From the NCBI GenBank assembly GCA_003052455.1, contig QAPD01000005.1, positions 1 to 45,430 on the forward strand: a stretch of DNA of 45,430 nucleotides. The letters are read 5' to 3'. The notes under the pieces were generated by a model. That model worked only from the letters and a program-made list of their open reading frames with translations. It was not told the DNA's origin and made no database searches. Numbering within the stretch: the first letter of the stretch is position 1; every line of letters starts with the position of its first letter. This document shows, one piece after another, positions 1-45,430 of this stretch. Origin of the DNA: Sphaerisporangium cinnabarinum. Its GTDB lineage: Bacteria > Actinomycetota > Actinomycetes > Actinomycetales > Cellulomonadaceae. The position numbers and the translations under genes were made by a program.

Positions 1-893
<893 letters not shown>

Positions 894-929
894 CGACCCG
901 CCCGGTCGTGGGGGTGCGCAGCGCGCGCC

Positions 930-1814
930 TCAGCCCGGCGTGAGCGCTCCGGTGACCAGGTCGACGAGCGCGCGGGCCGTCGTCGGCCCGCCGTGGTCCG
1001 GGTTGAACTCCACCAGGGTGACCGCGACGAGGTCCGGGTCCGAGACGACCTCCCGCACGACGCGCTCCAGCTCGGCGGGCACGAGCCCGCGTCCGAAGAC
1101 GGGCACGTCCGCGGCGGGCAGCGCGAAGAAGTCGAGGACGTCCACGTCCACGTGGAGGACGAACGGCCCGCTGCCCACCCCGTCCACGGCGCGACGTGCC
1201 GCCGCCTCCGGGCCCGCGGACACCTCGGCGGCGGTGAGCCGGGTGGCGACGACGCGGCCGTCCTCGTCCTCCTCGGCGTCGGAGAAGCCGAGGAACGCGA
1301 GCCGCCGCGCGTCCAGGAGCGGCCGCCGCGCCCCGACGGCGGCCAGCTCCGGGCTCGCGCCCGGGAGGTCGAGGAGGTGCGCGACGCCCGTCGCGTCGGC
1401 GATCGGCTCCTCGGGGTGCGACGCGACCGTGAAGAGGTCCTGACCGCCGTCGACGTAGACGAGCCCGACCTCGTCGTGCACGTCCACCGCCGCGGCGACG
1501 ACACCGAGCGTCACGGTGCACTCGCCGCCGAGCACGAGCGGCACACGACCCGCTCGGAGCTCGCGCCCCACCGCCTCGCGGACGCGACCGACGCCCCCGG
1601 CGACGCGCTCGACGTCGTTCAGGCGCCCGGGCTCGTGGTGCGCGCGCCAGCGGGCCGTCTCGACGTCGCCCTGGTCGACGACCGCGAGCCCGCGCCCCCG
1701 CAGCGCGTCCAGGAGACCGGCCGCCCGCAGCGCCGACGGTGCCTTCTCGAGACCGGGGCCGTGGGCCGCCGCGCTCGACGGGACGCCCAGGACCGACCAC
1801 GACCGCTGTGTCAT
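930..1814 (-). CDS. Arginase/agmatinase-family protein with altered metal site
   Basis: A 294-residue ureohydrolase-fold protein. The family blocks are visible but degenerate. The usual GGDHS is GGECT (96-100), so the first metal-ligand His is Cys99. The usual DAHxD is DGGQD (122-126), so its His is Gly124. HVDVDVLD (221-228) keeps the Asp pair. Classical arginases bind two Mn2+ through six ligands, and here two are not His. It may be an arginase-like hydrolase with one metal or another substrate, or non-catalytic. The ATG lies 7 nt after a TAGCGT hexamer with no ribosome binding site, so it is probably leaderless. No arginine catabolic genes are adjacent. Confidence 0.75.
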   Translation of the reverse strand: MTQRSWSVLGVPSSAAAHGPGLEKAPSALRAAGLLDALRGRGLAVVDQGDVETARWRAHHEPGRLNDVERVAGGVGRVREAVGRELRAGRVPLVLGGECTVTLGVVAAAVDVHDEVGLVYVDGGQDLFTVASHPEEPIADATGVAHLLDLPGASPELAAVGARRPLLDARRLAFLGFSDAEEDEDGRVVATRLTAAEVSAGPEAAARRAVDGVGSGPFVLHVDVDVLDFFALPAADVPVFGRGLVPAELERVVREVVSDPDLVAVTLVEFNPDHGGPTTARALVDLVTGALTPG

Positions 1815-1821
1815 ACGGCCG

Positions 1822-1827
1822 ACGCTA
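1822..1827 (-). promoter_or_regulatory. -10 element TAGCGT, probable leaderless promoter of the arginase-like gene
   Basis: TAGCGT on the minus strand fits the actinobacterial TAnnnT -10 consensus and is followed after 7 nt by the ATG. No Shine-Dalgarno sequence lies between, so transcription would start at or next to the start codon. Confidence 0.5.
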
Positions 1828-1876
1828 CGCCGCGCCCCCGACACCGGCCCCGCGCACGACCTGCCCGGGAAAACGG

Positions 1877-1916
1877 CGACGGCGCGCCCACCCCGGCCGG
1901 GGTGGGCGCGCCGTCG
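1877..1916 (-). terminator. Intrinsic terminator of acnA (perfect 40-bp palindrome)
   Basis: The two 20-base halves are exactly complementary and very GC-rich. The hairpin begins 14 nt past the acnA stop on the minus strand. It is followed by a short TTTT tract at 1873-1870, as expected of an intrinsic terminator for transcripts leaving acnA. Confidence 0.8.
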
Positions 1917-1930
1917 AGGTCGCGTCGTCG

Positions 1931-4753
<2,823 letters not shown>

Positions 4754-4911
4754 TCGTAGCTCCTTCGTGGCGAGACGGTGGCACGGATGCCATGGTTCAG
4801 GGGGCTTCGCCCAGACTACGCCGGGCCGGTGCGCCGCTCCGTCCGCGTCCCGGAGGACGGGCGGGGCGGTGGCCGGCGGCTCGTCCACGACCCGCGACCT
4901 GCACCGCGACC

Positions 4912-4938
4912 AGCATACCCCATATATCTTGACGTCAA
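4912..4938 (-). promoter_or_regulatory. Probable acnA promoter
   Basis: On the minus strand TTGACG (4938-4933) and TATGCT (4917-4912) are separated by 15 bp, a slightly short but plausible -35/-10 pair about 160 bp upstream of the acnA start. The -35 hexamer lies in the core of the 34-bp palindrome, so a protein bound there would block RNA polymerase. Confidence 0.55.
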
Positions 4939-4950
4939 GATATATGGGGT
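4917..4950. promoter_or_regulatory. 34-bp perfect palindrome, probable MarR-family (TamR-like) operator for acnA
   Basis: Every base from 4917 to 4950 pairs with its mirror position; the centre is ATCTTGACGTCAAGAT. The tract is AT-rich in a roughly 74% GC neighbourhood. The centre resembles MarR-family operators. In Streptomyces coelicolor the MarR protein TamR is reported to control aconitase together with trans-aconitate methyltransferase, making a TamR-like regulator the leading candidate. No MarR gene lies in this window, so the regulator would act in trans. A terminator for the small gene just upstream is less likely because no T-tract follows. Confidence 0.65.
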
Positions 4951-4960
4951 CGGCGACGGC

Positions 4961-5194
4961 TCAGAGGTCGCAGTCGCACAGGACGTTGAGCTCGACGACC
5001 TGCTCCCCCTCGTCGGGCCGCGCCCACGCCTCCGCCTCCGCGCGCGACGCGAAGCTCCGGCCCGCGAGCCGCCCGTTCGGCATCAGGACGCCCACGCCGA
5101 CGACGTCCCGGACGTCGCCCGGGTCACCGGCGGTCCTGTCCTCGCTCGCCGCCGGGACGTCCGCCCGGGTCCCCGTCCCCGTCGTGCCCGTCAT
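4961..5194 (-). CDS. Small conserved-looking hypothetical protein (CDCDL tail)
   Basis: A 77-residue protein. The N-terminal 30 residues are low-complexity (Thr, Gly, Asp). The C-terminal half (DVVGVGVLMPNGRLAGRSFA and the following acidic helix) looks folded, and the protein ends NVLCDCDL. The terminal Cys-Asp-Cys could bind metal. I recognise this only as an actinobacterial hypothetical, with no known function. No good ribosome binding site precedes the ATG, so the true start could be internal. It lies upstream of acnA on the same strand, separated from it by the palindrome. Confidence 0.5.
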   Translation of the reverse strand: MTGTTGTGTRADVPAASEDRTAGDPGDVRDVVGVGVLMPNGRLAGRSFASRAEAEAWARPDEGEQVVELNVLCDCDL

Positions 5195-5279
5195 GCACGC
5201 ACCACCGTCCCGTCGTCGCAGGGTTCTCCCCTCATCATGCGCCCTCCGCGGCCCGGACCGCGTCCACGCCGGCGCGCGG

Positions 5280-6660
5280 TCAGCGCGTGAGGACGGCGAC
5301 CGCCTCGAGGTGGTGCGTCATGGGGAAGAGGTCGAACGCGCGCAGCGACGCGAGCCCGTAGCCGTGCTCCGCGAGGTACGACACGTCGCGGGCGAGCGCG
5401 GCCGGGTCGCACGCGACGTAGACGACGCGCGAGGGCTGCCGGGCCGCCACGGCCTCCACGACGGCACGCCCGGCGCCGACGCGGGGCGGGTCGAGCACGA
5501 CGACGTCCGCCCCGCTCCCGTCCTGCGCGAGCACCTGCTCGACCGGCCCGTGCCGCAGCTCGACCCGGTCGAGCCCGTGCGCGTTGCGCCGGGCGTCGCG
5601 CACGGCGCGCTCGTCGCCCTCGACGGCGAGGACCGTGCCGTCGTCCCCCACCGCGGCCGCGAGCGGTGACGTGAACAGCCCGGCCCCGGAGTAGAGGTCG
5701 AGCACGCGCGCGCCGTCGACGTCGCCGACGCCGTCGAGCACCGCGCGCGTCAGCGTCGCGGGCGCCTCCCGGTGGACCTGCCAGAACCCGTCGGCGGCGA
5801 CCCGGTACGTGTGCTCCCGGTCGCCGAGCACGACCCGCTCGGTGACGCTGCGCCGTGCGTTGGGCCGGTGGTCGGGCCCCCCCGCGCCAGGGCTCGCCGT
5901 CGACGAGGAGGACCGGCGCGGACCCGACGGGCGCGACGAGCTCGATCCGGGTGCCCGGGCGCCACGTGCGGGTGAAGACCTTCTCGTGCGCCGCGAGGTC
6001 GGCGACGTCCTCGCTCGCGAGCGGCATGGCGTCGAGCGGGAGGACGGTGTGCGAGCGGAAGCGGTGCATGCCGGCGCGCCCGCCGCCGTCGGCCACGAGG
6101 TCGACGCGCGTGCGGTACCCGAGGCCGCCGCGCTCGTCGTCGCCCGGCAGACCCTCGACCTCTACCTGAGGGTGAAGGTCGTCGAGCTCGAGGCGTGCGA
6201 GCCGGCGCAGCTGCTCGGCCAGGACGTCGCGCTTCCACCGCCGCTGCGCGCCCAGGGCGACGTGCGCGAGCTCCCCGCCGCCCACGCCGCCCGGGCCCGC
6301 CTCGGGCCAGACAGACGGCACCCGGTCGGGCGACGCCTCGAGCACCTCGACCGCGTCGGCACGCCAGAACTTGGCCGCGTCGCCGCCCTCGGTGACGCGG
6401 GCGCGCACACGCTCCCCCGGCAGCGCGTGCCGCACGAAGACGACCCGGCCCTCGTGGCGGGCCACGCAGTGGCCGCCGTGCGCGACGGGACCGACCTCGA
6501 GCTCGACCTCGACCTCAGGTCGAGGGAGCGTGCGCGGCGACTGCCGGTTCTGGCGCCCCTGGCGTCGGCCACCGCGTCGCGGCGCGCGCTCGGGACGTCC
6601 GGCGGCGGGGTCGGACGGACGGTCGGAGGGCACGGCGGGACCACGCGAGGAGGACGGCAT
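5280..6660 (-). pseudogene. TRAM-domain class I SAM-dependent RNA (uracil-5) methyltransferase, frameshifted
   Basis: RumA/TrmA-like 5-methyluridine RNA methyltransferase. The first part in one frame has a basic tail and a TRAM domain (VAHGGHCVARHEGRVVFVRH) and runs to GEPWRGG. The Rossmann catalytic part lies in another frame: LDLYSGAGLF (SAM binding), DPPRVGAG, and YVACDPAALARDV with the catalytic Cys. The frames meet at a run of seven C (+ strand 5877-5883). Removing one base restores GGPDHRPNARRSVTERVVLG, exactly joining the two. Intact length would be about 459 residues. The break is a sequencing error or a real mutation. The ATG lies 6 nt after GATACT, suggesting a leaderless start. Confidence 0.85.
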
Positions 6661-6666
6661 GCCCCC

Positions 6667-6672
6667 AGTATC
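6667..6672 (-). promoter_or_regulatory. -10 element GATACT, probable leaderless promoter of the TRAM methyltransferase
   Basis: GATACT on the minus strand is followed 6 nt later by the ATG at 6660. It matches the nAnnnT-N6-8-RTG pattern seen before many genes in this window. Confidence 0.4.
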
Positions 6673-6729
6673 CCGGACGCTCCCCCGTCCGCGTCCCGAG
6701 CGCGGTCGCCCGTCCCGGTCCGCGCGCAC

Positions 6730-6762
6730 GACGGCCCGGCCCCGAGTCGGGGCCGGGCCGTC
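6730..6762 (-). terminator. Hairpin terminator after the APC permease
   Basis: A perfect 14-bp GC stem (6730-6743 with 6749-6762) and 5-nt loop lie 22 nt beyond the permease stop on the minus strand. There is no long U-tract, as is common in actinobacteria. Confidence 0.65.
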
Positions 6763-6784
6763 CGCGCACGCCGTGCCGGCGGGA

Positions 6785-8788
6785 TCAGTAGCCCGTGAAG
6801 CGCTGGCGGAAGCCCTCGCCCTCGAGCCCCGTCTGCCCCTCCGTCGAGGAGAGCTGCCACGGCACCGACGCCACGACGACGCCCGGCGTGAAGAGGAGGC
6901 GGCCCTTGAGGCGCAGCGCGCTCTGGTTGTGCAGCAGCTGCTCCCACCAGTGCCCGACGACGTACTCCGGGATGTACACGACCACCAGGTCGCGCGGGGA
7001 CTCGCGCCGCACGGACCGCACGTACGACAGCACGGGCCGCGTGATCTCGCGGAACGGCGAGTCCAGCACGCGCAGCGGCACCGGGAGGTCGAGCGCCTCC
7101 CACTGCCGCATGAGGTCCTCCACGTCCTCGGCGTCCACGCCGACGGTGACGGCCTCCAGGACCGACGGCCGCGAGGCCCGCGCGTACGCGAGCGCGCGCA
7201 TCGTCGGGCGGTGGATCTTCGAGACGAGCACGATCGCGTGCACGCGGCTCGGCAGCGCGCGGGCGGCTGCGGCGTCGTCGCCGAGCGCGAGCTCGTCGCG
7301 CACCGTGTCGTAGTGCTTGCGGATCGACTTCATGAGCACGAAGACGATCGCCATGGCGAGGATCGCGATCCACGCGCCGTGCGTGAACTTCGTGAGGAGC
7401 ACGATGACGAGGACCGTGCCGGTCATGCCGAGGCCCACGGTGTTCACGACGCGCGAGCGGCGCATGCGGGACCGCTCGCGCGGCTGGTGCTCGGTGCGCA
7501 GCGCGCGGGTCCAGTGCCGCACCATGCCCAGCTGGGACAGCGTGAAGGACACGAACACGCCCACGATGTAGAGCTGGATCAGGCGCGTCACCTCGGCGTC
7601 GAAGGCCCAGATGAGCACGATCGCCGCGACGGCGAGCGTGATGATCCCGTTCGAGAACGCGAGGCGGTCGCCGCGCGTGTGGAGCTGGCGCGGGAGGTAG
7701 CCGTCCTTGGCGAGGATCGAGCCGAGCACCGGGAACCCGTTGAACGCGGTGTTCGCCGCGAGCACGAGGATGAGCCCCGTCACGGCGGACACGACGTAGA
7801 ACAGGATCGGCGCGCCGCTGAACACCGTCTCCGCGAGCTGCCCGATCACGGGGTGCTGCACGTAGTCGACCGGGAGCGGCTCGCCGTTGAGCGAGAGCTG
7901 CGCGTGCGGGTCCTCCGCGTAGTGCACGCCCGTCGCGCGGGCGAGGAAGAGGATGGAGAGCATCATCGCCGCCGAGATGCCGCCCAGCAGGGCGAGCGTC
8001 GTGGCGGCGTTGCGCGACTTGGGCTTGCGGAACGCGGGGACGCCGTTGCTGATGGCCTCGACGCCCGTGAGGGCGGCGCACCCGGACGCGAACGCGCGCG
8101 CCACGAGGAAGGCGCCCGCGATGCCCATGAGCCCCTGGTCGAACCCGCTCTCCGCGGTGAGCTCGAACTCCGCGCTCTCCGCCGGGCCGAGGTTGCCGGT
8201 GACGTACTGGAAGAAGCCGACGACCGCCGTCGTGCCGATCGCGAGCATGAAGAGGTAGACGGGGATCGCGAAGAAGGTGCCCGACTCCTTCACCCCGCGC
8301 AGGTTGACGAGCGTGAGCACCACGACGAGCCCGATCGCGAACGCCGCCTCGTGGTCCCGCAGCGCCGGGATCGCGCTCGCGGCGTACTGCGCGCCCGAGG
8401 AGATCGAGACCGCGACCGTGAGCACGTAGTCGACCATGAGGGCCGACGCGACGCCGACGCCCGCCGTCGGGCCGAGGTTGACCGTCGCGACCTCGTAGTC
8501 GCCGCCGCCCGACGGGTACGCGCGCACGTTCTGGCGGTAGGACGCGACGACCGTCAGCAGCACGACCACGACCGCGAGGCCGACCCACGGCGAGATCATC
8601 GTCGCGCTGAGGCCGGCGAGGGCGAGCGTCAGGAGGATCTCGTCCGGGGCGTACGCGACGGACGAGAGCGCGTCGGACGCGAAGACGGGCAGCGCGACGC
8701 GCTTGGGGAGCAGCGTGTGCCCCAGGTGCTCGGAACGGACAGGCCGCCCGAGCAGCAGCCGCTTCGCGGCATCAGCGATCTCCGACAC
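6785..8788 (-). CDS. APC-superfamily permease, KimA-like (probable K+ importer)
   Basis: A 667-residue membrane protein with an APC-type core of about twelve hydrophobic segments in the first 460 residues, then a cytoplasmic C-terminal domain of about 190 residues. Length and layout fit the KimA/YdaO branch, which imports K+ with protons. The pairing with divergent RCK-domain genes supports potassium transport. Substrate is inferred; general annotation would be amino-acid permease. The chosen GTG start (VSEIADAAKRLLLGRP) lies 8 nt after TAGCAT and just upstream of the divergent trkA promoter. This gene sits next to the RNA methyltransferase in the same order as M. tuberculosis Rv2690c-Rv2689c (from memory). 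Confidence 0.85.
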   Translation of the reverse strand: MSEIADAAKRLLLGRPVRSEHLGHTLLPKRVALPVFASDALSSVAYAPDEILLTLALAGLSATMISPWVGLAVVVVLLTVVASYRQNVRAYPSGGGDYEVATVNLGPTAGVGVASALMVDYVLTVAVSISSGAQYAASAIPALRDHEAAFAIGLVVVLTLVNLRGVKESGTFFAIPVYLFMLAIGTTAVVGFFQYVTGNLGPAESAEFELTAESGFDQGLMGIAGAFLVARAFASGCAALTGVEAISNGVPAFRKPKSRNAATTLALLGGISAAMMLSILFLARATGVHYAEDPHAQLSLNGEPLPVDYVQHPVIGQLAETVFSGAPILFYVVSAVTGLILVLAANTAFNGFPVLGSILAKDGYLPRQLHTRGDRLAFSNGIITLAVAAIVLIWAFDAEVTRLIQLYIVGVFVSFTLSQLGMVRHWTRALRTEHQPRERSRMRRSRVVNTVGLGMTGTVLVIVLLTKFTHGAWIAILAMAIVFVLMKSIRKHYDTVRDELALGDDAAAARALPSRVHAIVLVSKIHRPTMRALAYARASRPSVLEAVTVGVDAEDVEDLMRQWEALDLPVPLRVLDSPFREITRPVLSYVRSVRRESPRDLVVVYIPEYVVGHWWEQLLHNQSALRLKGRLLFTPGVVVASVPWQLSSTEGQTGLEGEGFRQRFTGY

Positions 8789-8796
8789 GAGGACAC

Positions 8797-8802
8797 ATGC
8801 TA
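8797..8802 (-). promoter_or_regulatory. -10 element TAGCAT of the APC permease
   Basis: TAGCAT on the minus strand lies 8 nt before the GTG at 8788. It implies a leaderless or nearly leaderless transcript and shares an 80-bp divergent region with the trkA promoter. Confidence 0.45.
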
Positions 8803-8854
8803 TGCCCGACGGCGCCCGGTCGCGCTGGTGCGCGCCCACGGGCTCCGCGGGCGG

Positions 8855-8860
8855 TAGCGT
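8855..8860 (+). promoter_or_regulatory. -10 element TAGCGT of the first trkA
   Basis: TAGCGT ends 7 nt before the GTG start at 8868, with no ribosome binding site between. This is a leaderless arrangement. Confidence 0.5.
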
Positions 8861-8867
8861 TCGGTGC

Positions 8868-9536
8868 GTGCACTTCGTGATCATGGGCTGCGGGCGCGTC
8901 GGTGCGACGCTCGCCCAGTCCCTCGAGTCGAGCGGCCACTCGGTCGCCGTCGTCGACCAGAACCCCGACGCGTTCCGGCGCCTGCCCGCGGAGTTCACGG
9001 GCAAGAAGGTGACCGGCGTCGGGTTCGACCGCGACACGCTCGTCCAGGCCGGCATCGAGGACGCCTACGCGTTCGCCGCCGTCTCCGACGGCGACAACTC
9101 GAACATCCTGTCCGCGCGCGTGGTCCGCGAGACGTTCGGCGTCGAGAAGGTCGTCGCGCGCATCTACGACCCGCAGCGCGCCGAGATCTACCAGCGGCTC
9201 GGCATCCCGACCGTGGCGACCGTGCGCTGGACCTCGGACCAGGTGCTGCGCCGCATGCTCCCGTTCGGCGCGACCGACGAGTACCGCGACCCGTCCGGGC
9301 GCGTGCGGCTCGCCCAGGTCGACTTCCACCCCGGCTGGATCGGCCGCACCGTCCGCGCCATCGAGGACGCGACCGAGGCGCGCGTCGCGTTCGTCAGCCG
9401 CTTCGGCGACGGCGTCCTCGTCACCGACCGCACCGTCCTGCAGGAGAACGACGTGCTGCACGTGCTCATGGACGACGAGCGGGCCGCCGTCGTCGAACGC
9501 CGGCTCACCCACGCACCGAAGGTCGAGGCCGAGTGA
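8868..9536 (+). CDS. trkA: TrkA-family potassium uptake regulatory protein (RCK), first of pair
   Basis: A 222-residue protein with an N-terminal Rossmann TrkA-N domain (VIMGCGRVGATLAQSLESSG, nucleotide motif GxGxxG, residues about 3-120). A C-terminal TrkA-C domain (about 140-215) follows. RCK proteins gate K+ transporters in response to NAD(H) or ATP/ADP. The GTG start is supported by the leaderless promoter and by the glycine loop being near the N-terminus. Its TGA overlaps the ATG of the second trkA. The pair corresponds to mycobacterial ceoB/ceoC in position. No Trk or Ktr membrane subunit is nearby; the divergent APC permease is the likely partner. Confidence 0.93.
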   Translation: MHFVIMGCGRVGATLAQSLESSGHSVAVVDQNPDAFRRLPAEFTGKKVTGVGFDRDTLVQAGIEDAYAFAAVSDGDNSNILSARVVRETFGVEKVVARIYDPQRAEIYQRLGIPTVATVRWTSDQVLRRMLPFGATDEYRDPSGRVRLAQVDFHPGWIGRTVRAIEDATEARVAFVSRFGDGVLVTDRTVLQENDVLHVLMDDERAAVVERRLTHAPKVEAE

Positions 9537-10264
9537 TGCGCGTCGTCATCGCCGGGGCGGGCTCCGTCGGCCGCTCGATCGCCCGCGAGCTCCTCAGCCA
9601 CGACCACGAGGTCATGCTCGTCGACAAGCAGCCCGCCGCGATGCGCGTCGCGCAGGTCGCGGAGGCCGACTGGCTCCTCGCCGACGCGTGCGAGCTGTCG
9701 TCGCTCGCCGAGGCGAAGGTCGACGAGTGCGACGTCATCGTGGCCGCGACGGGCGACGACAAGGTGAACCTCGTCGTGTCGCTCCTCGCCAAGACCGAGT
9801 TCGGCGTCCCGCGCACGGTCGCGCGCGTCAACAACCCGAAGAACGAGTGGATGTTCGACGAGTCGTGGGGCGTCGACGTCGCGGTGTCCACGCCGCGCAT
9901 CATGACGGCGATGGTCGAGGAGGCCGTCGCCGTGGGCGACCTCGTGCGCATCTTCACGTTCCACCAGTCGGGCGCCGACATCCTCGAGGTGACGCTGCCG
10001 CCGTCGTCGCCGCTCCTCGGTCACCGGGTCGGCGAGGTGCGCTGGCCGGCGGACACCGTGCTCGCCGCGATCGTGCGCGGCACGCGCCCGATCGCGCCGA
10101 GCGCCGACGACACGCTCGAGGTCGGGGACGAGCTCCTGCTCGTCACGGGGAACGAGGCGGACGAGGGCGCGCTGGCCCGGCTGCTCGCCGGGGAGGCCGA
10201 GGACGGCCCGACGGCGCCGGACGCGCCCGTCGAGCCCCCCGAGCTCGGCGGCGACCTGCTCTGA
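9536..10264 (+). CDS. trkA: TrkA-family potassium uptake regulatory protein (RCK), second of pair
   Basis: A 242-residue paralogue of its neighbour. MRVVIAGAGSVGRSIARELL gives the nucleotide-binding glycine motif, and a TrkA-C domain covers roughly residues 140-222. An acidic, Pro-rich tail of about 20 residues follows. The ATG shares its A with the preceding TGA, so the two are translationally coupled and probably form a hetero-oligomeric ring. The gene ends 24 bp before the convergent DUF3159 gene. Confidence 0.93.
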   Translation: MRVVIAGAGSVGRSIARELLSHDHEVMLVDKQPAAMRVAQVAEADWLLADACELSSLAEAKVDECDVIVAATGDDKVNLVVSLLAKTEFGVPRTVARVNNPKNEWMFDESWGVDVAVSTPRIMTAMVEEAVAVGDLVRIFTFHQSGADILEVTLPPSSPLLGHRVGEVRWPADTVLAAIVRGTRPIAPSADDTLEVGDELLLVTGNEADEGALARLLAGEAEDGPTAPDAPVEPPELGGDLL

Positions 10265-10288
10265 CGGCGCCCCGCCCGCGCCCCGCGG

Positions 10289-11191
10289 CTATGCCGCGGG
10301 CCGGGGACCGGCGGTCGCCGGCCGGCGCACCAGGATCCACGTGAGCCACAGCACGAGGGCCCACAGCGGGATCCCCATGACGAGGCGCGCGGTGCCGAGC
10401 CAGCCGACGTCGCCGTCGAGGTACAGCGGTACCTGGACCGCGAGGCGCGCCCCGAAGAGCCCGATCCACAGCCACGTCGCGGCGGTGTAGCGGCGCACGA
10501 GCGCGCGGTCCGACCGCCACGCCCGCGCCCAGCGCGCGAACGCGCCGGGCTCTCCCGAGCCACCGGCGGCCCGCTCGGCGGGCTGCTCCGCGGGAGCGCC
10601 CGCGCTCGCGCGGGGGTCGTCACCGTCGGCCGCGGCCGCGCCGCCCGACGCCGTCCCCACGCCGAAGCCGCTGCGGAAGCCCTCGACGACGAGCCCGACG
10701 AGCGGCCAGCGGACCACCACGGACACGAGGAGCGCGACGAGGTACGCGGCGTTGGTCCACAGCCCCCACGCGAAGTAGTCCTGCGCCTCCCCCGAGCGCC
10801 ACGCCCACAGGACGCCGATGCCCACGCCCAGGAGACCTCCGAACGCCTGCGTCACGGGCGTGCGCTGGACGAGGCGCGCCGCGACGGCCACGAGGGCCGC
10901 CGCCACGGACGTCACGAGCGCCCAGCGCAGGTTGGTCGTCGCGACGTAGACGACGACGAACACGAGCCCGGGCGCGACGGACTCCACGAGCCCCCGCACA
11001 CCGCCGATCGCGTCGGCCACCGAGAAGTCTTCGCCCGCGAGCGCGCGCACGCCGCGGGCGCGGCCGTCCTCGGGCGCCGCGACGTCGTCGACGACGGTCT
11101 CCACCACCTCGGCGTCGTGCGCCACGGGAACGCGCTCCGGGTCGGGGCGCCCGCCCGCGGGGCCGCCGGTCGCGTCGCTGCTGCTCGTCAT
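10289..11191 (-). CDS. DUF3159 family membrane protein
   Basis: A 300-residue protein. About 55 acidic residues at the N-terminus precede a hydrophobic core with some six to seven membrane segments (SVAPGLVFVVVYVATTNLRW begins the first). A Gly/Ala-rich cytoplasmic loop at about 195-230 divides the core. The family is conserved in actinobacteria with no established function; some annotations call it an intracellular-septation or Rv2693c-like protein. It is the last gene of the DUF3710-OB-DUF3159 run. A TACGAT hexamer about 73 nt upstream could give it its own promoter. Confidence 0.85.
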   Translation of the reverse strand: MTSSSDATGGPAGGRPDPERVPVAHDAEVVETVVDDVAAPEDGRARGVRALAGEDFSVADAIGGVRGLVESVAPGLVFVVVYVATTNLRWALVTSVAAALVAVAARLVQRTPVTQAFGGLLGVGIGVLWAWRSGEAQDYFAWGLWTNAAYLVALLVSVVVRWPLVGLVVEGFRSGFGVGTASGGAAAADGDDPRASAGAPAEQPAERAAGGSGEPGAFARWARAWRSDRALVRRYTAATWLWIGLFGARLAVQVPLYLDGDVGWLGTARLVMGIPLWALVLWLTWILVRRPATAGPRPAA

Positions 11192-11263
11192 GTCGGGGCG
11201 TCCTCGGGGGCTCGGGGGGCGGCGCCGGCGGGAGGGCCGGTGCGGCCGGGTCGGGTGCGCAGG

Positions 11264-11269
11264 ATCGTA
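11264..11269 (-). promoter_or_regulatory. Possible -10 element TACGAT upstream of DUF3159
   Basis: A TAnnnT hexamer in the 107-bp spacer between the OB-fold gene and DUF3159. It lies next to a 12-bp GCACGG/CCGTGC palindrome. Evidence is sequence resemblance only. Confidence 0.25.
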
Positions 11270-11298
11270 CGGCACGGCCGTGCACGACGGCCGCCCGG

Positions 11299-11673
11299 TC
11301 ACTCCCCCGGCTTGGCCAGCAGCTCGTAGCGCGGGTTGAAGATGGTGCGGCGGCCGTCGACGTCGCACACGAGGCCCTCGACGAGCGCGCGGCGCCCGGG
11401 CTCGATCCCGGCGATCCGGCGGCGCCCGAGCCAGACGAGGTCGACGACCCCGGACCCGTCGAAGAGCTCGACCTCGACGGTCGGCACGCCCTCGCGCGGG
11501 CGGAGCACGACGGACCGCAGGACGCCGGAGATCTTCGCGCGGCGACGGTTGGGCAGCTCGGCCACGGCGCGGCAGCCCTTCTGCCGGGCCGCCTCGGTCC
11601 GCTCCTCGTCGGCCGCGAGCTCCTCCTGGGAGGCGAGCGCGGTGCGCCAGGCGTCACGCAGGGTGGGGACCAT
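11299..11673 (-). CDS. OB-fold nucleic-acid-binding domain protein
   Basis: A 124-residue protein. A charged N-terminal helix (about 1-40) precedes an OB-fold (about 45-120) recognised from AKISGVLRSVVLRPREGVPT, then VELFDGSGVVDLVWLGRRRI. This resembles the anticodon-binding/RecG-like tRNA_anti OB family. The ATG begins one base after the TGA of DUF3710, so the two are coupled. Conserved at this locus across actinobacteria (Rv2694c-like); its nucleic-acid target is unknown. Confidence 0.85.
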   Translation of the reverse strand: MVPTLRDAWRTALASQEELAADEERTEAARQKGCRAVAELPNRRRAKISGVLRSVVLRPREGVPTVEVELFDGSGVVDLVWLGRRRIAGIEPGRRALVEGLVCDVDGRRTIFNPRYELLAKPGE

Positions 11674-11674
11674 G

Positions 11675-12418
11675 TCAGCGGATCTCCGTGATCTCCGGCC
11701 CACGGGTCAGCGGGTCGAACGACGGCGTCTCGGGGGCGCCGGCCGGGGTCGGGGCCGCGGCGGCGTCGGGGCCCTTGCCCGGCAGGTGCAGGGTGAGCAG
11801 GTCGCGCGGCGGGCGCGGGTTCTGGTCGCGCACGACGACGATGTTGGCGAACACCGACTCCAGCAGTCGCGCCTCGGCCGGGTCGACCGCCGCCTTGCCC
11901 GTGAGCACGCCGCGCAGGAACCAGCGCGGGCCGTCGACGCCCACGAAGCGCGCGGGCCGGACGCCCGGGCGGCCGTCCGGCGTCTGCGCGGGGATGCGCG
12001 CGAGCAGCTCGCGCCCGAACGGGCCGGGCAGGTCGTCGACCGTGCCGCCCTGCTTGGTGACGGACGCCGCGATCTCGCCGCGGATCTCGTCCCAGATGCC
12101 CTCGGTGCGCGGCGCGGCGAACGCCTGCACCTGGAGCCCGGAGCCGCCGACCGCGCAGGCCACGCCCGTGATGCGCTGCGTCTTCTTGTCGACCTCCATG
12201 CGCAGCTCCATGCCCGGCACGCCGGGGAGCCACACCGCGCCGAGGTCGAGGCGCGGGCCTCGCTCGGGCACCTGGGAGGAGTCGTACGGGCCGCGTGCGG
12301 GGGCCTCGGCGGCCGCCTCCGGGGCGGGCGCGCCGTCGCCGGCCTGCTCGGACGTCGTGCCCGACGGCTCGGGCGACTCGGCCGGCTCGGACGACCTGGA
12401 GCGACGGAACAGACCCAC
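11675..12418 (-). CDS. DUF3710 family protein
   Basis: A 247-residue soluble protein. An acidic, Ala/Pro-rich N-terminus (1-50) is followed by a compact DUF3710 domain (about 50-215) containing GAVWLPGVPGMELRMEVD and GPFGRELLARIP. Function is unknown; the gene is a fixed partner of dut and the OB-fold gene in actinobacteria (Rv2696c-like). The GTG start is supported by AAGGAG 7 nt upstream. A leader of about 70 nt with two small inverted repeats separates it from dut. Confidence 0.88.
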   Translation of the reverse strand: MGLFRRSRSSEPAESPEPSGTTSEQAGDGAPAPEAAAEAPARGPYDSSQVPERGPRLDLGAVWLPGVPGMELRMEVDKKTQRITGVACAVGGSGLQVQAFAAPRTEGIWDEIRGEIAASVTKQGGTVDDLPGPFGRELLARIPAQTPDGRPGVRPARFVGVDGPRWFLRGVLTGKAAVDPAEARLLESVFANIVVVRDQNPRPPRDLLTLHLPGKGPDAAAAPTPAGAPETPSFDPLTRGPEITEIR

Positions 12419-12494
12419 GGACGAACTCCTTCACCTGCCCGGCACTCGGCCGGGTCTCCTCACGGGACGCTCGTCCCGCACTGATTCCACACTA
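12419..12494 (-). promoter_or_regulatory. DUF3710 promoter and structured leader
   Basis: TAGTGT (12494-12489) is a TAnnnT -10 candidate. Downstream, CGGGACG at 12463-12469 pairs with CGTCCCG at 12472-12478, and a CCCGG/CCGGG pair lies nearer the ribosome binding site. The leader could fold, but whether this regulates anything is unknown. Confidence 0.35.
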
Positions 12495-12524
12495 GCCCGC
12501 GCAGCGGCGGTCGGGGTGCGCCGG

Positions 12525-13001
12525 TCAGGGTGCGGGCGTCCACCCGCCGCTCGACCCGAACCCGCCCTCGCCGCGGTGCGACCCGGGCAGGCGCTCGGCC
12601 TGCACGAACCGCGCCCGCTCGACCTTCTGGACGACGAGCTGGGCGACCCGGTCCCCGCGCCGCAGGACGACGGGCTCGCGCGCGTCGGTGTTGAGCAGCG
12701 TCACCTTGATCTCGCCGCGGTACCCGGCGTCCACGGTCCCCGGCGCGTTGACGACCGTGAGCCCGTGCTTCGCCGCGAGACCCGAGCGCGGGTGCACGAA
12801 CGCCGCGTAGCCGTCGGGCAGCGCGATCGACACGCCCGTGGGGACCACGGCCCGCTCCCCCGGCGCCAGCTCGACGTCGACGGTCGTCACGAGGTCCGCG
12901 CCCGCGTCGCCCGGGTGGGCGTAGGCGGGCAGGGGGACGTCGTCGAGGAGCGTGATGAGGACGTCGACGTCGCCGGTCGAGGGCTGCTGGTGGTTCGGCA
13001 C
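12525..13001 (-). CDS. dut: Deoxyuridine 5'-triphosphate nucleotidohydrolase (dUTPase)
   Basis: A 158-residue trimeric-type dUTPase that hydrolyses dUTP to dUMP and PPi, limiting uracil in DNA and feeding dTMP synthesis. The conserved motifs appear in order: AGADL (motif 1), [11 protein letters not shown] (motif 2), [15 protein letters not shown] (motif 3, with catalytic Asp and Tyr), GDRVAQLVV (motif 4) and [10 protein letters not shown] (motif 5, P-loop-like tail). The GTG start lies 6 nt after TAGGCT, a leaderless arrangement. It diverges from the DUF3093 gene. Confidence 0.97.
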
Positions 13002-13007
13002 CCGCAG

Positions 13008-13013
13008 AGCCTA
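13008..13013 (-). promoter_or_regulatory. -10 element TAGGCT, leaderless promoter of dut
   Basis: TAGGCT on the minus strand is separated by exactly 6 nt from the GTG start, with no Shine-Dalgarno sequence. Confidence 0.55.
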
Positions 13014-13061
13014 GTGCGCGCGGAGCGCCGCGAGCACGTCGGCCACGGTACGAGGTGCTGG

Positions 13062-13067
13062 GATGAT
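13062..13067 (+). promoter_or_regulatory. -10 element GATGAT, leaderless promoter of DUF3093
   Basis: GATGAT is followed after 6 nt by the ATG at 13074. The same TGGGATGATG string precedes the TRIC-family gene at equal spacing, which supports it as a real element. Confidence 0.45.
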
Positions 13068-13073
13068 GGACCC

Positions 13074-13589
13074 ATGACCGACGCCGCCGACCGCAGCACC
13101 CCGTCCCCGACCCGCGGACCCGCCGGGACCTCCGGCGCCGCGAGCACGGCCTCGTACCGCGAGCGCCTCGTCCCGGGCGTCGGCGGCTGGGCCGCGGCGC
13201 TCGGCTTCGCCCTCGTCCTCGGGATCGCCCTGTGGCCCGCGAGCCACGCCATCGCGCTCGGCGTCGGCGGCCTGGCCGCCGTCGCGGGCGTCGTCGCGCT
13301 GTGGTGGACGTCGCCGGTCGTCGAGGTCGCCGACGGCGAGCTCCGGGCGGGGCGGGCCCACGTCCCGGCGTCCCTGCTCGGCCAGGTGACGACCCTCGAC
13401 GCCGACGCGATGCGCGTCCAGCTCGGCCCCCGCCTCGACGCGCGCGCGTACGTGTGCCTGCGCGCCTGGGCGCGCACCGGGGTCCACGTGGTGCTCGAGG
13501 ACCCGCAGGACCCGACGCCGTACTGGCTCGTCTCGACCCGGCACCCGCAGCGCCTGGCCGACGCGGTCCGCGCCGCGCACGCCGCCTGA
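13074..13589 (+). CDS. DUF3093 family membrane protein
   Basis: A 171-residue protein. A polar N-terminus (about 35 residues) leads to two adjacent membrane helices (about 42-60 and 63-83). A soluble domain resembling a bacterial PH-type fold (VVEVADGELRAGRAHVPASL onward) follows. Function is unknown; the family is conserved beside dut in actinobacteria (Rv2698-like). It is transcribed away from dut and ends at a bidirectional hairpin shared with DUF4193. Confidence 0.88.
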   Translation: MTDAADRSTPSPTRGPAGTSGAASTASYRERLVPGVGGWAAALGFALVLGIALWPASHAIALGVGGLAAVAGVVALWWTSPVVEVADGELRAGRAHVPASLLGQVTTLDADAMRVQLGPRLDARAYVCLRAWARTGVHVVLEDPQDPTPYWLVSTRHPQRLADAVRAAHAA

Positions 13590-13607
13590 GCGCAGGCCCC
13601 GCGAACG

Positions 13608-13647
13608 CCGACGGCCGCCGTCCCGGGGAGGGGGCGGCGGCCGTCGG
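13608..13647. terminator. Bidirectional hairpin between DUF3093 and DUF4193
   Basis: A perfect 13-bp stem (13608-13620 with 13635-13647) encloses a 14-nt purine-rich loop. It sits between two converging genes, so it can serve both strands. No U-tract is present. Confidence 0.65.
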
Positions 13648-13664
13648 CCGTGGTGCGCGGCGGG

Positions 13665-13964
13665 TCAGGCAGCGCACTCCGAGCAGATCTGCTGGCCGTT
13701 CTTCTCGTAGGCGAGCTGGCTGCGGTGGTGCACGAGGAAACAGCTCGCGCACGTGAACTCGTCCGCCTGACGAGGAAGGACCCGGACGGAGAGCTCCTCG
13801 CCGGACAGGTCGGCACCGGGCAGCTCGAAGCCTTCGGCCGCCTCGGTCTCGTCCTCGTCAACGACGCCCGAGCTCTTGTCGGAGCGACGAGCCTGGAGCT
13901 CCTGGAGCGAGTCCTCGCTGAGCTCCTCTTCACTCTTGCGGGGGGCGTCGTAGTCTGTTGCCAT
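13665..13964 (-). CDS. DUF4193 zinc-ribbon-like protein
   Basis: A 99-residue acidic protein. Its C-terminus has two CxxC knuckles, CASC and CSEC, separated by about 20 residues, indicating a zinc ribbon. The N-terminal MATDYDAPRKSEEELSEDSL is a family hallmark. The family is nearly universal in actinobacteria (Rv2699c-like) and uncharacterised; a role in binding transcription machinery or nucleic acid is only a guess. GGAGAG upstream is a fair ribosome binding site. The next 277 bp hold its promoter. Confidence 0.9.
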   Translation of the reverse strand: MATDYDAPRKSEEELSEDSLQELQARRSDKSSGVVDEDETEAAEGFELPGADLSGEELSVRVLPRQADEFTCASCFLVHHRSQLAYEKNGQQICSECAA

Positions 13965-14241
13965 CTGTGGGGTCACTCTCCGGAATATCGTCGATCGCGA
14001 CTGTGCGCGTCCGGACCACCGGCGACGGCCGGTCGTGCCGGGCGGCACGGGTGCGGGGTGCGGGGGCACCCCGTGACGTGACGTGCCCCGAGGGGGTTCG
14101 TGGCACTGCACGCTCATCAATGCGCGGCGCACCGGAATTGTTCCCAGTGGGCCCCCGGATTCTGCACCATTTCCCTGAGGGATGCACCCTGTGTCGCGGC
14201 ACGCGACCGGGTGTCGTTGGTCACGGGTGCGCGGTGCCGCC
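13965..14241. other. Intergenic region between DUF4193 and the inositol-monophosphatase gene
   Basis: No convincing gene is seen. GATATT (near 13984-13989, minus strand) may be the DUF4193 -10. An 8-bp stem (CGGGGTGC with GCACCCCG, about 14053-14073) and GTCGCG/CGCGAC near 14200 could end the upstream transcript. In M. tuberculosis a further gene (cei, Rv2700) lies at this place; it is absent here. Confidence 0.4.
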
Positions 14242-15093
14242 TCAGGAGTCGGAGTCGGCGCCCGCGTCCTCGAGGATCCGGACCAGGCGCGCGACCGCCT
14301 CGGGCGGTCCCGCGACCGTCATCTCGCGGTCCGCGGCCCGGCCCCGCAGGCCCGTCACGCGCGCCCCGGCCTCGTGCGCGACGAGCGCTCCCGCGGCCAT
14401 GTCCCACGGGTTGAGGCCGCGCTCGTAGTAGAGGTCGAGCTCGCCCGTGGCGACGAGGCACAGGTCGATCGCGGCCGAGCCGAGCCGACGGATGTCGCGG
14501 ACCTGCGGCAGCACGTCGAGCAGCACGCGGGCCTGCGCGCGACGGCGGTCGGCGTCGTACCCGAAGCCGGTGCCGACGAGGCACTGGCCGAGGTCGGTCT
14601 CGGCGTTGACGTGCACGGGGCGGCCGTCGAGCGTCGCGCCGGCGCCCAGCCCCGCCGTCCACGTGCGGTCGTCGACGACGGAGTGCACCGCCCCGGCGAG
14701 CACCGTCCACTCCAGCGGGTCGGGCGGACCGACCACCGCGGCGACCGACACCGCGTACGACGCGACGCCGTAGAGGTAGTTCACGGTCCCGTCGACGGGG
14801 TCGATGACCCACGTGACGCCGGAGGTCCCGGCCGAGGCGCCCTCCTCCTCGCCGAGGATCGCGTCGTCGGGGCGGGCGGCGGCGATGCCGCGGCGCAGCA
14901 GCGCCTCGGAGTCGGCGTCCATCCGCGTCACGACGTCGGTCGCGGTCGACTTCGTCGCCGCCACCTCGACGCGGTCGGGGCGGCCGGAGCGGACCAGCTC
15001 GCCGGCCTCGCGCGCGAGGCGCTCGGCCAGGTCGCGCAGGTCGGCCACGGTGACGTCGTCGGGCTGCCGGGGGTCGTCGATGAAGAGGCGCAC
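14242..15093 (-). CDS. Inositol monophosphatase family protein (SuhB-like)
   Basis: A 283-residue Mg2+/Li+-sensitive phosphatase. Motif A is WVIDPVDGTVNYLYG (95-109) with Asp98 and Asp101. GEEEG (81-85) supplies the metal glutamate, and motif B is NPWDMAAGALVAHEAG. Likely activity is myo-inositol-1-phosphate dephosphorylation for phosphatidylinositol synthesis, but family members also act on other sugar phosphates or adenosine bisphosphates. The GTG start lies 3 nt after the TGA of the TRIC-family gene, so the two are co-transcribed. Position matches mycobacterial suhB (Rv2701c). Confidence 0.92.
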   Translation of the reverse strand: MRLFIDDPRQPDDVTVADLRDLAERLAREAGELVRSGRPDRVEVAATKSTATDVVTRMDADSEALLRRGIAAARPDDAILGEEEGASAGTSGVTWVIDPVDGTVNYLYGVASYAVSVAAVVGPPDPLEWTVLAGAVHSVVDDRTWTAGLGAGATLDGRPVHVNAETDLGQCLVGTGFGYDADRRRAQARVLLDVLPQVRDIRRLGSAAIDLCLVATGELDLYYERGLNPWDMAAGALVAHEAGARVTGLRGRAADREMTVAGPPEAVARLVRILEDAGADSDS

Positions 15094-15096
15094 GGC

Positions 15097-15750
15097 TCAC
15101 ATCCTGCCCGACCCGCGGCGTGCCCGGCGACCCTCCCACGGCCCGGGCGCGGACCAGCCGAGGCGGAGCGAGACGAGGCGGAAGCCGAACACGAGCGCGA
15201 GCACCGCCGCCTGCGAGAACGGGCCGAGCATGCCCGCCTCGGCGAGCGCCGCCGTGAGCGCGGCGCCCGCGAGCGCCGGGATGGCGTACAGCTGCTTGTC
15301 CTGGAACAGCAGCGGCACCTCGTTGGTCAGCAGGTCCCGCAGGATGCCGCCCCCCACCCCGGTCAGCACCCCGGCGAAGACCGCCGCGAGCGGGCCGACG
15401 CCGTACTCGAGCGCCTTCATGGTGCCGGACAGCACGAAGAGGGCCAGGGCGCCGGCGTCGAGCACGATGATGCTGCGCCGCAGCTGCTCGAGCCGCGGGT
15501 GCCAGAAGAACGTGACGACGCCGGCGAGGGCTGCGACCGCCACGAGCCGCCAGTCGGAGATCCCGACGGGCGGGATCGCCCCGATGAGGACGTCGCGCAG
15601 GAGCCCGCCGCCCAGGCCGGCGGCCCAGGCGAGCACGAGGACGCCGACGAGGTCGAACCGCTTGCGCACCGCGGCGAGCCCGCCGGACAGCGCCGCGAAG
15701 AACACGCCGGCGAGCTCGAGGGCGTCACCGGGCACGAGGTCGAGGATCAC
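15097..15750 (-). CDS. TRIC-type trimeric cation channel (UPF0126/YadS family)
   Basis: A 217-residue membrane protein with seven predicted helices in two homologous halves. Each half carries the family signature: GLGGGLLRDVLIG in the first and GVGGGILRDLLTNEVP in the second. Prokaryotic TRIC channels conduct monovalent cations as trimers; older annotation is YadS/UPF0126. The GTG start is preceded by GATGAT at 6 nt, giving a leaderless transcript that continues into the inositol-monophosphatase gene. Confidence 0.9.
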   Translation of the reverse strand: MILDLVPGDALELAGVFFAALSGGLAAVRKRFDLVGVLVLAWAAGLGGGLLRDVLIGAIPPVGISDWRLVAVAALAGVVTFFWHPRLEQLRRSIIVLDAGALALFVLSGTMKALEYGVGPLAAVFAGVLTGVGGGILRDLLTNEVPLLFQDKQLYAIPALAGAALTAALAEAGMLGPFSQAAVLALVFGFRLVSLRLGWSAPGPWEGRRARRGSGRM

Positions 15751-15756
15751 CCCCGC

Positions 15757-15762
15757 ATCATC
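15757..15762 (-). promoter_or_regulatory. -10 element GATGAT, leaderless promoter of the TRIC-IMPase operon
   Basis: GATGAT on the minus strand is followed after 6 nt by the GTG. The context TGGGATGATG is shared with the DUF3093 promoter. Confidence 0.4.
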
Positions 15763-15780
15763 CCAGCCGCGGCCCGCCGG

Positions 15781-15813
15781 GGCCGGGCCGGGGCCGGGCC
15801 GGGGCCGGGCCGG
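15781..15813. repeat. Three perfect tandem copies of GGCCGGGCCGG
   Basis: An 11-bp unit is repeated exactly three times just upstream of the TRIC promoter, within the divergent region shared with sepH. Each unit is near-palindromic. It may be slippage-generated or a helically phased protein-binding array. Confidence 0.7.
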
Positions 15814-16013
15814 GACCGGTGCGAATGGGCGGCGCACCGCGCGTGCTGCGCCGCTCGGGGGTGGGACGATGGCACCCTCGAGGGAGCGGTGGCGCGGGTG
15901 TCGCGGTCCACGGCGCACGGCGGTCCGGCACGCGGCCGGGCCCCGGGCGACAGCACGAGCGGCACACGAGCAGCACCGCGAGCGCCACCGGGCGCGGCGA
16001 CACGGGAGGGTCC

Positions 16014-17132
16014 ATGGACGAGCTGGAGCTGGTGAGACTGCACGAGGACGGGGAGCACCTCGTCCTGCGCGCGACGGGTGGCGCGCAGTTCGTGCTGCCC
16101 ATCACCGAGGCGCTGCGCGCGGCCGTACGGCGCGACCGCCCGCACCTGGAGCACCTGCGCGCGGAGGGCGAGCGCAACCTCGCCCCGCGCGAGATCCAGG
16201 CCCGCCTGCGCGCCGGGGACTCCGTGGAGGCGGTCGCCGAGGCCGCGGGGCTCGGCGTCGAGCACGTGCGCCGGTTCGCCGGTCCGGTCGTCGCCGAGCA
16301 GGAGTACGTGGTCGAACGCGTGCGCGGGCTGCGCCCGGGGCACGACGAGGACTCCCCGACGGTGGGCGAGCTCGTCGCGCAACGGCTCGCCGCGCGCGAC
16401 GTCGACGCCGCCGCGGTCGCGTGGAGCGCCGCGCGCGCGCACGGGTCGCCGTGGGTCGTGACGGCGACGTTCGAGGCCGGGACCGGCGAGCGCACCGCCC
16501 GCTGGACCTACGACCCGGCGACGCGCGCGCTGCAGGCGCTCGACGACGAGGCCCGCTGGCTCTCCGGGACGGACGCCCCGCGCGACCCGGCCCCCGGGGC
16601 CGTCGCGGTGTTCGACGTGGACGCGACCGCTCGTGGCACCCGCGGCCTGCGGTCCGCGCCGCCGGCCGACGACGGGACGGCCGAGCTGCTCGACGACCTG
16701 AGCCAGCGGCGCGGCGTGCGCCCGCGCAAGGACCCGACGCCGGCGGGCGACACCGTGGGGCAGGAGCCGTTCGAGGGCTTCGGGCCGCTCGCCCCGGGGA
16801 ACCGTGCGCAGGACGAGCCCGAGGGCGGCTTCTCCGGCGGCCTGCCCGCGGGTGCGACCGTGGTGCACCTGCCGACGATCCGGCCCCAGCAGAGCCCCGT
16901 CGTCGCCGACGCGTCCGCGGACGGTCACGACGAGCCCGCGCGCCCGGAGACCGACGCGCCCGGGCAGGCGGGCACGGCGGACGACGCGCCGTCGCCGTCC
17001 GACGCCGACGCCGACGGCTCCGCGAGCGCGGCGCGGCCCCAGGCCGCGCGCGAGGCCCGCAAGGGGAAGAACCGGTCGCGCGCGAAGGTCCCGAGCTGGG
17101 ACGAGATCGTGTTCGGGGCCCGCCCCGAGTGA
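16014..17132 (+). CDS. sepH: Cell division regulator SepH (DUF3071)
   Basis: A 372-residue protein. The N-terminal DUF3071 domain (about 1-165, starting MDELELVRLHEDGEHLVLRA) contains a helix-turn-helix (AGDSVEAVAEAAGLGVEHVR). A long disordered, acidic tail ends in a basic KGKNRSRAKVPSWDEIVFG segment. In Streptomyces and mycobacteria SepH binds FtsZ through the helix-turn-helix region and stimulates filament assembly for septation. GGGAGG 3 nt before the ATG supports the start. The 263-bp upstream region holds GC-rich tandem repeats and no other gene. Confidence 0.93.
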   Translation: MDELELVRLHEDGEHLVLRATGGAQFVLPITEALRAAVRRDRPHLEHLRAEGERNLAPREIQARLRAGDSVEAVAEAAGLGVEHVRRFAGPVVAEQEYVVERVRGLRPGHDEDSPTVGELVAQRLAARDVDAAAVAWSAARAHGSPWVVTATFEAGTGERTARWTYDPATRALQALDDEARWLSGTDAPRDPAPGAVAVFDVDATARGTRGLRSAPPADDGTAELLDDLSQRRGVRPRKDPTPAGDTVGQEPFEGFGPLAPGNRAQDEPEGGFSGGLPAGATVVHLPTIRPQQSPVVADASADGHDEPARPETDAPGQAGTADDAPSPSDADADGSASAARPQAAREARKGKNRSRAKVPSWDEIVFGARPE

Positions 17133-17145
17133 CGACCGGGTCGCG

Positions 17146-17787
17146 TCAGCGCGGCAGGTCGAGCGGCAGCCCGTCCTCCGTCGCGTGCCGGCGCGCGACC
17201 GCCGTCGTCATGCGCCGCATGTGGTGGCGGCGGCACAGCACCTCGTAGCCGATCTCCCCCGAGCCGGCCCGGACGTCCCCGACGACGACCTGGTCGCCCT
17301 CCACGACCATGCGCCCGTCCACCGTGCGCGCGTTGTGCGTGGCGCGCCGACCGCACCAGCACAGCGACTCGACCTGGAGGACCTCGACGCGGTCCGCGAG
17401 CTCGATGAGGCGCGCGGACCCCGGGAACAGGCGCGTGCGGAAGTCGGCCGTGATGCCGAACGCGAAGACGTCGATCTCCGTCTCGTCGACGAGGCGCGCG
17501 AGCTGCTCGACCTGCGCCGGGGAGTAGAACTGGGCCTCGTCGCACACGAGGTAGTCCACGGGCTCCGGCTCGGCGGTGACGAGCGACCAGAAGTCGGTGT
17601 GGTCGTGGACCTCGCGCGCGACGACCTCGAGACCGAGGCGCGAGGAGAGCCGGTCGGACCCGGCGCGGTCGTCGCGCGAGAAGATCAGCCCGCGCCGGCC
17701 GCGCGCGGCGTGGTTGTGGTCGAGCTGGAGCGCCAGGGTGGACTTGCCGCAGTCCATGGTCCCGGAGAAGAAGACGAGCTCTGCCAT
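17146..17787 (-). CDS. tdk: Thymidine kinase (TK1 type)
   Basis: A 213-residue kinase that phosphorylates thymidine to dTMP with ATP. The P-loop is SGTMDCGKST (8-17), and the DEAQF motif (83-87) coordinates Mg2+. The C-terminal lasso has the zinc cysteines (CWCGRRATHNAR and CRRHH). AGGAC precedes the ATG. It lies downstream of the phosphodiesterase gene (68-bp gap) and ends 13 bp from the convergent sepH stop. Confidence 0.96.
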   Translation of the reverse strand: MAELVFFSGTMDCGKSTLALQLDHNHAARGRRGLIFSRDDRAGSDRLSSRLGLEVVAREVHDHTDFWSLVTAEPEPVDYLVCDEAQFYSPAQVEQLARLVDETEIDVFAFGITADFRTRLFPGSARLIELADRVEVLQVESLCWCGRRATHNARTVDGRMVVEGDQVVVGDVRAGSGEIGYEVLCRRHHMRRMTTAVARRHATEDGLPLDLPR

Positions 17788-17855
17788 CGGCGGTCCTCCG
17801 CGAGGTCGGTCGGTGCGGTCGCGCCGGTGGGGCCGGGGCGACGGGCGCGGTCGGG

Positions 17856-19058
17856 TCAGGTGGCCGCGACGAGCAGCGGCACGCGCATCTCGCGCTCGGT
17901 GAGCGAGCCGTGCACGCCCAGGAGCGTGAGCGACGCGGGCGTCTGGGTGCGCGAGTCGACGACGGTCGCCCGCCCCCGCAGCGCGACCATGACGTCGCCG
18001 GCCGCGGCGACGGCCTCGGGCCGGGGGTCGGGCCCGAGGTAGCCCCGCGCCAGCACCTCCTCCCGCGCCAGCACGAGCGCGTCGTCGCCGAGGACGTCGC
18101 GCCAGCGCGCGGCGACGGCCGCCGTCTGGCCGGGCTCGGTGTACACGTGGACGGCGCGCGGCTCGCCGCCGACGAGCTCGACGCCACGTGAGAGCGCGGG
18201 GTCGGTCGCGACGTCGCGGCGCAGCGCCGGGTCGACGTCGACCATGCCGTGGTCCGCGGTGACGAGCACGAGGGTGCCCCGCGGCACGGACCGTACGAGG
18301 CGCGCGAGCTCGCGGTCGAGCGCCTCGAGCTCGTCGCCCCACTGCCACGACGCGCTGCCGTGGTGGTGGCCCGCCTTGTCCACCTCGCCCCAGTAGAGGT
18401 AGACGAGCCCGGGCCGGGACAGCGCGCGGACGGCGGCGTCGACGCGCCCGGACAGCGGCTCGGCGGACGCGTACGTGCCGCCGCGCAGCGCGGCGACCGT
18501 CATGCCCGACCCGGCGAACCGGGCCGGGCCCGTCGACGTCACCGCGACACCCGCCCCGGCCAGGCGCGCGAGCACCGGCTCCTCGCGCTGGAGCTCGGCG
18601 GGCGCGGGCGCACCCTCCCACGACACCATGTTGGCGAGGCCGCGCGTCGCCGGGTTGCGCTGCGTGTACCCGAGCATGCCGGTGCGGCCCGGCGCGGTGC
18701 CCGTGCCGAACGCGCCGATCGCGGCGGCGGTCGTGCTGGGGAACGTCGAGGTGAGGGGCCGCGCGTCGGGCAGGAGAGAGCGCAGGAACGGCGCGTGGCC
18801 CGCGCGCTCGGCGAGGTTGAGGTGGCCGAGACCGTCGACGAGCACGACGCACACGCGCTCGGCGCGCGGGAGGTCGAGGGCGCTGCGCGCGGCCTCGCTC
18901 GCGAGCCCCGTGGCCGTCGTCAGGCTCACGCCGAGCGCGCCCGCGGCGGCGGGCAGGACCGCCGCGAGGCCGCCCGTCCCGTGCTCGGGCGCGAGCAGAC
19001 CAGGAGGGAGCGCCGGGTCGGCGACCGGGGCCGGCGCGTCCGCGGGTGCCTCGCTCAC
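17856..19058 (-). CDS. Alkaline-phosphatase-superfamily nucleotide pyrophosphatase/phosphodiesterase-like protein
   Basis: A 400-residue type I phosphodiesterase fold. VVLVDGLGHLNL near residue 85 supplies the first metal Asp, TSTFPSTTAAAIGAFGTG the nucleophile Thr, and LVTADHGMVDVD plus the C-terminal GVHGS the remaining metal ligands. It probably hydrolyses a phosphodiester or sulfate ester; the substrate is unknown. No signal peptide is evident. The GTG overlaps the DUF5998 stop (GTGA), indicating translational coupling. Confidence 0.88.
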   Translation of the reverse strand: MSEAPADAPAPVADPALPPGLLAPEHGTGGLAAVLPAAAGALGVSLTTATGLASEAARSALDLPRAERVCVVLVDGLGHLNLAERAGHAPFLRSLLPDARPLTSTFPSTTAAAIGAFGTGTAPGRTGMLGYTQRNPATRGLANMVSWEGAPAPAELQREEPVLARLAGAGVAVTSTGPARFAGSGMTVAALRGGTYASAEPLSGRVDAAVRALSRPGLVYLYWGEVDKAGHHHGSASWQWGDELEALDRELARLVRSVPRGTLVLVTADHGMVDVDPALRRDVATDPALSRGVELVGGEPRAVHVYTEPGQTAAVAARWRDVLGDDALVLAREEVLARGYLGPDPRPEAVAAAGDVMVALRGRATVVDSRTQTPASLTLLGVHGSLTEREMRVPLLVAAT

Positions 19059-19648
19059 CGGGCGCTGTGCCGCGTCGTGGAGCGCGAGAGGGCCCGCGCG
19101 AAGTCCACCGCGGCCCGCACGGCGTCCCGGCCCTCCGCCTCGGCGCTCACCCGGACGACGACGTCGTCGGGCGTGATCTGGCCGGTGAGCCCGTGGTCGG
19201 CGTCGCACGCGGGGTCGGGGCAGCCGGCGGGCTCGAGGTCGACGCGCGAGACCGCGCCCCAGCCGAGCGCGAGCGTGACCTCGAGGGGCGCGGTGCCCGC
19301 ACGGTGCTCGTGCGGCTCCGCCACGACGTGCGTGAGCGAGACGGACCGCACCTCGGACAGGGGCACCGCCTCGGTCGTGGCGGCGGCGGAGGCCGACGGG
19401 TTCTCGCTGTCCGCCGGGTGGTCGTCGACGTGCGCGGTGACGAGCCGCGTGGGCGTGAGGACGAGCACCGTGAGGTGGCGGCGCACCTCGGTCGCGTCGA
19501 ACGTCGTCTCGGGGAGCACGAGGTGCGAGACGATCTCCTCCCCCGCGACCGCGAGGTCGAGGACGTCCGCGACGAGCTCCGGGTAGTAGCCGGCGCGGTG
19601 GAGCTGGGTCGTCAGGTCGGTCCAGGCGTTGGAGGTAGCAGAGGGCAC
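19055..19648 (-). CDS. DUF5998 family protein
   Basis: A 197-residue acidic soluble protein, conserved in actinobacteria next to this phosphodiesterase; function unknown. It begins [20 protein letters not shown] and contains [12 protein letters not shown], a Cys/Asp/His-rich loop that could bind metal. The GTG start follows GACAAT by 6 nt, so the two-gene unit is probably transcribed leaderless. It ends overlapping the phosphodiesterase start. Confidence 0.82.
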
Positions 19649-19654
19649 CCGCGC

Positions 19655-19660
19655 ATTGTC
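19655..19660 (-). promoter_or_regulatory. -10 element GACAAT, leaderless promoter of the DUF5998 operon
   Basis: GACAAT on the minus strand lies 6 nt before the GTG start, with no ribosome binding site. Confidence 0.4.
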
Positions 19661-19721
19661 CCATCCGGCGCCGGGCCGGGGCCACCCGCCGTCGGGTCCT
19701 GGGCGGGCAGGGCTCGGCCCG

Positions 19722-22481
19722 TCAGCCCGGCAGGGCCCGCCGGAGCGCGTCGGCGCGCTGCGCGTCGGCGAGCGTGACGCGCGCGCTGAGGACCGCGGCC
19801 CCGTGCTCCGAGACGACGACGGGGTACAGCTCGAGGCTGCGGACCTCGGGCAGGTCGTCCGCGAGCACGGACACCCGCGCCAGGACGTCCTCGAGCGCGG
19901 CCGTCGCGACCACGTGCGTGCCCATGTAGCCGAAGAGGCGCGGCGCGGCGCGCACCGAGCGGACCATCGCCGCGACGTCGACGTCGGTCAGGGGCGGCAC
20001 GCCGTAGGCGACGTCGCCGAGGAGGTCGACGGCGTCGCCCGCGAGCCCGAACGAGACGACGGGCCCGAAGAGCTGGTCCTCGGTCGAGCGGACCACGCAC
20101 GCGACGCCCGCGTCGGCCATCGCCTGGACCTCGAACGGCTCGTCCGCGGCGCCCGGCAGCACCGCCGCGAGCGCCGCGCGCATCTGCGCGAAGTCCGTGC
20201 GCAGCTCGGTCTCGTCCGCGATGTCCAGCCGCACGCCCCCGAGGTCGGCGCGGTGCCGCAAGCCTGCGGCGGTGCTCTTGAGCGCCACGGGCCAGCCGAC
20301 CTCGCGCGCGGCCTCGACGGCCTCGTCGGCGCTGCGCACCCGGCGCGCGGGCCAGACCCGCACGCCGTAGCACGCGAGCAGCTCCGCCGTCGTCGTCGGG
20401 TCGAGGTCGACGGCGTCCTGGCCGGCGAGCGCGCCCTCGACGAGCGCGCGCGCCCGCACCGGGTCGACGCCGGCCGGGCGCACGGGCGTGCCGTGGTCGG
20501 CCTCGCGCCAGCGCGCGTAGCGCACGACGGCGCCGAGCGCGGCGACGGCGTCCTCCGGCGTCGAGTAGGCGGGGACGCGCACGAGGGCGGCCCCGGTCCC
20601 GTCCTCCGCCGCGGGGGCGGGCGCCGAGAGCTCGTCGGTGAGGCCGTGCAGGCCGAGCATGCTCGCCACGGTCGTGCGCCCCGTGCGCGCGGCCGCGTCC
20701 GCGACGGCGCGCGAGACGTCGGTGCGCCGCGGCCCGACGACCGGGACCTGCACCACCACGACGACGTCGCACGCGTCGGGCGCGTAGAGCGCGTCGACCG
20801 TGGCGGCGAGCTCGTCCGCGGACGCGTCCTCGGGCAGGAAGTCCGAGCGTGCGACGACGAGACCTGCCGACGCCGACGCCTCGGCGACGAGCGCGGCGAG
20901 CGACGCGGAGCTCGCGAGGATGCCGACGCGACGCCCGGCGGGGAGCGGCTGGTGCGCGAGGAGCTGGGCCATGTCGATCATGTGGTGCGTGTTCTCGGCA
21001 CGGATGACGCCGGACTGCCGGAGCATCTCCTCGAGCGTCCGCCGCGGCGCGCGCGTCGAGCGGACCGCGTGCCCCGGCGGCACGACGTGCCCCGAGCGCC
21101 CGGCCGTGACCACGACGACGGGCTTGACCGACGCGAGGCGGCGCGCGATGCGCGAGAACTTGCGCGGGTTGCCGATGGACTCGAGGTAGAGGCACACGAC
21201 CTGGGTCGCCGCGTCGTCCTGCCAGTACTGCATGAGGTCGTTGCCGGAGACGTCCGCGCGGTGCCCGGCGGACAGGAACGACGACACGCCCAGGCCGCGC
21301 CGCGCCGTCGTCGCGAGGAGGGTCACGGCCATGGGCGCGGACTGGCTGAACAGGCCCACCACGCCGGGCGCCGGCAGGTCGTGGGCGAGGGTCGCGGCGA
21401 GCGCGGGGCGGTCGGGCGCGTCGCCCGTGCGCAGCAGCCCGTAGCTCGCGGGCCCGACCACGCGCAGGCCCGCCGTGTGCGCGACGCGCAGGAGCTCGCG
21501 CTGCAGCGCGAGCCCGTCCGGCCCGGTCTCGGCGAAGCCGGCCGACAGCACGACGACGCCGCGCACCTCGAGGCGCGCGAGCCGGCGGACCGCGTCGATC
21601 GCCGCGGGCGGCGGCAGCGCGACGACGGCGAGGTCGACGGGGCCGGGCACGTCGGCGAGGGAGGCGTACGACTGCTCCTCCCCCGGCGCGCGCGCGGCAC
21701 CCACGACGTGGACCGTCACGGCGCTCCGGTCGAGCGCGGCGAGCGCGCGCTGCGCCAGCAGGCGGTCGAGGGCCTCGCCGTCGTGCTCCGCGCCCGCGTC
21801 GAGCGGGGCGTCGGGACCGACGAGCACGACGCTCGTGGCGCCCAGCAGCCCCTGCATGCTCCGGGCCTCCGCGCGGTGCTCGCGGTCCGCCATGACGGCC
21901 CGGGACCGTTCCGTGGGGTCGAGGTCGACGCTGACCTGGACGAAGCCGTCGTCCATCTGCTGGCGCACGTCGTACCCGGCCTCGCGGAACACGGCGAGCA
22001 TCTTGCCGTTCTGCGGCAGCACCTCGGCGGTGAAGCGGCGCACGCCGCGCTCGCGCGCCGCCGCGGCGACGTGCTCCAGCAGCACGGAGCCGAGGCCCCG
22101 CCCCTGCGCGGAGTCGGCGATGTTGAACGCGACCTCCGCCTCGGCGGGTCCGGTGCGGTCGAACCGCGCGACGCCGATGATGTCCTCGCCGCCGTCCCCG
22201 GGGGCGCCGTCGCGCGGTCGCACGGCGACGAGCGCGACGCGGTCCGCGTGGTCGACGCGCGTGAAGCGCTCGAGGTCGCGCTCGGACAGCCGCTCCATGG
22301 GCGCGAAGAACCGCAGGTACGTGGAGCGCTCGGACTGGCCGACGTGGAAGCGCTGGAGCGCGTCGGCGTCCTCGGGGCGGATGGGCCGCAGGTGGGTGGT
22401 GGTCCCGTCGCGCAGCACGACGTCGGCCTCCCACTCCACCGGGTACCGGTCCGGGTCCCGCCCCGGTGCGCCGTCGTCCAC
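19722..22481 (-). CDS. GNAT acetyltransferase / ADP-forming acyl-CoA synthetase-like fusion (protein acetyltransferase type)
   Basis: A 919-residue multidomain protein. A GNAT domain is at the N-terminus (about 25-190, acetyl-CoA loop [14 protein letters not shown]), then a CoA-binding Rossmann domain (about 215-340), a succinyl-CoA-ligase-like domain (about 345-640) and an ATP-grasp domain (about 690-915, [20 protein letters not shown]). This resembles Pat/PatZ lysine acetyltransferases, but those usually carry GNAT at the C-terminus; the reversed order is common in actinobacteria. It may acetylate acyl-CoA synthetases. GTG follows TAGCCT by 6 nt (leaderless). It diverges from parC. Confidence 0.88.
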
Positions 22482-22487
22482 GCCCCC

Positions 22488-22493
22488 AGGCTA
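22488..22493 (-). promoter_or_regulatory. -10 element TAGCCT, leaderless promoter of the GNAT/acyl-CoA synthetase fusion
   Basis: TAGCCT on the minus strand with a 6-nt gap to the GTG and no Shine-Dalgarno sequence. Confidence 0.5.
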
Positions 22494-22727
22494 TGCGGTC
22501 GCGCGCGCGGTGCGCCTGCGCCACCCCGGCCCGAGCCGGGAGGACAATGGTCCCGGCAGGCGGTCCCGGCACGTGCCGTGGCAGGCGCCGTGGCACCGCG
22601 TGTCGGACCCGTGGCGTACCCTCGCGTGCGGCACGCAACCGCAGCACCCCGGCCGGCACAGCGCCGGCCACGACGGCACAGACCCCGCGCCACCGCGGCG
22701 CACCGAACGGCAGGAGCCCGCAGGCCC

Positions 22728-25178
22728 ATGGCGCGCAAGTCCTCGACCCCCTCGATCGACCCGGCCGAGGTGAACGAGAAGATCGTCGACGTCGACGTCC
22801 AGGCGGAGATGGAGACGTCGTTCCTCGAGTACGCCTACTCCGTCATCTACTCGCGCGCCCTGCCCGACGCGCGGGACGGCCTCAAGCCCGTCCAGCGCCG
22901 CATCCTCTACATGATGGCCGACATGGGGCTGCGCCCCGACCGGGCCCACGTGAAGTCGGCGCGCGTCGTCGGCGAGGTCATGGGCAAGCTGCACCCGCAC
23001 GGCGACGCCGCGATCTACGACGCGCTCGTGCGCCTCTCCCAGGACTTCTCGCTCCGGCTCCCGCTGGTCGACGGGCACGGCAACTTCGGCACGCTCGACG
23101 ACGGCCCCGCGGCCTCCCGGTACACCGAGGCGCGCCTCGCGCCGCCGTCGCTCGCGATGACGGCCGGGCTCGACGAGGACGTCGTCGACTTCGTGCCGAA
23201 CTACGACAACAAGCTCCAGCAGCCCGAGGTCCTGCCCGCGGCGATCCCCAACCTGCTCGTCAACGGCGCGTCGGGCATCGCGGTCGGCATGGCCACCAAC
23301 ATGGCGCCCCACAACCTCGTCGAGGTCGTCGCGGCGGCGCGCCACCTCGTCGCGCACCCGGACGCCGACCTCGAGTCGCTCATGCGGTTCGTGCCCGGCC
23401 CGGACCTGCCCACGGGCGGCAAGATCGTCGGCCTCGACGGCGTCCGGGACGCCTACCGCACGGGCCGCGGCACGTTCCGCACGCGCGCGACCGCACGCGT
23501 CGAGAGCCTCACGCCGCGCCGCAAGGGCATCGTCATCACCGAGCTGCCCTACCTCGTCGGCCCGGAGAAGGTGATCGAGAAGATCGCCGAGGGCGTCAAG
23601 ACGAAGAAGATCCAGGGGATCACGGCCGCGACCGACCTCACGGACCGCGAGCACGGGCTGCGCATCGTCGTCGAGGTGAAGACGGGCTTCAACCCCGAGG
23701 CGGTGCTCGAGCAGCTCTACAAGTTCACTCCGCTCGAGGACTCGTTCGGCATGAACAACGTCGCGCTCGTCGACGGCCAGCCGCGCACGCTCGGCCTGCG
23801 GGAGATGCTGTCGGTGTGGGTCGACCACCGCATCGACGTGGTGCGCCGTCGTTCCGCGTACCGGCTGCGCAAGCGCTCCGAGCGGCTGCACCTCGTGGAC
23901 GGCCTGCTCGTCGCGATCGTCGACATCGACGAGGTCATCCAGGTGATCCGGTCGTCCGACGACACGGCGACCGCCCGCGGCCGCCTGCAGACGGTGTTCG
24001 ACCTGTCGGAGCCGCAGGCGGAGTACATCCTCGAGCTCCAGCTGCGCCGCCTCACCAAGTTCTCGCGCATCGAGCTCGAGAAGGAGCAGGAGACGCTGCG
24101 CCGCGAGATCGAGGAGCTCCAGGAGATCCTCGGCAGCGACGCACGGCTGCGCGCCGTGGTGTCGGGCGAGATGGCGGACGTCGCCAAGACGTACGGCACC
24201 CCGCGCCGCACGATCCTGCTGGAGTCCGCGGGCGCCGCACCGACGACGACCGCGGCCGTCCCGCTCGAGGTCGCCGACACCACGTGCTGGGCGCTGTTCT
24301 CCGCGACCGGGCTGCTCGCCCGCACGAGCGACGAGACGGAGCCCGCGCGCTCGGGGCCGCGCGCCGCGCACGACGTGCTGCGCGCCGCCGTCCGCACGAC
24401 CGCGCGCGGCGAGGTCGGCCTCGTCACGAGCCGGGGCCGCATGCTGCGCGTCTCCGTGCTCGACCTGCCCGCCCTCCCGCCGACGGACAACGCGCCGAGC
24501 CTGTCCGGCGGCGTCCCGCTCAGCGAGGTCGTCGCGCTCCAGCCGGGCGAGGACGCGGTGACCATCGCGTCGCTCGACCCCGACGCTCCCCCGCTCGCGC
24601 TCGGCACCGCGCAGGGCGTCGTCAAGCGCGTCACCCCGGGCGACGTCCCGGGCAACCGCGACGAGTGGGAGGTCATCGGGCTCAAGGACGGCGACACCGT
24701 CGTGGGCGCGGCGCCCGCGACGGACGCCGACGAGCTCGTGTTCGTCTCCAGCGACGCGTCCCTGCTGCACTTCGACGCGTCCGCGGTCCGGCCCCAGGGC
24801 CGCCCGGCGGGCGGCATGGCCGGCATCCGGCTCGCCGACGGCCAGCGGGTCGCGTTCTTCGGCGTCGTCCCGGCCGACGTGCGCGACCTCGGCGTCGTCG
24901 TCACCGTCGCGGGGTCGTCCGACGCGCTCCCCGGGACGCAGACCGGCGCCGGCAAGGTGACGCCCTACGAGCTCTACCCCGGCAAGGGCCGCGGGACCGG
25001 CGGCGTCCGCGCGCACCGGTTCCTCAAGGGCGAGGACGCGCTCATCCTCGCGTGGGTCGGCCAGGGGCCGGCCCGTGCCACGGGGTCCGGTGGGCAGTCG
25101 GTCGACCTGCCGCCGGTCGACCAGCGCCGCGACGGGTCGGGCACGCCGCTCGCGTCCCCGGTCACCGCCGTCGGCTAG
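22728..25178 (+). CDS. parC: DNA topoisomerase IV subunit A
   Basis: An 816-residue type IIA topoisomerase A subunit that cuts and rejoins DNA in chromosome decatenation with ParE. The catalytic Tyr132 lies in [10 protein letters not shown]. The quinolone-contact region reads [15 protein letters not shown], with Ala94 at the E. coli GyrA Ser83 position. The C-terminal propeller (about 510-780) lacks a recognisable GyrA box, favouring ParC over GyrA. The subunit name is inferred from this and from location near sepH, as in Streptomyces. CAGGAG lies 11 nt before the ATG. parE is not in the window. Confidence 0.9.
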
Positions 25179-25258
25179 CGCGGCCGCGCCGGCACCTCCG
25201 GCCGTCCGTCGGGAGACTTCGGGACCTTCGCTCGACCTGCGAGCCCCCGGGATTGGGT

Positions 25259-25264
25259 CATTCT
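25259..25264 (+). promoter_or_regulatory. Possible -10 element CATTCT of the PAS-PP2C gene
   Basis: CATTCT ends 6 nt before the GTG at 25271 and fits the nAnnnT spacing pattern, but the first base is weak. Confidence 0.3.
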
Positions 25265-25270
25265 CGGAGT

Positions 25271-26587
25271 GTGGCAGGAAACCAGGGGGGTGCCGTCCGC
25301 ACGCCGCCGGAGCCGGACGGGACCGCCGGCCCCGTCGACTACCACGCCGTCTTCTCGGTCCTCACGGCCCCCAAGGCGGTCCTCGCGCCGGACCTCACGA
25401 TCCTCGACGCGAACGAGTCGCTCCTGCGGACGATCGACGCGCCCGCGAGCGCCGTCGTCGGGCGCCACTACCTCGACGTCTTCCCGGCCCAGGGACCGGA
25501 CCAGGGCGCCGTCGACCGGGTCGTGCTGTCGCTCGAGCGGGTCGCGCGCACGGGGCAGATCGAGATGATCGGCCCCCACCGGTACGACCTGCGCGGGACT
25601 GCCGGCGGGTGGGTCGAACGCTGGTGGCTCACGACGAACCTCCCGGTGCTCGACGCTGCGGGCCGGGTCACGGCCGTCGTGCACCGCGCGGAGGACGTGA
25701 CGTCGGTCGTGCAGGCCGGCGGGGTCGCGATCCCGGACGTGGAGCGCACGACCGGCCCCGCGGACGCCCCCGCGCTCTCGGTCGTCGACCAGGCCCTGCT
25801 GCTCGGGTCGTCCGTCGACCGCTACGCGGACGTCATCACGCGCGAGCGCCGCGCGTCGCTCGCCCTCCAGGACTCCGTGCTCACGCCTCCCCCGCGCATC
25901 CCCGGTCTGACGATCGACGTGCGGTACCGCCCGGCGGTGCCGGAGGTCCACGTCGGCGGCGACTGGTACGACGCGTTCGTGCACCCCGACGGCGAGACGA
26001 CGGTCGTGGTCGGCGACGTCACCGGGCACGACGTCGCCGCCGCGGCCCACATGGGCCACCTGCGCGGGGTGCTGCGCTCGGTCGCGTTCGCGACGGACGC
26101 CGGTCCTGCCGAGGCGCTCGACGCCGCCGAGCGCACCGCGGAGGGTCTCGGGCTGCAGGCGCTGTCGACCGTCGCCGTCGCGCGCGTCGGCACCCCCGGC
26201 TCGACGGGGACGCGCACGGTGCGCTGGGCGAGCGCCGGGCACGTGCCGCCCGTCGTGCGTCGCGCGGACGGGACCGCCCACCTCCTCACGGCACGCCCGT
26301 CACCGATGCTCGGCGTCGGGCTCGGCGGCCCGCGCGCCGAGCACGAGACGTCGCTCGACCCGGGCGACACGCTCCTGCTCTACACCGACGGGCTCGTCGA
26401 GCGCCGGGACCGGTCCCTGCGGGACGTGCTCGACGAGCTGCCGGGCCGCGTCGAGGCGCTCGGCGACGTCGCGCCGGACCAGCTGCTCGACGCGCTCCTC
26501 GCGGAGCTCGTGCCGCTCGGCTCCCAGGACGACGTCGCTCTCGTCATGGTGCACGTCGACGGCGAGCGCACGGCCACGGGCGCCTAG
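25271..26587 (+). CDS. PAS domain-containing PP2C/SpoIIE-type serine phosphatase
   Basis: A 438-residue signalling protein. A PAS domain spans about 22-148 ([20 protein letters not shown]). After a short helix a PP2C/SpoIIE phosphatase domain covers about 205-435, with metal-site motifs GGDWYDAF (229-236), [19 protein letters not shown] and QDDVALVMV. Such proteins dephosphorylate anti-anti-sigma factors in partner-switching. No RsbW-like kinase or STAS partner is adjacent, so the target is unknown. The GTG start is supported by spacing to CATTCT and by homology beginning shortly after. Confidence 0.88.
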
Positions 26588-26679
26588 CCGGGTACTGCCA
26601 GAACCCTGCTGGAGCGGGACTCCCACGCGGCCCCGGGCAGGTGTCGAATGGTGCGCGTACCCACAGCGAGGAGAGCTCC

Positions 26680-27723
26680 ATGAAGGCCACCGTCATCTAC
26701 GGCGCGGGCGACGTCCGCGTCGAGACCCGTCCCGACCCGGCGATCCTCGAGCCGACCGACGCGATCGTGCGCGCGGTGCGCGCGTGCGTCTGCGGCTCGG
26801 ACCTGCACCCGTACCGGTCGATGGGTCGCACCGACGAGGGCGTCCCGATCGGCCACGAGCTCCTCGGCGTCGTCGAGGAGGCCGGGTCTGCCGTCACGAC
26901 GGTCCGCCCCGGCGACCTCGTGATCGCGCCGTTCGCCTGGTCGGACAACACGTGCGACGTGTGCCGCGACGGGTTCCAGACCGCGTGCCCCCACGGGGGC
27001 TTCTACGGCAACCCCGGCGACGTCGGCGGCCAGCAGGCCGAGCTCGCGCGCATCCCGCTCGCGGACGGCAGCCTCGTCGCCGTGCCCGACGTCGACGAGT
27101 CGAGCCCGCTCCTGCCCTCGCTGCTCACGCTCTCGGACGTGTACCTCACGGGGTACCACGCCGCGCACATGGCGCACGTGTCCCCGGGCCAGACCGTGGC
27201 GGTCGTCGGCGACGGCGCGGTCGGGCTGTCCGCCGTGCTCGCCGCACGCCAGATGGGCGCCGAGCGCATCATCCTCATGGGCCGTCACGAGGCCCGGACC
27301 GACCTGGGGCGCGAGTGGGGCGCGACCGACGTCGTCGCCGAGCGCGGCGCCGATGGCGCGCAGCGGGTCCTCGACCTCACGGACGGCCTGGGCAGCCACG
27401 TCGTCGTGGAGGCCGTCGGGCACCTGCCCGCCTACGAGCAGTCCTACGGCGTCGTGCGCGCCGGAGGCGTGATCAGCCGCGTGGGCGTCCCGCAGTACGA
27501 CGACGCCCCCGTCGGCTTCGCCTCGCTGTTCGGCCGCAACATCACGCTCACCGGCGGGCCTGCTCCCGTCCGCGCCTACCTCGAGGACGCGATCCCGCAG
27601 GTGCTGAGCGGCGCGATCGACCCCGGTCGCGTGTTCGACAAGGCCGTCGCGCTCGACGACATCGCCGACGGCTACGCCGCGATGGACCGCCGCGAGTCCC
27701 TCAAGACGATCGTCACGTTCTGA
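26680..27723 (+). CDS. Zinc-dependent alcohol dehydrogenase family protein (MDR)
   Basis: A 347-residue medium-chain dehydrogenase/reductase. Catalytic zinc residues are Cys38 (VCGSDLH) and His59-Glu60 (GHE). The structural-zinc lobe DNTCDVCRDGFQTAC has Cys92, Cys95 and Cys103, with Asp89 replacing the first Cys, as in a known subgroup. The NAD(P) loop is VVGDGAVGLSAVLA (175-188). Substrate unknown. GAGGAG before the ATG is a strong ribosome binding site. It precedes an XRE regulator and an acetyltransferase on the same strand, plausibly one stress or detoxification module. Confidence 0.92.
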   Translation: MKATVIYGAGDVRVETRPDPAILEPTDAIVRAVRACVCGSDLHPYRSMGRTDEGVPIGHELLGVVEEAGSAVTTVRPGDLVIAPFAWSDNTCDVCRDGFQTACPHGGFYGNPGDVGGQQAELARIPLADGSLVAVPDVDESSPLLPSLLTLSDVYLTGYHAAHMAHVSPGQTVAVVGDGAVGLSAVLAARQMGAERIILMGRHEARTDLGREWGATDVVAERGADGAQRVLDLTDGLGSHVVVEAVGHLPAYEQSYGVVRAGGVISRVGVPQYDDAPVGFASLFGRNITLTGGPAPVRAYLEDAIPQVLSGAIDPGRVFDKAVALDDIADGYAAMDRRESLKTIVTF

Positions 27724-27798
27724 CCGGCGGGACGCTCGGACCGGGCGTGCGCGGCGTGGGGGTGCCGCCCGCCCGCGCCGCGCGCCGTCGTCCCGCAC

Positions 27799-27804
27799 TA
27801 CCGT
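27799..27804 (+). promoter_or_regulatory. -10 element TACCGT of the XRE regulator gene
   Basis: TACCGT ends 7 nt before the GTG at 27812, matching the leaderless pattern and deciding between three in-frame starts. Confidence 0.45.
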
Positions 27805-27811
27805 GAAGGAC

Positions 27812-28696
27812 GTGGAGGCCATGGACAACCGTTCCGAGGTGCGGGAGTTCCTCATGAGCCGTCGAGCGCGGGTGACGCCCGAGCAGGCGGGCATCGAGAC
27901 GTACGGCGGCCGTCGACGCGTCGACGGGCTGCGCCGCGACGAGGTCGCCCGTCTCGCCGGGGTGAGCGTCGACTACTACACGCGACTCGAGCGCGGGAAC
28001 CTGCGGGGCGTGTCCGACGCCGTGCTCGAGTCCGTCGCGCGGGCGCTCCTCCTCGACGCGGCCGAGCGGGAGCACCTGCTCGACCTCGCGCGCACCGCCA
28101 ACCCCGTCGGCGCGCGCCCGCCGCGCGGCCACGGCGACACGCCGGTGCGCCCGGAGCTGCAGTACCTGCTCGACGCGATCACCACCGCGCCGGCGTTCAT
28201 CCAGAACAACCGCATGGACCTCGTCGCCGCCAACGCGCTCGGGTCCGCGATGTACGCGCCCATGATCGCGGGCTCCGCGGGACCGGCGAACTTCTCGCGC
28301 CACATCTTCCTCGACCCCGCGTCCCACGACTTCTACCCCGACTGGGACCGGGCGGCCTGGACGAACGTCACGATCCTGCGCCGCGAGGCGGGCCGCAGCC
28401 CGCACGACAAGCGGCTCCAGGCCCTCGTCGGCGAGCTGTCGACGCGCAGCGAGCGGTTCCGCGAGCTGTGGGCGTCCCACGACGTGCGGCGGCACTACGC
28501 CGGGCAGAAGACGTTCCGGCACCCCGTCGTGGGGGACCTCGAGCTGCACTACCAGACGCTCGAGCTCCACGGCGACCCCGGGCTCGGCATGACCGTGTAC
28601 ACCGCGACGCCGGGCTCCCCGACGGAGGAGTCGCTGCGCCTGCTCGCGTCGTGGGCGGCCACCGCGGCCTCGACCACCGCGACCCTCACCGACTGA
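27812..28696 (+). CDS. XRE-family transcriptional regulator with MmyB-like ligand-binding domain
   Basis: A 294-residue regulator. An N-terminal helix-turn-helix (about 30-80, GLRRDEVARLAGVSVDYYTR then LERG) leads to an MmyB-like C-terminal domain (about 115-285), a PAS-like pocket reported to bind fatty acids in some homologues. GTG at 27812 was preferred over GTG 27803 and ATG 27821 because of its 7-nt distance from TACCGT. An ATG at 27821 preceded by GAAGGA is the main alternative. It probably controls the flanking dehydrogenase and the acetyltransferase 9 bp downstream. Confidence 0.88.
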   Translation: MEAMDNRSEVREFLMSRRARVTPEQAGIETYGGRRRVDGLRRDEVARLAGVSVDYYTRLERGNLRGVSDAVLESVARALLLDAAEREHLLDLARTANPVGARPPRGHGDTPVRPELQYLLDAITTAPAFIQNNRMDLVAANALGSAMYAPMIAGSAGPANFSRHIFLDPASHDFYPDWDRAAWTNVTILRREAGRSPHDKRLQALVGELSTRSERFRELWASHDVRRHYAGQKTFRHPVVGDLELHYQTLELHGDPGLGMTVYTATPGSPTEESLRLLASWAATAASTTATLTD

Positions 28697-28705
28697 GAGG
28701 AACCC

Positions 28706-29275
28706 ATGGACCTGGACGACCTGCTGGCCGAGCTCGACGCCGGGCGGACCATCCCTGGCGGCTCGCCGCTGCACGCCGTCATGCACCGCACGAGCCAGGA
28801 GGCGCTGCGCATCGCCGGTGAGCTCAACGGCGCATACCGCTCGCCCGAACGGGTCCGCGAGCTCCTCGCGGAGCTGACGGGCAAGCCCGTGCACGAGTCC
28901 GTGAACCTCTTCCCGCCCTTCACCGCCGACTTCGGCAAGAACATCACCCTGGGGCGTGACGTGTTCGTCAACTCCGGCTGCCGGTTCCAGGACCAGGGCG
29001 GCATCGTCGTCGGGGACGGGTGCCTCATCGGGCACAACGCCGTCCTCACGACCCTCAACCACGACCTCGACCCGGCCCACCGCGCCGACATGCACCCGGC
29101 GCGCGTCGTCCTCGGCCGCAACGTCTGGCTCGGGGCGAACGTGACCGTCCTCCCGGGCGTGACGATCGGGGACGACGCCGTCGTCGGGGCCGGTTCCGTC
29201 GTCACCCGGGACGTCCCGCCGCGCACGGTCGTCGTCGGCTCACCCGCTCGCGTCGTCCGCTCGCTCGACGCCTGA
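28706..29275 (+). CDS. Sugar O-acetyltransferase (left-handed beta-helix, MaA/LacA-like)
   Basis: A 189-residue acetyltransferase of the hexapeptide-repeat family. After an N-terminal helical cap (1-60), repeats run from about 70 to 180 (DVFVNSGCRFQDQGGIVVGD, IGHNAVLTTLNHDL, VWLGANVTVLPGVTIGDDAV). The catalytic His is in TLNHD. It would transfer acetyl from acetyl-CoA to a sugar or related hydroxyl; the true acceptor is unknown. GAGAGGAA gives a good ribosome binding site. It follows the XRE gene by 9 bp and converges on the next gene. Confidence 0.92.
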   Translation: MDLDDLLAELDAGRTIPGGSPLHAVMHRTSQEALRIAGELNGAYRSPERVRELLAELTGKPVHESVNLFPPFTADFGKNITLGRDVFVNSGCRFQDQGGIVVGDGCLIGHNAVLTTLNHDLDPAHRADMHPARVVLGRNVWLGANVTVLPGVTIGDDAVVGAGSVVTRDVPPRTVVVGSPARVVRSLDA

Positions 29276-29279
29276 GGCC

Positions 29280-29606
29280 TCAGTCGCCCTCGAACCGCAG
29301 CTCTGACCCGAGCTCCCGACGACACCGTTCGGCGAGCGCGACGACCGCGCCCAGGACGACGGCGTCAGGAGGGGACGAGCGGTCCATCAGGATGTGCAGC
29401 TCGTCGAGGAGCTGTTCCATCTCCGAGCCGCTGAGCACGACGTCACCGTACGGATCGACCCGCGCGAGCATCGGCAAGCCGCTCGCCGGGAGCAGCCGCG
29501 CCAGCACCTCACCGTCGTCGGGCACCACGTCGACAGACGTGGTGGAACGACGCCGGGGACTCGTCCCCTGCTGGACGACCCTCGCGAGCGTCACGTCGAC
29601 GCCCAT
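29280..29606 (-). CDS. Small hypothetical protein
   Basis: A 108-residue soluble protein that I do not recognise. It starts MGVDVTLARVVQQGTSPRRR after a strong GGGAGGA ribosome binding site. A conserved-looking centre (LARVDPYGDVVLSGSEMEQL) is followed by a helix ending in RCRRELGSELRFEGD. The start overlaps the end of the YhhN gene by 16 bp, so translation is probably coupled. It might be an immunity- or cofactor-like partner of the upstream gene, but nothing in the sequence says so. Confidence 0.65.
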   Translation of the reverse strand: MGVDVTLARVVQQGTSPRRRSTTSVDVVPDDGEVLARLLPASGLPMLARVDPYGDVVLSGSEMEQLLDELHILMDRSSPPDAVVLGAVVALAERCRRELGSELRFEGD

Positions 29607-30301
29607 GCGACTCCTCCCTTCTCCGCGACGGGGACCACCGCCGCACGCTCTCGACGGAGCACACCGAGCACGAGCAGCACCTGGCCGACGACGTAGGTGA
29701 GCATGACCCAGAAGCCGTGCCCGGGCAGGTCGTACCACGGGGCGAAGGCGTTCAGCGCGATGAGCGCGTCGGACAGGAGGAAGACCGCACCCCCGACCGC
29801 GGCGAGCCGGTCGACGCCCGTCGCGACCACGGCCATCGTCACGAGGCACACGCCGTAGACCACGACCGGGACGAGCAGCGACCCGGCGTCCGGCGCGCAC
29901 GCGACGACGAGGGCGAGCAGCGCGAGGCCGTACGGCACGAGCACGAGCGGGCGGCGCAGGACGGAGCGCGCGCGGTAGGGCCAGAACGCGATCGTGTACA
30001 CGACCTGGGCGCAGAGGAAGAACCCGACCATGACCAGGAAGGCGGTGTCGCCGTCGGCGAGGTCGGGTGCGGTGTCGCCGAGCCACGAGAAGCCCAGCGC
30101 GACAAGCGTGAGCCGGACGAGCCGCGAGCGCCGGCCCGGGCGGTCGCCGTCGGCGTGGCGCCGCGTGGCGAGCCAGAGGCACCCCGCCAGGACCGGCATG
30201 AGGAACCACTGCGACGTGTCGGCGAGCGTCTCGGCGCCCAGGAGGTGGGCAGCGAGGTGGACGAGGGTGAGCAGGGCGAGCGCGCCCCACGCGGCGAGCA
30301 T
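29591..30301 (-). CDS. YhhN/TMEM86-family protein (lysoplasmalogenase-like)
   Basis: A 236-residue protein with about eight membrane helices. The family core is seen in GFSWLGDTAPDL (conserved Asp in helix 3 region), LVMVGFFLCAQVVYTIAFW and FLLSDALIALNAF. Homologues hydrolyse the vinyl-ether bond of lysoplasmalogens, though actinobacterial members are mostly untested. GAAGGAG lies about 12 nt before the ATG, and TACAAT at 30354-30359 may be its own -10. It follows acyltransferase and glycosyltransferase genes on the same strand, suggesting a lipid role. Confidence 0.85.
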   Translation of the reverse strand: MLAAWGALALLTLVHLAAHLLGAETLADTSQWFLMPVLAGCLWLATRRHADGDRPGRRSRLVRLTLVALGFSWLGDTAPDLADGDTAFLVMVGFFLCAQVVYTIAFWPYRARSVLRRPLVLVPYGLALLALVVACAPDAGSLLVPVVVYGVCLVTMAVVATGVDRLAAVGGAVFLLSDALIALNAFAPWYDLPGHGFWVMLTYVVGQVLLVLGVLRRERAAVVPVAEKGGVAWAST

Positions 30302-30353
30302 GGGCGTCGGAACTCCTTCGGTCGTGCTGCCGGCGTCGTCGCCGGGACGAGAG

Positions 30354-30359
30354 ATTGTA
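30354..30359 (-). promoter_or_regulatory. Possible -10 element TACAAT upstream of YhhN
   Basis: A good TAnnnT hexamer in the 71-bp spacer after the acyltransferase, giving a leader of about 45 nt with a ribosome binding site. Confidence 0.4.
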
Positions 30360-30372
30360 GGCCCGGACGCCC

Positions 30373-31047
30373 TCACCACCGGGGCGCGTCGCCCGGAGCA
30401 CCGGCGACGACCGCGTCCATCGCGGCCCGGCAGCGGCCCAGGAGCTCGGCGACGTCGGCGGGACTCGAACCTCGGGGACGCTCGGCCGGGAGGATCGTCA
30501 GCCGGATCGGCGGCCGCGGGCGCCACGGAGGCCGTCGGCCGTAGGTGTAGACCATCGGCACGACCGGCACGCCCAGCCGGCACGCGTACACGAACGCGCC
30601 GCGCTGGAACGACCGCAGGGTCGTGTCGTACATCACCAGCTCGCCCTCGGGGAAGAAGTGGACCCCCTGGCCCGCCTCGACGGTCCGGCGGAGCCGCGCC
30701 TCGAACGCGCCGAGCTCTCCGGGCACGCGGGGCAGCGGGACGGCGAGCAGGTGACCGACCAGGACGCCGGCCACGGGCAGGTGGAAGTTCTCAGGCTGGG
30801 AGACGACCGCGACGCGGCGGCCGCGGAACTGCCCGGCGACCCAGGGGCCGTCCAGGTAGTGCACGTGGTTCGCGACCGTGACGACGCCGCCGACCACGGC
30901 CGCGAGGTGCTCGTGACCCGTCACCCGCAGCCCGTGGACGAGGTAGCCGTACCCGCGGACGACGGCCATGGCGACGTCGAAGAACACCGCGTCGGAGCAG
31001 CTCCAGAGCCGCGGCGTCGGGCGCCTGCGCGGGCGGTCAGCGGCCAC
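30373..31047 (-). CDS. Lysophospholipid/1-acylglycerol-3-phosphate acyltransferase (PlsC family)
   Basis: A 224-residue membrane-associated acyltransferase. Motif I is NHVHYLD (60-66, H-x4-D), and motif III is FFPEGE (131-136). A hydrophobic stretch at about 19-40 probably anchors it. It would transfer an acyl group to a lysophospholipid or a glycolipid glycerol. The GTG start overlaps the glycosyltransferase stop by 11 bp and follows a GAGGG site; family homology begins just after it. The tight coupling suggests joint action on the same lipid. Confidence 0.88.
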   Translation of the reverse strand: MAADRPRRRPTPRLWSCSDAVFFDVAMAVVRGYGYLVHGLRVTGHEHLAAVVGGVVTVANHVHYLDGPWVAGQFRGRRVAVVSQPENFHLPVAGVLVGHLLAVPLPRVPGELGAFEARLRRTVEAGQGVHFFPEGELVMYDTTLRSFQRGAFVYACRLGVPVVPMVYTYGRRPPWRPRPPIRLTILPAERPRGSSPADVAELLGRCRAAMDAVVAGAPGDAPRW

Positions 31048-32257
31048 GCGCGCGCCCTCGCGCCCGGCCCTCGGTGTCGTCGCGGTCAGCAGCCCCGGGA
31101 GCCGCCCGTCCCTCGTCGACCGCCCGGCGCAGCATCTCCTCGATCCGCGGGACGCACACGTCGAGCGTGTGCTTCGCACCGACCGCGGCGTAGGCCCGGC
31201 CCATGCGGGCTCGCTCGTCGTCGTGCTCGATCCAGTAGTCGATCGCGCGTGCGAGGTCCACGGCGTCCCCGGCGCGGAACAGGCTGCGCTCGTCGAGCGC
31301 GAACTGGCCCGTCGCCGACGCGCGGGAGTCGGAGATCACCGGGACCAGGCCGGTGGCGACGGCCTCGAGGCATCCGACGGCCTCGATCTCTGCGTCGGCC
31401 GCGTGCACGTACAGGTCGCTCGTCGCCAGCACGTCCCGGAGGTCGTCCTGAGCGAGGAAGCCGACCTTCGGCGGGTTCGGCAGCGTCGCGCCCCGCTGTG
31501 CGTACCGCGCGGCGAGCGGGCCGCGGCCGGCGAGCACGACCTGGATACGCTCGGCGTGCCGGGACCGGCGGACGGCCTCGAGCAGGACGTCCTGCCGCTT
31601 CTCCCGCGACAGCCGCCCGGTCATCGTGATGACGAACCTGCCGGCCAGGTCGGCGCCCTTGGGCAGCGTGCGCGGGACGAAGCGCGGGTCGACGCCGTTC
31701 GACACCACGTGCAGGGACGCCCGGTACCCGTGGGCGCGGAGCTCCCCGGCGATGAACCGGCTCGGGCAGTGGACGTGCTCGAACCGGTCGTAGAACGGCC
31801 GGAACACGGCGTACACGAGGTCGTTCAGCGGCCCGACCCGCCCCACGCCGAGGCTGTACGTGACGTTCTCCGGCTGCACGTGGAACGCGGCGGTGGACGG
31901 GACGCCGAGGGCGTCGGCGAGCCGCTTGGCGCGGGCGCCGAGCCAGAACGGCGACAGGACGTGCGCGACGTCGGCCCAGCGGAGCGCCTCGCGCAGCACC
32001 TCGTCGTCGGGCTTGGCGAGGACCCAGCCCTGGCCCGCGATGACTCGGTCGAAGCCGGGGATACCGAGCGCTTCGAGCCGGTAGCGCACGACCCCGTCCG
32101 CGGGCTTCTCGGCGTCGCCCTCACGTCCCGCGCCTCGGCAGCAGGCGACGCGGACCTCGTGGCCCCGGTCGCGCAGCGCGTCCGCGAAGCGTCGGGCCGA
32201 GATCGTGGTCCCGTTGGTGGGATCCTCGAACTGGTCGATGACGAGCAGGACGCGCAC
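31037..32257 (-). CDS. GT4-family glycosyltransferase
   Basis: A 406-residue retaining GT-B glycosyltransferase. The N-terminal acceptor domain starts VRVLLVIDQFEDPTNGTTIS and includes FHVQPENVTYSLG with the probable catalytic His126. The donor domain has GRLSREKRQD (214-223) and the E-x7-E motif at Glu290/Glu298 (EIEAVGCLE). The likely donor is a nucleotide sugar such as UDP-glucose or GDP-mannose. The pattern resembles diacylglycerol or PI-linked glycosyltransferases, and the overlapping PlsC-like gene fits glycolipid synthesis. A GGGGAG site precedes the GTG. The tail is a basic Arg/Gly repeat. Confidence 0.92.
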   Translation of the reverse strand: MRVLLVIDQFEDPTNGTTISARRFADALRDRGHEVRVACCRGAGREGDAEKPADGVVRYRLEALGIPGFDRVIAGQGWVLAKPDDEVLREALRWADVAHVLSPFWLGARAKRLADALGVPSTAAFHVQPENVTYSLGVGRVGPLNDLVYAVFRPFYDRFEHVHCPSRFIAGELRAHGYRASLHVVSNGVDPRFVPRTLPKGADLAGRFVITMTGRLSREKRQDVLLEAVRRSRHAERIQVVLAGRGPLAARYAQRGATLPNPPKVGFLAQDDLRDVLATSDLYVHAADAEIEAVGCLEAVATGLVPVISDSRASATGQFALDERSLFRAGDAVDLARAIDYWIEHDDERARMGRAYAAVGAKHTLDVCVPRIEEMLRRAVDEGRAAPGAADRDDTEGRARGRARGR

Positions 32258-32315
32258 GCGCGGCTCCCCTGAGAACGCTCGACGGACGGCCCGCGCCTCG
32301 AGGCGGGATGCCGTC

Positions 32316-32321
32316 AGGCTA
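32316..32321 (-). promoter_or_regulatory. Possible -10 element TAGCCT of the glycosyltransferase operon
   Basis: TAGCCT on the minus strand, about 58 nt before the GTG at 32257. No matching -35 is clear. Confidence 0.4.
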
Positions 32322-32441
32322 GGGGATGTCCGGGGGTCGGGGCGGGACCCGGCGGGTGCGTGTCGTGCCGCCGGCACCTGCTCCCCCGGGTGACGGCCGC
32401 GCAGCGCCGGGCGGTCGGTGCGCGGCGGCGGACTCCTCGGG

Positions 32442-33023
32442 CGCGTCGGCGACAAGGACGCGCCCGTCCCGCACGTCGGCTGGCTCGGGGCGTTGGCGGA
32501 CGACGTGGACCTCCGCAGCCTCAGCCGCAGCATCTCGCCGCCGCCCTGATCGAGTTGGACGCTCATGGGACGGTCGGTGAGCCGCACGGCCGCGGCCTGG
32601 GCGTCGAGGCGCTGGAACGCCGGCGCCACCTCGAGGCCCGGCACACCGCCGACCACGACGACGCCGCGCACCGCTCGCCCCACCGCCCGCTCGCGCAGGC
32701 GCACCCACTCGGCGAGCCGCTCGACGTCGTCCACCGGGAAGTCGGTGGAGAGGCCCGCAGGTCCATGCCCTCCGCGCGAGGTCCACGCCCAGGAGCCCGT
32801 CGCGAGCACCACGCGGTCGTCTTGGGCCTGGCGCCCCGACCGCGTCGTCACGACGCTCGCCGTGCGGTCGAGCGACGCCGGGCGCCCTCGGGTCGCGCGC
32901 GGGCCTGCGACGGGGCGGGGCCGTGCCGGGGCGCGGCCGATGCCCGCCCCCGACCTCAGGCGACGCGGTCCGACCACGGTGACCTCGGGGATCCGGGCCC
33001 CCGGTGCCCACGACGAGAGCCAC
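32442..33023 (-). pseudogene. Decayed FAD/NAD(P)-dependent oxidoreductase, NirB N-terminal-like
   Basis: The 846 bp between the glycosyltransferase and the DUF2637 gene hold no intact gene but clear flavoprotein remnants in different frames. Near 33023 is VALVVGTGG (nucleotide loop), then TVVGPRRL. From 32872 to 32509 one frame has LDRTASVVTT, DDRVVLATGSWAW, DDVERLAEWVRLRE, GVVVVGGVPGLEVA and MSVQLDQGGG, closely matching the NAD-binding half of nitrite reductase NirB-like proteins. Another frame continues with EVHVV and DGRVLVADA. Deletions and frameshifts have removed the FAD N-terminus and all C-terminal redox domains. Confidence 0.7.
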
Positions 33024-33042
33024 CCTCCCGGCCCGGTGCCGT

Positions 33043-33082
33043 GGCACGACGCCGCGCCCCGGACGGGACACGGCGTCGTGCC
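33043..33082 (-). terminator. Hairpin terminator after DUF2637; repeat copy A
   Basis: A perfect 12-bp stem (GGCACGACGCCG with CGGCGTCGTGCC) and 16-nt loop lie 21 nt beyond the DUF2637 stop. The left arm and loop recur almost identically at 34680, so this is also one of a repeat pair. Confidence 0.7.
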
Positions 33083-33103
33083 GCCGTAGCGTTCGGCGGT
33101 GCC

Positions 33104-34558
33104 TCAGGCGTTCGCGAGCTCGCGGGCCTCGTCGGCCAGCTGGTCCTCGTGGCGACGCACGACGCGGCTCACGGTCGACCGCGACGCCGAGACCCGCTGG
33201 GCGATCTCGCGCTGGTTCAGGCCCTCGCGCGCGAGCTCGACGATGCGGCGGTCGCGCTCCGCCATCGGGTCCTCGCCGAGCGTCGTCCCGGCGTCGTCCG
33301 TCGGGCTCGTCGCCGCGACGTCCTGGGGCCGCGGGAGGTCGAAGACCTCGACGCGGCGCGTGTGGCCCGTCACGGCCGGCGGCTCGGGGGCCGACGGCGA
33401 CTCGGTGTCCTCGGGGACGGGTTGCTCCCACGGGAGCGGCCGCGTGCGACCGAAGATCTCCTTCACCCGCGCCTCGAGGTCCGGCAGGGCCTCGAACGCG
33501 GGCTCGGCGGCGCGGGCGTCCTTCGCGGTCTCCGCGTCGGCCGCCTCGGCCGTCGCGTCGGCGGCGGGCAGGTCGCGGGTCACCTCGCGCACCGGGAGGT
33601 CGGCCGACGGCGCACCGTCCGTCGGGACCTCGTCGAGCAGCACGGCGTCGGTCGTCACGGCGTCGGTCGCCACGGCGTCGACGGACTCGGCCGCGTCGGT
33701 CTCGTCAACCTCGTCGTGGTGCACGGGCTGCGGCGCGAGCAGTGCCGGGCCGCTCGCCCTGGCGGACACGACCGCGGGCGCCTCAGCGGGCGCGGGGGCC
33801 TCGGGCACCGCGGCCCCCGCCTTGCCGCGCGCGGTGCCGCGCTTCGCGGAGCTCGCCCCGATGAGGTCGAGCCGGTTGCCGTGCCGCTCGGCGGCCTCCA
33901 GGCGGTCGACCCAGACCTGCATGCGACGCTCGAAGTCCTCGACCGTCAGCAGCTTGAGCGCGGCGTCCCGGGCGGCGCGCTGCCGCTCGTGCGCGGCGCG
34001 GACCTTGCGCAGGTCCGCGGGCGAGCCAGCGCTGTCGGCGCGCGCGTCGCGCCACTGCTCCAGCGCGGAGACGTACCCGTGGACGCGCAGCTCACGACGA
34101 CGCTCCTCGAGCGTGTGCCCCGTGACCATGTGCCGCTCCCCCACGAGGGCGAGGTGCCACATGAGCGCGGCGACCAGCGGCGGCACGAACCGGAACACCA
34201 CCATGTACGGGGTGCTCGCCGTCGGGACGGCGATCTCGTGCAGCGCCGCGAACAGCCCCGACGTCCCCGAGAGCACCCACGTGAGGGCGAGGAGCACGCC
34301 GTAGGGCCGCCCCTCCAGCGCCGCGTTGCGCGCCATGAGCGCCACGGCCACGAGGCTGATCTCGAGGAAGCCCGCGAGCCCGTACGCCTCGAGCGGCGAC
34401 ATGTGCGCCACCTCGAGACCGAACAGGACCATGCCGCTGTACGCCAGGGCGGTGGCGATCGTCGCCGCGATGACCACCGCCACCATCGGGAGGTGCCGGC
34501 CGCGATAGCGCACCTGCCGCGGGGAACCGCCCGCGTCGGTCTGGTCCTGCTGTGTCAC
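33104..34558 (-). CDS. DUF2637 membrane protein with C-terminal helix-turn-helix
   Basis: A 484-residue protein. Four membrane helices fall at about 23-45, 57-77, 86-108 and 117-140, matching DUF2637 (SpdB-like proteins of actinobacterial plasmids and integrative elements). A charged, coiled-coil-like section (150-240) and an Ala/Asp/Thr-rich disordered stretch (about 250-400) follow. The end carries a resolvase/Spo0J-like helix-turn-helix, ELAREGLNQREIAQRVSASR then STVSRVVRRH. This suggests a membrane-tethered DNA-binding protein. The GTG start is supported by CGGAGGA upstream. Hairpin repeats flank the gene. Confidence 0.88.
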   Translation of the reverse strand: MTQQDQTDAGGSPRQVRYRGRHLPMVAVVIAATIATALAYSGMVLFGLEVAHMSPLEAYGLAGFLEISLVAVALMARNAALEGRPYGVLLALTWVLSGTSGLFAALHEIAVPTASTPYMVVFRFVPPLVAALMWHLALVGERHMVTGHTLEERRRELRVHGYVSALEQWRDARADSAGSPADLRKVRAAHERQRAARDAALKLLTVEDFERRMQVWVDRLEAAERHGNRLDLIGASSAKRGTARGKAGAAVPEAPAPAEAPAVVSARASGPALLAPQPVHHDEVDETDAAESVDAVATDAVTTDAVLLDEVPTDGAPSADLPVREVTRDLPAADATAEAADAETAKDARAAEPAFEALPDLEARVKEIFGRTRPLPWEQPVPEDTESPSAPEPPAVTGHTRRVEVFDLPRPQDVAATSPTDDAGTTLGEDPMAERDRRIVELAREGLNQREIAQRVSASRSTVSRVVRRHEDQLADEARELANA

Positions 34559-34572
34559 GTCGTCCTCCGAAA

Positions 34573-34619
34573 AGTGGTGTGGGCGCACATATCCCAACAC
34601 TCAGGACGATCCGCGTCAA
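34573..34619 (-). promoter_or_regulatory. Probable DUF2637 promoter with overlapping imperfect inverted repeat
   Basis: On the minus strand TTGACG (34619-34614) and TGGGAT (34596-34591) are 17 bp apart. Arms GTGTGGG (34577-34583) and CCCAACAC (34593-34600) form an imperfect inverted repeat over the -10, a plausible operator, possibly for autoregulation. Confidence 0.4.
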
Positions 34620-34679
34620 CGTACCGGAAGGGGCGAACCGCGACCGGGCCCGAGCGACACCGCACGACCTGCCGGGAAC

Positions 34680-34718
34680 GGCACGACGCCGCGCCCCCGG
34701 GACGGGAACGCGGCGTCG
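34680..34718 (-). terminator. Hairpin terminator after the suf operon; repeat copy B
   Basis: A perfect 10-bp stem (34684-34693 with 34709-34718) and 15-nt loop lie 15 nt past the sufT stop. It repeats the sequence at 33043-33078 with only a few single-base differences. Confidence 0.7.
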
Positions 34719-34733
34719 GTCGGAGCGGTGACC

Positions 34734-35087
34734 TCAGACGTTGAAGCCGAGCGCGCGGAGCTGCTCCTTGCCGTCGTCGGTGATCTTCTCCGGACCCCAC
34801 GGCGGCATCCAGACCCAGTTCACACGGAAGCCGTCGACGAGACCCTCGAGGGCCTGCGCGGACTGGTCCTCGATGACGTCGGTCAGCGGGCAGGCCGCGG
34901 ACGTGAGCGTCATGTCGATGACCGCGTGGTTGTTCTGGTCGATCTGGATGCCGTAGACGAGGCCGAGGTCCACGACGTTGATGCCGAGCTCGGGGTCGAT
35001 GACGTCGCGCATCGCCTCCTCGACGTCGGCGACGTTCGGCGGGCTCGGCGTGGCGCCCGCGGCGGGCGCGCCGGTCTCGGTGGTCAT
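34734..35087 (-). CDS. sufT: Fe-S cluster assembly factor SufT (MIP18/DUF59 family)
   Basis: A 117-residue protein with the DUF59 core VEEAMRDVIDPELGINVVDL and the conserved Cys in TSAACPLTD. SufT-type proteins help mature Fe-S clusters downstream of the SUF scaffold. It is the last gene of the operon, with its ATG overlapping the sufU stop (ATGA). A hairpin terminator follows. Confidence 0.93.
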   Translation of the reverse strand: MTTETGAPAAGATPSPPNVADVEEAMRDVIDPELGINVVDLGLVYGIQIDQNNHAVIDMTLTSAACPLTDVIEDQSAQALEGLVDGFRVNWVWMPPWGPEKITDDGKEQLRALGFNV

Positions 35088-35620
35088 CGGTTCTCCTCCG
35101 TCGTTCCCCGCGCGGCGAGCGCCGCGTCGGAAGCCAGTGCGGTCGATGCGTGGCCCAGCGTGCTCAGGGCGCCCGAGGTGACGAGCGAGTCGCGCAGCGC
35201 GGCCCAGCCGAGCAGGGCGCACTTGATCCGTGCAGGGTAGCGCGAGACGCCCGTGAACACCGTGGCGTCACCGAGCTCGTCCTCCGCAGCCTCGTCGAGG
35301 CCCTTGCCACGCGAGCCCATGAGCTCGCGGAACACGTCGCCGAGGTGCTCGGCCTCGGCGGCCGGGCGCCCCGTCACGAGGTCGGTGAGGACGGACAGGG
35401 ACGCCTGCGAGATGCTGCAGCCCTGCCCCTCCCAGCTCACGCGGTCGATCGTGTCGCCGACGAGCTCGACGCGCAGCGTCACCTCGTCGCCGCACGTGGG
35501 GTTCACCTGGTGCGACTGGCCGCTGGCCGCGCCGTCGGCCACCTCGACCAGGCCCCGGCCGTGCGGGGCCTTCGCGTGGTCCAGGATGACCTGCTGGTAC
35601 ATCTGCTCGATCGAGCTCAT
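35084..35620 (-). CDS. sufU: SufU, Zn-dependent sulfurtransferase for SufS
   Basis: A 178-residue IscU-fold protein. Zinc and sulfur-acceptor cysteines appear in NPTCGD, GQGCSIS and RIKCALLGW. The extra segment between the second and third Cys is typical of SufU as opposed to IscU. It accepts persulfide sulfur from SufS and hands it to SufBCD. The C-terminal 30 residues (Ala/Thr-rich) extend past the usual length. It lies 11 nt after sufS and overlaps sufT. Confidence 0.95.
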   Translation of the reverse strand: MSSIEQMYQQVILDHAKAPHGRGLVEVADGAASGQSHQVNPTCGDEVTLRVELVGDTIDRVSWEGQGCSISQASLSVLTDLVTGRPAAEAEHLGDVFRELMGSRGKGLDEAAEDELGDATVFTGVSRYPARIKCALLGWAALRDSLVTSGALSTLGHASTALASDAALAARGTTEENR

Positions 35621-35631
35621 CGGGTCCTCTC

Positions 35632-36975
<1,344 letters not shown>

Positions 36976-37758
36976 TCAGGCCGAGGCGGCCGAGGCGGAC
37001 TCGACCGCGCCGGAGAGGTAACGGTCGTAGCCCTCCTCCTCCAGGCGCTCGGCCAGCTCCGGGCCGCCCTCCTCCGCGACCTTGCCGTCGACGAAGACGT
37101 GGACGAAGTCCGGCTTGATGTAGCGCAGGATGCGCGTGTAGTGCGTGATGAGGAGGATGCCCGCGTCGGTCTCGCCGTGGACGCGGTTCACGCCCTCGGA
37201 CACGATGCGCAGCGCGTCGACGTCGAGACCCGAGTCGGTCTCGTCGAGGACGGCGAACTTCGGCTGGAGGAGCTCCATCTGGAGGATCTCGTGGCGCTTC
37301 TTCTCGCCACCGGAGAAGCCCTCGTTGACCGAGCGCTCGGCGAAGGAGTCGTCCATGCGCAGGCGCTCCATGGCGCCCTTGACGTCCTTGACCCAGTGGC
37401 GCAGCGCGGGGGCCTCGCCGTCGATCGCGGTCTTCGCGGTGCGCAGGAAGTTGGACACGGACACGCCGGGGACCTCGACCGGGTACTGCATGGCGAGGAA
37501 CAGGCCGGCACGGGCGCGCTCGTCGACGCTCATGGCGAGGACGTCCTCGCCGTCCAGCGTCACGGTGCCGCCGGTGACCTGGTACTTGGGGTGGCCGGCG
37601 ATCGAGTAGGCGAGCGTGGACTTGCCCGAGCCGTTCGGGCCCATGATGGCGTGGACCTCGCCGCTGGCGATCGTCAGGTCGACGCCGCGCAGGATCGGCT
37701 TCGGCCCTTCCTTGGTCTCGACGCTGACGTGCAGGTCGCGGATCTCGAGAGTGGACAT
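36976..37758 (-). CDS. sufC: Fe-S cluster assembly ATPase SufC
   Basis: A 260-residue ABC-type ATPase of the SufBC2D scaffold complex. Walker A is GPNGSGKST, the signature GFSGGEKKRHEI, and Walker B FAVLDETDSGLDVDALRIV, the hallmark SufC sequence. A GGAGAA site precedes the ATG. The 67-bp gap before it contains a 7-bp GGCGCGC/GCGCGCC stem-loop (37791-37807), which might tune transcript stability between the scaffold genes; this is speculative. Confidence 0.97.
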   Translation of the reverse strand: MSTLEIRDLHVSVETKEGPKPILRGVDLTIASGEVHAIMGPNGSGKSTLAYSIAGHPKYQVTGGTVTLDGEDVLAMSVDERARAGLFLAMQYPVEVPGVSVSNFLRTAKTAIDGEAPALRHWVKDVKGAMERLRMDDSFAERSVNEGFSGGEKKRHEILQMELLQPKFAVLDETDSGLDVDALRIVSEGVNRVHGETDAGILLITHYTRILRYIKPDFVHVFVDGKVAEEGGPELAERLEEEGYDRYLSGAVESASAASA

Positions 37759-37825
37759 CAGTGGTTCTCCAAGAGGTTCTTGAGCTGGGGGGCGCGCGCG
37801 GCGCGCCGGGTCAGAGAAGGTCGGG

Positions 37826-38170
37826 TCAGGTGGGAGCGACGACGCGGTCGACGTCGACGAGCACCTGCTCGCCGTCGACCGTCACGGGGTAGACCGGCAC
37901 GGGCCGCATCGCGGGCAGCGCGGTCGGCATGCCGGTCCGCAGGTCGAACTGCGAGCCGTGCAGCCAGCACTCGACGAAGCAGCCCTCGACCTCCCCGTCG
38001 GACAGGGACACGGCCCCGTGCGAGCAGATGTCGGAGATCGCGTGCCACCCGCCGTCGCCGTCGCGCACGACCGCGACCTCGACGACGCGCCCGTCCTCGG
38101 CCGGGAGCTCGACGCGCAGCGCCTCCTCCGGGCCGAGGTCGGACGTCGTGCAGGCGGGCTGTGCGGTCAC
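37826..38170 (-). CDS. Rieske [2Fe-2S] ferredoxin-like protein of the SUF operon
   Basis: A 114-residue soluble Rieske protein similar to dioxygenase ferredoxins. Cluster ligands are Cys49-x-His51 (CSHG) and Cys68-x2-His71 (CWLHGSQF). Its GTG start overlaps the sufD stop (GTGA). This placement between sufD and sufC is common in actinobacteria; it may supply electrons during cluster assembly, but that role is inferred. Confidence 0.93.
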   Translation of the reverse strand: MTAQPACTTSDLGPEEALRVELPAEDGRVVEVAVVRDGDGGWHAISDICSHGAVSLSDGEVEGCFVECWLHGSQFDLRTGMPTALPAMRPVPVYPVTVDGEQVLVDVDRVVAPT

Positions 38171-39423
38171 GCCGTCGCCTCGGCGGGCTCGGCGCTCCCG
38201 TCGATGATCGACATGGACTTGCTCAGCTCGCGCTCGATCGCCTCGAGCAGGCGCTCCTCGACCGACGCGACGCCGATCTCCTGGATGAGCTCGGCGAAGA
38301 AGCCGCGGACGACGAGGCGGCGCGCCTCGACCTCCGGGATGCCGCGAGCCTGCAGGTAGAAGAGCTGCTCGTCGTCGAAGCGGCCGGTCGCGGACGCGTG
38401 ACCCGCGCCCTCGATCTCGCCCGTCTCGATCTCGAGGTTCGGCACGGAGTCCGCGCGCGCGCCGTCCGTGAGGACGAGGTTGCGGTTGAGCTCGTACGTG
38501 TCGGTGCCCTCGGCCTCGGCCCGGATGAGCACGTCCCCGACCCACACGGCGTGCGCGCCCTCGCCCTGCAGCGCGCCCTTGTACGTCACGCGGGACTTGC
38601 AGCGCGGGACGGCGTGGTCGACGAACAGGCGGTGCTCCTGGTGCTGGTCCGCGTCCGCGAAGTAGAGGCCCACCATCTCGACCTCGCCGCCCTCGGCGGT
38701 GAACTCCGCGTCCGGGGTGACGCGCACGACGTCGCCGCCGAGCGTGACGACCACGTGCTTGAGGCGCGCGTCGCGCCCGATCCGCGCGCGGTGCGACGAC
38801 GCGTGCACGGCGCCGTCGGCCCAGTCCTGGACGGACACGACGGTGAGGTGCGCGCCGTCCTCGACGACGATCTCGACCGTCTCGTTGAGCGTCGCGGCGC
38901 CCACGTGGTCGAGCACGACGACGGCCTCGGAGTGCCGCTCGGCGCGCACGAGGACGTGGCTCGCCGTCGGCGTGGAGCCGTGGCCCTCGATGCGGACCGA
39001 GGTGACGTCGGAGGCGACGGCCTCCTTCGGCACCGTGACGACCGTGGCCTGCTCGAAGGCGTTCCACGCCGTCACGGCCGTGCGGTCGCCGGGCTTGCCG
39101 GCGGTGCCGAGGCGCTCGTCGTCGCGGCCGACGATCGTGACCTCGACCTCGGGCGCCTCGACGACCGTGACGCGCACGTCGCCGCCGCCGCTCTGCCCGA
39201 CGATCTTCTCGTCGAACAGGGGCGCGAGGCGCGCCACGGGCGAGAAGCGCCACTCCTCCTCGCGCCCGGAGGGCACGGGGATGTCGGCGAGGTCGAACGA
39301 CGTGAGCCGCTCGGCGCGCGAGCCCTGGGGCACGACGACGCCGTGGGAGTGCGCCCCGTCGGCCTGCGCGCGCGAGTGGTCGGTGGTCAGACCGGCCTCT
39401 TCGGGAACGGTGGTGGTGGTCAT
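38167..39423 (-). CDS. sufD: Fe-S cluster assembly scaffold subunit SufD
   Basis: A 418-residue SufD protein with the right-handed beta-helix core typical of SufB/SufD, e.g. HVLVRAERHSEAVVVLDHVG and GHASATGRFDDEQLFYLQAR near the C-terminus. It pairs with SufB and SufC in the scaffold complex. The ATG lies one base after the sufB stop, giving tight coupling, and its own stop overlaps the Rieske gene. Confidence 0.95.
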   Translation of the reverse strand: MTTTTVPEEAGLTTDHSRAQADGAHSHGVVVPQGSRAERLTSFDLADIPVPSGREEEWRFSPVARLAPLFDEKIVGQSGGGDVRVTVVEAPEVEVTIVGRDDERLGTAGKPGDRTAVTAWNAFEQATVVTVPKEAVASDVTSVRIEGHGSTPTASHVLVRAERHSEAVVVLDHVGAATLNETVEIVVEDGAHLTVVSVQDWADGAVHASSHRARIGRDARLKHVVVTLGGDVVRVTPDAEFTAEGGEVEMVGLYFADADQHQEHRLFVDHAVPRCKSRVTYKGALQGEGAHAVWVGDVLIRAEAEGTDTYELNRNLVLTDGARADSVPNLEIETGEIEGAGHASATGRFDDEQLFYLQARGIPEVEARRLVVRGFFAELIQEIGVASVEERLLEAIERELSKSMSIIDGSAEPAEATA

Positions 39424-39424
39424 A

Positions 39425-40885
39425 TCAGCCGACGGACCCTTCCATCTGCAGCTCGATGAGGCGGTTGAGCTCGAGCGCGTACTCCATGGGCAGCTCGCGC
39501 GCGATGGGCTCGACGAACCCGCGCACGATCATGGCCATCGCCTCGGTCTCCTCCATGCCTCGGGACATGAGGTAGAACAGCTGGTCCTCGCTCACCCGCG
39601 AGACCGTCGCCTCGTGCCCCATGGACACGTCGTCCTCGCGGACGTCGACGTACGGGTAGGTGTCGGACCGGGAGATCTGGTCGACGAGCAGCGCGTCGCA
39701 CAGCACGGTCGAGGCCGAGTGCGAGGCGCCCTCGAGGACCTGGACCAGGCCGCGGTAGGACGTGCGGCCACCGCCGCGCGCGACCGACTTCGAGACGATC
39801 GACGACGACGTGTGGGGCGCCGCGTGGACCATCTTGGCGCCGGCGTCCTGGTGCTGGCCCTCGCCCGCGAACGCGATCGACAGCGTCTCGCCGCGCGCGT
39901 GCTCGCCGAGCAGGTAGATCGCCGGGTACTTCATGGTCACCTTGGAGCCGATGTTGCCGTCGACCCACTCCATCGTCGCGCCCTCGGCCGCGGTCGCCCG
40001 CTTGGTCACGAGGTTGTAGACGTTGTTCGACCAGTTCTGGATCGTCGTGTAGCGCACGCGGGCGTTCTTCTTCACGACGATCTCGACGACCGCGGAGTGC
40101 AGCGAGTCCGACGAGTAGATCGGCGCGGTGCAGCCCTCGACGTAGTGCACGTAGGAGCCCTCGTCCGCGATGATCAGCGTCCGCTCGAACTGGCCCATGT
40201 TCTCCGTGTTGATGCGGAAGTAGGCCTGCAGCGGGATCTCGACGTGCACGCCCGGCGGCACGTAGACGAACGACCCGCCCGACCACACGGCCGAGTTGAG
40301 CGCGGCGAACTTGTTGTCGCCCGACGGGATGACGGTGCCGAAGTACTCCTGGAAGATCTCCGGGTGCTCGCGCAGCGCGGTGTCCGTGTCGAGGAAGATG
40401 ACGCCCTGGCGCTCGAGCTCCTCGTTGATCTGGTGGTAGACCACCTCGGACTCGTACTGCGCGGCGACGCCCGCGACGAGGCGCTGCTTCTCCGCCTCGG
40501 GGATGCCGAGCTTGTCGTACGTCTCCTTGATGTCCTCGGGCAGGTCGTCCCACGTGGCGGCCTGCTTCTCCGTGGAGCGCACGAAGTACTTGATGTTGTC
40601 GAAGTCGATGCCGGTGAGGTCGGAGCCCCAGCTCGGCATGGGCTTCTTGCCGAACAGGCGCAGCGCCTTGAGGCGCTGGTTCAGCATCCACTCGGGCTCG
40701 TTCTTGAGCCGGGAGATGTTGCGCACGACGTCCTCGTTGAGGCCGCGCTGCGCGATCTGGCCGGCCTCGTCGGAGTCGTGCCAGCCGTACTCGTAGGCGC
40801 CGATCGAGGCGATGATCTCGTCGTCGGTCTGCTTCTCACCGGTCGGCAGGGCCGTGCCGGCGGCGTCCTGGGTGGGAGCGCTCAT
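39425..40885 (-). CDS. sufB: Fe-S cluster assembly scaffold subunit SufB
   Basis: A 486-residue SufB, the main cluster scaffold. Family segments include [40 protein letters not shown] and the conserved [16 protein letters not shown] end. GGAAGGACGACC precedes the ATG. A 94-bp spacer separates it from sufR. Confidence 0.97.
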
Positions 40886-40979
40886 GGTCGTCCTTCCACT
40901 GTCCGTCGTTGCGGGCGGGGGCAGTCGGTACAGGTTCTTCGGGGGAGGTCGTGCGGGCGGGGCGGGGCGCCCCTCGGGG

Positions 40980-41768
40980 TCAGGTCTCGCCCGACGACGG
41001 GCGCCCCCGCGCCCGGACGTCGTGGGCCAGGGCGGCTCGCGCCACCCGCGGTGCGGGGGCCGGGACGGAGATCCCGACCGGCACGTTCGTGGTGCACGCG
41101 TGCGCGCCGGTCGCGAGGGTCGCGAGGCGCTGCACGTGCGAGCCGAGCAGCTTGGCGAAGACCTGGGCCTCCGCCTCGCACAGCTGCGGGAACTCCTCGG
41201 CGACGTGCTGCACCGGGCAGTGCCCCTGGCACAGCTGGACGGCGGAGGTGCCGGGCACGGGGCGCACGCTCGCGGCGTAGCCGTCGTCGGCGAGGGCGGC
41301 GGCGAGCTGGGCCGCGCGGCCCTCGACGTCCGGCGCGTCGAGCCGGCCCGCGTAGCGGTCGGCGAGCTCGGACAGCCGGTCCTGGGCGAACCGCTCGACG
41401 GCGTCCGGGCCTGCGACGTCGCGCAGGTACCGCAGCGCCTGGGCGGCGAGGTCGGCGTACGTCCCGCTGAGCTCGCTCTGCCCGGCCGACGTCGTCACGT
41501 ACCGCCGCGCGGGACGGCCGCGCATCCCCGTGGGGTGCCCGGCGTCGTGCACGGCGACGAGGTCGTCCTCCTCGAGGAGGGCGAGGTGGCGGCGCACCGC
41601 GGCGGGCGTGAGGCCCAGCGTCGCGGCGAGGTCGCCGGCGGTGACGGGGCCCGCGCTCGCGACGAGCTCGAGCACGCGCTCGCGCGTGCGCCGGTCGACG
41701 TCGGTCGCGGGCGCGCCGGAGGGGGCGACGGTACGCAGCGCGTCCGGTCGGACCGCACCTGCTCCCAT
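40980..41768 (-). CDS. sufR: Fe-S-sensing transcriptional repressor SufR
   Basis: A 262-residue DeoR/ArsR-like winged-helix regulator. The helix-turn-helix lies at about 40-65 ([20 protein letters not shown]). Cluster-binding cysteines are Cys180, Cys184 and Cys197 (LCQGHCP, FPQLC), with Cys225 downstream. In cyanobacteria and mycobacteria SufR binds an Fe-S cluster and represses suf transcription. It heads the operon and so is autoregulated. ATG 41768 was chosen for GGAGG 5-6 nt upstream; GTG at 41774 would overlap that site. Confidence 0.93.
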
Positions 41769-41818
41769 GCTCACCTCCGTGGTCGGTTCGGGGGCACGCC
41801 TGCGCGCGCAGCGCCCTC

Positions 41819-41853
41819 GATATAGACAACATGGTTGTTCCGTAATTGTTCCG
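41819..41853 (-). promoter_or_regulatory. suf operon promoter and probable SufR operator
   Basis: TATATC (41824-41819, minus strand) is a -10 candidate. Over and upstream of it lie an exact ACAAC-ATG-GTTGT inverted repeat (41826-41838) and two copies of TTGTTCCG (41835-41842, 41846-41853) at an 11-bp interval. Cyanobacterial SufR is reported to bind CAAC/GTTG palindromes, so this is the likely repressor site. Confidence 0.55.
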
Positions 41854-41961
41854 GCGCAAGCAAGGCGACCCTCAGACGGGTCCTCGAGGCGGCCGATGTG
41901 GCGTACGCGACACCCCGCGCGACCAGGGCGGCCGCGGGTCGGCGGGCGCGCGCGCTCCCCC

Positions 41962-41967
41962 TAGAAT
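41962..41967 (+). promoter_or_regulatory. -10 element TAGAAT, leaderless promoter of the ABC transporter operon
   Basis: TAGAAT ends 7 nt before the GTG at 41975, with no ribosome binding site. It is one of the clearest leaderless examples in the window. Confidence 0.55.
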
Positions 41968-41974
41968 CGGCCGG

Positions 41975-42927
<953 letters not shown>

Positions 42928-42931
<4 letters not shown>

Positions 42932-43731
42932 CCGCGAACGAGACGCCGTCGGCCACGACCGCGGCCCAGCGACCGGCCGGGACCGAGCTCGCCGCGCCCG
43001 CGTGGCGCCGCGTCGGCGCCCAGACGGCGTTCGAGACCCGGATGATCCTGCGCAACGGGGAGCAGCTGCTCGTGACGGTCATCCTGCCCGTCATGCTGCT
43101 GCTCGGCCTCGTGCTCACGTCGTTCGTCGACCTCGACACGGGCGGTGCGACGCGCGTCGACTTCGTGACGCCCGGCGTGCTCGCGCTCGCCGTGATGTCG
43201 ACGGCGTTCACGTCCCAGGCCATCGCGACCGCGTTCGACCGCCGCAACGGCGTGCTGCGCCTCATGTCGACCACCCCCCTCGGCCGCGGGGGCCTGCTCG
43301 CGGGCAAGGTGCTGGGCGTGCTCGCGGTCGAGGTCGTGCAGGTCGTCGTCATCACCGCCGTCGCGCTCGCGCTCGGCTGGCGGCCCGACCTCGCAGGGAT
43401 CCCGGCCGCGCTCCTCGCCGTCCTGCTCGGCACGGCCGCGTTCACGTCGCTCGCGATGCTGCTCGCGGGGACGCTGCGCGCCGAAGGCGTGCTCGCGGTC
43501 GCCAACCTCGTGCTCGTGCTCCTCACGGTCGGCGGGGGCGTGCTCGTCCCGGCGGACCAGCTGCCCGGGCCGCTCGCCCACGTCGCCCTGCTGCTCCCGT
43601 CCGGCGCGCTCGGCGAGGCGATGCGCGGCGCCCTGCTCGACGGGTCCGTGCCGCCGTTCTCCGTCGTCGTGCTGCTGGGCTGGACCGCCGCGCTCGGCTG
43701 GGGTGCCGGCAAGCTCTTCCGCTGGACCTGA
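42928..43731 (+). CDS. ABC-2 type transporter permease
   Basis: A 267-residue ABC-2 membrane subunit with six predicted helices (around 47-65, 85-105, 127-147, 160-180, 188-207 and 240-260). The conserved loop FDRRNGVLRLMSTTPLGRGG is typical of ABC-2 permeases. Start overlaps the ATPase stop, so both subunits are made together. Ends 67 bp before ctaA. Confidence 0.92.
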
Positions 43732-43786
43732 CCTGCCCGGGCACATCTCACACCCGCAGGATTCCGGGCCTGCGCGCACGTCCCGA

Positions 43787-43792
43787 TACCGT
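43787..43792 (+). promoter_or_regulatory. -10 element TACCGT, leaderless promoter of ctaA
   Basis: TACCGT ends 6 nt before the GTG at 43799. No ribosome binding site is present. Confidence 0.5.
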
Positions 43793-43798
43793 GGGACC

Positions 43799-44743
43799 GT
43801 GAGCACCCCGCCCCCCGCGCTCGACCCCGGCACGACCGACCGCCCCGCCGGCACCCGACCGGACCGGCTCGCGCCGCTGCGCCGCTGGACCCGACCGGTG
43901 CTCGTCGCCAACCTCGTCGCGCAGATCGGCATCATCGTCACCGGTGGCGCGGTCCGGCTCACCGGCTCGGGCCTCGGCTGCTCCACGTGGCCGCAGTGCG
44001 AGCCCGGGCAGTTCGCGGCGCGCTTCCACCCCGAGACGACGTACCACCAGTTCGTCGAGTACGGGAACCGCACGCTCACCGGGGTGCTGAGCGTCATCGC
44101 GATCGCGGCCCTCGTGCTCGTGTGGACCGACCGTTCCCGCGTCCTGTCGTACCGGCTCCTGGGCGCCGTGCCGCTCCTCGGCGTCGCCGCGCAGGCGATC
44201 ATCGGCGGCGTCATCGTGCTGCTGCACCTGCACCCGGGCTGGGTGTCGCTCCACTTCGTGGTCTCGGCGGCGCTCGTGTCCGTCTCCCTGCTGCTGCTGC
44301 ACCGCTCCGGCGAGGGCGACGGCCCGCCCGTCCCGACGGTCGCGCCGCGCCCGCGCCTGCTCGCGTGGACGCTGTACGGGCTCACCGCCGTCGTCGTGGT
44401 CCTCGGCGTGATCGTCACGGGCGCGGGCCCGCACAGCGGCGACGAGGAGGTCGGGTACCGGTTCGCCGTCGACCCGGCGCTCATGAGCAAGGTGCACGCG
44501 TGGGCCGTCTGGGTCTTCGTCGCCGTCCTCGTCGCGTACCTCGTGAGCGTCCGCCGCGGGCCGCAGGAGGTCCGCCGCGCCGCGTGGATCCTCCTCGCCA
44601 TCACGCTCGCCCAGGGCGCGATCGGCTACGTCCAGTACTTCACGGGCCTGCCCGCGCTGCTCGTGGGCCTGCACATGCTCGGCTCCGCGCTCCTCGTCGC
44701 CGGGTCCACGCGCGTCGTCCTCACGACCCGCACGCGCGCCTGA
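43799..44743 (+). CDS. ctaA: Heme A synthase (COX15/CtaA family)
   Basis: A 314-residue membrane protein with about eight helices in two homologous halves. It oxidises the C8 methyl of heme O to give heme A for cytochrome aa3 oxidase. The first extracytoplasmic loop has the Cys pair Cys61/Cys67 (GCSTWPQC), typical of actinobacterial and bacillar CtaA. Histidines in TTYHQFVEYGNR, LHLHPGWVSLHF, MSKVHAWAVW and LLVGLHMLGS are the probable heme ligands. The leaderless GTG fixes the start. Confidence 0.95.
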   Translation: MSTPPPALDPGTTDRPAGTRPDRLAPLRRWTRPVLVANLVAQIGIIVTGGAVRLTGSGLGCSTWPQCEPGQFAARFHPETTYHQFVEYGNRTLTGVLSVIAIAALVLVWTDRSRVLSYRLLGAVPLLGVAAQAIIGGVIVLLHLHPGWVSLHFVVSAALVSVSLLLLHRSGEGDGPPVPTVAPRPRLLAWTLYGLTAVVVVLGVIVTGAGPHSGDEEVGYRFAVDPALMSKVHAWAVWVFVAVLVAYLVSVRRGPQEVRRAAWILLAITLAQGAIGYVQYFTGLPALLVGLHMLGSALLVAGSTRVVLTTRTRA

Positions 44744-44748
44744 CGCCG

Positions 44749-44785
44749 GGGCCCGGCGCGCGTCGACGGACGACGCGCCGGACCC
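44749..44785. terminator. Hairpin between ctaA and the patatin-like gene
   Basis: An imperfect GC stem with a 2-nt bulge (CCGGCG..CGTCG with CGACGCGCCGG) and ACGGA loop lies between two converging genes, so it probably serves both. Confidence 0.5.
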
Positions 44786-44794
44786 GGGCCGGGC

Positions 44795-45430
44795 TCAGCG
44801 CCAGAGGCGCGCGACGCGGTCCGCGGCCTCCACGCCCTGGGCGTAGCCCGAGCGGGCGGCGGCCGGGCGCAGCGACAGGTCCATCACCCGGGGGCCCACG
44901 AGCCCCTCGGCCGTCCCGTCCGGGACGAGCGTCTCGACCGCGCTGCCCTGCGCGCGCAGCTCCGCGACCTGCGCGTCGAGCTGCATGCCCCACTCCCGCG
45001 GCGTGCGCGTCCTGCCGCCGAGCGGCGACAGCACGAGCACGCGCCGGTACCCCGCCGCGAGGTCGGCGTTCTCGTTGCGGCGGTACCCGCCGTCGATGAA
45101 CCGGACCGGCCCGACGCCGTACGCGAACCCGCCCGCGCAGCTCGCCGCGACCGCGTCCACCAGGTCGACCCCGCTGTGCGCGCCGAGGACGACCGGTTCC
45201 CCGGTCCGCGCGTCCACCGCGGTGAGGAGCAGCAGGCGGCGCGGCCACGCCGCGCTCGGCAGGCGCGCCGCGACCGTCGCCCGCCAGCGCGCCTGCGCGG
45301 ACGGGTCCGAGGCCGCCGGGAGCTCGAGCGCCGCGGCGCCGAGCCGGCGCCGCATGTCCGCCGCGTCGCGGGACGCGGCGATGAGCGCGGCCGTGCGCGC
45401 CATCTGGTCCGCCGCCTGGCGGGTCCGCTC
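44795..45430 (-). CDS. Patatin-like phospholipase/esterase, C-terminal part
   Basis: The frame is open to the right window edge, so the N-terminus is missing; 211 residues are visible. VRFIDGGYRRNENADLAAG contains the DGG motif with the catalytic Asp of the patatin Ser-Asp dyad, preceded by VAASCAGGFAYGV. The nucleophile GxSxG and oxyanion loop would be beyond the edge. Members hydrolyse acyl-lipids; the substrate is unknown. It converges on ctaA. Confidence 0.85.
   Translation of the reverse strand, partial: ERTRQAADQMARTAALIAASRDAADMRRRLGAAALELPAASDPSAQARWRATVAARLPSAAWPRRLLLLTAVDARTGEPVVLGAHSGVDLVDAVAASCAGGFAYGVGPVRFIDGGYRRNENADLAAGYRRVLVLSPLGGRTRTPREWGMQLDAQVAELRAQGSAVETLVPDGTAEGLVGPRVMDLSLRPAAARSGYAQGVEAADRVARLWR

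Follow-up and report, generated by a model that had tools for sequence, protein, structure and literature searches.

A conserved palindrome upstream of acnA as a predicted operator for the MarR-family repressor TamR

The kind of switch discussed here is already known, from Streptomyces coelicolor. In that organism the MarR-family protein TamR (locus tag SCO3133 in PMC9739823) represses aconitase and answers to both citrate and trans-aconitate, as set out in excerpts of PMC5487221. PMC6391409 describes TamR as responding to citrate and related compounds and not to urate. A further repressor of aconitase, AcnR, binds citrate-Mg2+ according to extracts of PMC4746285. A preliminary description of the present locus had named aconitase as a reported TamR target in S. 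coelicolor, which the excerpts of PMC5487221 bear out, and had drawn attention to a long palindrome over the acnA promoter. It is this palindrome, and the regulator that may bind it, that we consider here.

The palindrome and its conserved core

The window, by which we mean the whole 45,430-nucleotide stretch of DNA analysed, contains acnA on the minus strand (1931..4753). The 940-amino-acid product is an aconitate hydratase of the AcnA type by its matches to the NCBIfam profiles PRK09277/TIGR01341 and to Pfam Aconitase and Aconitase_C, and acnA is the predicted regulated gene. Its start codon is a GTG at 4753, preceded by GGAG. The perfect 34-bp palindrome ACCCCATATATCTTGACGTCAAGATATATGGGGT (4917..4950, no strand assigned) lies 163 bases from this GTG, between the acnA start and the stop codon of a small upstream ORF, and a direct check of the sequence confirmed both the coordinates and the 17 of 17 matching base pairs given in the preliminary description. 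The small ORF (4964-5194, minus strand) ends 10 bp short of the palindrome. It has no match in Pfam, and by eye it is absent beside acn in genome G016 (L049).

Among perfect palindromes in the window this one is second in length. The longest is a GC-rich palindrome of 40 bp (1877..1916, minus strand) placed directly behind the acnA stop codon and followed by TTTT. It lies outside the operator and is probably the acnA terminator; a consensus terminator scan of 1500-5300 called none, this palindrome included.

The 34-bp palindrome might be a product of chance. Among 200 simulated first-order Markov sequences matched to the real window in length and composition, the longest perfect arm was 15 bp, reached in a single window, and an arm of 17 bp was not found (0/200). 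In addition, its core is conserved in 17 of 17 genomes of the genus. A chance origin, which the preliminary description had also thought unlikely, thus has a negligible probability.

The conserved element is shorter than the palindrome itself. We compared 17 genomes, including our own (G000), from a genus that is probably Cellulosimicrobium. The 18-bp core TATCTTGACGTCAAGATA (4925..4942, no strand assigned), a predicted TamR site, is present in all 17 as an exact single copy, while the outer arms vary, such that the perfect palindrome is between 18 and 36 bp long, with two genomes in which it reaches 34 bp. Since the core is constant and the arm length variable, the unit under selection is the 18-bp core together with the promoter, and the length of the arms beyond the core is largely a local feature. 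The functional unit of 34 bp proposed earlier therefore has to be replaced by a conserved operator of about 18 bp. A literature search with the letters of the core and its variants gave no match.

Putative promoter elements overlap this region. The hexamer TTGACG, a putative -35 element (4933..4938, minus strand), lies inside the operator, and a putative -10 hexamer TATGCT, read by eye (4912..4917, minus strand), lies at the edge of the palindrome. Both occupy the positions assigned to them previously (4938-4933 and 4917-4912), and the arrangement TTGACG-15-TATGCT is kept in 17/17 genomes of the genus, including the 15-bp spacing. The role of TTGACG as a -35 element is nevertheless uncertain, because a spacer of 15 bp is short for sigma-70, and a sigma-70 consensus scan around acnA using spacers of 16-18 bp called no promoter.

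A sequence of this symmetry could also function as an RNA hairpin, either terminating the small upstream ORF or attenuating acnA. The calculated RNA fold has an energy of -29.4 kcal/mol with a z score of -5.8, far better than shuffled sequences, and the stop codon of the small ORF is just 10 bp away. However, no run of T/U follows the palindrome on either strand, no terminator was called in 1500-5300, and within the genus the stem falls to 18 bp while the 18-mer remains exact. Moreover, the motif recurs ahead of four more genes, and in the class as a whole its distance from acn varies between 22 and 320 bp. We rejected the terminator or attenuator reading on the basis of the stem variation and the terminator scan, and regard it as very unlikely.

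Copies of the core and the TamR-type regulator

A whole-genome exact search with TCTYGAYRTCRAGA found six places in our own genome. They lie before icd, encoding isocitrate dehydrogenase (contig and position C54:38736), before sucC, encoding succinyl-CoA synthetase (C54:51311), before tam, encoding trans-aconitate methyltransferase (C68:33237), before acnA itself (C80:4927), before a marR gene of the tamR type (C84:35512), and inside a coding sequence (C106:8885). Five of the six therefore precede citric-acid-cycle, trans-aconitate or regulator genes. The preliminary description had proposed a scan for copies at tam, tamR, citrate synthase or mdh. The first two share the site, so that second copies near a tam and a marR gene do exist, and the last two are absent among the six exact matches. 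The count of six refers to exact matches; allowing up to one mismatch gives 25 places compared with one for the reversed pattern, the further 19 being outside the gene assignment.

Within the genus, the sites before sucC and upstream of tamR are each present in 17/17 genomes, and that before icd in 15/17 (our own and 14 others), with none in G001 or G006 within three mismatches of the acn core. A further motif hit in G001 was considered as the icd site and rejected, as its location is not at icd. A motif-like site CTCTTGACGTCGAGA(C/G) was seen at G001:C5:88106 (L380), G002:C8:105109 (L381) and G012:C1:1744472 (L382). By eye it lies between a gene for a LacI-type regulator and one resembling those of glycoside hydrolase family 13, the ORFs of L382 being unlisted, and no site of this type was found in our own genome within three mismatches of the acn core.

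The product of tam matches the NCBIfam trans-aconitate 2-methyltransferase models, the best at 296.6 bits, which is under the curated cut-off of 320, and its closest named relatives are four Cellulosimicrobium records. A search with this protein gave 66 loci, 14 of which show a MarR-type ORF close to tam and on the other strand, including loci from Streptomyces brasiliensis, Nocardioides and Catenulispora. The MarR-type ORF adjoins tam in 13 of the 14 and is about 950 bp off in the other (L072). The motif is likewise within 250 bp of tam in 13/14, and in L072 is found by the MarR gene. A fifteenth, weak MarR hit (L113) lies elsewhere, outside the tam neighbourhood. With six weak partial matches set aside from the 66, the site precedes tam in 34 of 52 actinobacterial loci and is missing in 18; it was found in none of eight non-actinobacterial loci, and the reversed control gave 0/52. 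TamR of S. coelicolor reportedly has sites before both tam and tamR. In our own genome tam and tamR are not divergent neighbours, lying on contigs C68 and C84, and we have not taken such a neighbourhood as defining because the regulator, the sites and the targets are all present.

The tamR gene of our genome is located at G000:C84:34993-35490 on the minus strand (L005:1342-1839:-), with the motif directly before its ATG. Its product matches Pfam MarR_2 with 57.2 bits and MarR with 45 bits. It is 57-68% identical to the 14 tam-linked MarR proteins by BLAST and 59-68% in full-length alignment, while the next paralog in our genome (L011) is 40-45% identical to them. This comparison covered 30 of 49 MarR-type matches (MarR_2, E <= 0.001), and ortholog status is judged against the 14 tam-linked proteins. 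With TamR as the query there is a single match in our genome at E <= 1e-30, and each of the 17 genus genomes has a tamR ortholog. Among solved chains the best matches, 8ylh (E = 5.7e-33) and 8ylf (2.1e-31), are labelled simply as MarR-type regulatory proteins, and 2fbk, which we take to be HucR, matches at E = 1.7e-9.

The tamR promoter region (L005/L242) has a -10-like TACCCT about 7 nt before the ATG, and this position suggests that the tamR transcript is leaderless. The window itself contains a weaker MarR_2-type match of 33.6 bits (41544-41678, minus strand; L023), which is not the TamR gene. When the 30 MarR_2 loci were scanned for the motif allowing up to four mismatches, matches were found in four, L005, L016, L027 and L033. 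Those in L016 and L033 looked like chance occurrences, and that in L027 precedes a solute-binding-protein-like gene. The near-match TTTCTTGACATCAAGCGT at about 1896-1913 of L027 (G000:C103:22954), flanked by an ORF resembling winged-helix regulators and a gene resembling those for solute-binding lipoproteins, is possibly an extra or unrelated site.

Regulator and site across the Actinomycetes

A sample of 118 genomes was drawn evenly from the class Actinomycetes. We found acn in 113, using the best match alone where a genome gave several, and read 111 upstream stretches, leaving out five genomes without an acn match, our own genome, and G029, where the match was a contig-end fragment. Two stretches shortened by contig ends were kept (L186, 260 bp; L196, 346 bp). 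A genome was scored as TamR+ if it had a match of at least 156 bits, each TamR+ genome having one. Below this the highest score was 145 bits, and the cut was chosen after the list had been seen. On this basis a TamR ortholog is present in 73/118 genomes, including our own, distributed over 20 of 34 families. Absence of TamR was judged on 31 scored candidates per genome and that of AcnR on 27, and so the absences are not absolute.

An acn site was defined as a sequence with no more than two mismatches from ATCTYGAYRTCRAGAT within 700 bp. Such a site is present in 72/72 TamR+ genomes compared with 1/39 TamR- genomes, and the reversed motif in 0/111. With one mismatch allowed the values are 63/72 and 1/39 (control 0), and with three they are 72/72 and 2/39 (control 2). 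Conservation upstream of acnA, to which the preliminary description had looked, thus extends to all 72 further genomes with TamR in the class sample. Nine of the 16 motif positions show no variation over the 73 acn sites. The sole TamR- genome with a site, G035, has, on the contig with acn and divergent from it, a TamR-like gene scoring 127.5 bits; G035 is counted as TamR- in this tally and as TamR+ in that for sucC and icd. As the genomes are related, Fisher values overstate the association of TamR with the site, and three families of mixed content provide a better control. The site was found in 5/5 genomes with TamR and 0/3 without in family f25, in 4/4 and 0/1 in f28, and in 1/1 and 0/1 in f31.

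We have considered whether the site is used by a different MarR-type protein, such as a PecS-type paralog, or by another regulator altogether. There is no lack of MarR-type candidates in our genome, with its 49 MarR_2-type matches and L011 as one clear paralog. Yet the site accompanies the high-scoring TamR ortholog in 72/72 genomes, and is absent at acn in G108, where there is a lower-scoring paralog alone (137.8 bits). Among the 30 loci scanned, moreover, only L005 has a good motif right before its own MarR gene. We therefore consider another regulator unlikely, and prefer TamR.

The remaining targets were surveyed in 30 genomes, 11 of which gave no icd match of the type searched. In the 400 bp read upstream, the site was found before sucC in 1/20 TamR+ and 0/10 TamR- genomes, and before icd in 2/16 and 0/3 respectively; it is absent upstream of sucC in L271 and of icd in L304. 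As these sites are rare outside the genus, we rejected sucC and icd as class-wide targets. With sites rare at sucC and icd, and present at 34 of 52 tam loci, it follows that acn is the fixed target while the others come and go.

AcnR-type genes were found in 21/118 genomes (E <= 1e-25), and TamR in none of these; for three of the 21, all from family f14, there was no acn match. In family f7 a TetR-type gene follows acn in 8/8 sampled genomes, all of them without TamR, and encodes a protein that matches AcnR of solved structure (4af5 and 4ac6, E about 1e-61). No AcnR was found in our own genome at E <= 1e-25 among 27 of 42 candidates scored, nor beside acn, and the next gene after acnA is of the arginase family, in agreement with the earlier observation that no acnR follows it. 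TamR and AcnR were never found together in the sample, and it would thus seem that citrate-linked aconitase control has been solved in two unrelated ways. We lean towards the general proposal that in the Actinomycetes aconitase is under one of two unrelated citrate-responsive repressors, either TamR (a MarR protein with a near-invariant acn operator) or AcnR (a TetR protein), the two being mutually exclusive, with the TamR-acn core fixed and icd, sucCD and tam gained or lost by lineage.

Neither regulator was found in 24 of the 118 genomes. Nine of these belong to family f19 (for example G050 and G065), where no TamR, AcnR or acn site was found, and there may be a third mode of aconitase control in this family.

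The proposed switch and its described relatives

We have high confidence, based on sequence, that the palindrome is a predicted TamR operator, at which the repressor would block the acnA promoter until released by citrate or trans-aconitate. Our own data provide the site and its conservation, the motif shared by five genes, a TamR ortholog, and the joint occurrence of TamR and the acn site. From these we infer binding by TamR as a dimer and occlusion of the promoter, and the ligand response in this lineage is proposed by analogy with S. coelicolor TamR. The repressor, encoded elsewhere in the genome, would bind the 18-bp core, which overlaps the putative -35 element and the spacer of the acnA promoter, and so exclude RNA polymerase. 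With promoter elements read by eye, the dimer would cover the -35/spacer in the case of acnA, tamR and icd, and in that of sucC the start region. If citrate or trans-aconitate accumulated, for instance where oxidants damage the iron-sulphur cluster of aconitase, the ligand would lower the affinity of TamR, and transcription of acnA would set in, along with that of the other genes that have the site, tam, icd, sucC and tamR. The TamR-like control put forward as plausible in the preliminary description is supported, at the level of predicted sites, by the copies at tam, tamR, icd and sucC and by the 72/72 acn sites in genomes with TamR.

The analysis extends a circuit from one Streptomyces species to 20/34 families of the class sample, supplies a searchable operator motif, and points to succinyl-CoA synthetase and isocitrate dehydrogenase as predicted targets in our own genus. 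It also gives an example, open to testing, in which two unrelated repressors serve a single purpose, namely citrate-linked aconitase control. In the open-licence PMC literature we found no account of TamR extended across the actinobacteria or opposed to AcnR, which is weak evidence of absence, and looking for TamR together with isocitrate dehydrogenase brought up unrelated papers. The class-wide co-occurrence of TamR and site, the exclusion of TamR and AcnR, and sucC as a target may thus be new.

Three described systems can be compared with this locus. Regulators of the PecS/HucR group are MarR proteins related in sequence to our TamR, but they respond to urate or xanthine and are linked to pecM or uricase, according to PMC5487221 and PMC6391409. 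AcnR of Corynebacterium glutamicum is like the proposed TamR switch in being a citrate-binding repressor of aconitase (PMC4746285, in extract), but it is a TetR-family protein unrelated to the MarR-type TamR, and was not found in our genome. The third is TamR (SCO3133) of S. coelicolor, which in the excerpts of PMC5487221 is a MarR-type regulator tied to aconitase and citric-acid-cycle genes. Our system differs from it in that tamR is not beside tam, and in having sucC as a predicted target.
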